From positions 1-42,175 of IMG/VR virus record IMGVR_UViG_3300030107_004407: a DNA stretch of 42,175 nucleotides; one strand, written 5' to 3'. The DNA comes from a virus. Positions 1 to 42,175 of the stretch are shown in pieces. The notes beneath the pieces were generated by a model, which was not told the DNA's origin, searched no databases, and saw only the letters and a program-made list of their open reading frames with translations. The translations under genes were made by a program, and so were the position numbers. How positions within the stretch are numbered: position 1 is the stretch's first letter; every line of letters begins with the position of its first letter.

Positions 1-75
1 GGCATGGAAATACTTGCCGGACTCATTGAGCGCAAACACTTAAGCCAATCACTATATATATAGTAAGGTAGGACT
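1..75. promoter_or_regulatory. left part of the control region
   Basis: Contains AAATACTTGCC (8-18), TTGAGC (26-31) and a perfect 12-base palindrome CTATATATATAG (52-63), which may serve as a -10 region for the first gene. A short ORF (4-63) has no ribosome binding site. Confidence 0.5.
8..18 (+). promoter_or_regulatory. shared element AAATACTTGCC, + orientation
   Basis: Identical to the reverse complement of 41873-41883. TACTTG (11-16) sits 16 bases after TTGTCA (42164-42169) if the ends are joined, so it could be a -10 region. The copy before the other block is in the same relation to that block. Confidence 0.4.
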
Positions 76-255
76 ATGAACATAGATAACAAAGCACTAA
101 TATATTTTGCTGAGGCATGGCGTGATGTGGTCGTTGACCAGATAGAAGAGATGCACTTCCTACTATGTACGGTCATGCCGATACAGGAAGCCGACCTATG
201 TTGGCACTATCTGGTGCGGCATTACTATCATGAGATGCCAATAGCAGAAGCATAA
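76..255 (+). CDS. small hypothetical protein, 59 aa, first gene of the early block
   Basis: This ORF starts with ATG at 76 and ends with TAA at 253-255. A good ribosome binding site (AAGGTAGGA) lies just before the start. The protein is acidic to neutral and largely helical in composition (MNIDNKALIYFAEAW at its N-terminus), with no cysteine motif, signal peptide or membrane segment. I do not recognise a family. It is the first gene after the divergent control region and is followed by the structured noncoding segment 256-397, so it probably belongs to the earliest transcript. The call rests on the ribosome binding site, position and strand agreement with the block. Confidence 0.65.
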   Translation: MNIDNKALIYFAEAWRDVVVDQIEEMHFLLCTVMPIQEADLCWHYLVRHYYHEMPIAEA

Positions 256-397
256 GGGGGACACGGCCTTGGCTATACGGGTCTGGGGAGGCCACGCCAG
301 GACGGCTGATTCGGTAATCTTTTCGGGGGCTGATGATGCCATGCCAGCAAGCCCGTGGGTGGGATAGTCCTGCCCACGGGTAAGCGAAGGAAACAAT
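256..397 (+). promoter_or_regulatory. structured intergenic leader with several hairpins
   Basis: No gene fits here. Self-complementary pairs seen directly: GGCCTT (265-270) with GAGGCC (288-293); GATT with AATC around 308-319; GCTG with CAGC around 329-348; and a perfect 8-bp stem CCCGTGGG (352-359) with CCCACGGG (373-380), extended inside by GGA/TCC. An alternative long pairing CAGGAC (298-303) with GTCCTG (367-372) would compete with the last hairpin. No U-tract follows, so it is not a classical terminator. The ribosome binding site AAGGAAA of the next gene lies just after the last stem and is free. It could be a regulatory leader, an RNA processing site or a small RNA. Confidence 0.5.
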
Positions 398-640
398 ATG
401 GATATTGACCAGAACATCAGGCTTTACTGGCCTAAGCGCAATGAAGAAATGAAACAAAAACACAAGGACACATTGCGTTTAACTATGCTGCATCTCATGC
501 AACGACTTGACTACATGCAACAGTTGTCTTACATTGAATACGTATTACACAAGCCTATTTCTTTTAGGCATTTTGAAGCAACCATTAAAACATTAGGATT
601 AAGACCATGCCTGGGAACGTGCCGGACGATTACAGATTAG
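398..640 (+). CDS. small hypothetical protein, 80 aa
   Basis: ATG at 398 is preceded by AAGGAAA at a 6-base distance, a convincing ribosome binding site. The protein is basic and helical in composition (many Lys, Arg, Met, Gln and Leu) with no recognised domain. Its last 34 bases overlap the start of the next gene in another frame, as in several other pairs of this block. The structured segment 256-397 lies directly upstream and may control it. No function can be assigned; a small early, host-directed protein is a reasonable guess from position only. Confidence 0.6.
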   Translation: MDIDQNIRLYWPKRNEEMKQKHKDTLRLTMLHLMQRLDYMQQLSYIEYVLHKPISFRHFEATIKTLGLRPCLGTCRTITD

Positions 641-810
641 GATTTAAGAGGTGTCCAGACTGCGGACAGAGCTACCATCTAAGCGGTGAGTATGAGTGCG
701 CATGCCCGATTACCGACTGCGATGAGTGTGGAGGTATGGGTCACACCATAGGATTCCTCGGACGCAAGAAGATTAAGTATCCTTGCGAGTCATGCGAAGG
801 GGGTGAGTGA
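607..810 (+). CDS. small protein with DnaJ-like zinc-finger repeats
   Basis: A 67-residue protein with eight cysteines: C16/C19, C31/C33, C38/C41 and C60/C63. CDECGGMG (38-45) fits the CxxCxGxG repeat of DnaJ-type zinc fingers, and CESCEGGE near the C-terminus is a degenerate second copy. The CPDCG pair near the N-terminus resembles a zinc ribbon. It probably binds two zinc ions. AGGA lies about 9 bases before the ATG. The gene overlaps its left neighbour by 34 bases and its stop overlaps the next start (TGATG). The role is unknown; such fingers usually serve protein-protein or nucleic acid contacts. Confidence 0.65.
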   Translation: MPGNVPDDYRLGFKRCPDCGQSYHLSGEYECACPITDCDECGGMGHTIGFLGRKKIKYPCESCEGGE

Positions 811-1034
811 TGGACCTCCCCTACGACAACGGAACAATAATAGAAGAGAGTAAAACAGAGAAGGCACACATTATATTGTGTCACTTCCCTGACCGTGGCC
901 CACCGTGGGCAACAGACGGACAATATGTATGCTGGATTGTGCACCCAATATCTGGATGCGTAGCTGGCATATACGAGACTGACGAAACAAGAGCACTAAA
1001 CCTATTTGAACTAAGAGTGAGGGCAGAACAATGA
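810..1034 (+). CDS. small hypothetical protein, 74 aa
   Basis: Starts at ATG 810, sharing one base with the stop of the preceding gene (TGATG), with AAGGGGG about 6 bases upstream. A GTG at 807 is in frame but less well placed. The protein has an acidic N-terminal part and a middle with aromatic and proline residues (RGPPWATDGQYVCWIVHP) that suggests a small beta fold. No family recognised. It is translationally coupled to both neighbours; its TGA overlaps the next ATG by four bases. Confidence 0.6.
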   Translation: MDLPYDNGTIIEESKTEKAHIILCHFPDRGPPWATDGQYVCWIVHPISGCVAGIYETDETRALNLFELRVRAEQ

Positions 1035-1252
1035 GTGAACAACATGAAGAGATAGCGAAGAAACTATTCAAAGCACTGGTATCTGTATGCCACGTGGTGG
1101 AGGCACAGCACCTACACTTCGCTGTAAACAACTGGCAGAAAGAGGACGGCATTGGAGCATTTGACTATGCGACCAGCGCAATAGACGAGGCGGCAGAAGT
1201 CCTATTCCCTGAACTAATGGAAGCATATCGGGAGGAACAATGCGAAGAGTAG
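1031..1252 (+). CDS. small hypothetical helical protein, 73 aa
   Basis: The ATG at 1031 overlaps the preceding stop as ATGA, and GAGGGCAG lies upstream. The sequence is helical and acidic (MSEQHEEIAKKLFKALVSV at the start, LFPELMEAYREEQ near the end) with no cysteine motif or membrane segment. No family recognised. It sits in a chain of overlapping small early genes, all in one direction, which suggests one transcript with coupled translation. Confidence 0.6.
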   Translation: MSEQHEEIAKKLFKALVSVCHVVEAQHLHFAVNNWQKEDGIGAFDYATSAIDEAAEVLFPELMEAYREEQCEE

Positions 1253-1485
1253 TATCGGAAACTTTACCTGAACTGAAGGCCAGGATGAGGGCCAATGAGT
1301 TAGGAGATAAGGCTAATGATACAGGGCACGGGCAGGTACAATGCCCATTCTGTGCCAAGGTATACAAGGCTGACCCTCGAAATAAAGAGCACTCCATCTC
1401 AGGCATATGCGATGATTGCTTTCCCTCTGAACCTACGCCAGTAATGGTAGAAGAATACGATGACGATGAAGACAAACCTTTCTGA
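1240..1485 (+). CDS. small zinc-ribbon protein with acidic tail, 81 aa
   Basis: Starts within the end of the preceding gene, with GGGAGGA just before the ATG. Two cysteine pairs, CPFC (35-38) and CDDC (57-60), form a probable four-cysteine zinc ribbon. The N-terminal 30 residues are basic and helical; the C-terminus is strongly acidic (EEYDDDEDKPF). A basic part, a zinc ribbon and an acid tail together suggest a small nucleic-acid or protein adaptor, but no family is recognised. The end overlaps the next small gene. Confidence 0.6.
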   Translation: MRRVVSETLPELKARMRANELGDKANDTGHGQVQCPFCAKVYKADPRNKEHSISGICDDCFPSEPTPVMVEEYDDDEDKPF

Positions 1486-1639
1486 TAAGAAGTACAAGCT
1501 GGTCCAGTATGTACGTGTTGACTCTACGATTGACCATCCACCGATGACATATCGTGAAGCCCTTGATGCACAGAACATGAAGACTAAATCAGAAGGTAAT
1601 ACTAAACCCCAATATGTTTACAAGATAGAGATGGAATAA
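1460..1639 (+). CDS. small hypothetical protein, 57-59 aa
   Basis: A short ORF starting at ATG 1460 or 1466 inside the end of the preceding gene and stopping with TAA at 1637-1639. AGAAG lies about 7 bases before 1460. The sequence (MKTNLSDKKYKLVQYVRVD after the second ATG) is basic, with a possible small beta sheet, and shows no known motif. It is the last gene before a 135-base gap that contains promoter-like sequences, so it probably closes the first small-gene cluster. Confidence 0.5.
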   Translation: MTMKTNLSDKKYKLVQYVRVDSTIDHPPMTYREALDAQNMKTKSEGNTKPQYVYKIEME

Positions 1640-1646
1640 GTAAACC

Positions 1647-1681
1647 TTGACCATGCCCATTGTTGTAGGTACATTTATAAT
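1647..1681 (+). promoter_or_regulatory. weak promoter candidates
   Basis: TTGACC (1647-1652) is followed after 17 bases by TACATT (1670-1675), a sigma70-like pair. A perfect TATAAT lies at 1676-1681, but its best upstream hexamer is 23 bases away or poor. Only one of these could be used, and the evidence is composition alone. Confidence 0.3.
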
Positions 1682-1708
1682 ATGTAGCAGCGGCAGGGTG
1701 GCGTGAGA

Positions 1709-1737
1709 TTGTCAAACTCCCATCCAGATTTTTAACA
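1709..1737 (+). promoter_or_regulatory. promoter candidate TTGTCA-N17-TTAACA
   Basis: TTGTCA (1709-1714), 17 bases, TTAACA (1732-1737), placed 38 bases before the start of the 217-aa gene at 1775. The element begins ATTGTCAAAC, the same ten bases as a second candidate at 42105-42114 that has the same 17-base spacing to TTTACA. The match between two noncoding regions before + strand genes supports a shared promoter type. Confidence 0.45.
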
Positions 1738-1774
1738 ACAGGTGCCCATTGACCGGCGCCATAAGGAGAGAGAG

Positions 1775-2428
1775 ATGTCTATTACAGTAGACGGTAAAGA
1801 GTATGCTTTGACTGACGGCAGTTATGACCTGAAGTCTATCTTCAAGCATAACATTATGTTGGCTGGGCAGATTGCGGAGTCTGTGTTCAACGCCAACGTG
1901 GTGAACTATCATAACGACATTGCATTTAAGTCATTCGTTAACGATGCTTATGATGCCAACGGGGAGAATGCGGGGAGTCTATTGCTTGTAGCATTCGGGG
2001 GTCCTGGCGCCATTCAGGAACTGATGCAATCGGCAGCGGCGCACGGCCTCAAGGGTGCGAAGCGTGCGACAGCACGACGCAAGCGGGCATGGCAGTCGCA
2101 GCTAATCGAGGCCCTTGTTGGTCACGGTCATGATGCTATGCGTAAATACTTTGATGAGAACAGAGACGAGTTGATGGAGAAGTGCGACGTACCAGTAGAC
2201 GATCGCAAAGAAAACTATGAGGACATGTTGATTGCCACGGGAAGGGGCACCTTGTCATACAAGGTCAGCATGTGGGAAGGCAGCGGAGCCACGAACACTG
2301 GCGGGAAGTACGCTATCAGCCTGGCGTATCGACTTGATGCCAACAACAAAGGCAGGGCCAAGAAGTCTAAGGCACCTGAAGCGAGCACGAATGGTGTAAG
2401 CACTCAGGCCCCAGCCTCGGCTAAGTAG
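1775..2428 (+). CDS. hypothetical protein, 217 aa, first gene after internal promoter
   Basis: Start chosen at ATG 1775 because AAGGAGAGAGAG lies directly before it; an in-frame upstream ATG at 1742 lacks such a site. The N-terminal two thirds appears globular, with a basic Ala/Arg/Lys helix around residues 99-113 (KGAKRATARRKRAWQ). The last 30 residues are Lys, Ala, Ser and Thr-rich and probably disordered. No family recognised. Its own promoter candidate and strong ribosome binding site suggest high expression. The basic region would suit nucleic-acid binding, for example as an accessory to the replication genes downstream, but that is inference. Confidence 0.75.
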   Translation: MSITVDGKEYALTDGSYDLKSIFKHNIMLAGQIAESVFNANVVNYHNDIAFKSFVNDAYDANGENAGSLLLVAFGGPGAIQELMQSAAAHGLKGAKRATARRKRAWQSQLIEALVGHGHDAMRKYFDENRDELMEKCDVPVDDRKENYEDMLIATGRGTLSYKVSMWEGSGATNTGGKYAISLAYRLDANNKGRAKKSKAPEASTNGVSTQAPASAK

Positions 2429-2442
2429 CCAACCCAGGTGTC

Positions 2443-2468
2443 GCTGGCCCCATTACCCTGGGGCTGGC
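2443..2468 (+). other. intergenic hairpin without U-tract
   Basis: GCTGGCCCCA (2443-2452) can pair with TGGGGCTGGC (2459-2468) around the loop TTACCC, giving about 10 base pairs with two G-T wobbles. The bases after it are GGCATCTCTT, not a clean U-tract, so it is more likely an mRNA stability or attenuation hairpin between two genes than a full terminator. Confidence 0.4.
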
Positions 2469-2490
2469 GGCATCTCTTAAGGAAGAAGAA

Positions 2491-2820
2491 ATGATATGTC
2501 ATCGCCCATCATGTAGCAGTAAGCTGCTCACCTTGCCTGATTCACCTAACTACATGTCTATATCTATTCGGTGTAAGTGTGGTGCGAGGTATAGAATCAG
2601 CTATAAGAATGGTGAACATAACATTGAGAAGGTTGTCATTAACGACCTGAACCTGGCGACTGTTGCACACATCAAGCGTAGCAAGATGCCAGTTGAAGAT
2701 AAGGTTGATGTGTTGTCATCAATCATTAGCCGCAGCGTCGGCACCAGAGAAGCAACTAATGAAGCATATGGTACACTCATACGTGTAGCAGAATCCTTGA
2801 AGCAAAACCTTTTGGAGTAA
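2491..2820 (+). CDS. zinc-ribbon hypothetical protein, 109 aa
   Basis: AAGGAAGAAG precedes the ATG. Cysteines C3 and C8 pair with C28 and C30 (CKCG) in an N-terminal zinc ribbon of about 35 residues, followed by a helical region to the end. The gene ends three bases before the SNF2 helicase and should be cotranslated with it. The layout (zinc ribbon plus helices) suits a nucleic acid or protein adaptor for the helicase-nuclease pair. No named family is recognised. Confidence 0.7.
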   Translation: MICHRPSCSSKLLTLPDSPNYMSISIRCKCGARYRISYKNGEHNIEKVVINDLNLATVAHIKRSKMPVEDKVDVLSSIISRSVGTREATNEAYGTLIRVAESLKQNLLE

Positions 2821-2823
2821 GAC

Positions 2824-4917
2824 ATGATTGCCTTTCACGGTCACAGTATCGTGGGGTCATGGAGCAAGAGAGACAAGTGGAGATACCGTCCGAGACGTAG
2901 GTCTGAGCTATGCCCCAAGCATTGGTGGCAGGCGCCAGCTACACCGGAAAATATCTCCAGCTTTATCCAAGACCCTGAAGCCCCCATCGACCAGCTACCG
3001 GCAGCGGTGGAGAGGCTGGAAGAACTACTTGCACAGCCTCAGATGGTGCTCGACTCCCTACATTACAAGGCCATAGCTGAGAGGGACACCAAGATACACT
3101 GCAAGGTGGAGACTAAGCCAACCCTCGACCAGATGCTGATGGGGACCAAAGCAGACAGGCCACTCGACTACTTGATTCCATACTCAGGTAGGTACAGACC
3201 ATTCAGCCAACAGCTTATTGGCGCTGACTTCATACTCAAGATGAAGCGATGCGGAATCTTCTACGACATGCGAGTAGGTAAGACACTGACAGCTACGCTT
3301 GCATTGAAGTATGCCTTGGTGAATGGGCTTATTGACCATGGCTTTATCATATGTCCACGCATACTTATCGAGGGTGTATGGCAGGCAGAACTGGAAGCCA
3401 ATGGCATTGACGCCTATGTGTGTGACCGTGGGCCGTTAAGGGATGACAAGGTGTTCTCTCATCTGGATGCCGAAGCCTACATCATGTCATACGAGACACT
3501 GGTGGGCAGGCTATCGAGCATCAACTGCCACTTCGATACTTCCAGAATCATGGTCATCTGTGATGAGACAAGCAGAGTAAAGAACCCAACAGCTAAGAGA
3601 ACACGGGCAGTGCAGGGGCTGACATACCATGCGCCATACGTAGCCATGCTGACAGGCACACCGATGGAGCAAGGCCCTCACGATGTATGGTCACAGATGT
3701 TTACCATCGATAGGGGTGCAAGACTTGGTGTTACATTCGATAGCTTTGCAAACAAGTATACATTCCAAGAGGGGCACAGGTTCACGGTCAACCCGGCGAA
3801 AAGATTAGACCTTGAGCTTGCCATCCAGACAGCAGCCATCAGGTATGTACGGTCTGAGGCTGACCAGTTCGCAGGTAAGGACAAGAACTTTAGGTGGATT
3901 CAACTAAGTCCAAGTGCAGAGCAGGCGCACGCTACCGAGTTGGCCATTGATGGTGTAGTCCAGACATTGAACGGGGAGTATCACGAGATGATTCCCCACA
4001 TCCTGACCACCTATGGATTCCTGCGGGAGATATGCTGCGGGTACAACAAGGTACGCCTTGAGGAGCTGGGTCCATACTCACGGTTTAGATTTGAGTATGA
4101 CGCCAAGACACTATGGTTAGAGACATGGCTTGAGAGCAACCCAGGTGAGCCGGCAGTTGTATTCTGTGAGTTCGATGAACATGAGCAGGTAATCTCCGAC
4201 ATGCTGGAGAGGAACAGGGTTCCCCATGTATGGCTCAAGCGTGACAGCCAGCGGATAGGGCCAGCGGAATGTGTCCGTAAGTTTCAAGAGGGCGAGGTTC
4301 ACGTCATCATCATGAAGACAACGCAAGCGGAGGGCATCACACTTAATAGAATACCTGCGGTAGAGAAGGGCATCGGAGCATACCCGTCCATCATATACAT
4401 GGCCCCAACGTGGAGCCTGGGCAGGTTCATGCAATCCCAGGACAGGTGTGTAGGTACTGACTCAGAGGGTCGCAACCTAATGACACCCATCTACTGCCTC
4501 ATCACCAAGGGCAGCATCGAAGAGAAGATAATGAAAGCACTCCGTCAGAAGAAGGGCGTGCAAGAGACTCTGCTTAGGGATGCGAGGCGAGTAGGGTTCA
4601 CATCATTCCTTGATGAGTTGCGCCTCGACCCGAAGGATGGAGTGGGGGATGGTACGTTTGATGCACAAGAGATGCACTCGCGGAAAGTCCTGGGTATAAG
4701 CCCAGAACTCAAGGCTACATGGCGTAGGATTCTTAAAGTTTGCCCTACCGTAGACACTGAAAAGTGTTACAATAATGATAGCCCTGAGCATCAGAGGCTA
4801 CGTGCAGCACAATACTTGATGAACAAATATGACGAACAAGGGGTATTACTTGTACCCCATATTGAAAGCAAACCAGAGTACGCAACCGTTGAAGCAACAG
4901 ACTGGGAAGAATCATGA
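2824..4917 (+). CDS. SNF2-family superfamily 2 helicase/translocase
   Basis: A 697-residue ATP-dependent DNA translocase. Visible motifs in order: Q-rich entry (FSQQ, 127-130); Walker A DMRVGKT with VGKT at 151-154; the DEAH-box position DETSRVKN (247-254), matching the DExH...KN pattern of SNF2 proteins; motif III TGTP (277-280); and in the second RecA lobe QAEG (501-504) and QSQDR (537-541) for motifs V and VI. Phage SNF2 proteins are thought to remodel DNA or clear proteins during replication or recombination. GGAG lies 6 bases before the ATG. Its last four bases overlap the start of a Fe-S nuclease, implying a helicase-nuclease pair. Confidence 0.93.
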   Translation: MIAFHGHSIVGSWSKRDKWRYRPRRRSELCPKHWWQAPATPENISSFIQDPEAPIDQLPAAVERLEELLAQPQMVLDSLHYKAIAERDTKIHCKVETKPTLDQMLMGTKADRPLDYLIPYSGRYRPFSQQLIGADFILKMKRCGIFYDMRVGKTLTATLALKYALVNGLIDHGFIICPRILIEGVWQAELEANGIDAYVCDRGPLRDDKVFSHLDAEAYIMSYETLVGRLSSINCHFDTSRIMVICDETSRVKNPTAKRTRAVQGLTYHAPYVAMLTGTPMEQGPHDVWSQMFTIDRGARLGVTFDSFANKYTFQEGHRFTVNPAKRLDLELAIQTAAIRYVRSEADQFAGKDKNFRWIQLSPSAEQAHATELAIDGVVQTLNGEYHEMIPHILTTYGFLREICCGYNKVRLEELGPYSRFRFEYDAKTLWLETWLESNPGEPAVVFCEFDEHEQVISDMLERNRVPHVWLKRDSQRIGPAECVRKFQEGEVHVIIMKTTQAEGITLNRIPAVEKGIGAYPSIIYMAPTWSLGRFMQSQDRCVGTDSEGRNLMTPIYCLITKGSIEEKIMKALRQKKGVQETLLRDARRVGFTSFLDELRLDPKDGVGDGTFDAQEMHSRKVLGISPELKATWRRILKVCPTVDTEKCYNNDSPEHQRLRAAQYLMNKYDEQGVLLVPHIESKPEYATVEATDWEES

Positions 4918-5873
4918 GCCTACTATCACTACTCTCTGAGACAGCATGGAAGTCAAAGTTCCACAAGCTTGGAGAACTTAAGTTAAGACAGTCATCAATA
5001 AGACAGTTCAGGTATTGTCCTAAAAAGTTTTACTATGACTATTTTCTTGAGGCTGAAGAGGAAAAAGAAAAGTACGCTAAACCGGCATACTTTACTCTCG
5101 GTTCCTACTTCCATGCTTATGTCGAAGCACATTCTCTCGGTCACGATGTCGAACCTGAGAGGCTTCTTAAAGAATGCTGGGACAAAGACGGAAACGTAGA
5201 CGCAGACTTCAGTGAATGTCTATTCAGGCTGGACAATAAAGAAGTCTTCTATGGCATGAGCCTCAACGACCTGGCGATTAAGGTGTGCAGATACCTGGAC
5301 CAGTACGGCTTCGCACCTGAGAGGGTGGAGATACTGGAGTCCATGGAGATGGGCAAGGTAAGCATCACAGGTACACCCGACCTCGTTAGCGTGAACAAGT
5401 TGACAGGTGAGAGGTTCGTCCTCGACCTTAAGACATCAGGGCTATGGCGTAAGTTCTTCGGGACCGGCAGCCTGAGTGCAGTCAAGTACGATGAGGCACA
5501 GATTACTTTCGCCACCCAGCTACAGCACTATGACTGGATGCTCTATAGGCTGCATGGCATTAAGGCAGATAGGTACGGGTATATCTGCCCGGTGAACTTC
5601 ATACCCAACACCAAGACAGGCAAGCTTAGGGGCGAACCAATCAGTGTCGCACCAGCAGCAACCATTGAACAGTTGGTGGAGATATATGAGTACGACCTAT
5701 ACGGTACAGCGAAAGAGATAGCGAAGTGCAGAGACACTAATGAGTGGCCAAGAAACAGGCCGGAAACCTACGGAAAACTTGATTGCGTGTCATGTAGACA
5801 CAGGGACGTATGCCTTGGACAACGAGAAATCAGAACAGAAATACCAGACTTTATCAACTCAGACCTTGGCTGA
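4914..5873 (+). CDS. PD-(D/E)XK nuclease with Cas4/AddB-type Fe-S cysteines
   Basis: A 319-residue nuclease of the RecB/Cas4 type. Catalytic elements: His67 in GSYFHAYVE, Asp156 in GTPD, and DLK (171-173) in the LDLKTSG core, then a Q-x-Y-like helix (QLQHYDW). Four cysteines, C35 in YCPKKF and C291/C294/C300 in the pattern C-x2-C-x5-C, match the split 4Fe-4S site known in AddB and Cas4 nucleases. It likely trims DNA ends to single strands for recombination or processes replication ends. The start overlaps the SNF2 gene (ATGA), so the two are probably made together. Confidence 0.9.
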   Translation: MSLLSLLSETAWKSKFHKLGELKLRQSSIRQFRYCPKKFYYDYFLEAEEEKEKYAKPAYFTLGSYFHAYVEAHSLGHDVEPERLLKECWDKDGNVDADFSECLFRLDNKEVFYGMSLNDLAIKVCRYLDQYGFAPERVEILESMEMGKVSITGTPDLVSVNKLTGERFVLDLKTSGLWRKFFGTGSLSAVKYDEAQITFATQLQHYDWMLYRLHGIKADRYGYICPVNFIPNTKTGKLRGEPISVAPAATIEQLVEIYEYDLYGTAKEIAKCRDTNEWPRNRPETYGKLDCVSCRHRDVCLGQREIRTEIPDFINSDLG

Positions 5874-6006
5874 ACAACTTAACGAGGACTACACAACACT
5901 ATGCATTGACGAAGCGAAACATTTTATACAAAAACATCCTGGCAAAACCGCCAAGGAAATAGCACTTATAGAAAACCTATTGGAGACCATTCAAAATGAG
6001 CAATGA
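5740..6006 (+). CDS. small hypothetical protein, start uncertain
   Basis: The ORF reads 88 codons from ATG 5740, but the first 134 bases lie inside the nuclease gene in another frame, where the nuclease encodes its three C-terminal cysteines. The part beyond the nuclease stop (44 codons) is helical and acidic (QLNEDYTTLCIDEAKHF) and links directly to the SSB start. No good ribosome binding site precedes 5740; a TTG near 5815 has AGGGA about 8 bases upstream and would give a shorter protein. No family recognised. The C-terminal half is probably real because it fills a 122-base gap in a gap-free operon. Confidence 0.45.
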   Translation: MSGQETGRKPTENLIACHVDTGTYALDNEKSEQKYQTLSTQTLAEQLNEDYTTLCIDEAKHFIQKHPGKTAKEIALIENLLETIQNEQ

Positions 6007-6847
6007 ACTAATGAACATGCCCGACTTCCTTTCCCCCGCCGCTGTGCAGTCAGAGCTGGACGCGCAAGCAGAGCTTGTAAATCCTGCGGCACTCTTTCCA
6101 AAGATGCGACTGAACAAAGACGTAAGGGGATTCATGATAACTATGGGTGAGCAGAACCTTGGTACACCAAGCGAGGTTCAGTTCCTTATCCTTGGTTTAG
6201 AAAACCTATACGGTAGCCGTGCGCTATTCCCGCCCAGTGGTATGGGTGGAACCACGCCAGTGTGTGCAACACGACTACTCAACCCATCAAAGAAGCCATG
6301 GATTGGCAAGTGGAATAACGACAGTGGATTCCCCAACCCTGTAGAGGGTGAGCACGTTTGCGGCAAGTGCCCCTGGTCACAGTTTGGCAGCGACCCCAAG
6401 TGGGACGACACAAAGAAGGGCAAGGGCCCAGCATGCAAGGAGCGTCGAGTAATCTACGGCATCAAGGTAGAGGAGAGCGAGCGGCGCGGGATGTTCAAGG
6501 TGGTAGACGACACAGTCATCCAGTTTGTTCTGCCTGCTACATCCATCAGGACAACCAAGTCTATGGTGGCCAAGGCTACGGCAGCCAAGATTCCATTGAG
6601 TGCTGCATGCTTCCTCTTGTCAGCCAAGATGCACACCAGGGGTTCAATCAAGTGGTGTACCCTTGAGGCTGAACTCATTGGAGTTCTTGGAGACAAGGCC
6701 AGCTACGCAAGAGTTCAAGAGCTACGAAAGAAAGTAAGCAACATTGTGGGTGGCAGTGAGGAGTTGGATACCACGCCATACTCTGAGACCAGCGCGACAT
6801 CGAACGACATCAACTCAAGCGTTGAAGACGATGTCATCCCATTCTGA
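5996..6847 (+). CDS. single-stranded DNA binding protein
   Basis: A 283-residue protein ending in SVEDDVIPF. The acidic tail with a terminal -IPF is the hallmark of bacterial SSB proteins, where it binds host replication and repair enzymes. Cysteines C90, C122, C125 and C147 could form a zinc site inside the DNA-binding body, as in some phage SSBs. A flexible Ser/Thr/Asn-rich linker (residues about 255-275) separates body and tail. GGAG lies 9 bases upstream. It sits between the Fe-S nuclease and the primase-helicase, as expected for a replication SSB. The body does not look like the E. coli OB-fold, so the call relies on the tail, context and zinc site. Confidence 0.75.
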   Translation: MSNELMNMPDFLSPAAVQSELDAQAELVNPAALFPKMRLNKDVRGFMITMGEQNLGTPSEVQFLILGLENLYGSRALFPPSGMGGTTPVCATRLLNPSKKPWIGKWNNDSGFPNPVEGEHVCGKCPWSQFGSDPKWDDTKKGKGPACKERRVIYGIKVEESERRGMFKVVDDTVIQFVLPATSIRTTKSMVAKATAAKIPLSAACFLLSAKMHTRGSIKWCTLEAELIGVLGDKASYARVQELRKKVSNIVGGSEELDTTPYSETSATSNDINSSVEDDVIPF

Positions 6848-7043
6848 TTTATTAGACGAAATCATAGACTGCCAGCTTGCTGCTCAGGACACATCGAGAA
6901 TGTGTCTTGAGTTAGCAGGCACGGTCAGCAAGATACGGGACGCAGCAACCGAGGCACTGAAGTTGTTGCAGCAAAGCAAACACGACTACTACTCAATGCG
7001 GGCAGTGAAAAAGATAGAGGAGATTATCGATGCGACAGATTGA
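6831..7043 (+). CDS. small helical hypothetical protein, 70 aa
   Basis: Start at ATG 6831, inside the last 17 bases of the SSB gene. The upstream in-frame extension to 6744 has no ribosome binding site and is read out of frame with the SSB. The protein is an uninterrupted helical, probably coiled-coil, sequence (TVSKIRDAATEALKLLQ in the middle). No family recognised. It lies between SSB and the primase-helicase, so a replication accessory role is possible but unproven. Confidence 0.6.
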   Translation: MSSHSDLLDEIIDCQLAAQDTSRMCLELAGTVSKIRDAATEALKLLQQSKHDYYSMRAVKKIEEIIDATD

Positions 7044-7230
7044 CATACCGCTGTACCTGAAAGAAGACAAGAACGGTAATGAGTACATGATAGGCTCGAT
7101 GGATGATTCGAGTCTTGCTATAAACGTAGACCTAAAGAAGGTTACATTCATTATCTTCGACCCAACGGAGGACAACGAGGGCAAGATCGTAGCGCCTGGA
7201 AAGCTTGTCATTAGACCGAGAGAATACTGA
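7030..7230 (+). CDS. small hypothetical protein, 66 aa
   Basis: ATG at 7030 with GAGG 7 bases upstream, overlapping the preceding gene by 14 bases. Alternating hydrophobic and charged residues (DLKKVTFIIFDPTEDN) suggest a small all-beta or alpha/beta fold. No cysteine motif, signal or membrane segment is present. No family recognised. It directly precedes the primase-helicase gene and shares its transcript. Confidence 0.6.
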   Translation: MRQIDIPLYLKEDKNGNEYMIGSMDDSSLAINVDLKKVTFIIFDPTEDNEGKIVAPGKLVIRPREY

Positions 7231-7268
7231 AGCAAACCATTAACAACTAACCACTGAGGGGTAACGAA

Positions 7269-10200
7269 GTGGACTTGAAGCAGCAGGTACTTGCAGCAAT
7301 CGATGTAGAGAGAGAAGCAAGAGACATATTAGGAAACAAACACCGTAACGGGAACTACTCCTGTTACAACAAAGCAGCGCACAACAACAACGATGCCAAC
7401 CCATCCCTATCAATGAACGATAAGGGGTTGTACTTGTGTCATTCATGTGGAGTAAAGGGGGACATCTTCCAGCTCATCATGGACTCAAAGGGGATGAACA
7501 GGCAGACAGACTTCGGCAAGCTACTTAAACAACTGGCTGCAAAGTACGGACTCCAAGCAAACACCGTCAAGTTTGAGAAACAAAGAGAGGTAGTGCAAGT
7601 CATCAAGGGGTTCAAGCTTCTCGATGATGACAATAAAAAGAAGTGGCTGCTGTCACGTAGAGCAATGGGCAATGAAGCATTGCGTGTACTCAACGACAAC
7701 TACGGCATCACCAAAGACACAGCACTGAGGTTCGGGCTGGGCTTTGAGGGGCGACGGCTATGGATTCCGATACCGGCAAAGGGGTTCCAACACAAGGCAT
7801 TTCAGACTGACCTTGTAAACATTCGCAAGCATGACATCCTACGTAAGTGCTGCCAATGGATTGACGATGAGGGCAACAAGTACAGCAGTCAAGCCAAGCA
7901 TACCAGACCATACTGGGGTGAGAGGGGCGGCAAAACAATAGGCATACGCAACCACAACGTAGCCTACGTGTACCCAATGGAGAAGCTGACAACCAACCTT
8001 GAGGTATGGCTCGTAGGTGGTGAGCTTAAGGCGCTGTTGCTCAACCAACTTGGTATACATGCTGTATGTTTTACAGCGGGTGAAGGCAGGTATCACAAGA
8101 AGCTGCTCAAGTTCTTTACCAATAAGATTGTCCGAGTAGTGATGGACATTGACGATGCTGGAGAGCGCGCAACATTCGGTGACGAGAAGAGAGATGGTCT
8201 TGCTCAAGTGCTTGCAGACAATGGGGCAAAGGAAGTGTACGGAGGCAGGCTACCAGGCATAGCTGGCATGCCAGCGAACGGTGATGTTACCGACTACCTA
8301 CGATTAAACGACTGGAACGTTGACTCACTTAAGGAGATTGAGTGGGTTAAGTTTGAGCCAAAGCCCACCTTTGAAGCGGGATATGGCGATGAGCAGACAC
8401 CAGACTATGAGGTTCCAGACTTCGACAAGGTAGAGTACAGCAAGTTCTCTGACCTGCTCGCGCCCAAGAATGCAGGCAAGGTCATCAAGATTCCATTCGT
8501 TGTAGCAGGCAGAGGAGAGACGCCGTACCTATTGCCATCGTGCGTGAGGGCTACATGTGAAGCTGGGCAGATGGATGCAAGAAGCATCTGCGCCATATGT
8601 CCTATGTCTCGGAACAACTTCGACATGAAGGCTACACTCAACGAAGAAGAGCGCATCGACTTGGTAGGTAAATCGCCAGCCCAGGTGCGGTCATCAGTAG
8701 GCAAGAAGCTACGGCTACCGAAGTGCCAGTACCCAGAGATTGATGTTGAGACAGACAGCGTTGAGAAGCTCATCGTCATACCTACCCTTGACAGCAAGAA
8801 TGCAGGCGACCAGTTCAACTATAGACAGCACGCCATCTATGCGTTGGGTGATGATTACCTAACAGAGAACGTAGCCTACGAGGGTGTTGGTCGTGTACTA
8901 CCTGAGCCGAAGAACAGCCAGTACACGTGGGCGATGTCTAAGCAGAAGTCTCTCGACAATGACATCTTTAACTACATACACAAAGAGAATGAGTCGAACC
9001 ACCTGACAGAACTGTTTGGTAATGGGACCATAGAAGAAAAGATAAACAATCTTATCGGTTCGTTGCGCGATAACAAGCTACATAAGTACGGTATTGACAG
9101 GCTTATACTATACGAACTGCTTGCATTTTTCATGCCGTTTGAGTTCAGTCTTGGAATGTATAAGAACTACAAGGTGTGCCCAGAGGTGTGCATCTTAGGT
9201 GAGCCAAGGTCAGGCAAGAGCAGCACGGCTAAGGATTTGCTTACGCTGTACGGGGCAGGCCGATACGTTGACGCGCCCACTGTTACCACCATCGGACTCA
9301 TCGGAGGTAACGCTAACTTTGGTAAGACAAACATCTTTACTTGGGGTGCAATCCCCATGTGTCATAGAGCCATCTGCATTATCGATGAGTGTAACAAGCT
9401 GAACATCGAAGCCATCGAGACACTGACAAACCTCCGAAGTAGTGGGGTGGCAGAGAGAACAACGGTGTCTGGCGTCAGGAAGATTAGGTCGAACGTCAGG
9501 TTCCTATGGTTGTGCAACCCAAGGGGTGGGCGCTCACTTCAGCACTACGGTTCACCAGTACGAGCAGCACAGGATGTGTTCGGTTCACCCCAGGACCTGG
9601 CAAGGCTGGACTTGCTTCACGTACAGAAGGCGGCACGATCTGCGCGAGAGGTCAACCAGTTCCACAAGGCAGAGCACGAAGACTGGTACACCAGCGACAT
9701 CGCACGCTACCACCTACAGTGGGCATGGGCGCTACAAGAACACGACGTTGTATTTGAAGACCCCATCTACATTATGGATAAAGCCATCGACTTGGTCGAG
9801 AGGTATCGCTCTGACCTGCTACCCATGGCTGAAACAAAGTTTAAGATTGCCCGCATTGCTGCTGGACTATCCGCCCTTACCTACTCAATCGATAGGCATA
9901 ACAGATGTTACGTAACCAACGATGCCGTTGATATGGCATGGAGTCTGCTTGACTCATACAAGGATTACAACATTCAAGAAGTAAAGGAAGCAGGGGAAAG
10001 GATACCCAACGAACTACACTCAGTGCTCGCCATGCTACCAGCTAAAGAGTTGACCAGGCTCAAGGCGTTCATGATTCAGGACATGATGACGATGAGCGAG
10101 ATGAAGGAACTGTTCGGGCAGTCATGGACCGTTCAGTTTATACAGGTATCATTCTATGAGCTTGAACTTGTAAGACGTAGACGTAACTACTTTATGTGGG

Positions 10201-10280
10201 ACGAGACGCTTAGGTCATACGTTCAGAAGTTTCTAACAGAAGCAAAGGGTAGACCCGCTTGGGCTCCACCGGGATATTAA
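7269..10280 (+). CDS. primase-helicase: CHC2/TOPRIM primase fused to MCM-like AAA+ helicase
   Basis: A 1003-residue protein starting with GTG at 7269 (GAGGGG 8 bases upstream). Residues 30-65 are a CHC2 zinc finger (C32, H38, C57, C60). Residues 245-345 are a TOPRIM domain with E252 and D293/D295 (MDIDDAG). A middle region with C425, C430, C441 and C444 may be a zinc/OB DNA-binding part. The C-terminal AAA+ module has Walker A GEPRSGKSS (644-652), Walker B IIDECNK (704-710), sensor 1 LWLCNP (746-751) and DLARLDLLHV near 776-785, matching the MCM arginine finger SRFDLIFV. A lid-like helix follows (MAETKFKIARIAAGL). It should both unwind DNA and make primers. Confidence 0.88.
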   Translation: MDLKQQVLAAIDVEREARDILGNKHRNGNYSCYNKAAHNNNDANPSLSMNDKGLYLCHSCGVKGDIFQLIMDSKGMNRQTDFGKLLKQLAAKYGLQANTVKFEKQREVVQVIKGFKLLDDDNKKKWLLSRRAMGNEALRVLNDNYGITKDTALRFGLGFEGRRLWIPIPAKGFQHKAFQTDLVNIRKHDILRKCCQWIDDEGNKYSSQAKHTRPYWGERGGKTIGIRNHNVAYVYPMEKLTTNLEVWLVGGELKALLLNQLGIHAVCFTAGEGRYHKKLLKFFTNKIVRVVMDIDDAGERATFGDEKRDGLAQVLADNGAKEVYGGRLPGIAGMPANGDVTDYLRLNDWNVDSLKEIEWVKFEPKPTFEAGYGDEQTPDYEVPDFDKVEYSKFSDLLAPKNAGKVIKIPFVVAGRGETPYLLPSCVRATCEAGQMDARSICAICPMSRNNFDMKATLNEEERIDLVGKSPAQVRSSVGKKLRLPKCQYPEIDVETDSVEKLIVIPTLDSKNAGDQFNYRQHAIYALGDDYLTENVAYEGVGRVLPEPKNSQYTWAMSKQKSLDNDIFNYIHKENESNHLTELFGNGTIEEKINNLIGSLRDNKLHKYGIDRLILYELLAFFMPFEFSLGMYKNYKVCPEVCILGEPRSGKSSTAKDLLTLYGAGRYVDAPTVTTIGLIGGNANFGKTNIFTWGAIPMCHRAICIIDECNKLNIEAIETLTNLRSSGVAERTTVSGVRKIRSNVRFLWLCNPRGGRSLQHYGSPVRAAQDVFGSPQDLARLDLLHVQKAARSAREVNQFHKAEHEDWYTSDIARYHLQWAWALQEHDVVFEDPIYIMDKAIDLVERYRSDLLPMAETKFKIARIAAGLSALTYSIDRHNRCYVTNDAVDMAWSLLDSYKDYNIQEVKEAGERIPNELHSVLAMLPAKELTRLKAFMIQDMMTMSEMKELFGQSWTVQFIQVSFYELELVRRRRNYFMWDETLRSYVQKFLTEAKGRPAWAPPGY

Positions 10281-10282
10281 GA

Positions 10283-10474
10283 ATGCCACTATACGAATAT
10301 GAATGTGAATGCGGAAGGACTGTCGAGAGACTGTCCAAGGTAGATGACCCGCCCCCAGATTGTGATTGCGGACGAGAGATGAGCAAGATGGTTAGTCGAA
10401 CATCCTTTTCATTGAAGGGTGATGGATGGGCTAAAGATAACTACGGTCTAAGGAGAAGCAGTGAAGAGTCCTAA
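10283..10474 (+). CDS. FmdB-type zinc-ribbon protein, 63 aa
   Basis: Begins MPLYEYECECG, the characteristic start of the FmdB/CxxC_CxxC_SSSS family. Cysteines C8/C10 and C27/C29 form the zinc ribbon; the first and second pairs are CxC rather than the usual CxxC. The tail (SFSLKGDGWAKDNYG) is also typical. These proteins are called putative regulators, but their biochemical role is not settled. ATG 10283 was chosen because FmdB proteins start here and GGGA lies 9 bases before it. A second FmdB-type gene lies in the structural block at 31515. Confidence 0.8.
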   Translation: MPLYEYECECGRTVERLSKVDDPPPDCDCGREMSKMVSRTSFSLKGDGWAKDNYGLRRSSEES

Positions 10475-10622
10475 GTTTACCGAGCCCGCAGTATATAAGT
10501 GCCAATCTTGTGGTGAAGAGAAGACAATCTCATCAAAGAAGAAGTCTATCAAGTGTTACTGTAGTGGGCTGATGTTCAAGCTCACACCCATGGAGATGAT
10601 ACTTAGGGGTGAGGATGGATAA
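10461..10622 (+). CDS. small zinc-ribbon protein, 53 aa
   Basis: GTG start at 10461 with AAGGAG 6 bases upstream, overlapping the FmdB gene by 14 bases. CQSCG (C14, C17) and CYCSG (C32, C34) form a four-cysteine zinc ribbon, separated by a basic, lysine-rich stretch (KTISSKKKSIK). No larger domain fits in 53 residues. Strong ribosome binding site plus cysteine spacing make it likely real. It is part of a set of at least five small zinc ribbons on this strand. Confidence 0.65.
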   Translation: MKSPKFTEPAVYKCQSCGEEKTISSKKKSIKCYCSGLMFKLTPMEMILRGEDG

Positions 10623-10812
10623 TGATAGGATACGAATCAGAAAGGGTGTATCAGGCAATAGCTTGGTCATCACCAGGCATGACGGCAAGGGAGGTTGTAC
10701 CTTGTTTATGCCCGTGTCTGAAGATAGGGCAGTTGAGTTTGTCAATCAAAACCTACGAATCGAACTCAGCCCTGACGAGAGGCAACTGATATGCGCGAGA
10801 ATAAACTCGTAG
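10615..10812 (+). CDS. small hypothetical protein, 65 aa
   Basis: ATG 10615 preceded by AGGGGTGAGG, overlapping the previous stop by 8 bases. The sequence alternates charged and hydrophobic residues (RIRIRKGVSGNSLVITRHD) and ends in a helix (SPDERQLICARINS), consistent with a small beta-alpha domain. No family recognised. It overlaps the VRR-NUC nuclease gene by 22 bases, so the two are coupled. Confidence 0.55.
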   Translation: MDNDRIRIRKGVSGNSLVITRHDGKGGCTLFMPVSEDRAVEFVNQNLRIELSPDERQLICARINS

Positions 10813-11213
10813 CACTTGTTCAAGCCAGCCTTGAGCGGCAGTTCAAAGATGCCTGCTACCTCAACAAGAACCACGGCAACCAGTTCCAATCAAGAGGAAG
10901 ACCAGACATCGAGGGCTGCATATTCGGTAGACACTTTGGCTTTGAGTTGAAGACAGGGTCACGGTTTACACCAGCGCAGATTGCACACCTAAAGAAGATA
11001 AGCAGAGCGGGAGGAGTAGGCGGGGGAATCGTCTACGCAAAAGGAGACTACTACTATTTAACCTCAGCACAGGCTGGATCGTTCAGCCTAAGAAACCTTA
11101 ACCAATACATACAGATACCTTTGAACAGGTATTTAGATTTTACTTTCTTGTACAAATACTTGAACGTCTTTTACCTTTACTACCATGGAGAACATAATGA
11201 ACTACTTTCTTAA
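10791..11213 (+). CDS. VRR-NUC domain nuclease, 140 aa
   Basis: A compact PD-(D/E)XK nuclease of the VRR-NUC type. GRPDIEG (36-42) carries the catalytic Asp39, ELK (52-54) the Glu/Lys pair, and PAQIAHLKK (61-69) the conserved Gln. Gly-rich VGGGIVYA follows, as in the family core. VRR-NUC enzymes are structure-specific nucleases related to Holliday junction resolvases, so this protein likely resolves branched replication or packaging DNA. The C-terminal 40 residues are rich in Tyr, Phe and Leu and extend past the usual domain. GAGAGG lies about 9 bases upstream. Confidence 0.88.
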   Translation: MRENKLVALVQASLERQFKDACYLNKNHGNQFQSRGRPDIEGCIFGRHFGFELKTGSRFTPAQIAHLKKISRAGGVGGGIVYAKGDYYYLTSAQAGSFSLRNLNQYIQIPLNRYLDFTFLYKYLNVFYLYYHGEHNELLS

Positions 11214-12024
11214 ACTGAACACTATTGAGATACTCAACGACAAGCGTGTACTTGTAACAGTGGGCGCCAACTCTTTTGTTGTTGACGAGTCGATGGTTGA
11301 AAGAGCACCAGACATTACTACAGGCCCTCAGATATGGGGCAAGTTGGACGACATTAACCGCACCACAATGTCTATTAAGAGATTGCTTGCTAACTCTGAG
11401 CAGCCAAGCATAAACATCGAGCCAGCACCTGAGCCCACACCTGAGCCCACGCCTGAGCCGATGCCTGAGCCGATGCCATTACCTCCACCGGAAGTGGCCC
11501 CACCTGAGCATGACCTTGAGGCACTGGGATTGAAGTCATCATCCGATGCTCCGCCTCCACCGTTCAAGGTCAATGACGACGCATCACAGCCCATGTCAGT
11601 ATCTCAAATAGGTAAACAGCTTGGAGACCTGTACGAGAAAGAGCCCAAGCAACGGCGAAGAATCATTAATAAGATTGCAGGGATGGTCCGACTCGACATG
11701 CTTGCCATCAAAGACTATCTGCCTGGTGATCTTCGTAGGGCTGTGGTCTCGCAGATTATGCAAAGAGACTCACTCAATACACCCATCGTACCACCAGACA
11801 TTGCAGCGTTCCTCGATGACCGACCACTACATGAGACGCTTGGCTCTCGTCAGTGGGACCCAGGAAACGATAGAGCTACCGATACAGTAGGACCCAACTG
11901 GTCAGAATCTAAGAGAGTGCTCGACAAGATTGCGAGTGAGGTTGACGAATCAGAGTTCGACCACATGTACCCAACTACTGAGTTTGCTGCCGTCGAAGTT
12001 AACCGAAAGTTTAGCGGTAGCTGA
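11197..12024 (+). CDS. hypothetical protein with proline-rich linker, 275 aa
   Basis: Start at ATG 11197, where GGAG is 7 bases upstream; an ATG at 11185 lacks a site. Residues about 1-65 form a small beta-rich domain, residues about 75-105 a PEP-repeat linker encoded by four 12-base tandem repeats (11428-11475), and the C-terminal 150 residues a helical, charged domain (KQLGDLYEKEPKQRRRI). No family recognised. The two-domain, flexible-linker design suggests a bridging protein. It is the last + strand gene and overlaps the end of the opposite block by 14 bases. Confidence 0.7.
   Translation: MNYFLKLNTIEILNDKRVLVTVGANSFVVDESMVERAPDITTGPQIWGKLDDINRTTMSIKRLLANSEQPSINIEPAPEPTPEPTPEPMPEPMPLPPPEVAPPEHDLEALGLKSSSDAPPPPFKVNDDASQPMSVSQIGKQLGDLYEKEPKQRRRIINKIAGMVRLDMLAIKDYLPGDLRRAVVSQIMQRDSLNTPIVPPDIAAFLDDRPLHETLGSRQWDPGNDRATDTVGPNWSESKRVLDKIASEVDESEFDHMYPTTEFAAVEVNRKFSGS
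11428..11475 (+). repeat. four 12-bp tandem repeats coding PEPT/PEPM
   Basis: Four near-identical 12-base units (CCTGAGCCCACA-like) with period 12 encode successive Pro-Glu-Pro-Thr or Met units. The DNA repeat makes the linker prone to length change. Confidence 0.8.
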
Positions 12025-15000
12025 TAAGCGGTGTATCTTTTTCCTTACGCCTGGTAGAGAAGGTCTTCTGCATAGTATTGATTTCACCAATGCGCTTAAG
12101 GAACATAGCCATACGGTCCAGCTTCGCCTTGTCATAGTACAGGCGTTGCTCTGGGCCGTACTTGTATGCCTTCTCACCAAGCACCTGACGAGAGAGGGCG
12201 AACCAGTTGTACTCTTGCTTCTCCGAGTTGTACACCTTCTTGGCTACGTTGAAGAACCTTGCGGTGGGAACCTCGCCAAGCAACCAGGCAGCACGAGGGT
12301 CAACCCTTGCTCTGCCTGTTGTCGGGTCAATCTTGTAACCAACAGCCTGCTTCATCCATGGCGGTGCGTCTTGGAATGCGCGACCAGACTCAAAGGATGA
12401 ACGCTCGTACAGCTTGCTCTTAATGTGTGTACCACGGAAGAAGTCTGTGTCAGTCAGGTTCTCAAGTGCAGTGGTTACGCCAAACGGACCACGACCAAGC
12501 AGCTTCTCTGGAGACCCACCGAACATCTCCTTCCAAAGCATCATGGAGTCTTCTTGGACAAGCCCGTATCCAGACTTAACTTCTATCTCTTTCTTCCCAG
12601 TCATAGGGTCAACACGGATAGTCTTGATTCTCTTAAGTCTTCCCGATAGCCAGTCGGGGTAATCCGCAGGGTCTACGTCCTGGTATTTGTTTTGGTTATT
12701 AACAAACTTAAACTGCTGTGCTACTCGACCTGGGTTGTTGACAAGAGAGTCAGCAGAAGTCATCAATGCATGCTTGGTCCATGTATAGAATGGCATGAAG
12801 CGTTTGATTGCACGACGCTCAACCAGTGAAAGGTTTGAATAGTCGAACAGGTAATCCTTAACTGCCCTGCCTGCTTGACCAAGAGAGCCTGTGCGATGCG
12901 CCTCAATGGTGAACAACATTAGGCGAGACGGAATCTCTGACGCCAGCTCACCAGCACGGAATATATCACGAGCAAAGAAAGCATTCGCTGGCTTGATGGC
13001 TTCTTTCCATCCCTCGTTCGCCTTGACTCCAGCACGCTCTGCCATCGCAAGAACCTTGACACCACTCTGCTTGAACAACTCCTCGCTGACGTGTGTAGTA
13101 AATACGCCTCGGCGAGCAGCCTCTTGTGCCATCTCTTCAACGGTAAACTCTAAACCATTAGACAGTTTAATCTTATGCTTGGCCAGCTTCTCAATGTCTC
13201 GGTATCCGTCACCTAAAGCGTAGCGTGTAGCACCAGCGCCCACACCAGCACCAACGGCAGCACCCTTGAGTCTGCCTTCAATGCCATCCTCTGGGCCTGC
13301 GGCAAGAGCACCAACGACACCACCTGCAACAGACTGGGCAGCAACACCACCCTCGGCAACGTTTTTAAGTCCAGCCTTAAGTGCTCCACCTGCAAGGCCA
13401 CCAGCCACACCACCAGCAGCAGCCCCACCCAAGGCACCAGTAAGCGCCCGGCCACTCAACAGTGAACCAATAACTCCAGAATCTGTAGCCTGGTGTTCTT
13501 GCTGTGCCCCGATGATTGCGCCACTACCTGCACCCATCACGCCCATGAAAGCAGACTGTGACTTAGCGAGGTTGTCGATGTCAACGACCTCTTTATGTAG
13601 AACGTAAGTCATAACCTTCAGGAAGTTCTGCTGATATGTGGGGTGCAACATTGCAGCACCACTTTGAAGGTACGTAAGGGCAACGTTCGTTACGCTGTTA
13701 CGCATGTAGAACTCAGGCCATACTGCCATGAGCGGAGCCTTGAACATATTTTGAACAGCGTCATACTTACGCATGAGCCAGTTCATCTCATCGCTGTGGC
13801 CATACAGGGGGTCAGAAACCTCTTTGATTATCTTGGCAATGTTCTCAGGCATGTAGTACGAAGATGCCTCAACCGAGAGTGCGCGTTCCCCAACCTCTTG
13901 GATAGTAGGGCCAAAAGTACCAGCCTGCCGCGAAACGTCGAAGCCTGGACCGATCTCTTCAGTACCAGCGCGAACGATGTCATCCGCTGTTCGTGCATCC
14001 CCTGGCGTGAAAGTCCTCGGTGCTTGCGGCAGAGCCTCGACTCCACTTGTAAGGTCCGGCCCCGTACCTTCGACAACCTCTTCAACCTCTTCGGTGACCT
14101 TTCGTGTCTTCTTGACCTTGGGTGCAGTTGTCTCTGCTTTCTTGAGTCCTTTAGCTGCCTCATCTGCGTTCACCTTTGCTTCGGCTACAGCAGCCTTAAG
14201 CTTGTCAATATCCTTGGCGCCTACAGCACGAGCGGCTTCCAACTCAGCCTTGGCTGCACGAACAGCGGCATCATCAGCGCCCTCGGTCATTGCCTTTTCG
14301 GCATCATCAAGAGCCTTCTGGGCTTTCTTTATTCGTGGGGTATCCTTGCCTGCTTCGTCCAGCATCTTCTGCGCTGAAGACAAAGCCCCATCAGCAGCAG
14401 CCTTAGCCTTGGTTGCAGCCTTCATCACCTTCGGGTCGGGCACCTCTTCAATGATTTCCTTCTCAACCTTTCTGATAATCTTGTCGGGTACAAGCCCAGC
14501 TTTCTCAGCAGCAGTCTTGAGTTTTGCCTCTGCCTTCTTCAGGGCCTTATCGTTCGCCTTGGATGGGAACTGAAGCTGCTTGCTGTGCGCCTTAGCCAGC
14601 CTCTCACGAGCGCCAGCCAACCCTACTTCAGCCCGCCTCTTGACCAGCTTCTTGCGAATGGGGTCAGCCTTCTTTTCAAGCCTTTTAATGTTAGAGACAA
14701 TGTCTTTATATTCTTTAGATTTTGTAGATCCGCCAGCCCTATCAATCGCATTTCTTTTTTGGATAAGCAGGTCCATCTCTTTGCCTATCGGGCCAAGCTT
14801 TGCATTTAAATCGGTTGCAATATCTTGCGATTCTTTTTTCGATGCGCCAATCCTATCAAGCACCTTGGAAAGATTTGTTTTAACCCGAGACGGTATGGTC
14901 CCTTTCGGAACTCCAAACTCAACTTCCACCATTCGCTGGTTAGTAAACTTCGCGTACCTTTCCCTCGCGAGAGGGTCGCCATGGTGCAGCGATAAGAAGT

Positions 15001-17506
15001 TCTCAAGCCTGTCCGCCTCGGCTGAAGTTAGATCATCAAGAGTCTTCTTGTCGAACATGACATCAAGAAGCTGTCGAGTCTCATCAGACTTAAACCCAAA
15101 CCCTCGACCAGGCTTACCGGCAACCCTTCCAAGCATACCCTTGATGCTTTCCATGGTATGCGGAGAAGGCTTGACTGTATCGGTAAGGATACCCATCGCT
15201 TGGCGGTACTGAATGGCACGAGTCACAAGGTCTTCAGGGATTTGAGCAGCCTTCTGTAGACCTTTGACGGGTCTCTTTAGTTGCGCCATCAGTTTTTTGT
15301 ATTCAACGCCAGGCTTTGCCGGATTGCGGAGCCCACCCTTAAGTTTACCCTCAAGCTCAGGCATCAGCCCAAGCAGTGGACCCACGCCCTCACTTCTAAG
15401 CTGGTCATCAAACTGTCCGATGGCTTTCTTAATCTTAGAGAACGGCATCTGGTCAAATGGGTCTCCGGTCATTACCCCGCGAATGGCCTTGATGGCATCA
15501 ACCTGAAGCCTCTCTTGATTGTAGGTCTTCCCAAACTTACTCGTGATTGTGCCCGTGTAGTTACGAAGATGGTCAGTCATCCAGTCCGCAGTGTCTCCCC
15601 TGGCCTCGCGATTAGTTGTTAGCCACTCAAGGATTTTGAGGTTGTGCTCATTAGCGCCCTCTCTGAATCCCCACTTAGCTGTGTCAATATCACCATGGGC
15701 GAACCACTGATTAACTTCAGAGATGTCGAATGGTGTGCCACGAGTTTCAACCATACGCTTACGGATAGCAGCGGGAACACTCTGGCCAGCCATAGCAACA
15801 AGCGTTGCAGGAATACCGTGCGTTGCCTGCATCTCAAGGTAAAACTTCTGACGGTTCACCATCTCAATACTCATAAGCTTACGGCGCATGAGAATCTTAT
15901 AGATGTTGTCCTCAACCACATCGTCAGGCATGACGCCCTTAAGGTCCGAGATGCTGGCAATGAAGCGATGTTGACTGTATGGGTTACCCTTTGTTGACCA
16001 GTTCCTATCGAGCGCTTGCCTTTGGAACATGTCAATCTTTGCGGTGTCACCCTTAAACATATGCGTGACATAATCCACATATGTGTTGTTCAATATGCCG
16101 TACTTCTGCTCTTCCTCTGCAATGTCATCGAATATCTTTCGAGCCTTTGCCGCCGCCTCAACCAAGTGCGGAGCGTAATCGTTGTCAAGCATATCAGCAG
16201 CGTTACGCGCACTCTTGTCGAACCCCCTCTCAATGATTGTGCTTACCGTCCCAGCTTCATCATCAGTTAAACCTTTGAACTCATCGGCGATAGCCCTGGT
16301 CCACTGCCTTCTTTGACTGTTGATGGTATCCGTCATCACACCATGAAGCAGCCGGGTATTGTCGTCAAGGTTCCAAGTCTTATTGAAGACAGACATGGTC
16401 TTGGTAAAGTAATCGCCGTACCATTTATCTTTAGGTATAGACTGAAGCTTACGCCTAAGTGCTGCGCCAGGCACACCAAGCTCCTTTAGGTGTACAGGGC
16501 TACTCTCTACGAAAAGCTGCTTAATAAGAGGAACGCTATCGTCACCCAACCCAACAAGGCCCCTTTGGCCTGGACCAAGAACATCGCCAATAGCGCCACG
16601 AGCTTTAGTTGCCATGCCACCCTGGAGAAACTTGCGCTCATTGGCCCAAGCCCTCTTCGATAGGCGATCATAGTTTTCAATCATGTAGTCGGTCGCGCGC
16701 TCATTTAGCAACTGCCGCTGACGTGTTGCCGCAAGGGTAGACCCTTCAGCAACTTCTTCAGCAATCTCTCTTTCAATCTTTGGCATCAACTCACGGACAG
16801 CCTCCCTGTGTACCTTGCTGCCCCATCGCGAGAGGGTCATTTCAACGCCGTCCTTTCCGGCCCTCTCTGCCGCCTCCCTACCAACTATTGTAGGCATGGA
16901 AGAGGCACTGCCCTTAAGGGTCACCTTCGCGCCAGCGCCAGTGCCAAGAGTCAGGTAGGTGCTGGGGCTGAGTGCAACGTCAAGAGCGAACACACCAATC
17001 CCACTTGGGGTCAAGCCGTACTCAGTACCAAATACGTCGCCAAACGTTGTGCGCTCCCTGTAAGCCTTGCGGTATTCCTCTGTGCTGAAAGTGGGGAGCC
17101 ACCTTACCGGGGCCCACCAAGGCGCAACTCCACCCTCGTAGTCCTTGCCAGCAGATTTGATTGCCTCGTGTCGTGCCTTTGCTAAAGATGCGGAGGCGTA
17201 GTTGTCCAAAGACAGTACATCAACAAAGGTCTGTAGCCCGTCTTCTGTCGCCTCGATGCCAGTTAAAGACTCAACTGCGCGAGCAAATATCCCAGTGTCA
17301 TTCTGCTCGTATGCTTGCGATGCCTCATCAGCAGATATTAAACCACGGGCATGGGCACTGTGAAGCATAGCTCTATGCTCAACGTAGCGCTTGTCTGTTG
17401 CGTCATCACCCGTTCGCCTAAACTCAGGCAGATCAAGAGCATTAAACATGTTCTTGTCTGAGTTTACCTGCCGAGCCCTAAGCTCATCAATCTGCTTCCA
17501 GTACAT
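12011..17506 (-). CDS. giant internal virion / DNA-ejection protein, 1831 aa
   Basis: GGGGGGAGAATA precedes the ATG at 17506. No enzyme motif is evident. Residues about 950-1135 are a Lys/Ala/Glu coiled-coil region. Residues about 1315-1430 are Gly/Ala-rich with many GxxxG steps (GGAAAGGVAGGLAGG), able to insert into membranes. Residues about 1555-1580 carry FDYSNLSLVERR and RFMPFYTWTKHAL, like the motif of large polyvalent phage proteins (LPD38-like, from memory). Size, final position in the late block and two preceding coiled-coil or glycine-rich proteins match internal virion proteins of podoviruses, which leave the capsid and form a DNA conduit. The stop overlaps the + strand block by 14 bases. 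Confidence 0.8.
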   Translation of the reverse strand: MYWKQIDELRARQVNSDKNMFNALDLPEFRRTGDDATDKRYVEHRAMLHSAHARGLISADEASQAYEQNDTGIFARAVESLTGIEATEDGLQTFVDVLSLDNYASASLAKARHEAIKSAGKDYEGGVAPWWAPVRWLPTFSTEEYRKAYRERTTFGDVFGTEYGLTPSGIGVFALDVALSPSTYLTLGTGAGAKVTLKGSASSMPTIVGREAAERAGKDGVEMTLSRWGSKVHREAVRELMPKIEREIAEEVAEGSTLAATRQRQLLNERATDYMIENYDRLSKRAWANERKFLQGGMATKARGAIGDVLGPGQRGLVGLGDDSVPLIKQLFVESSPVHLKELGVPGAALRRKLQSIPKDKWYGDYFTKTMSVFNKTWNLDDNTRLLHGVMTDTINSQRRQWTRAIADEFKGLTDDEAGTVSTIIERGFDKSARNAADMLDNDYAPHLVEAAAKARKIFDDIAEEEQKYGILNNTYVDYVTHMFKGDTAKIDMFQRQALDRNWSTKGNPYSQHRFIASISDLKGVMPDDVVEDNIYKILMRRKLMSIEMVNRQKFYLEMQATHGIPATLVAMAGQSVPAAIRKRMVETRGTPFDISEVNQWFAHGDIDTAKWGFREGANEHNLKILEWLTTNREARGDTADWMTDHLRNYTGTITSKFGKTYNQERLQVDAIKAIRGVMTGDPFDQMPFSKIKKAIGQFDDQLRSEGVGPLLGLMPELEGKLKGGLRNPAKPGVEYKKLMAQLKRPVKGLQKAAQIPEDLVTRAIQYRQAMGILTDTVKPSPHTMESIKGMLGRVAGKPGRGFGFKSDETRQLLDVMFDKKTLDDLTSAEADRLENFLSLHHGDPLARERYAKFTNQRMVEVEFGVPKGTIPSRVKTNLSKVLDRIGASKKESQDIATDLNAKLGPIGKEMDLLIQKRNAIDRAGGSTKSKEYKDIVSNIKRLEKKADPIRKKLVKRRAEVGLAGARERLAKAHSKQLQFPSKANDKALKKAEAKLKTAAEKAGLVPDKIIRKVEKEIIEEVPDPKVMKAATKAKAAADGALSSAQKMLDEAGKDTPRIKKAQKALDDAEKAMTEGADDAAVRAAKAELEAARAVGAKDIDKLKAAVAEAKVNADEAAKGLKKAETTAPKVKKTRKVTEEVEEVVEGTGPDLTSGVEALPQAPRTFTPGDARTADDIVRAGTEEIGPGFDVSRQAGTFGPTIQEVGERALSVEASSYYMPENIAKIIKEVSDPLYGHSDEMNWLMRKYDAVQNMFKAPLMAVWPEFYMRNSVTNVALTYLQSGAAMLHPTYQQNFLKVMTYVLHKEVVDIDNLAKSQSAFMGVMGAGSGAIIGAQQEHQATDSGVIGSLLSGRALTGALGGAAAGGVAGGLAGGALKAGLKNVAEGGVAAQSVAGGVVGALAAGPEDGIEGRLKGAAVGAGVGAGATRYALGDGYRDIEKLAKHKIKLSNGLEFTVEEMAQEAARRGVFTTHVSEELFKQSGVKVLAMAERAGVKANEGWKEAIKPANAFFARDIFRAGELASEIPSRLMLFTIEAHRTGSLGQAGRAVKDYLFDYSNLSLVERRAIKRFMPFYTWTKHALMTSADSLVNNPGRVAQQFKFVNNQNKYQDVDPADYPDWLSGRLKRIKTIRVDPMTGKKEIEVKSGYGLVQEDSMMLWKEMFGGSPEKLLGRGPFGVTTALENLTDTDFFRGTHIKSKLYERSSFESGRAFQDAPPWMKQAVGYKIDPTTGRARVDPRAAWLLGEVPTARFFNVAKKVYNSEKQEYNWFALSRQVLGEKAYKYGPEQRLYYDKAKLDRMAMFLKRIGEINTMQKTFSTRRKEKDTPLISYR

Positions 17507-17539
17507 TATTCTCCCCCCATAATCTTTTTATTCAGCAGA

Positions 17540-19042
17540 TCAGAACCTACCATCGATGGTTTGAGGTGATCCGGGAAGATCAAAAGTAAAAGTTTCGCTC
17601 CCACCTGTTCCGCCAAGTGGTGGAGCGACTTCAATGCTGAAGCTATTAGCAGATCCCGTGACAACATCCGCATCACTCTGTGTTGCTGCTGGCTCAAGCC
17701 TTTGTTGTTGCGCTGACGCATCACTGGCAGCACCCGCAGCCTCGACTTGGGCCCGCCTGGCCTCTACTTTCGCCCTCATTTCAGGGGTGTACGATCCCTC
17801 AGCCCTGGCCTCACCGGACCTTCGCGCCTGCATGCTTGCTCGAAGCTGATCTGGTGTGCCCTCAAACGTCTGCCACCCAGAGCCTTCCGGACTCATGTAA
17901 AACTCTCTTTGTGCAGCGTATGCCATCTTTGTCTGATTAAAGAACTCGATCATTTCACTGAAGTCACTTGATGGCATAGTTGCAAAGTTGTCCGGCTTAA
18001 GAATCGAGTTAAGCTCTTGCTCATATCTTGCAGCAGCAGCCTCATCGAAGGCATTAGGTGATTGCGCTAATCTTAAGTTTTGCAAGGCATTAGAAGCCCT
18101 GTCGAAGTTTTTGGCCCACATGTTTCCTATCATGGGAGCTGGTGCGTCCTTTCCTATGTTTATTATCTGGGCCTTCATTGCAGCAAAGCCGTCAACCGCG
18201 CCCTCACTTGGCATTCTTGCAATCCTAACCTCACCAGTATCGGCAACCTTGTACCAAGTCTGACCATAGTTACCACTTAAAGATTCGCCAGACGGAGATT
18301 GAAAGTCACCAAGCGCTCCATCGTTAGACATCCTTCCAGCGGTTTTGGCAATAGCCAACTCAAGGACGGTGTTGTTCCTTGTTGTCCTCATTGCCTCGTA
18401 GTTATTCACCATGTCTCGGACGGTGCTCATCTGAGCTTCATTTGCATTGGGACCATATATCTTCTGGGCAACCTGTTGAACTTTTATATTGGCCTTCTGT
18501 TCGTATCCGAAGTCTGCCACGATCTGGCCATCAGGGCGTAACCAAGTCCCATCTGGCTGCTGTGTTGCACCTATGATTGTTTGCTGAAAAGCCTTATGTT
18601 CTTCGTGTAAAACATCTACACCGACAGCCTCTAAGTTGTTTACGGCCTGAGCTTGAGTCTGAGACCTTATGCTTGCCTGTTCCCTCTGCCGTCTATTCCT
18701 TGCTTGTTCAGCCACCTGCATTGAGGTTCTCTTCTCTGCTGACTTTAGCGTCTCCTCAGAGATTTTCTCTCGCGATGTAATCTGCTTTTCAGCAACCCTC
18801 TCTTCAAGTTCACGGGCAAGCCTCTTAAGTCTATCCTGCTCTGATATACTAATATCAAACTGACGTATCTGCTCATTTAGTTTGCTAAAGCCAAGCGCAA
18901 GATTATCATTATGCTGACGCATACTTTCGCGAATCTGGGTTCCGCGCTGATTGATTACAGTTGAGTCATTGACAGCCTTAGTCAACCCACCGAAAGCTTG
19001 AGCGAGTCCGCTGTATCCACTCTTTTTAGGTACGTATGCCAT
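17540..19042 (-). CDS. internal virion protein with long coiled coil, 500 aa
   Basis: The protein starts MAYVPKKSGYSGLAQAFGG with a small hydrophobic glycine patch. A long charged helical region at about residues 50-130 (LARELEERVAEKQ, VAEQARNRRQREQ) is a predicted coiled coil. The rest is helical, and the final 80 residues are Ala/Ser/Gln-rich and probably disordered. No catalytic residues are seen. It lies between two other internal-virion-like genes, a usual order in podoviruses (compare the T7 gp14-gp15-gp16 set), so a capsid-internal, ejected protein is likely. GGAGG lies about 15 bases upstream, in the end of the previous gene. Confidence 0.7.
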   Translation of the reverse strand: MAYVPKKSGYSGLAQAFGGLTKAVNDSTVINQRGTQIRESMRQHNDNLALGFSKLNEQIRQFDISISEQDRLKRLARELEERVAEKQITSREKISEETLKSAEKRTSMQVAEQARNRRQREQASIRSQTQAQAVNNLEAVGVDVLHEEHKAFQQTIIGATQQPDGTWLRPDGQIVADFGYEQKANIKVQQVAQKIYGPNANEAQMSTVRDMVNNYEAMRTTRNNTVLELAIAKTAGRMSNDGALGDFQSPSGESLSGNYGQTWYKVADTGEVRIARMPSEGAVDGFAAMKAQIINIGKDAPAPMIGNMWAKNFDRASNALQNLRLAQSPNAFDEAAAARYEQELNSILKPDNFATMPSSDFSEMIEFFNQTKMAYAAQREFYMSPEGSGWQTFEGTPDQLRASMQARRSGEARAEGSYTPEMRAKVEARRAQVEAAGAASDASAQQQRLEPAATQSDADVVTGSANSFSIEVAPPLGGTGGSETFTFDLPGSPQTIDGRF

Positions 19043-19043
19043 G

Positions 19044-20408
19044 CTATACTGCGGCCTCCAGCATACCGTTTAAGTACGCTTCAAGTTCTTCTGGTGTCAT
19101 TGATGGTGCGGTCGGTCCACCCAGGGCTTGTGCGAGGCCAGGCATCGAAGCTATCCCTGTTGCTGGTTGAGGACCCTCAGCAGATAGTCCACCACGATAG
19201 GCTTGGTCTGCAATGTTTCGACTTACCTCCTGCCTTGCTGTTGTTGCGCCACCCATTGATTCGGTGCCAGTAATCGCCTGCTCTTCCGGGGTTTTGAATG
19301 GTGATTCAGGCATAGTGTATGCGGGCGTAGCCAAGATCTGTGAAGGTGATGTCTCGGCTAATGTGTTCGGAAGCGCATTCTGTAGTGGCTGTATTCCAGC
19401 TACCCCACCCATGGCATAGGGGCGGGGCTTCTTGTCCTTGTATCCAGCAACCCCACCCATAGCGAGAGGTCTTGCACCATCTGTAGGCTTTGATGAACCT
19501 AAAGCCGAAGCAAGCTCGCGTGTCTGCTTTGCGTTGAGCACCAACTCAGGCCCCTCTTCACCAAGAAGCGTAAGCTCTGGGCCCTGAGTACCAGCCATGC
19601 CGCCAGTGGCACGCTCCAGGACCGGGTTACCAGCACCAGAGCCATCACCCGTTTGGCTTCGTATCCAGTCAGCCTGCGCGTCAGTTAAGCCTGTTGATGC
19701 AGCCAGCGCCTCTTGCTGCTCTTTAGCGAGTTGGGCCTGGCTTATAGCTCCACCTACAGCACCAATGGAACCACCAAGGCCATGAACCGCGCCCATGAAA
19801 TCCCCATAGTTGTCAGGTAGTTCTTGACCAGATATTGCTGCATACTTTGTGGCAAACTCACTTCGGGCACCCTCAAGACTCATTGCCGCCCGCTGCATAT
19901 CAAGCGCCCTTTGCTGGTTGGCTCCAGTTATAGCCTGTTGGTATACCTGCGGGGATGTTGAGACTACATCCTGCTGCGTCTTCCGTTGTGCGTTCGAAAC
20001 AAAGTCGGCCTTCTCCGCTGGGGTCAATCCAGCCGCATCCGCAACCCTGTTTGCATCAACACCGGCAGAGTTAACTCTTGCGGCATTCTGCGCATTCGCG
20101 GCAGTCATCGATGCTCTCAGGTTCTCCCTTGCGCCAACTGTCGCCTGAGACACCTCTTCGTCATACTTATCCTTGGCATCCTCGTAGGCTGCTTCGATGG
20201 CATCAAGTTCAGCAAGCATCTCTTGGCGGGCCTTCTCGTCTTCCTCTCTTGCAGACTTGCCGCCAAAGAACCCCAAAATGCCGCCACCTATAGCGCCAAT
20301 CCCTGCACCTACTCCAGTGCCGAGACCCGGTATAATACTCCCAAGAGTAGCGCCCGCCGCACCACCAGAGGCCGCGCCTGAGCTGAAATCTATAAAGCCT
20401 TTTGCCAT
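19044..20408 (-). CDS. internal virion protein with glycine-zipper N-terminus, 454 aa
   Basis: Residues about 9-50 are a Gly/Ala-rich glycine-zipper stretch (GLGTGVGAGIGAIGGG) able to insert in a membrane. Residues about 55-95 are an acidic coiled coil. Around residue 282 the sequence LLGEEGPELVLNAKQT matches the GE-x-GPE motif seen at the C-terminus of many tape-measure proteins. AMGGVAG occurs twice near residues 314 and 330. GGAGG precedes the ATG. Context suggests the smallest ejection protein, comparable in position to T7 gp14; the tape-measure-like motif is unexpected for a short-tailed phage. Confidence 0.7.
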   Translation of the reverse strand: MAKGFIDFSSGAASGGAAGATLGSIIPGLGTGVGAGIGAIGGGILGFFGGKSAREEDEKARQEMLAELDAIEAAYEDAKDKYDEEVSQATVGARENLRASMTAANAQNAARVNSAGVDANRVADAAGLTPAEKADFVSNAQRKTQQDVVSTSPQVYQQAITGANQQRALDMQRAAMSLEGARSEFATKYAAISGQELPDNYGDFMGAVHGLGGSIGAVGGAISQAQLAKEQQEALAASTGLTDAQADWIRSQTGDGSGAGNPVLERATGGMAGTQGPELTLLGEEGPELVLNAKQTRELASALGSSKPTDGARPLAMGGVAGYKDKKPRPYAMGGVAGIQPLQNALPNTLAETSPSQILATPAYTMPESPFKTPEEQAITGTESMGGATTARQEVSRNIADQAYRGGLSAEGPQPATGIASMPGLAQALGGPTAPSMTPEELEAYLNGMLEAAV

Positions 20409-20418
20409 GATTGCCTCC

Positions 20419-22200
20419 CTATGGTTGCTTTAACTTATCTGGGTTTATTTCTTTTACTTTTTCTGGGTGATTTTCAGACTCAGCAAGAACACCCACTGAA
20501 GTAGTTGAATCAATCAACTGGTCACCGTAGAAAAACTCAACACTCAACGAAGATGACTCAATCATGTTTGTCGCAAGAAGGTCGCCACCAGGGTAAAAGT
20601 AAGACTCTTCAAGTGTTTTCTCTTTAGCGGTCTTCCACTTCCATGCAGGATTTTCTCCTCCGACAAGTCTCGTTGTGCGGGCAAGTATCTTTGAGCCTCT
20701 GGCTATCTCTGACGGCCCTGGCTTGAACAGATATTTCTTGGAGTTTCCGATAATGAATCCATAGTTCATTGCTGGCCTATACTTCAACGAAAAGTTGTAC
20801 CGTCTTCTGCCCTTCAACTCTACGGCACCAATGACTTTATAAGTGTGACGCTGTCTAACCCTGAAGGATATGTCGCTTACCTTTTTCCATGACCGCGTCT
20901 CCGCTGTGCCTGAGTCTCTCGTTGTTGAGAACTTGCCATTCGGATTGCTTCCTATCCAAGGGTTGTAGCCGTCATCGTTGGCCCCCTCGTTCTTAAACTC
21001 GTCTTCCCAAACAATAGGGTTAGTGTCAACGAAAAGACCGAGCCGAAGTGTTGCGCTGTTCTGCATGCCCTCACTGATTACGCCTGCATTCGCTTCGCCA
21101 TCCGTTGAGTTGGAGGCGGGCCAAGGGTAATCAGCCCCATAGCCGTCGAACATGCGCTCCCAGTCGCGGGTGGGGCTGAAGTACGGCCCGTAGTCTCCAT
21201 CAAGTACGGTCTGTGCCTGCCTGGCTCGTGTCCCAGCACTCCCGTCCTGCATTGACCACACCCACCTTTGATCTGGGCTCGTTTCAAGTTCCGGGCCTGG
21301 GCCCTCGCCAGTATCTCCACCGATCATTCTCGTGTCTGCCATCTCTATCCGCTGCGAATCGTTACCCCTTCTATATCCGAAAAGTCTGTTGACTAATGTG
21401 TTTAGCCCATGGACCCTCATCACTGGAGTAAAGAAGTAGTTCCCAGTTACTTGAGCGGTAATGACAGCAACGCATGGCTCATCAACAAAGACGGAGCCGC
21501 CAGCCTGGGGGATAGTCAACCACCTGCTCCAGCACTCATTCTCAGGGAAAGCTTGTTCAATATCTCTCCATTCGGCTGAATCATCCGACCATCCGGTAAG
21601 AGGGAGCGCTGAATGCTTGGCGGCAAAATAGCTGTCTGGGTCACCAAAGCCTTGTTCCTGAAAATCGTAATGAAGCGAGCCACCGGGAAAGCCGAGAAGC
21701 TCATATGGATAGTTTAGGTGTTCGTATATTTCACCAAAGTCTCTTGCAGACTGATACCAGCCAGACGGACCCCATAGGCCTGACGCAGGCTCAACCTCCA
21801 CCCTAAACGTTTCGCCTGTCCCACCGGTTGACGATGGATCGATCCACACATACTTAGCTGGCTTGTACTCATCGGTCCAAGAGTTAAGCGCCATTTCGCT
21901 AACGGTGTCGCCGTGATTCTCAACGTAAGTCAGATCTTTAGCCCCGCTGTTCCAGTTGTTTTCAAAAATACCAGAGAAAGAAGTGCTGCCTGGATGTTCG
22001 GGTATTCGATTAACTCCTGAATCAAACGAAGTTATCTTGCCACTCGTGTGTCGCCTAATCTTGTATCGAGTAATCCTGCTATTTATATTGAAGTCTTCTT
22101 TTGTTATCCCTTCCCGAAATAACTTCTCAAGCTCTTCGACGTTCCCGTCCACAATGTCGGCATCAAGCTTACCGCTTACTGGGTCGAAAGTTACAGGCAT
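20419..22200 (-). CDS. tail structural protein, 593 aa
   Basis: The ATG overlaps the stop of the next gene upstream on this strand (TAATG). After a helical N-terminus with an ITKEDFNINSRITRYKI segment, the body is aromatic and Gly/Ser/Asp-rich, typical of beta-structured virion proteins. No enzyme motif is seen. It shares an N-terminal pattern with the two genes upstream (22200-23189 and 23192-23938), so the three look like a related set. Position between nozzle and ejection proteins suggests a tail-tip or tail-spike base component. Confidence 0.65.
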   Translation of the reverse strand: MPVTFDPVSGKLDADIVDGNVEELEKLFREGITKEDFNINSRITRYKIRRHTSGKITSFDSGVNRIPEHPGSTSFSGIFENNWNSGAKDLTYVENHGDTVSEMALNSWTDEYKPAKYVWIDPSSTGGTGETFRVEVEPASGLWGPSGWYQSARDFGEIYEHLNYPYELLGFPGGSLHYDFQEQGFGDPDSYFAAKHSALPLTGWSDDSAEWRDIEQAFPENECWSRWLTIPQAGGSVFVDEPCVAVITAQVTGNYFFTPVMRVHGLNTLVNRLFGYRRGNDSQRIEMADTRMIGGDTGEGPGPELETSPDQRWVWSMQDGSAGTRARQAQTVLDGDYGPYFSPTRDWERMFDGYGADYPWPASNSTDGEANAGVISEGMQNSATLRLGLFVDTNPIVWEDEFKNEGANDDGYNPWIGSNPNGKFSTTRDSGTAETRSWKKVSDISFRVRQRHTYKVIGAVELKGRRRYNFSLKYRPAMNYGFIIGNSKKYLFKPGPSEIARGSKILARTTRLVGGENPAWKWKTAKEKTLEESYFYPGGDLLATNMIESSSLSVEFFYGDQLIDSTTSVGVLAESENHPEKVKEINPDKLKQP

Positions 22201-23189
22201 TAGACCCCGCTCCTTGTAACTAAGTTTATAAACAGACGATCATAAACAGAGCACCTTGAAGTTTGGTGGTCATTCTGGGATTCAGGAAAAATCTTAACCA
22301 TCATACCAAACCCTATAATGTCACTTAAGTTTACAGTGTACGCGTCAATAGATGACCCGTCATAATGTTTTGTGTGAGAGGGTAGCAAAATCCCATCACG
22401 AGGTAGGGTTGCTGTGCATATCACTGGACCACCATGGGCTGCGGTCCCTGGCCTTGTGACGCTCGCAGGCAGCACTGATGGGTCAACCGTTCCAGACCCA
22501 ACGTTTGCGTATGGGTGAACAATGCCGCCATCTCGATTCACGTCGTATGGCACAGCCTCTAACTCTCCATAAAAGCCAACACCAATACCGAGCCTTCTCC
22601 TGTGCTGGGACAGCGGGTGCCAATGGTATTGGTCAGCACCAATAATACCTTTTGTTAGCACTGCTGGACAAACCGCAACCTCCTGATGTAGCTGGTATGG
22701 GTAGTACCAAAGTGAGATCTGAGCAAGATCCCTATCGAGTGGCTCATCAGGGTCAACATTATGCCTTATCATCAAGTCATGAAAAACGCCGTCTGTTGCG
22801 TGCGCGCCGAACCTTGTAGAGCTGTTGGAGAATAAATCCCATCGACCCTGCGGTGTCTTGTATGCTCCTGATGGGTTGTAGCAGGTCCTCGTGAGGTTGG
22901 CTGGGGTTGCCTTCCATATCGACTCGCTACAGTCTTTGAACTTGACACGGACAGGGTTCTCTTCGAGGTGCCTAAACCTTATTGACTCAGCCTCAAGGTT
23001 GTGTCTTGTTATTCCCCCGCCTACAGAGCTTGAGTCCAGATACGCTGTAAAGTCGTCAAGTAGTGAGTTGTACTCAGCAGATGAAGGCTTAGGCCCAAGC
23101 TTCTTGGTAAAGCTAAACCTTTTCGACTCAACCTCTTCTAAATCTCTTGAAGAAGACTCTGCGTCTATTATTGTTTCGCTGCCCGCCAT
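22200..23189 (-). CDS. tail structural protein, 329 aa
   Basis: The N-terminus (about 45 residues) is helical, followed by GITRHNLEAESIRFRHLEE, then a beta-rich, Tyr/Trp/His-containing body (WYYPYQLH, HWHPLSQHRR). No catalytic motif, membrane segment or signal. Coupled to both neighbours: the next gene starts on its stop. The N-terminal module resembles those of the flanking tail genes. A role in tail assembly is inferred from location between the nozzle and internal virion genes. Confidence 0.65.
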   Translation of the reverse strand: MAGSETIIDAESSSRDLEEVESKRFSFTKKLGPKPSSAEYNSLLDDFTAYLDSSSVGGGITRHNLEAESIRFRHLEENPVRVKFKDCSESIWKATPANLTRTCYNPSGAYKTPQGRWDLFSNSSTRFGAHATDGVFHDLMIRHNVDPDEPLDRDLAQISLWYYPYQLHQEVAVCPAVLTKGIIGADQYHWHPLSQHRRRLGIGVGFYGELEAVPYDVNRDGGIVHPYANVGSGTVDPSVLPASVTRPGTAAHGGPVICTATLPRDGILLPSHTKHYDGSSIDAYTVNLSDIIGFGMMVKIFPESQNDHQTSRCSVYDRLFINLVTRSGV

Positions 23190-23191
23190 GC

Positions 23192-23938
23192 CTACCTAAG
23201 CCTCCGTCTAAGGGATATGCTTCCACCAGATATGGTGAATGACGTCCCCTCGTCACAAAGTATGAGCACCCCGATGCCTCCTGATGCTGCTGGGATCGTG
23301 GCCGCACCTGACCCAGAGAGATGCATGTGCTCAGTCTTTGAGTCAATCCCATGCCTCACTATGTACGAAGTGTTTTCCGTGTAAGGGTTTGGGTCCGTAG
23401 AGCGAACAGTTCTGCCGAACCTCTGGTATCGCGCCTCCGAATCAAATGACCTATCCTCCCTTTCATCTTTCGAGCTTGACGCAAAGTCAGAGCCCGCAAA
23501 AGATAATGTCCTGTCAATCTGGCTGTTCTGATAAAACCCCATCTGAGACTTGTAGTCCTGGGCCGACCCGAACACTTTATTCCCAATAAACGGAATACCG
23601 TAAGCGAACCTCATTGGACCACTTTTGCGGGCAAGGGACACAGACCAGTCAATATAATAATCCCCAGAAATGTCCATTGAAACAAACTTATCAGCCAGCG
23701 CTATGTCTCCACCAGAACCTTTTACGATACCGCCACTCTCACTGCCGTAGCCATGGTACGATTTAGCCATCTCAATAAATGCATCGATTCTGAAATCGCC
23801 AGCGTTGAACTGGTCTCTGGCTATGTTGTCAGACCCGATGCGAGAGAACTTGTTTGCCCACTGAAGCAAACCTTCCCACACCTTTCTCTTATCAGGGGCA
23901 TCCAACTGAGAGATGTGATGTAGACGAGACTCAAACAA
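23192..23938 (-). CDS. tail structural protein, 248 aa, TTG start
   Basis: No ATG fits; translation most likely begins with TTG at 23938, with GGGTACGGG just upstream and a stop codon about 10 codons further up in frame. The N-terminus has RIGSDNIARDQFNAGDF, the same style of I-x-N-L/I segment as the two tail genes that follow. The body is Gly/Ser/Asp-rich beta sequence, and the C-terminus (GIGVLILCDEG, SISLRRRLR) is strand-like. Function unknown beyond probable tail component. The start overlaps a 41-aa ORF by 8 bases, which may couple its translation. Confidence 0.6.
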   Translation of the reverse strand: MFESRLHHISQLDAPDKRKVWEGLLQWANKFSRIGSDNIARDQFNAGDFRIDAFIEMAKSYHGYGSESGGIVKGSGGDIALADKFVSMDISGDYYIDWSVSLARKSGPMRFAYGIPFIGNKVFGSAQDYKSQMGFYQNSQIDRTLSFAGSDFASSSKDEREDRSFDSEARYQRFGRTVRSTDPNPYTENTSYIVRHGIDSKTEHMHLSGSGAATIPAASGGIGVLILCDEGTSFTISGGSISLRRRLR

Positions 23939-24056
23939 TGACCCGTACCCGTGGCTGGATGTCGTTTAAATGCTGAATAAGCTTCTTCTTTCTCTTGTTT
24001 GGAACAATATCAGAAACAAGCTTCCAGACTACCTTCTTTTTATTCCTTACCCGCAA
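23931..24056 (-). CDS. possible small basic protein, 41 aa
   Basis: This ORF fills the 100-base gap between two tail genes. It starts with TTG at 24056 behind AGGGGG (5 bases away) within the end of the nozzle gene, and its stop lies inside the start of the next gene. The product (KKKVVWKLVSDIVPNKRKKK) is very basic and helical. Because otherwise this block has no gaps of this size, I consider it likely translated. No homologue recognised. Confidence 0.45.
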   Translation of the reverse strand: MRVRNKKKVVWKLVSDIVPNKRKKKLIQHLNDIQPRVRVIV

Positions 24057-26283
24057 TGATACCCCCTATACCGTACTCAATACCAACAGCCTTGATTCGC
24101 TGGGGACCAGTAAAAGCAAACTTTATATCATGCTTAAACGATGTAACATTCTTGTCGAGAGATACGTCGATGTGGAAATCGTTTGGAGAAACCCAGTCGG
24201 AGTCTTCCCAGGTTGATTCACCATCGTTGTAATATGGGTAATACTTAACGTCTTTCGATACGGTTGATTTTGCAGGGTACGAAACAGCAGACCCACCCTT
24301 TTCATCAAACGTATTTGAGCCAGACACCGTTACAGACACATCTCTCTTTGAGGATGGTTCAAGGTAAAGAGAGACATTACTGAGTGTGCTCTCCCTTAAG
24401 ATTCCCGCATCAGAGTTTAGCGCTCCATGGATGTGGATCTTTGACTCAGCGTAAGTGTCACCCCTGTACAGGAAGTAGATATTATCGCTAACCCCAAGGA
24501 TGTAGTCACCAGAGACCGCAAGATCACGAACCGTCTCACTCACCTGAAACCACCTTCCTGTTGGAATGTGACACATCAATATGTGACTATTTTCCGACTC
24601 CACCATCTCCTTTCTTGTGGCAAGAAAGTACCACTCCCCCTGAACAACGGAGTTCTGTACGTCATGCCATCGGTCAATGTAGTCTCTCTTCAAGAAGTAT
24701 GGCGTCCTCATTTCCTTGAAGTCTTGACCGTTGAACGTGAAGAAGCCATCATTGAAAAGGCCGAACACATGGTCGCCATACGCCGAGAAGCTTCTTCCGT
24801 AGCTTGAACCCTTGTTCTCGTGCGTCTCAAGGTGGGCTATCGAACCCTCCTTTGTGTAGTATAAAACCTCAGAAGTTGAGTTTGTAACAATGAGAAGCCG
24901 GTCACCCATGGGTATCAGAGCCTCTATTGTATCCCTTGCCTTGTATACGTTCGACGGCCTAAACTGTCCAGGCTGCCCCGCATCAGAGTAAAGCATCCTC
25001 TCCTTAAAGTTGGGGTCCCGCATAATGATTCGGCTACCCCAAGATGCTGCAAGATCTGTAGATGGTGGACCAGAAACAACCACATCTGAAAGCGGTAATG
25101 CTGATAGCGTAGAGTCACCAGCAACAGACGTGTGGCGCGTGCAGCTAACGTTATTCTCTGCATACTCCCGATAATAGACATCTTTTCCGTTTGCTTTCTC
25201 TGGGTGCAGGTCAAGTGTTTTGTGTAGTATGCATCCTGCTATGTGCCAGTCTGAACGGGGTGGCCTCCAGTAAACTGTAGCCCAGTGCTTTCCATCAAAG
25301 TCTGAAAGAGATACGCGCTGACTGATGTTGTAGTGGGGCAGGGCCGGCTTAACCATAAACGATCTGTTCTTTGGTATCTTCGTTATTGGCGTTGGTGCGG
25401 ACATCGGCCCAAGGTTTCCGTACCTATCAAAATACTGTACCCTCCAAGAGTATGATGTCTCATTCCAGTTTTCAGGTAAGTGGTGACCAGCGTTCTTGTT
25501 TCCGAGCCCATGATAAAACCCGCCAGGCTCATAGTCTACCGGGCCGGAATACCAGATACCAGGATTGCCCCAGTACCCATACCTGCTAAAGTCTCCACCA
25601 TACCAACTCCCGTGAGGGCCCTTGTCATGCGTCAGAACCCCGACACAGGCTTCCTCACCCTTGCCTTTATTTGGGGTGCCATAAATGGACTCTCCACCAA
25701 AGTCGGTATACCATGGAGCTAAGTCTACACTTACGCTTGGTGGATCTGGGACCTCCGTCACACCAAGCGGAACAACATCGGTAAACCCGTCCCAAAGAAG
25801 CACTGGGTCGCCAAGGTTTGCAATGATTAACTTGTTCTCGTGAATAAATAGTTCTGGATAGCTTGCGCCCTGAAATCGCTGCCCATCAAACTTATAGAGA
25901 GTCCTATAGCCATTGCCTTCCGCCACACAGAGCGTGTTTCCAACCACGAAAACAATATGCTGCTGCGCCGAGGAATCCCTGTATATGTAGATTCGAGTAA
26001 AGTCGCCCACCGGACCCTTGGTTCTAACCTCTTGGGCCTGGCTTACTCGACCCTGACTCGAACCAGTCAGCTCTGCGGTCCCCATTGAGATGGCACCCCC
26101 CGCAGTCATGGTTTGCGTTCTGCCACTAAAATAAGCAGCCTTACCTGGGTATGAGACAAGGTATCCTTCACCGTCAGGGTAGAAGTTTATTGTCTCTTCG
26201 CCAAGCGTTTTGCCGTCAGACTCAGAGTCTTGACTCAACCCGTCAAGCGGTACAAGTATTTTCTGCTTTACGAGTTGGGGCAT
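24040..26283 (-). CDS. tail nozzle / tubular protein, beta-propeller-like, 747 aa
   Basis: A long beta-rich protein with repeated Gly-Asp and Tyr/Phe strands, e.g. LLWDGFTDVVPLG, FGLFNDGFFTFNG and MGDRLLIVTNSTSEVLYY. The pattern of strands and turns fits a beta-propeller, as in podovirus nozzle proteins (T7 gp12 family). It is directly downstream of the tail adaptor gene and its ATG overlaps that stop (TAATG), the gp11-gp12 order seen in T7-like phages. It should form the end of the short tail through which DNA leaves. No enzyme motif. Confidence 0.75.
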   Translation of the reverse strand: MPQLVKQKILVPLDGLSQDSESDGKTLGEETINFYPDGEGYLVSYPGKAAYFSGRTQTMTAGGAISMGTAELTGSSQGRVSQAQEVRTKGPVGDFTRIYIYRDSSAQQHIVFVVGNTLCVAEGNGYRTLYKFDGQRFQGASYPELFIHENKLIIANLGDPVLLWDGFTDVVPLGVTEVPDPPSVSVDLAPWYTDFGGESIYGTPNKGKGEEACVGVLTHDKGPHGSWYGGDFSRYGYWGNPGIWYSGPVDYEPGGFYHGLGNKNAGHHLPENWNETSYSWRVQYFDRYGNLGPMSAPTPITKIPKNRSFMVKPALPHYNISQRVSLSDFDGKHWATVYWRPPRSDWHIAGCILHKTLDLHPEKANGKDVYYREYAENNVSCTRHTSVAGDSTLSALPLSDVVVSGPPSTDLAASWGSRIIMRDPNFKERMLYSDAGQPGQFRPSNVYKARDTIEALIPMGDRLLIVTNSTSEVLYYTKEGSIAHLETHENKGSSYGRSFSAYGDHVFGLFNDGFFTFNGQDFKEMRTPYFLKRDYIDRWHDVQNSVVQGEWYFLATRKEMVESENSHILMCHIPTGRWFQVSETVRDLAVSGDYILGVSDNIYFLYRGDTYAESKIHIHGALNSDAGILRESTLSNVSLYLEPSSKRDVSVTVSGSNTFDEKGGSAVSYPAKSTVSKDVKYYPYYNDGESTWEDSDWVSPNDFHIDVSLDKNVTSFKHDIKFAFTGPQRIKAVGIEYGIGGIIAGKE

Positions 26284-27614
26284 TAGAACGGATACTTAAG
26301 CGATGCTGTAAACTCTTCGTCCATCATCGCTGCTGATGTTGGTGAATAGAACTTGTACTCCCAAGAGGACGGGTCAAGCCTTCGGTCGTCGCCATCTTGA
26401 GCAAGAAGAAAGTTTAGCTGCTCCCTGAATGAGCCCTGCATTTGACGAAACTGAGATGGGTCCTTGTTCTGAATAGACTGCTTCATCAAGAAGTACAGAT
26501 GGAACAGTTCAATAAACTCACGCTGCCTGCCGAGTTTGACAAAATCGTTTTCCTCTGGAAGGCCAGCCCATGTATCAATGTGTCTGGCGTGTGCCCTAAG
26601 ATACTCGTCTGGAGCAGGGTAAAGGCAAACCGCAGTCCACCCACCGTCATGGTACGTGCCCTTGCTCTCAAGATCGTCATCAGTAGAGTTAAAGGTTGCA
26701 CCCCATGAGCTGGAACCAGTAAGCGTTATGTTTGAGTGCACCTTATGCATTGATACTCGCGTGTACCCGCCATCAAGGACCTTGCTTACATACAGATTTA
26801 CTGAGTGCGTTGACTCGCCGTGCCAAGTATCACCCTCATAGGTGAAGGTGGCAAAGTTATCTTCATCCGATCCGGCAGTAAACTCTACTGATGGTCCAGG
26901 GTCACTCTCAAGTCCAGTCTCCCTATCCACAAAAGTGATGAATGCCCTGTGCTTCCCAGGGGTAATCTTACCTAATATGTTCGTCGTCATGGTGACGATT
27001 GGAGCCTTCAGGGGTGAGTCTATCTTGGTGTCCTCTATGTAGTATCCCAATGGCTCACCCGAATCGCCGTAATACCATCGCGGGTCAAGCCCCCTCTTGA
27101 ATCGATAGATTTGCTCTTCTGTTATATGCTCAAGCTTTCGGTCGTCTACATGTATAGACTTAAGCCCATTCGTCTTGAACGCTAAGTCTCTACGGTAAAA
27201 GCTTACCGTTTGGGTTGAGGCCGTTGGGGCTACAATCTTTTTATCCAAGTAGATTTTAGACGTATCTCCTGAAGGGGCGATTCTCATGCACCTGTACCAC
27301 TCCTCACCAAGGTAAACATACCTTCCTGTATGGTGAGAAGTTACAGCACTTACTGTTGCTAAGGTTGACTCTATATAGTCGTTACCCTGCGTCCAGCTAA
27401 ACGTCTCAGTTGTATCTACAGACGTTATTATTGGGGTTGCGACGTACTCTCCACCCGTCTGGGTGTCAGTGACAGCAAAGTTCCAAGACCAGGGCATTCG
27501 CCTAATCTTAGAATAAACGTCCTCAAACCAAAGCATGACCCGATCTTTCCCAGATGACTGGCCATGGTCTTCCATGAACTGATTGATCAAGTCAATGACT
27601 TTGTGTTTGGCCAT
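26283..27614 (-). CDS. tail adaptor (connector) protein, 443 aa
   Basis: The N-terminal 45 residues (LINQFMEDHGQ, WFEDVYSKIRRMPWSWNFA) form the helix pair typical of adaptor proteins that bind the portal (T7 gp11/P22 gp4-like). A central beta-rich insert follows with an immunoglobulin or fibronectin-like stretch around residues 200-300 (FITFVDRETGLESDPGPS), then C-terminal helices. It lies immediately before the nozzle gene. It should link portal to nozzle. The ATG has only a weak ribosome binding site. Confidence 0.75.
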   Translation of the reverse strand: MAKHKVIDLINQFMEDHGQSSGKDRVMLWFEDVYSKIRRMPWSWNFAVTDTQTGGEYVATPIITSVDTTETFSWTQGNDYIESTLATVSAVTSHHTGRYVYLGEEWYRCMRIAPSGDTSKIYLDKKIVAPTASTQTVSFYRRDLAFKTNGLKSIHVDDRKLEHITEEQIYRFKRGLDPRWYYGDSGEPLGYYIEDTKIDSPLKAPIVTMTTNILGKITPGKHRAFITFVDRETGLESDPGPSVEFTAGSDEDNFATFTYEGDTWHGESTHSVNLYVSKVLDGGYTRVSMHKVHSNITLTGSSSWGATFNSTDDDLESKGTYHDGGWTAVCLYPAPDEYLRAHARHIDTWAGLPEENDFVKLGRQREFIELFHLYFLMKQSIQNKDPSQFRQMQGSFREQLNFLLAQDGDDRRLDPSSWEYKFYSPTSAAMMDEEFTASLKYPF

Positions 27615-27616
27615 TC

Positions 27617-28006
27617 TTAGCTCGCTGTCTCAGAGAGTACCATGTTTACCGCTGGAGGATCGCTTGGGATTGATGTTCCCCCCTGACCGGCATTCGTTGT
27701 TGTACACATCGTCAGGCCGGTAGCGAAATGAAGCCCAGGAAAGAACTGGAAGCTACGCTTGGTGAGCCCCTTAACGAAGAGTACAACTTCAGCAGAGTCG
27801 GTGCCAGCAATAGCTGCTGCCGCATCGTACAGCTTGACATAAATGTCTGTTCCGAAGGACGCATTATCAATCTCGATAAGGTGCAAGTATGCTGGCCCGC
27901 CAGATACGTTGTTGTCACCTACCGCAGTATTGGTAACCGTAGCGGAAGCCTGATTGACAATGATTGTCTTGACAGGGTTGGTTGCAAATGTAGTTAAGAG
28001 AGCCAT
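27617..28006 (-). CDS. small beta-sandwich structural protein, 129 aa
   Basis: A Thr/Ser/Ala-rich protein with alternating strands (IDNASFGTDIYVKLYDAAA). It is paralogous to the adjacent gene 28006-28371: both have (Y/I)-x-IDN, YVKLYD/YAKLFN, FATG/FATN and an SQIPP/SIPSDPP segment at matching spacing. The start overlaps the upstream stop. It could be a head decoration or tail-surface protein; no family name recognised. Confidence 0.65.
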   Translation of the reverse strand: MALLTTFATNPVKTIIVNQASATVTNTAVGDNNVSGGPAYLHLIEIDNASFGTDIYVKLYDAAAAIAGTDSAEVVLFVKGLTKRSFQFFPGLHFATGLTMCTTTNAGQGGTSIPSDPPAVNMVLSETAS

Positions 28007-28371
28007 TATTCCGCCATCAATCGAAGGGTTACTTTATTTGTTGGTGGGATCTGACTTGCTGTTTCGCGGCCAGTCACACACATGAATGAGACATTCGTAG
28101 CGAAGTTAGAGCCCTCGGTTATCGTTATGGTCTGCCGAGTCTGCTTTGGGGCCTTAAAAATAAAGTTAGGCTCAGTTGAGCCTTCACTTGGTGAGGCGTG
28201 ATTGAACAGCTTCGCATATACCGCTGAACCGTTGTTGGAGTTGTCGATGTCTACAATGTAGATCGTTGCTGCGCCGCCTGTGACGGCATCATTCGCCACC
28301 GCATTCGCGTCGGTTTCGACGTACAGCTTGTCTACATATGGAGCGCTTTGGGATGTGACTGAAAGTGCCAT
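28006..28371 (-). CDS. small beta-sandwich structural protein, 121 aa, paralogue of the next gene
   Basis: MALSVTSQSAPYVDKLYVET, then TIYIVDIDNSNNGSAVYAKLF, a beta-sandwich-like pattern. Its match to the gene downstream indicates tandem duplication and divergence. AAGG precedes the ATG. A terminator-like hairpin lies just upstream on this strand, so the pair is transcribed by read-through or from an unseen promoter. Decoration or tail surface role is inferred. Confidence 0.65.
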   Translation of the reverse strand: MALSVTSQSAPYVDKLYVETDANAVANDAVTGGAATIYIVDIDNSNNGSAVYAKLFNHASPSEGSTEPNFIFKAPKQTRQTITITEGSNFATNVSFMCVTGRETASQIPPTNKVTLRLMAE

Positions 28372-28384
28372 TGTCTTACCTTGT

Positions 28385-28424
28385 AAAGAGAAAGGCTGGA
28401 GGCCCAGAAATCCAGGCCCCCAGC
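28385..28424 (-). terminator. rho-independent terminator
   Basis: On the - strand GCTGGGGGCC (28424-28415) pairs with GGCCTCCAGC (28404-28395), ten pairs with one G-T wobble, around a 10-base loop, followed by the T-rich run CTTTCTCTTT. It follows the stop of the 231-aa capsid-associated gene and would limit transcription past the capsid genes. Confidence 0.7.
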
Positions 28425-28431
28425 GATATTA

Positions 28432-29127
28432 TTAGCTGATTGGCGGAAGCCGCTCAGGAATACGAAGGTCAATAAGACCAAGGGCAGCACCGCCTGGATC
28501 GACCCGAGCCGTACCCAAGAGCTGGGCTGGGAGATCGGCTGCACCAGCAGTGGCTTGGAGTTTGCCGCCAGTGTTAGGTTTGACCTCTACTCCAGCAGTG
28601 ATTGCACCGGAGCAGTCAACAACAGCCGTACCGCTACGGACAAGCCATACACCTGCACCAGTTGGGATCGTCGTGGAGACGAACGCATCTGAATCAAGTG
28701 TGCTTGAACCGTATGGCCCGATTGCAGCTTCACCGAAGGAGTCAACTCCAACTGTGAAATACTTGCCGAGAGACAAGCCAGCGATCGTGGTGTGTGTATC
28801 CGCCGCTGCGGCCACCTCTCCGTCCTCACCAATCAGCTTACCAACGGTAGCTGACACAGTCAGGGCGGAACCAGGGTTGACGAAGAACGTAAGGTTAAGA
28901 AGGTACTTGTAGGTTACTCCAAGCACGACCTCAGTGTAGATGACCTTGCGCTCACGAAGGTACAAGTCCTGGCGATCTTGATCCTCACTGTAGAGTGTTA
29001 CCTCGGCAGCGGGGATAATGATGTTCGGGTCCTTGAACAACGAGTGAGGGTTAAGGTCAGTCCAAGCCTGTGGGCCGTGACCGTCGTATGTTCCGACAAG
29101 CGTAGTAGCATCTGAACGTACTGGCAT
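28432..29127 (-). CDS. capsid-associated structural protein, 231 aa
   Basis: AGGAG precedes the ATG. The protein is rich in Gly, Ala, Val and Thr with beta-strand periodicity. The last 60 residues (GVEVKPNTGGKLQATAGAA, then GTARVDPGGAALGLIDLRI) resemble the Gly-rich closing part of small phage head proteins in the decoration or DUF2190-like class; this comparison is from memory. Lying two genes after the major capsid protein and just before a terminator, it is probably abundant, such as a head decoration or fibre protein. Confidence 0.65.
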   Translation of the reverse strand: MPVRSDATTLVGTYDGHGPQAWTDLNPHSLFKDPNIIIPAAEVTLYSEDQDRQDLYLRERKVIYTEVVLGVTYKYLLNLTFFVNPGSALTVSATVGKLIGEDGEVAAAADTHTTIAGLSLGKYFTVGVDSFGEAAIGPYGSSTLDSDAFVSTTIPTGAGVWLVRSGTAVVDCSGAITAGVEVKPNTGGKLQATAGAADLPAQLLGTARVDPGGAALGLIDLRIPERLPPIS

Positions 29128-29136
29128 GGTTATCTC

Positions 29137-29571
29137 CTAAACAGTTACGTAGTTGATTGCGACATCGCAATGTTGGTTTGTGCCAGCCAACACAGCGGAT
29201 CTAATAGAGACCCGGCTGTTAGCTGGAATGTCTTTCATCGAAACAGGAACGACAAAGGCATCTGCCGTCGCTCCTGCTGACACAGCAAATGAGCCAATAG
29301 ACACCTCTGATCCTGCGTTGCCGGTAGCCAACTCAAGTGTGTACCGGGTTGCAGATTCAAAGCCGCTAATAACAACACTCGTAATACGGAAATCACTTGT
29401 GACGGTGTTTATCGGTAGAATCTGCGTGTAGCTTCCTGCTGTGCCTGCTGACCCTGAAGAGTCAACTTCTATGCTTGCCGTTGTGCCTGTTGGATAGGAG
29501 GCCATAACACCTGTTGTAGCAGGTATTACAGCATCTTTAATCCTTCGAGCTAACATCATGTTTCCTGGCAT
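29137..29571 (-). CDS. small structural protein, 144 aa
   Basis: A Ser/Thr/Ala/Val-rich protein with clear beta-strand periodicity (FRITSVVISGFESATRYTLEL). Its N-terminus (MPGNMMLARRIKDAVIP) is helical. It begins three bases after the capsid stop and is probably made with the capsid protein, suggesting a decoration or head-stabilising role. The family is not recognised. Confidence 0.65.
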   Translation of the reverse strand: MPGNMMLARRIKDAVIPATTGVMASYPTGTTASIEVDSSGSAGTAGSYTQILPINTVTSDFRITSVVISGFESATRYTLELATGNAGSEVSIGSFAVSAGATADAFVVPVSMKDIPANSRVSIRSAVLAGTNQHCDVAINYVTV

Positions 29572-29573
29572 GA

Positions 29574-30689
29574 TTAACTCCAGGTAGACCAGCGTGAACC
29601 GTTGTCAGAACCAGCAATACCTTGGTCAGACATACGGCCTACACCGACGTTGAAGGAGTTAACAAGCCAAGAGGTTTGGTTAAGCTCGCGGTACGGAGTC
29701 CGCGCCTCAAGCGTCCGCATGTTCACGTTCGGGTTGTGAGTGAGGAACAATCCACCATCCAACTCAAGCGTGTTCTTGACAGAAGCGTTTTCAAGGTCAC
29801 CATCAAACTTAGCAGAGTTCTCGCCCATACGGCGTGAATCCAACTTAGTGTTGCCCATGTGGACACAGATGACGGTATCAGCAGGCATCTGCGGATCCCA
29901 TGCGAGCTTGACACCGTCGAAGGTGAGACTCTTGAATCCGTAGAACATGTCTTCCTCAGAGGTAGCCATGTGGTAAGCAGAACTCATCTCAATCATCGCG
30001 CGACGGAACATCATGTAGATGGCCTTGGTTGTCACGAGGTCGGTTGGGACGTTCTGACCAACGGTGCAGGAATCAACCAGAGTTTGAGCAGCAAGGATAC
30101 CGGCAGGAATAGTCGTGCCGGAAGCGATGTGTCCAAAGTTCTGGGTCAGCTCTACATATTGGTTACGGAACCATGGCTTGGCGCTCTTGTCCACCTTACC
30201 AACAACTTGAACCTGTGATCCAGGTGCCTTCTTCTCAAGAATCTTACCAACGATACCATCAGGCTGAAGTCCGCCAGTACCGTTAAGTACAGCGTTCGAC
30301 AACATACGACGCATACCCCAGGCAGCCTTAAGCGCCTCGAAGTCTGCATCTTGGAAGATGGTGCTTGGGTTGTTCTCGTGTTCCCACAGGTCAACCATGT
30401 TGAGTGTAGTAGGAACTGCAAGATAGCGGTTGTTGAATGTGGCCAATGCAAGTTGGTCACTGCTGCTATCGGGTAGTGTTGAACCCCGACCAATCCACTT
30501 ACCCAATGTGGGTACGGCTGGCATGAGTGGGATTTCAACGTTGTCATAGCACTTTACAGCACGAGCGTTCTTTACCAGACGGTAGTAGAACCAGTTCTGC
30601 ACAAGCTGTTGAGGAATGATGGCTTTCGCCCGGTCCTCAATAGCCTGGATAAGTGCCCTTGTTTCTGTGTATTCAGAGCGTGCGCCCAT
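29574..30689 (-). CDS. major capsid protein, 371 aa
   Basis: Length, position after the scaffold gene, GGAG ribosome binding site and composition identify the major capsid protein, most likely HK97 fold. Features: helical N-arm, the GKWIGRGSTLPDSSSD region, the loop/spine helix FEALKAAWGMRRMLSNAVLNG, and the closing strand GFKSLTFDGVKLAWDP followed by PADTVICVHM, typical of capsid A-domain ends that specify a ligand-like strand pair. The scaffold is separate. Confidence 0.85.
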   Translation of the reverse strand: MGARSEYTETRALIQAIEDRAKAIIPQQLVQNWFYYRLVKNARAVKCYDNVEIPLMPAVPTLGKWIGRGSTLPDSSSDQLALATFNNRYLAVPTTLNMVDLWEHENNPSTIFQDADFEALKAAWGMRRMLSNAVLNGTGGLQPDGIVGKILEKKAPGSQVQVVGKVDKSAKPWFRNQYVELTQNFGHIASGTTIPAGILAAQTLVDSCTVGQNVPTDLVTTKAIYMMFRRAMIEMSSAYHMATSEEDMFYGFKSLTFDGVKLAWDPQMPADTVICVHMGNTKLDSRRMGENSAKFDGDLENASVKNTLELDGGLFLTHNPNVNMRTLEARTPYRELNQTSWLVNSFNVGVGRMSDQGIAGSDNGSRWSTWS

Positions 30690-30715
30690 TTTACTATTCT
30701 CCTAAAGGGTGTTTT

Positions 30716-31522
30716 TTATCCATATCGGACATTCCCAGATTTCATGTTTCCATAAATCTCTGGGAACTTCAGCTTCATGATTTCCTCTACCGTCAGATTT
30801 GAGTCGCGCTCGCCTGCGCTCTTCGCGTCATCGTTTGAGGGGGTTGCACTTGCCTGCGCTGCTTCAGACTTGGGGCCACCCGCTGTCTTTCGCAATGCTT
30901 CTTCGTGCGATCTTGCCTTCCACTCGCCAGTGTCAGCAAGAATACGTTCAAAGTTCCACAGTTTGTACAGGTCCTGCGGGGTAATCTTTCCATTTTGGAG
31001 AACATCCCGAGAATAGTTAACAAACTGCTCAAGTTCTTTTTTGTCGCCAAAGGCAAATGAATGCCCTTCACCAACACTGATGGGCTGCTTCAGCATAGAC
31101 TCGAAGTCGCCCCGAAACTTCTCGACAGACTTCTGGTTCTGCAACTGCGCGAGGCGTGCTTGTACTTGCTGCTCAACCTCATTGGGTTGTTCTGCCTGCT
31201 TATCGTGTACCGTGTTTCGGTTCTGACCTGCTGCCGCCCTCTGGTCTGCATTGTCAATCATGCTTCTAAGTTCACGTACAGCGTTAAATGCGTCCTGCTT
31301 CTTGTGCTGGTCATTGATGTGGTCGTAGAACTGGCGAAAGTTCTCTGGAAGCTCAGATCGGCTACCGCCTGAAGCCTGCCAGCTTGCCATATCAAACTCT
31401 GGCTTTGCTTCCGCTGCTGCTGGGGCGCCACCCGTTGACGCTGGGGCAGCCTCCGCTGCTGCCGGTGTTGGTGCTGCTGGTGCAGCAGATTCTGTTTTTG
31501 GTGCATTAGTTGTTTCAGACAT
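30716..31522 (-). CDS. scaffolding protein, 268 aa
   Basis: The first 45 residues are Ala/Pro/Glu-rich and disordered; the rest is charged and helical (EQPNEVEQQVQARLAQLQ) with a C-terminal NLTVEEIMKLKFPEIYGN that likely binds the capsid. This composition and its place immediately before the capsid gene fit a scaffolding protein that directs head assembly and leaves before packaging. GGAGAGGAAA precedes the ATG, and its first bases overlap the FmdB-type gene. Confidence 0.8.
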   Translation of the reverse strand: MSETTNAPKTESAAPAAPTPAAAEAAPASTGGAPAAAEAKPEFDMASWQASGGSRSELPENFRQFYDHINDQHKKQDAFNAVRELRSMIDNADQRAAAGQNRNTVHDKQAEQPNEVEQQVQARLAQLQNQKSVEKFRGDFESMLKQPISVGEGHSFAFGDKKELEQFVNYSRDVLQNGKITPQDLYKLWNFERILADTGEWKARSHEEALRKTAGGPKSEAAQASATPSNDDAKSAGERDSNLTVEEIMKLKFPEIYGNMKSGNVRYG

Positions 31523-31952
31523 TTTCCTCTCCTACAGGCTTGTCTTCCCACTGATCCGGTACTCGAACATATTTCGCCCGGTTTTCAATATCTTTGAACT
31601 TATCAAACTTCTCATAGTTTTCGCAATCTGCATCACTTGTATACATAGTTGGACGATCTGACTCTGGGGTAACAGCATCTACAAGGCCATGCCTCTTGTA
31701 GTATTGTTTTCTTTCTGTCGCATTTTCAAAGACAACAGGAGGTTGGCCAGGTTTGCTAAGAAAATGATTAACCATCGGGTAGTTTTCCACCTCAGCCTTG
31801 AGGCCCCACGCGCGAGTAGGGATAGACATGACTTTCTTTGCTTCGGTGCCGCACTGTTCACATTCGATATATTTGAATCTGTCGGCAACACTTCTAAACT
31901 CTGCTGTTACGTGTAGACAATCTGCATCTGTACACTGATATTCGTACAACAT
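31515..31952 (-). CDS. FmdB-type zinc-ribbon protein in the head cluster, 145 aa
   Basis: Begins MLYEYQC and has C7, C12, C31 and C34 (CEQCG), the FmdB-type zinc ribbon, followed by KKVMSIPTRAWG, as in FmdB proteins. A 95-residue helical extension follows with ENATERKQYYKRHGL. The start overlaps the portal stop (TAATG), with GGAG at 6 bases, and it ends within the scaffold start. Small zinc ribbons do occur in phage head clusters, but their job is unclear; it may help scaffold or portal assembly. It is a second member of the family in this genome. Confidence 0.75.
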   Translation of the reverse strand: MLYEYQCTDADCLHVTAEFRSVADRFKYIECEQCGTEAKKVMSIPTRAWGLKAEVENYPMVNHFLSKPGQPPVVFENATERKQYYKRHGLVDAVTPESDRPTMYTSDADCENYEKFDKFKDIENRAKYVRVPDQWEDKPVGEENV

Positions 31953-33829
31953 TACACGCTCCTTGCCAAGCCAGAAAGAGCATTAGTTGCATTTGGTGCG
32001 GCTACTGACTGAGATTGGTCCGTAGGGCCCCGCCCTGGGTTGGGGTTAGGGTTGACGCCAGGGGGCTGCTGAAGGCCAGGCTGGGCGCCAGGCATGATGC
32101 CCTCAAGATTGGGCATGCCCATCTCTTGCATCTGCTGTTTGACTGAATCTGGAGGCCAGCCAAAGACACGGGCAACCTCGCCTGCGATCTTGTTCCAATC
32201 GTAGTTAGCAGACAGCTCTGGGTTCATTGATACGGTACGAATAAACTGCATAAGCATCATCTTATCTTCTGCGCCTGGGTCTGGACCCATGTCCTTCACG
32301 TCGATGTCGTAAATCAATGAAGTGGTAAAGTCGTGCTGGCCATGGTCAAACGTAACTACACGGTGACCATACTTGTATTGTTGTTTCTTCCCGTGAAACA
32401 ATCCAAGAATAAACATCAGCTTAGTGACCGACTCCTCGGCAGCCTCGGCAACAAGCTCACGCATACCATTGATGATCTGGTCTGTAGCCTCAACAAGTGC
32501 AGATGTTTGACGTGCGCTGATCTTTTTAACGGCCTGGCCTTTGTCAATCTCTGAAGTCGCAGTGCTCTGCTGTGCAATCTCTCGAAGGAATCTAACGTAC
32601 TGAATCTTGTTCAGGTCGATGCCGGGGCCTCGTTCAATCTTAATGCCATCGGCACGATTGACCTTGACCGGCCCCCTGTACGACGGGTTGAGCAGCTTCT
32701 TGATGTCATCGTCTTTAGCGTTTGCCGTCTGGTCCACAATGACCTTCGGGTTGAGGCTGTCCATCATGTCTTGGTCTACAGACTTAAGCGCAATGCTGTA
32801 CATGTCTGATACTGGGACGATGTCATCAACAACTGTGCGCTCCAAGAACTTGCCCATCTTGGTAAGCTTGACCGGGGTGTATGGGGTCATGCCTCCCCAG
32901 GGGTTGGGCATGTCGCGGACAACAGACTTAGGCTCACCAAGAATCCACGCCGCATACCAGTTGTTGTAGCTTGAATCGAGTCGGTCTCTTTTAATCCAGC
33001 ACTCGCATATAAGGACGATGTCCTCTCCGAGGAACTCCATGTCAAGGTCGGGAAACAGGTTCCAATACTGTCGAGATATGCCCTTGTGCTCAATCTTTGC
33101 GTCAGACATAGTCTTAAGCTCATCGAGCGTTACGGGGCGTAGGCGTGCAACATAGTCGGCATCAAGGTAGTTCTCGACCTCAGCCGGTGTAACTATGTGC
33201 TTACCATTAACGTAGGTGAGGTACGGAAAACCAATGCCAGCGTCGTTGAAGACTGGTGTTGGGTCCTTATCGACGCCTGTAATGAATGCGTTTGGGTCAA
33301 AGTCGAGAGGGGAGATATTGTCCACCTTCTCAAGGTCAATGCCCTGCGCGATGGCAAGTTCTGGGTCAACCTCTTCCCACTCTGACTCAAGAGATGAGGG
33401 GTCAGACACATTCCGATTAATGCCTGAATACTGATTTGGATTCAAACCCCATGCAGCGTATGGGTGGCCAACCTCAAGCCAGCCCATGCTGTATGTGGAA
33501 AACATTGTCGCCTGACGTAGTGCATCCTTAAGTCTAACAATGCGAGAAATGTCATTAACAACTACCTCTAAGTCTTTGGCATTAGAGGCAAACTCTGTAT
33601 CTGCTGCACGAACCCTGATGGCAGGGTCTTTGTTTACAACTCGGTGGTAGATAACTTTCTCAAACTCTCGTACAAGATTACCTTTGTAAGTCGTTGGGTT
33701 TCCGAAGCGGTCCTTAGACTCATTGCGAACGTACTTCTCGTTGCGGGTCCAACCTTTATCTACAGTAGACTGCCTCCATCGAAGGTCTCGACGGACGCGC
33801 ATATCCCATTTTTCAAAATCAAATGCCAT
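31952..33829 (-). CDS. portal protein, 625 aa
   Basis: Start at ATG 33829, which overlaps the terminase stop (TGATG). An upstream TTG-GTG is less likely. The N-terminal half is helical with strand insertions (VRVRRD-like basic start, FEKVIYHRVVNKDPAIRV), the middle has the aromatic WNLFPDLDMEFLGED region, and the C-terminal 70 residues are Pro/Asn/Gly-rich (PGVNPNPNPGRG). Size and order terminase-portal-scaffold-capsid make it a portal ring protein. No catalytic residues expected or seen. Confidence 0.85.
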   Translation of the reverse strand: MAFDFEKWDMRVRRDLRWRQSTVDKGWTRNEKYVRNESKDRFGNPTTYKGNLVREFEKVIYHRVVNKDPAIRVRAADTEFASNAKDLEVVVNDISRIVRLKDALRQATMFSTYSMGWLEVGHPYAAWGLNPNQYSGINRNVSDPSSLESEWEEVDPELAIAQGIDLEKVDNISPLDFDPNAFITGVDKDPTPVFNDAGIGFPYLTYVNGKHIVTPAEVENYLDADYVARLRPVTLDELKTMSDAKIEHKGISRQYWNLFPDLDMEFLGEDIVLICECWIKRDRLDSSYNNWYAAWILGEPKSVVRDMPNPWGGMTPYTPVKLTKMGKFLERTVVDDIVPVSDMYSIALKSVDQDMMDSLNPKVIVDQTANAKDDDIKKLLNPSYRGPVKVNRADGIKIERGPGIDLNKIQYVRFLREIAQQSTATSEIDKGQAVKKISARQTSALVEATDQIINGMRELVAEAAEESVTKLMFILGLFHGKKQQYKYGHRVVTFDHGQHDFTTSLIYDIDVKDMGPDPGAEDKMMLMQFIRTVSMNPELSANYDWNKIAGEVARVFGWPPDSVKQQMQEMGMPNLEGIMPGAQPGLQQPPGVNPNPNPGRGPTDQSQSVAAPNATNALSGLARSV

Positions 33830-36009
33830 CACCAAACCTCAATGCCGTTATCTGAGAATATCGATTCCATGGAATCCACCGGAGGAGGTGGTGGTTCCGG
33901 GTCTGGAATACTGTCAATCATTCTACCTGTTAAGCCCACCCTGCAAACCTCCGCGTGCCCCCTGGCAAACAAACAATCGTCATGTTTACCAGAACTCGGC
34001 TCAACCTTACCATTTGTCTTCCTAACGAGGGACTGCATTTCTTCAAAAAGATGCTGAGATTTTACCCTACTTGGGTCATCTCTTATAGCTGCGCGTAGCA
34101 TATTTAGAAATGGTATGCGAGCCCCAGGACCAACAATAGACCAAGCAAGGTCAGATACACGCCCCCGAGAGTCGTCACGGTAAAACACATTCGGATAGCC
34201 TGTCGGTTCAAAAAACGCCCAAACAGTGGCACCGTCCTTGTTCCGTTCACAGTTGATTCTCGCATTATTGTAAAACCTTCCAAGAAGAATAAGATAATAA
34301 GCAAGCTCTTCTGGCGGTATACGCGCACGGAACATTGCAACATCGCGACCGTATTCGTCTAACACCCATAGGACTGAGTAGTCGCTTTCAGATTTAGAGC
34401 CATTCGTTACAGTCTTGCCTTCCGCAACGTCGCCACCAATAAAATACCGCTCCCCCTCCTCTGGCATGCGCCAAATGCGAAGTGGGCCATACTGCTCAGA
34501 GACAACCTTAGCCTCCATCATGAGCGCACTCGTCAACTGGAGTGTGGTAATCGGCTGACCTACGTGCTCTATCCTGCCAATAAAGCAGGGCTCCTCACAC
34601 TCGATCCTGTTCAAAATGCTGTGCGGATAGTATCCAATACCAATGCTTGCCCACGCATGGTCAGGGGTGGTCGGATACTCCTGGTCAAAGATTACGCTAT
34701 CTCCACCAAAGCCAGTAGGAGACGGCGCCTTAATCTTCATTCTTCGCCAGTAAATCTGAGAATAAGACAGGTTGTACTTGAGGGCGTAAGCCTCCTCAGT
34801 CAGCGTAATGTTCCCCTCTCCGTCTGTTTCGCAGACCTCAAGGTCATCGTTGAGCCACTTGAACTTGCCTTTGTGGAAGGCTTTCTTGGGTGGGTCTTTG
34901 CTGTACTCTTCGGACACATACCAAGGAAGAAAGATAGGAACAACGCGAACATCAGAGAACTCATTGTGCGACTCATGAATCCGAATCCAATCCGCCTTGA
35001 AATCATCGAACCCCTCTGCTGTGGACTCGTCAATAACGAAGGTATACTTTGTTGATGGGATGGCAGGAAGGATTGATGCCTTAACCTGCTGTGATCGGCC
35101 CTCTGGCCATTTCGGGCGCTCAGACTGGTGTAGCCCCTGGAGCATCTCAGAAGTACCAGGGTTGGGGCTCTCAGCCGACTCAAGCAGTATTCGTGACCCG
35201 TTGGTCAGCTCAAGCACCTTTGACGCTCTACGCTTGATTGTGGGCAAACCAGGGAACTTCTCTGCTGCCGCCTCAATCCAAGAGATAAGCATCTGCCTCT
35301 TCTCTTCAAGGTGAGCACCCTTATCAATCATGAACAAGGTGGTGAAGCCCTCGATCTGATAGCAGATCCAAAGCTTGAACACCAAGAAGATTGTCGTCAC
35401 ACCCAACTGCCGAGACTTCAGTATCTGAATGCGTACAGGAACCTTTCTATTAAAGAACATGTCGATGACAATCGAGATAATCTTTCTCTGGCCACCGTTA
35501 AGAATAAACGGCCCATAACCACCGCTATCGCAGTGCTTACCCATACCAGGCCGGTACTTAATCTTTACGGCCTCCCTGCAAAACAACTCAAAGTCAGCAA
35601 GCAGGTCGTCAACATTTACCTCCCTTGAGGGTGGTACATCTCGTATGACTGGAATGTCTGCCACATGTGCATCATGAACATCATCATTATTATGGTCAGC
35701 AGTATCGTCATCCAGTCGTCGTCGCTCAGGTTCATCTTGCACCCCCACCTCATCAGGGACGACAAGATAGTTTGACTTCCCAATGAGTGACGCCTCTAAC
35801 GGAGAGACCCCAACAGTTGTAACAAAAAGCTCAAGGGCCTGCTGGTCTAACTTTCTAAAATCTATTTCTTGGTCTGACATTTCTGCCAGTTCAGAAAAAG
35901 TTTCAAGCCACCCTTGCAGCTCTTCATCCTCTGGATAGCCAAGCAACTTAGCCCTCTTTTGGATGTAGGCTTCCGTGTCGAGGCATAGATTGGGCTTAAG
36001 ATTCTTCAT
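33829..36009 (-). CDS. terL: terminase large subunit
   Basis: The protein (727 residues from ATG 36009; a TTG at 36051 would add 14) is the DNA-packaging motor. KSRQLGVTT (near residue 200) is the Walker A motif in the form used by terminases, and TFVIDEST (near 325) is Walker B with the catalytic Glu. The C-terminal nuclease shows GGDVAEGKT (near 525) and GKHDDCLFARGHAEV (near 675) for the metal-binding acids. It should cut and pump DNA into the head. The gene is followed by the portal with a one-base overlap. Confidence 0.9.
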   Translation of the reverse strand: MKNLKPNLCLDTEAYIQKRAKLLGYPEDEELQGWLETFSELAEMSDQEIDFRKLDQQALELFVTTVGVSPLEASLIGKSNYLVVPDEVGVQDEPERRRLDDDTADHNNDDVHDAHVADIPVIRDVPPSREVNVDDLLADFELFCREAVKIKYRPGMGKHCDSGGYGPFILNGGQRKIISIVIDMFFNRKVPVRIQILKSRQLGVTTIFLVFKLWICYQIEGFTTLFMIDKGAHLEEKRQMLISWIEAAAEKFPGLPTIKRRASKVLELTNGSRILLESAESPNPGTSEMLQGLHQSERPKWPEGRSQQVKASILPAIPSTKYTFVIDESTAEGFDDFKADWIRIHESHNEFSDVRVVPIFLPWYVSEEYSKDPPKKAFHKGKFKWLNDDLEVCETDGEGNITLTEEAYALKYNLSYSQIYWRRMKIKAPSPTGFGGDSVIFDQEYPTTPDHAWASIGIGYYPHSILNRIECEEPCFIGRIEHVGQPITTLQLTSALMMEAKVVSEQYGPLRIWRMPEEGERYFIGGDVAEGKTVTNGSKSESDYSVLWVLDEYGRDVAMFRARIPPEELAYYLILLGRFYNNARINCERNKDGATVWAFFEPTGYPNVFYRDDSRGRVSDLAWSIVGPGARIPFLNMLRAAIRDDPSRVKSQHLFEEMQSLVRKTNGKVEPSSGKHDDCLFARGHAEVCRVGLTGRMIDSIPDPEPPPPPVDSMESIFSDNGIEVW

Positions 36010-36361
36010 TTTTTGGAAGCGGTCTACTGTCTGATATGATGCGTGCGTCAATCACTTCTGGAAGCTTTCTTGGTCGCTTGAGTAACTCGTTGGGGTCGCG
36101 ACTCTTCCGGGGAAGCAAGTGCTCTCCAGCGAGACCAAGCTCACCGCCACTAAGGATGTCATAGGCTATAAGTCCGCGCATAAGGTCTTCAGGCTTCCTT
36201 GTGCGCTCAACTTTTGAGACGTGAAGGTCTCCCCCCTTGTCCCTTGTCTCCACAATCTTTACAGTCTCCCCCTTAATAACGTCAGCAATGCTTTCCGTTA
36301 TCATGGAGTCGTCTACACCTACATCACGTAGGCGATCAAGGAGCTTTATGGAAGTCGTCAA
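35996..36361 (-). CDS. hypothetical protein, possibly small terminase-like, 121 aa
   Basis: No ATG is well placed; TTG at 36361 has GAGGG 5 bases upstream and gives 121 residues. The N-terminus contains a short helical segment (LLDRLRDVGVDDSMITES) and the middle a Lys/Arg region (LLPRKSRDPNELLKRPRK). It lies directly before the large terminase and overlaps both neighbours, the usual place of a small terminase subunit. No DNA-binding motif is obvious, so the assignment is by position only. Confidence 0.5.
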   Translation of the reverse strand: MTTSIKLLDRLRDVGVDDSMITESIADVIKGETVKIVETRDKGGDLHVSKVERTRKPEDLMRGLIAYDILSGGELGLAGEHLLPRKSRDPNELLKRPRKLPEVIDARIISDSRPLPKNEES

Positions 36362-36596
36362 TCTTGCCCTCTACACGTTCTACTGCATCAACGATTGACT
36401 CAAGCTTGAGGCCAATAACCTCTTCCCTTGCAGCGATCTTGTCATCCACCATGTCGGAGACCTCGGCAGCGGAGATTCCACCACCAAGATTTCCAGACAC
36501 AGTGCCAACACCACCAGCCAAGACGGCAAAAAGCAGACTTGTAGGTATAGATATACTGCTGCCTTTTACGGCTTCTACGGCTGAGTGAGTTGTCAT
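36336..36596 (-). CDS. single-span membrane protein with coiled-coil tail, 86 aa
   Basis: Residues about 17-40 are hydrophobic and Gly-rich (LLFAVLAGGVGTVSG), followed by an acidic coiled coil (about residues 48-80, DMVDDKIAAREEVIGLKL). The ATG follows directly on the upstream stop. A one-span protein near the lysis enzyme could be an i-spanin-like or holin-like protein; no Rz-type signature is visible, so the role is inferred from topology and neighbourhood. Confidence 0.6.
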   Translation of the reverse strand: MTTHSAVEAVKGSSISIPTSLLFAVLAGGVGTVSGNLGGGISAAEVSDMVDDKIAAREEVIGLKLESIVDAVERVEGKIDDFHKAP

Positions 36597-36770
36597 TTAG
36601 TCGATCACATCGATTGCAAGCTTCATTACGATACGCATTGCACGCTTAGTGTATACGCGAAGCTCTTTCTTATTCATTGGCCGCTTACGCTTCTTGGCTT
36701 TGATTAAATCATCAGCAAGCTCATAAAGGTCGGCTGAGAGTTCTGCGACTTCGTCTTTCTTAAGTGCCAT
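36597..36770 (-). CDS. small basic hypothetical protein, 57 aa
   Basis: Reads from ATG 36770 (GGGAGAAG upstream) to TAA 36597, immediately before the next ATG. The middle is strongly basic (LIKAKKRKRPMNKKELRVY), with helices on both sides. No known family. It sits between two small membrane proteins in the lysis region, but nothing in it suggests a membrane role itself. Confidence 0.6.
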   Translation of the reverse strand: MALKKDEVAELSADLYELADDLIKAKKRKRPMNKKELRVYTKRAMRIVMKLAIDVID

Positions 36771-36771
36771 T

Positions 36772-36867
36772 TTATTCTTCTCCCTCTTCCAGCTTCTTTT
36801 TCTTTCTTGCTGGTAGTTTGTTTATGATAGCAGTTGCGAGTTGTAATATGACCAGTAAAATCTTCAT
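36772..36867 (-). CDS. tiny membrane protein, 31 aa
   Basis: Starts at ATG 36867, overlapping the stop of the YkuD-like enzyme (ATGA), and reads MKILLVILQLATAIINKL, then a basic (RKKKK) and acidic (LEEGEE) tail. The N-terminal 15 residues are hydrophobic enough for one membrane span. Its coupling to the peptidoglycan enzyme suggests a lysis helper. It could also be a leader-like ORF. Confidence 0.5.
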   Translation of the reverse strand: MKILLVILQLATAIINKLPARKKKKLEEGEE

Positions 36868-37433
36868 TCTTCTATTAGCGTATAAGTGAATGTGCGCCAA
36901 CCGCGCTCAGTTGTCTGTTTGCGGCAAATGTCCATAAAGTCATTGAAGTCTGACTCGTTAGCGAAAACCTGACACCCAGCAGACCACTTGTCAACCCTTG
37001 TTGATTGTTGACCAGCCTTGTGAATGTTGATTCCGAAGTACCCCTCCTCTTGAGAAGATACGTTCGCATCAAGAATATCATCCTTGTTTGGGTCGCGATA
37101 AACTTTCACAACACCGTTTCTTTGCGTAAGGGCGTCATATTTGCCCCTGTGCTTGCCTATCTTGTAAACGTTGCGGTACTGGCCAGGAACAAGGATGGCT
37201 GTGCCTGAAACCCTGCTGGGGTTGCTTAAATGGTATGAGCCTGGGTCACAGGTTGCCTTCCAAGTCCTCGTTATCCAGCCACTCTCATCTTTATAGACAA
37301 CGCAAATGCGGTCATCAAAGCTGTTTGCCTCATGGTTCTTGCTTCTTATCCCGATGATATTCAGGTTATAAAGCCCACTCTCGAATACTGCGTATCCAAG
37401 GTCTGCGACTGCATCGAGTAAGTATGGTCTCAT
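36864..37433 (-). CDS. YkuD-like peptidoglycan enzyme, probable endolysin, 189 aa
   Basis: ATG 37433 is one base after the stop of the holin-like gene. His138 in GINIHKAG, Ser151 and Cys154 in WSAGCQVF fit the H...S-x-G-C catalytic signature of L,D-transpeptidase (YkuD) enzymes, although the usual SHGC is SAGC here. No signal peptide is seen, so export would need the holin. Its location between membrane proteins in the late block makes it the likely lysis enzyme, cutting or remodelling peptide cross-links. A role as a virion-associated enzyme cannot be excluded. Confidence 0.65.
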   Translation of the reverse strand: MRPYLLDAVADLGYAVFESGLYNLNIIGIRSKNHEANSFDDRICVVYKDESGWITRTWKATCDPGSYHLSNPSRVSGTAILVPGQYRNVYKIGKHRGKYDALTQRNGVVKVYRDPNKDDILDANVSSQEEGYFGINIHKAGQQSTRVDKWSAGCQVFANESDFNDFMDICRKQTTERGWRTFTYTLIEE

Positions 37434-37434
37434 G

Positions 37435-37626
37435 CTACTTCTTTGATATTGCGGCCATTGCCTTTTCGGCTGAATCGCCAGCAATGTAAGCTAAGGCTAA
37501 GTACAGCCATTCCCGCGAAGTAATGTAACCACCAGGAAGTAGCCCAGTGCCAAGGACCAGAACAGACAACCTACGCCAAGACACACGCTTTTGAGAGCAG
37601 AACAGAGTGGTGAGAAATCCTTTCAT
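37435..37626 (-). CDS. holin-like membrane protein, 63 aa
   Basis: AAGGATAAACA precedes the ATG. Two hydrophobic segments, residues about 18-36 (LSVLVLGTGLLPGGYI) and 40-60 (WLYLALAYIAG), with a basic N-terminus (KRVSWRR), suit a small two-span holin. It lies directly before the YkuD-like enzyme. No family name recognised; the holin role is inferred from size, topology and position. Confidence 0.6.
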   Translation of the reverse strand: MKGFLTTLFCSQKRVSWRRLSVLVLGTGLLPGGYITSREWLYLALAYIAGDSAEKAMAAISKK

Positions 37627-37635
37627 TGTTTATCC

Positions 37636-38754
37636 TTAGAGAGGTAAGTATACGTTGCCTGCGACATCACGCATTTCAAAGTTGCTGCCTGCGACATTTG
37701 TGGCTGAAACTGCCCAGTTATCGCCAGTGTCTGTAGATGTAATAACATCACCATCAGAGCAGCCTACAACCCAAGTTGTCCCATCGGTGGCGATACATCG
37801 AGCATTACCATGTCCTCCAGGTAAGCTAGCACCATTGTGTTCAAGCGTTATTGATTTACCGCTTACATCAGCAGCCCAAAACTTAGAGTTGTAAGCAATG
37901 ACTACCCTTCCACCGGCTGCGGCTATTCTGGTTTGCTGACCAAAGTTTTGAACTTGGCTCAATGTTGTTTCGGTTGACCAATCTGTCGTGTCTGATGATG
38001 CGGCAGAGAACATATCTCCCGTGCTTTTACACAAGGCTACCAGAGTATTGTTGGTATAAGCAAAACCTCTAATGTCTCCAGGGTCGCTACCGCCAGCATC
38101 TACGAGAGTGTGATGTAAGCTAAACGCCTGCCCATCGTTGGTGGATTTGTAGATACGATTTTCTTGGGCGAACCACCAAGTGCCAGCACCATCACTTATA
38201 AGTGCGTAAATCGCTTTACCTGAGTTAATGCTGGTTGCACCTGATATATCCACCTCAGACCACGATGCACCATCGGTAGACCTTAGTAGCTGATCACCAT
38301 CATCGCCTGCCGCCATCCAAACGCCATTGCCCCACCATAGAACAAATACCCTCATGGTTATGTCATTACCATTGGACAGAGTTGTCACAAGCGTGTGGTT
38401 GTTTCCATTTGTCGGGTCGTCAGTATACTGAAGTTCATGTGTATTATTGTCAAGTGAGATTACCCAGCGTGGATTTCCATTCAGGGCATCCTTGCCATAG
38501 GCTAAGTGGAGTGGAGCTGTACCCCCTCCAGGGTATGGAGAGCTTGCCCCTTGCCACCCATCATAAGAGGACCAGCTTGTTAGGTCTGATGTTGCATAAG
38601 ATATTTCTCTACTAAGGTGTATGCCCGCCCAAACTGTAGCGCCTGACGAAGGAGTAGTCATACCATTGATCTTCTCAATACTGCTCTTCGCAACATTGTT
38701 GACCTTCTCAATGTCGCCTGCTGCAACATTGTTAACTTTCTCGTAGTCACCCAT
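37636..38754 (-). CDS. beta-propeller adhesin with Asp-box repeats, 372 aa
   Basis: Residues 4-36 are three copies of an 11-residue unit (YEKVNNVAAGD, IEKVNNVAKSS, IEKINGM...), likely a trimeric stalk. The body is a six-bladed-propeller-like repeat of WxxxGxxW/strand elements with Asp boxes STDGASW (about 159-165), STNDGQAF (204-211) and STDTGDNW near the C-terminus, as in sialidases and photosystem-assembly-type propellers. It starts one base after the fibre stop and is likely a tail-tip receptor-binding protein. No sialidase active-site arginine triad was found, so enzyme activity is not claimed. Confidence 0.75.
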   Translation of the reverse strand: MGDYEKVNNVAAGDIEKVNNVAKSSIEKINGMTTPSSGATVWAGIHLSREISYATSDLTSWSSYDGWQGASSPYPGGGTAPLHLAYGKDALNGNPRWVISLDNNTHELQYTDDPTNGNNHTLVTTLSNGNDITMRVFVLWWGNGVWMAAGDDGDQLLRSTDGASWSEVDISGATSINSGKAIYALISDGAGTWWFAQENRIYKSTNDGQAFSLHHTLVDAGGSDPGDIRGFAYTNNTLVALCKSTGDMFSAASSDTTDWSTETTLSQVQNFGQQTRIAAAGGRVVIAYNSKFWAADVSGKSITLEHNGASLPGGHGNARCIATDGTTWVVGCSDGDVITSTDTGDNWAVSATNVAGSNFEMRDVAGNVYLPL

Positions 38755-38755
38755 C

Positions 38756-41011
38756 CTATGATACCTCTATGTAGTCTGGGCTCGGGCTGAAGTAGATTTT
38801 ATCGGCTGTGACAGCCCAGCCAATCACTTGGACCAGGTCTCCGTCTGTCGATGGGGCAGTTTGAGTTGGTGGCCCCTCTGCTTCGGGCGCGTAGAGCCTT
38901 CCAGCTATTGTGTAACTTGGGAATGTTCCCGCATCGTGGATGAACCCTTGAAGAAGAAACTTGCCTACTGCATCGGCTGAAATATCATCAGCCGCCATCG
39001 CCACAGCAGGGATAGCTTCGGAGTTTCCGGCAGTCATATTTACTTTGTGCATCTTTGAATCAGCAGCCTTAAAGTAAACCACATCACCGCGATTAAGCGC
39101 CTCACCGGCAGTAAAGACCGCAGTAATCCCGCAAACGCTGTTGTCTGCAATCGCAGAGTCCAGGTTAATCGCCTTAAAGACATCAATGTTTTGGGAGGAA
39201 TCAACCGTTAAAGCAGGTGTTGTGCCATGAGCAGTTCCGACACCGATTTCCAACGTGTCGGTGCCGTCATCAATGCCGATACGGTAATCTACAGCGTTAC
39301 CGTCAAAGGCAAGCATGGTGTCTTCTGCGCCAGCATCGCCAATCGTAATCTTCGGAGTTGTTCCGCCTACGACTACATTCGCTGCGAAAGTAGTAATCTG
39401 AGCATCATCGATACTCATTGCAAGCTGGGTGCCCGAGCCATTGTCCGTCGAGATCTTGAACTTACCCTTACTGTCGTCTGAAGATCCAGAGTGAGCCCCT
39501 TCAACCGTTGCAAGGGCGTTGCCTGCATGGTCAGCAAAGATAATCTTGCTCTCAGCCTCGTCGGCTCCATGTTCGTTGTCAGTGTTTTGAATAACGAGAA
39601 TGGGCTCAGAAGCGGCAGCATGTACAAGGGTAGATGGCGCGTTAGTTCCAATACCAAGGTAACCATTGGTGTGGAGCCGCATACGCTCTGCCGCAGCATC
39701 CGTACCATTAACCTTGGTAGAGAATGTCATCACCGATGTGCCTGTACCGTCTCCGCCACCTGCCTTCAGGAGAAGGTCACCACCATTCTGGTTAGCGCTA
39801 CCTGTAGGGGCAGAGCCAGCAGAAATCGTAAGGTCACGACCGTCTGTACCTGAGCCCGTTTCGGCTACACTTAAGGTTGCGTCTTGCCCGTTACCATATG
39901 ATACATCTCCACCAGTAACTATAAGGTCTGTACCTACGGTAACGGCAGCGTTAAATAGAGCAGCACCGGCTTCTGACATGTCAAGAGTCAGCGCGGTAAT
40001 ATCACTGGTATTATCTGTACCTTTGAAGATGATGTCAGCATCACCCGCCTGAGCATCAAGGGTAATGTTGCCGCTTGATGTAGCGATAGTAACTGCGGCG
40101 TCACCCGTGCTGATGTCATCTGCTGCACTTGACCCAGTGGCAACAGCGTCCCAAACAGCCTTAGATCCGTCCCACTTCAAGAACTGGCCAGAGCTTGGAG
40201 AGTCTTGACCGATCTTAGTGACGTGGCCAGAGCCATCAAAAGTAAATGCAGCAGTTCCGCCTGCCTCTTTAAGCGATCCGCCATCATCGATAATGATGTC
40301 ACCAGCGACCTGCACATCACCAGCAGCCGTCACTTTTTGAGCTTCACTAATAGTCAACGCCGTTTGCAATCCAGAGTCGTTGTTTGTTGAAATAATCAAC
40401 TGACCCTTCTCATCATCAGAACTGCCAACGTGGCTTACTTCAATCTGACCAAGCGCATTGTTGCCGTGGTCCTCAAAGATTATCTTTGACTCACAGCCGT
40501 TAGCGGTGTTCTCTGCTGTGTCGTTCTTCAGTGTGATGTAGGGGGCAGTGCTTTCCAACTGTAGCTGTGTGCCCGGTGTCTCTGTGCCCAGGCCCAGTTG
40601 GCTATTGAACAGAACCATGTCCGTATCTGTTCCAGAACGAAGATGGACCTTGCAGGCAGTAGAGTTAGTTCTACCAAGACGAATAGAGTCTGCCCCGTCA
40701 TCGCCAATACGAATGTTGTTAGTAGCTTGAATCTTTAGAGATCCGGCAGTCGTCAAATGCGCAGTGCTTGTTGCAGTCGGCTGAAAGTGCATATCTCCGT
40801 CAACACTTAGAGTCTTTGCGGGAGATGCAGTACCAATACCAACACGCCCACTATCGCCCTCAACTACAAGCTTATTGGTGTCAACAATGAAATCATCGCC
40901 CGCATCGTCACCTAAATCAACCTGTACCGACGTTGCATCCTGAGATTCAATCGTACCTACAGTTATCGTCTTAGCGCCGAAGCCCGAAAAGTTTGGTGCC
41001 TTAAGTCCCAT
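38756..41011 (-). CDS. tail fibre protein, 751 aa
   Basis: Start at ATG 41011, overlapping the preceding stop (TAATG) with GGGGAGC upstream; the earlier in-frame TTG is less likely. The fibre carries GIGT/GLGT-SP repeats (VGIGTASPAKTLSV, LGLGTETPGTQL, LGIGTNAPSTLV) and two 70-residue copies of an ESKIIFEDHGNNAL / ESKIIFADHAGNAL module. The last 120 residues form a domain (GEALNRGDVVYFKAADSK, IAGRLYAPEAEGPPTQ) common at the C-terminal end of phage fibres. It should bind the host surface, with the next gene as tip protein. Confidence 0.8.
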   Translation of the reverse strand: MGLKAPNFSGFGAKTITVGTIESQDATSVQVDLGDDAGDDFIVDTNKLVVEGDSGRVGIGTASPAKTLSVDGDMHFQPTATSTAHLTTAGSLKIQATNNIRIGDDGADSIRLGRTNSTACKVHLRSGTDTDMVLFNSQLGLGTETPGTQLQLESTAPYITLKNDTAENTANGCESKIIFEDHGNNALGQIEVSHVGSSDDEKGQLIISTNNDSGLQTALTISEAQKVTAAGDVQVAGDIIIDDGGSLKEAGGTAAFTFDGSGHVTKIGQDSPSSGQFLKWDGSKAVWDAVATGSSAADDISTGDAAVTIATSSGNITLDAQAGDADIIFKGTDNTSDITALTLDMSEAGAALFNAAVTVGTDLIVTGGDVSYGNGQDATLSVAETGSGTDGRDLTISAGSAPTGSANQNGGDLLLKAGGGDGTGTSVMTFSTKVNGTDAAAERMRLHTNGYLGIGTNAPSTLVHAAASEPILVIQNTDNEHGADEAESKIIFADHAGNALATVEGAHSGSSDDSKGKFKISTDNGSGTQLAMSIDDAQITTFAANVVVGGTTPKITIGDAGAEDTMLAFDGNAVDYRIGIDDGTDTLEIGVGTAHGTTPALTVDSSQNIDVFKAINLDSAIADNSVCGITAVFTAGEALNRGDVVYFKAADSKMHKVNMTAGNSEAIPAVAMAADDISADAVGKFLLQGFIHDAGTFPSYTIAGRLYAPEAEGPPTQTAPSTDGDLVQVIGWAVTADKIYFSPSPDYIEVS

Positions 41012-41385
41012 TACGCTGCTCCCCAAATATCAATGCGATAAGAAATCGTTTTCGGCCCAGATGCAGGAACTGGCTTCAAATAAATCTTGTAAACACCGCT
41101 ATCATCGTGGGCTTCGTAATAAATAGGCTGGATTGGAACCTCTGGCTCAGTAAATGCACCGCTCGCCTCAAGAATCTTCTTGATATGCCCAGATGCACAC
41201 GTACTTTCAGCACTTAAAATAGGAGTAACAGAAACCCCGTCTGTGTCATTCGTTACATGAATGCCAGCAATGTGACCTTTTTCATGCACCCCACTAATAG
41301 TAATAACAGTGCTGGTTCCTACGCTCGCTACTGTGCCTTCATGTCGGGTGATTACCCGTCGTACTGTTGGATGGGCTGATGACAT
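41011..41385 (-). CDS. small beta-structured virion protein, 124 aa
   Basis: AGGAGCGA precedes the ATG. The sequence is Thr/Val/Ser-rich with beta periodicity (TSTVITISGVHEKGHIAGI, then FTEPEVPIQPIYYEAHD), as in small fibre-associated or decoration proteins. It overlaps the tail fibre start by one base and may be made with it. It resembles, in composition only, the small structural genes near 28000 and 29500. Confidence 0.65.
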   Translation of the reverse strand: MSSAHPTVRRVITRHEGTVASVGTSTVITISGVHEKGHIAGIHVTNDTDGVSVTPILSAESTCASGHIKKILEASGAFTEPEVPIQPIYYEAHDDSGVYKIYLKPVPASGPKTISYRIDIWGAA

Positions 41386-41393
41386 ATTCGCTC

Positions 41394-41843
41394 CTAAGAT
41401 TTTCCTTTAGTTGTTTTCTTTGCTCCATCAGAAAGGAGCCCAGCAAGCCCGTCAGATGGCGAATCCGACGAGCCCACTGGTCGATCAGGCTTGCCTACAC
41501 CAGGCCCTTTCTTCGCTTTTAGGGGCGTACCCCCCGACCGCTTCTTCTTCTTACCCTTGGCGCCAACCGAGGGAGATGAAGTCGCTGTAGGTCGGCTGGA
41601 ATCAACAGACCCGCACTGTTGAGCTGCGGGAGATGTAGCAGAATCCTGTAGGTGGAAACCAAACGTTCCTAAAAACTCTACATCGTTTAATGCCTGCTCA
41701 CGAGCAGCAGCAAGATAATCATCGACCGTACACAGGGGGAAGTTGCGGAGAGAAGAAAGCGCGACACGATTGGTCTTGCTCGCCTTCAACAACTGTGTGC
41801 ACGCATATATACGAATAGCATCTCTGTTCAACTCAACAGGCAT
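41394..41843 (-). CDS. hypothetical first late gene, about 149 aa
   Basis: First gene of the - strand block. The ORF is open to a GTG at 41858; the ATG at 41843 gives 149 residues. Neither has an obvious Shine-Dalgarno sequence. Residues 1-70 are helical (YACTQLLKASKTNRVALSSL, CTVDDYLAAAREQ); the last 80 are Lys/Ser/Pro/Gly-rich, disordered and basic (KGKKKKRSGG). It could be a DNA-binding or head-internal protein. No family recognised. Its promoter is expected in the control region upstream. Confidence 0.6.
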   Translation of the reverse strand: MPVELNRDAIRIYACTQLLKASKTNRVALSSLRNFPLCTVDDYLAAAREQALNDVEFLGTFGFHLQDSATSPAAQQCGSVDSSRPTATSSPSVGAKGKKKKRSGGTPLKAKKGPGVGKPDRPVGSSDSPSDGLAGLLSDGAKKTTKGKS

Positions 41844-41859
41844 ACCATTGTATGGCACA

Positions 41860-41871
41860 CGCGCGCGCGCG
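41860..41871. repeat. (CG)6 alternating tract
   Basis: Twelve alternating C/G bases between the late promoter candidate and the first late gene. Alternating CG can form Z-DNA under supercoiling. Confidence 0.6.
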
Positions 41872-41874
41872 AGG

Positions 41875-41903
41875 CAAGTATTTGATTGAAACTTTTTTGA
41901 AAA
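41875..41903 (-). promoter_or_regulatory. late promoter candidate TTTTCA-N17-TACTTG
   Basis: On the - strand TTTTCA (41903-41898, inside the 19-bp repeat) is 17 bases from TACTTG (41880-41875), 32 bases before ATG 41843. The -10 hexamer lies in the shared 11-base element AAATACTTGCC. Support comes from position before the long late block. Confidence 0.4.
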
Positions 41904-41906
41904 GCC
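41888..41906 (+). repeat. 19-bp direct repeat, copy 1
   Basis: GAAACTTTTTTGAAAAGCC, repeated exactly at 41919-41937 (period 31, about three helical turns). Each copy has the dyad CTTTT-TTG-AAAAG, as expected of an operator. Confidence 0.75.
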
Positions 41907-41918
41907 ATTTCAGACTTG

Positions 41919-41937
41919 GAAACTTTTTTGAAAAGCC
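41919..41937 (+). repeat. 19-bp direct repeat, copy 2
   Basis: Second exact copy of GAAACTTTTTTGAAAAGCC, 12 bases after the end of copy 1; see copy 1. Confidence 0.75.
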
Positions 41938-41971
41938 GCTGCTGTACAGGGCATGACCTGATTGCACTTTC

Positions 41972-41992
41972 CCGCAGTGTTTCACCGCAGTG
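41972..41992 (+). repeat. CCGCAGTG direct repeat, period 13
   Basis: CCGCAGTG at 41972-41979 and 41985-41992; a partial third copy CGCAGTGG occurs at 42077-42084. Short, but arranged in the only noncoding part of the control region. Confidence 0.4.
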
Positions 41993-42105
41993 GATGTAAA
42001 ACAAAATCTGAAACTGAGGAATCTATACGCGATGTCAGGGGAAGATATATTTATATGATGAGGGTAGGAGGCAAGTCGCAGTGGCTCTAACCCGTTCTGC
42101 ACACA

Positions 42106-42134
42106 TTGTCAAACGGCTTTACACTTTTTTTACA
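42106..42134 (+). promoter_or_regulatory. early promoter candidate TTGTCA-N17-TTTACA
   Basis: TTGTCA (42106-42111), 17 bases, TTTACA (42129-42134), oriented toward the + block across the window junction. It shares ATTGTCAAAC and spacing with the candidate at 1709-1737. Confidence 0.45.
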
Positions 42135-42175
42135 TCTCCACGCGCTATCACGATTTGTCTATCTTGTCAACCCGT

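Follow-up and report, generated by a model that had tools for sequence, protein, structure and literature searches.

Introduction

Can a bacterial-type primase and an MCM motor, the ring helicase otherwise found in archaea and eukaryotes, belong to one and the same viral protein? The question is raised by a long open reading frame in the stretch of DNA analysed here (hereafter the window; 42,175 nucleotides, i.e., bases 1-42175 of a 45,238-base IMG/VR virus record), in which a first-pass annotation, made from the letters alone, had seen a DnaG-type primase followed by an MCM-like AAA+ helicase. Fusions of MCM motors to another primase, of the archaeo-eukaryotic type (AEP), are already known from phages (PMC4538821; PMC5862659), and bacterial MCMs are reported as highly divergent and AEP-linked (PMC5862659). 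In this work we ask whether both halves of the frame are what they seemed, how widely the arrangement occurs, and what such a protein might do.

Results

The gene and its integrity

7256..7261, + strand: Shine-Dalgarno-like GAGGGG, 7 bases 5′ of the GTG, read off the sequence
7269..10280, + strand: primase-MCM fusion gene, GTG start, 1003 amino acids

A syntenic copy of the gene, with gene order kept, is found in the related record L012, where the protein is 73% identical. Between the two copies dN is 0.16-0.34 in each domain, against a dS that is 1.5 or saturated, which indicates purifying selection; its action on all domains, together with the open frame and the ribosome-binding site, shows this to be a real, whole and selected protein. 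All the motifs and residues listed in the first-pass annotation are present in the 1003-residue frame, and its CHC2, TOPRIM and AAA+ residues are conserved beyond chance in about 70 aligned DnaG-type homologues, to which the conservation counts below refer (with 25 AEP-type homologues where given). Residues 1-362 comprise a zinc domain of CHC2 type and the DnaG/TOPRIM core, residues 384-565 an OB fold that bears four conserved cysteines, and residues 585-905 the AAA+ motor.

The N-terminal primase

7269..7574, + strand: CHC2-type zinc-binding domain, residues 1-102 (C32, H38, C57, C60), by Pfam and fold match
7620..8354, + strand: DnaG-type RNA polymerase core with TOPRIM fold, residues 118-362 (E252, D293, D295, D339), by fold, TIGR01391 and conserved acids

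The zinc domain matches Pfam Zn_ribbon_DnaG (7e-6; 26.1 bits, cut-off 24.9), and its fold resembles that of 1d0q, the zinc domain of the B. stearothermophilus primase (Z 10.1 over 93 residues, rmsd 2.6). Its ligands are conserved (C32 in 65 of 70 homologues, H38 in 58, C57 in 67 and C60 in 59), the first pair being spaced C-x5-H in the window and L012, as opposed to C-x2-H in most relatives. When residues 1-375 were modelled on their own with AlphaFold2 (pLDDT 86.9), the polymerase core superposed on Aquifex DnaG 2au3 (Z 18.4, 204 residues, rmsd 3.0); T7 gp4 primase also matches this model, with Z of about 15-16. Its acids are invariant or nearly so (E252 and D293 70/70, D295 69/70). When a profile of 53 homologues was run against all PDB sequences, the N-terminal half found DnaG-type primases only among the best 60 rows (2au3, 5e-28), and the NCBIfam model TIGR01391 (dnaG) matches residues 41-163 at 3.6e-11, scoring 42.6 bits against an equivalog cut-off of 283.6. 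Profile and fold thus bear out the earlier assignment: the N-terminal half carries a primase domain of DnaG type, without being a DnaG orthologue.

The C-terminal motor

8418..8963, + strand: MCM-type N-terminal OB-fold region, residues 384-565, from model strands 405-429 and 490-561; inside the MCM structural alignments from about residue 384
8556..8726, + strand: four-cysteine site in the OB fold (C430, C441, C444, C486), probable zinc site, by conservation
9021..9983, + strand: MCM-type AAA+ motor, residues 585-905, by Pfam MCM (23.5 bits), hhalign and Foldseek
9198..9221, + strand: Walker A GEPRSGKS (644-651); K650 70/70, invariant in 95 sequences
9303..9344, + strand: helix-2 insert β-hairpin (679-692), model strands 679-684 and 687-692; W692 64/70
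9372..9389, + strand: Walker B strand, ending in D706-E707, from model strand 702-706 and conservation
9447..9488, + strand: presensor-1 β-hairpin (727-740), model strands 727-732 and 735-740
9516..9518, + strand: sensor-1 N750; 69/70 DnaG-type, 25/25 AEP-type
9603..9605, + strand: arginine finger R779; 68/70 DnaG-type, 25/25 AEP-type
9852..9854, + strand: sensor-2-region R862; R 61/70 and K 7/70, R 25/25 AEP-type
9984..10277, + strand: C-terminal extension, possible winged helix, residues 906-1003; helices and a small hairpin (968-977) at moderate confidence, the least conserved domain

The same profile search against the PDB led the motor half to MCMs only among the best 60 rows (3f9v, 2.9e-15), and hhalign against six archaeal MCM sequences, from plasmids and one virus, gave a probability of 99.3 (E 3.6e-20, 379 columns). 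With a full-length AlphaFold2 model (pLDDT 83.7), the best 50 matches were all MCM both in Foldseek (top E 1.7e-22) and in VIA-align, where residues 385-903 of the model fit an archaeal MCM-DNA complex with Z 28.9 over 455 residues (rmsd 5.1); such lists of fifty would, by themselves, leave other families conceivable. The Pfam MCM match of the window protein is borderline (20.0 bits with hmmscan and 23.5 in the genome search, cut-off 23.3) and is alone no proof, since the same model also responds in E. coli and Bacillus. Profile against the PDB, hhalign, the modelled hairpins and structure search nevertheless agree, and the motor is of MCM type, as had been proposed. Motors of the DnaB, SF3/D5 and sigma54 families were weighed as alternatives and discarded, being absent from the Pfam matches and from the best 60 PDB profile rows.

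The helix-2 and presensor-1 inserts, which the first-pass annotation had named as what a model should be searched for, are both there as hairpins; the outcome that would have spoken against its reading, a best match to DnaB, SF3 or D5 and neither insert in the model, did not occur. Most homologues carry a lysine at the presensor-1 tip, where the window has T732 with the basic R737 and K738 nearby. In the Walker B strand D706 is kept in 59 of 70 homologues (E in 10) and E707 in 68, and the Walker A and B motifs, the sensor-1 asparagine and the arginine finger stand in MCM order. All this is retained at about 14% identity to archaeal and eukaryotic MCMs, and in trees the motor lies beside those of bacterial phages, on a long branch separate from the archaeal MCMs.

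A cysteine cluster at residues 425-444 had been read as a possible replacement of the MCM N-terminal zinc site. The cluster is real and belongs to a larger, nearly invariant set (C430 in 65, C441 in 66, C444 in 65 and C486 in 64 of the 70 DnaG-type homologues; C430, C444 and C486 in 25/25 of the AEP type). Given that the four cysteines lie in an OB fold which, in the model, superposes on the MCM N-terminal domain, they would most simply be that very zinc site rather than a substitute for it. The structural alignments begin near residue 100 of the archaeal SsoMCM, so that subdomain A appears to be missing, with the primase roughly in its place. In MCMs subdomain A is variable and not defining, and the C-terminal winged helix is variable too; in the window protein winged-helix-like elements are modelled at 936-977 (block pLDDT 58-79), and a few MCM alignments extend to residues 969-980.

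Distribution of the fusion

A tblastn search recovered 60 annotated phage records, 45 of them covering at least 80% of the protein, from phages of Microbacterium (Krampusvirus), Arthrobacter, Bacillus, Weizmannia and Paenibacillus and one environmental phage. Among viral contigs the window protein alone found no match; an alignment used as query recovered relatives at 80 loci, 62 of which have a DnaG-type N-terminus and nine an AEP primase, the other nine being left unclassified by domain profiles. A limited pattern search of 84,980 species genomes returned five relatives only, four of them in MAG contigs, for which reason the family looks mainly viral. An origin from an archaeal virus was also considered; the motor tree, which speaks for the motor alone, places it among bacterial phages.

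Two of the nine unclassified loci (L043, 7692-9854, and L053, 7746-9899) keep the motor, whereas zinc and TOPRIM domains are gone and a short remnant of the primase is left, a state comparable to that of Twinkle; priming is therefore not strictly tied to the motor. At the loci L066 and L075 the fusion appears split, possibly through an intron, a frameshift or an assembly error, with the motor in a separate frame of 376-433 amino acids, the match spanning the whole query.

The AEP-MCM sister group

In the AEP-type proteins (PHROG 18685; Bacillus phage vB_BboS-125), of which a further scan found 36 loci, the N-terminal primase is Pfam DNA_primase_S. An AEP domain is absent from the N-terminus of the window protein, where TOPRIM stands instead, and occurs in this sister group only. 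The AEP-type proteins match Pfam MCM clearly (3.4e-13), a similarity already remarked by the annotator of vB_BboS-125, and are homologous to the DnaG type over the whole motor module, i.e., OB/zinc region, AAA+ domain and C-terminus (E 4e-116, 573 columns). In both types the homology sets in at about residue 390-400, which suggests that the primases were exchanged as a block.

In the motor trees the AEP-type proteins cluster together as a single group (support 90-93) within the diversity of the DnaG type, with the root at the midpoint as well as on archaeal MCMs. The simplest reading of these sequences would be that AEP took the place of TOPRIM once; which way the swap went is no more than suggested, because the group has other neighbours in one tree than in the other and a long branch leads to the outgroup.

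Genomic setting

2824..4917, + strand: SNF2-type helicase gene, upstream, part of a conserved module (Pfam SNF2, 1.5e-15)
4914..5873, + strand: PD-(D/E)XK exonuclease gene, upstream, after SNF2 (Pfam PDDEXK_1, 5e-14); a RecB-like exonuclease has the same place in Krampus and Wollypog

DnaB_C gave no match in 41 related records. PolA occurs in 15 of these and the PolIII alpha subunit (DnaE) in 15 others, never both in one record, and PolB was found in none of the 17 records tested. The remaining 11 have neither PolA nor PolIII alpha; among them is the window's own record, in which no DNA polymerase is recognisable, so that this virus might use the host polymerase or one that escapes recognition, or the record might be incomplete. 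The SNF2 gene is present in 37 of the 41 records; of the 25 loci found with the window's copy, 24 have it upstream of the fusion and on its strand. Krampus and Wollypog both show the succession SNF2, exonuclease, RecA-like gene, primase-MCM.

Three further frames near the fusion deserve mention. Just upstream, 5996-6847 (+) encodes a cysteine-containing protein of 283 amino acids, 58% identical in L012, with weak matches to PHROGs of unknown function; directly downstream, 10791-11213 (+) could be an endonuclease (phrog_93, 7.9e-8) and is 66% identical in L012. A frame of 1831 amino acids at 12011-17506 (-) matches neither Pfam nor PHROG, and is possibly a large virion-associated protein; the L012 record has a frame of 2458 amino acids, with 33-48% identity in three stretches.

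Discussion

The results presented here make it very probable that the gene encodes a replicative primase-helicase of a phage, built as one polypeptide on an MCM hexamer, a reading drawn from sequence, structural model and analogy. It is based on the identity of the domains, the conserved catalytic residues, the selection acting on them, the fact that no DnaB was detected in the 41 related records and the co-occurrence with PolA or DnaE. Against it count the borderline Pfam score, the threonine in place of the presensor-1 tip lysine, the window record in which no DNA polymerase is recognisable, and the two relatives whose motor stands without zinc or TOPRIM domain. We infer the hexamer, the 3′-5′ polarity, the primer synthesis and the role in the replisome, ring and polarity being taken by analogy from the biochemistry of MCMs and of BcMCM, the AEP-MCM protein of a Bacillus cereus prophage.

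If such interpretation is correct, the zinc domain would select the template site and the TOPRIM core would polymerise the primer, whilst the AAA+ motor, with its own OB/zinc N-tier, would form a ring and translocate 3′-5′ on the leading-strand template, as MCMs and BcMCM do. The primase would sit on the N-tier face, roughly at the position of MCM subdomain A. Since this face goes first in 3′-5′ movement and is the one that the excluded lagging strand encounters, the strand in need of primers would have the fused primase at its side; the primase recruited to the front of CMG has a comparable position. The predicted ring possibly loads itself.

Like SaPI Rep and SCCmec Cch, the same motor could alternatively serve to initiate at the origin or to melt it, opening the DNA and laying the first primer before the host DnaB takes over. 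The MCM-like AAA+ helicases of staphylococcal islands have indeed been proposed as initiator helicases (PMC7581432), and a window record without polymerase implies that the host supplies some of the replisome; about three quarters of the related records, however, bring their own PolA or DnaE and in none was a DnaB detected, and a fused primase suits the repeated priming of a lagging strand better than one single initiation event. We therefore regard the initiator role as unlikely. Improbable, too, is a recombination or repair helicase with primase, similar to MCM8/9, which would be the partner of the SNF2, exonuclease and RecA-like genes and stay away from the main fork. The recurrence of that gene order in Krampus, Wollypog and others speaks in its favor, as does the near-constant company of SNF2 (37/41), but the same 41 records yielded no DnaB-type replicative helicase that could serve the fork in its stead, and recombination-dependent replication would still use the fusion protein there. 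That the protein is a primase-helicase of the T7 gp4/Twinkle or SF3/D5 type with a motor merely resembling MCM, as its domain order (that of T7 gp4) and the frequent association of D5 helicases with DnaG or AEP domains (PMC7581432) might suggest, is scarcely credible, as arginine finger, sensor-1 asparagine, helix-2 insert and presensor-1 hairpin are all there, no DnaB_C or SF3/D5 Pfam match appears at E<=1, structure and profile searches give MCM (best 50 and best 60 rows, respectively), and the T7 gp4 primase fragment 1nui matches the primase half only.

Returning to the replicative primase-helicase, a wider scenario can be put together, to which we would give an even chance. An old and separate phage lineage of MCM would act as sole replicative helicase, together with PolA or DnaE, and would swap its fused primase as a block, TOPRIM being the common state, AEP having come in at least once, and the primase having been lost in a few members. 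The primase on the N-tier, in place of subdomain A, would make of the protein a one-chain analogue of CMG plus primase, and BcMCM would be a derived offshoot.

The first-pass annotation had held that such a fusion would be an unusual replisome core. The fusion itself is established, but its uniqueness is not upheld: it belongs to a widespread phage family, and an AEP-MCM protein, BcMCM, was already known. In the openly searchable literature we found no account of an MCM motor joined to a DnaG-type primase, and an earlier mention elsewhere is possible; in public phage annotations the fusion is already present, unrecognised. Components of replication that are commonly credited to separate domains of life are joined here in one polypeptide, and this in phages of ordinary culturable bacteria, where the mechanism of MCM and the coupling of a primase to the face of a 3′-5′ helicase become testable in a one-gene bacterial system. 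A motor shared by two unrelated primases is, in addition, a clear example from nature of a primase being replaced whilst the helicase stays. The family, whose members pass at present as ‘DNA primase’ or ‘primase/helicase’ and have the PHROGs label ‘unknown function’ (phrog_18685), can moreover be given a specific name.

Among the closest known proteins are the primases of Krampusvirus (gp47; Microbacterium), Wollypog (gp50; Arthrobacter), BSP7 (Bacillus), Youna2 (Weizmannia) and API480 (Paenibacillus), which likewise have CHC2/TOPRIM domains and an MCM motor at about 20-27% identity to the window protein; the four MCM cysteines are kept in most of them, API480 lacking part of the set, and their labels (DNA primase, primase small subunit or primase/helicase) never mention MCM. 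By analogy, the nearest biochemistry is that of BcMCM, for which 3′-5′ helicase, primase and polymerase activities are reported (PMC4538821). The logic of the fusion is common to both proteins, but the primase is AEP there and DnaG/TOPRIM here; this comparison is one of architecture, and the B. cereus-like loci of our scan may not be BcMCM itself. SCCmec Cch and its like are also MCM-like AAA+ motors of bacterial mobile elements and, as described in PMC5862659 and PMC7581432, come without a fused DnaG-type primase. In T7 gp4 and Twinkle a DnaG-type primase stands N-terminal to a ring helicase, as in the window, and the primase folds match, whereas their motor is of the RecA-like, DnaB type and moves 5′-3′ and that of the window is an MCM-type AAA+. 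Archaeal MCM and eukaryotic MCM2-7, finally, have in common with the window protein the OB/zinc N-tier, the helix-2 insert, the presensor-1 hairpin and the sensor and finger residues, but where they carry an N-terminal A subdomain of their own, the phage protein appears to carry its primase.
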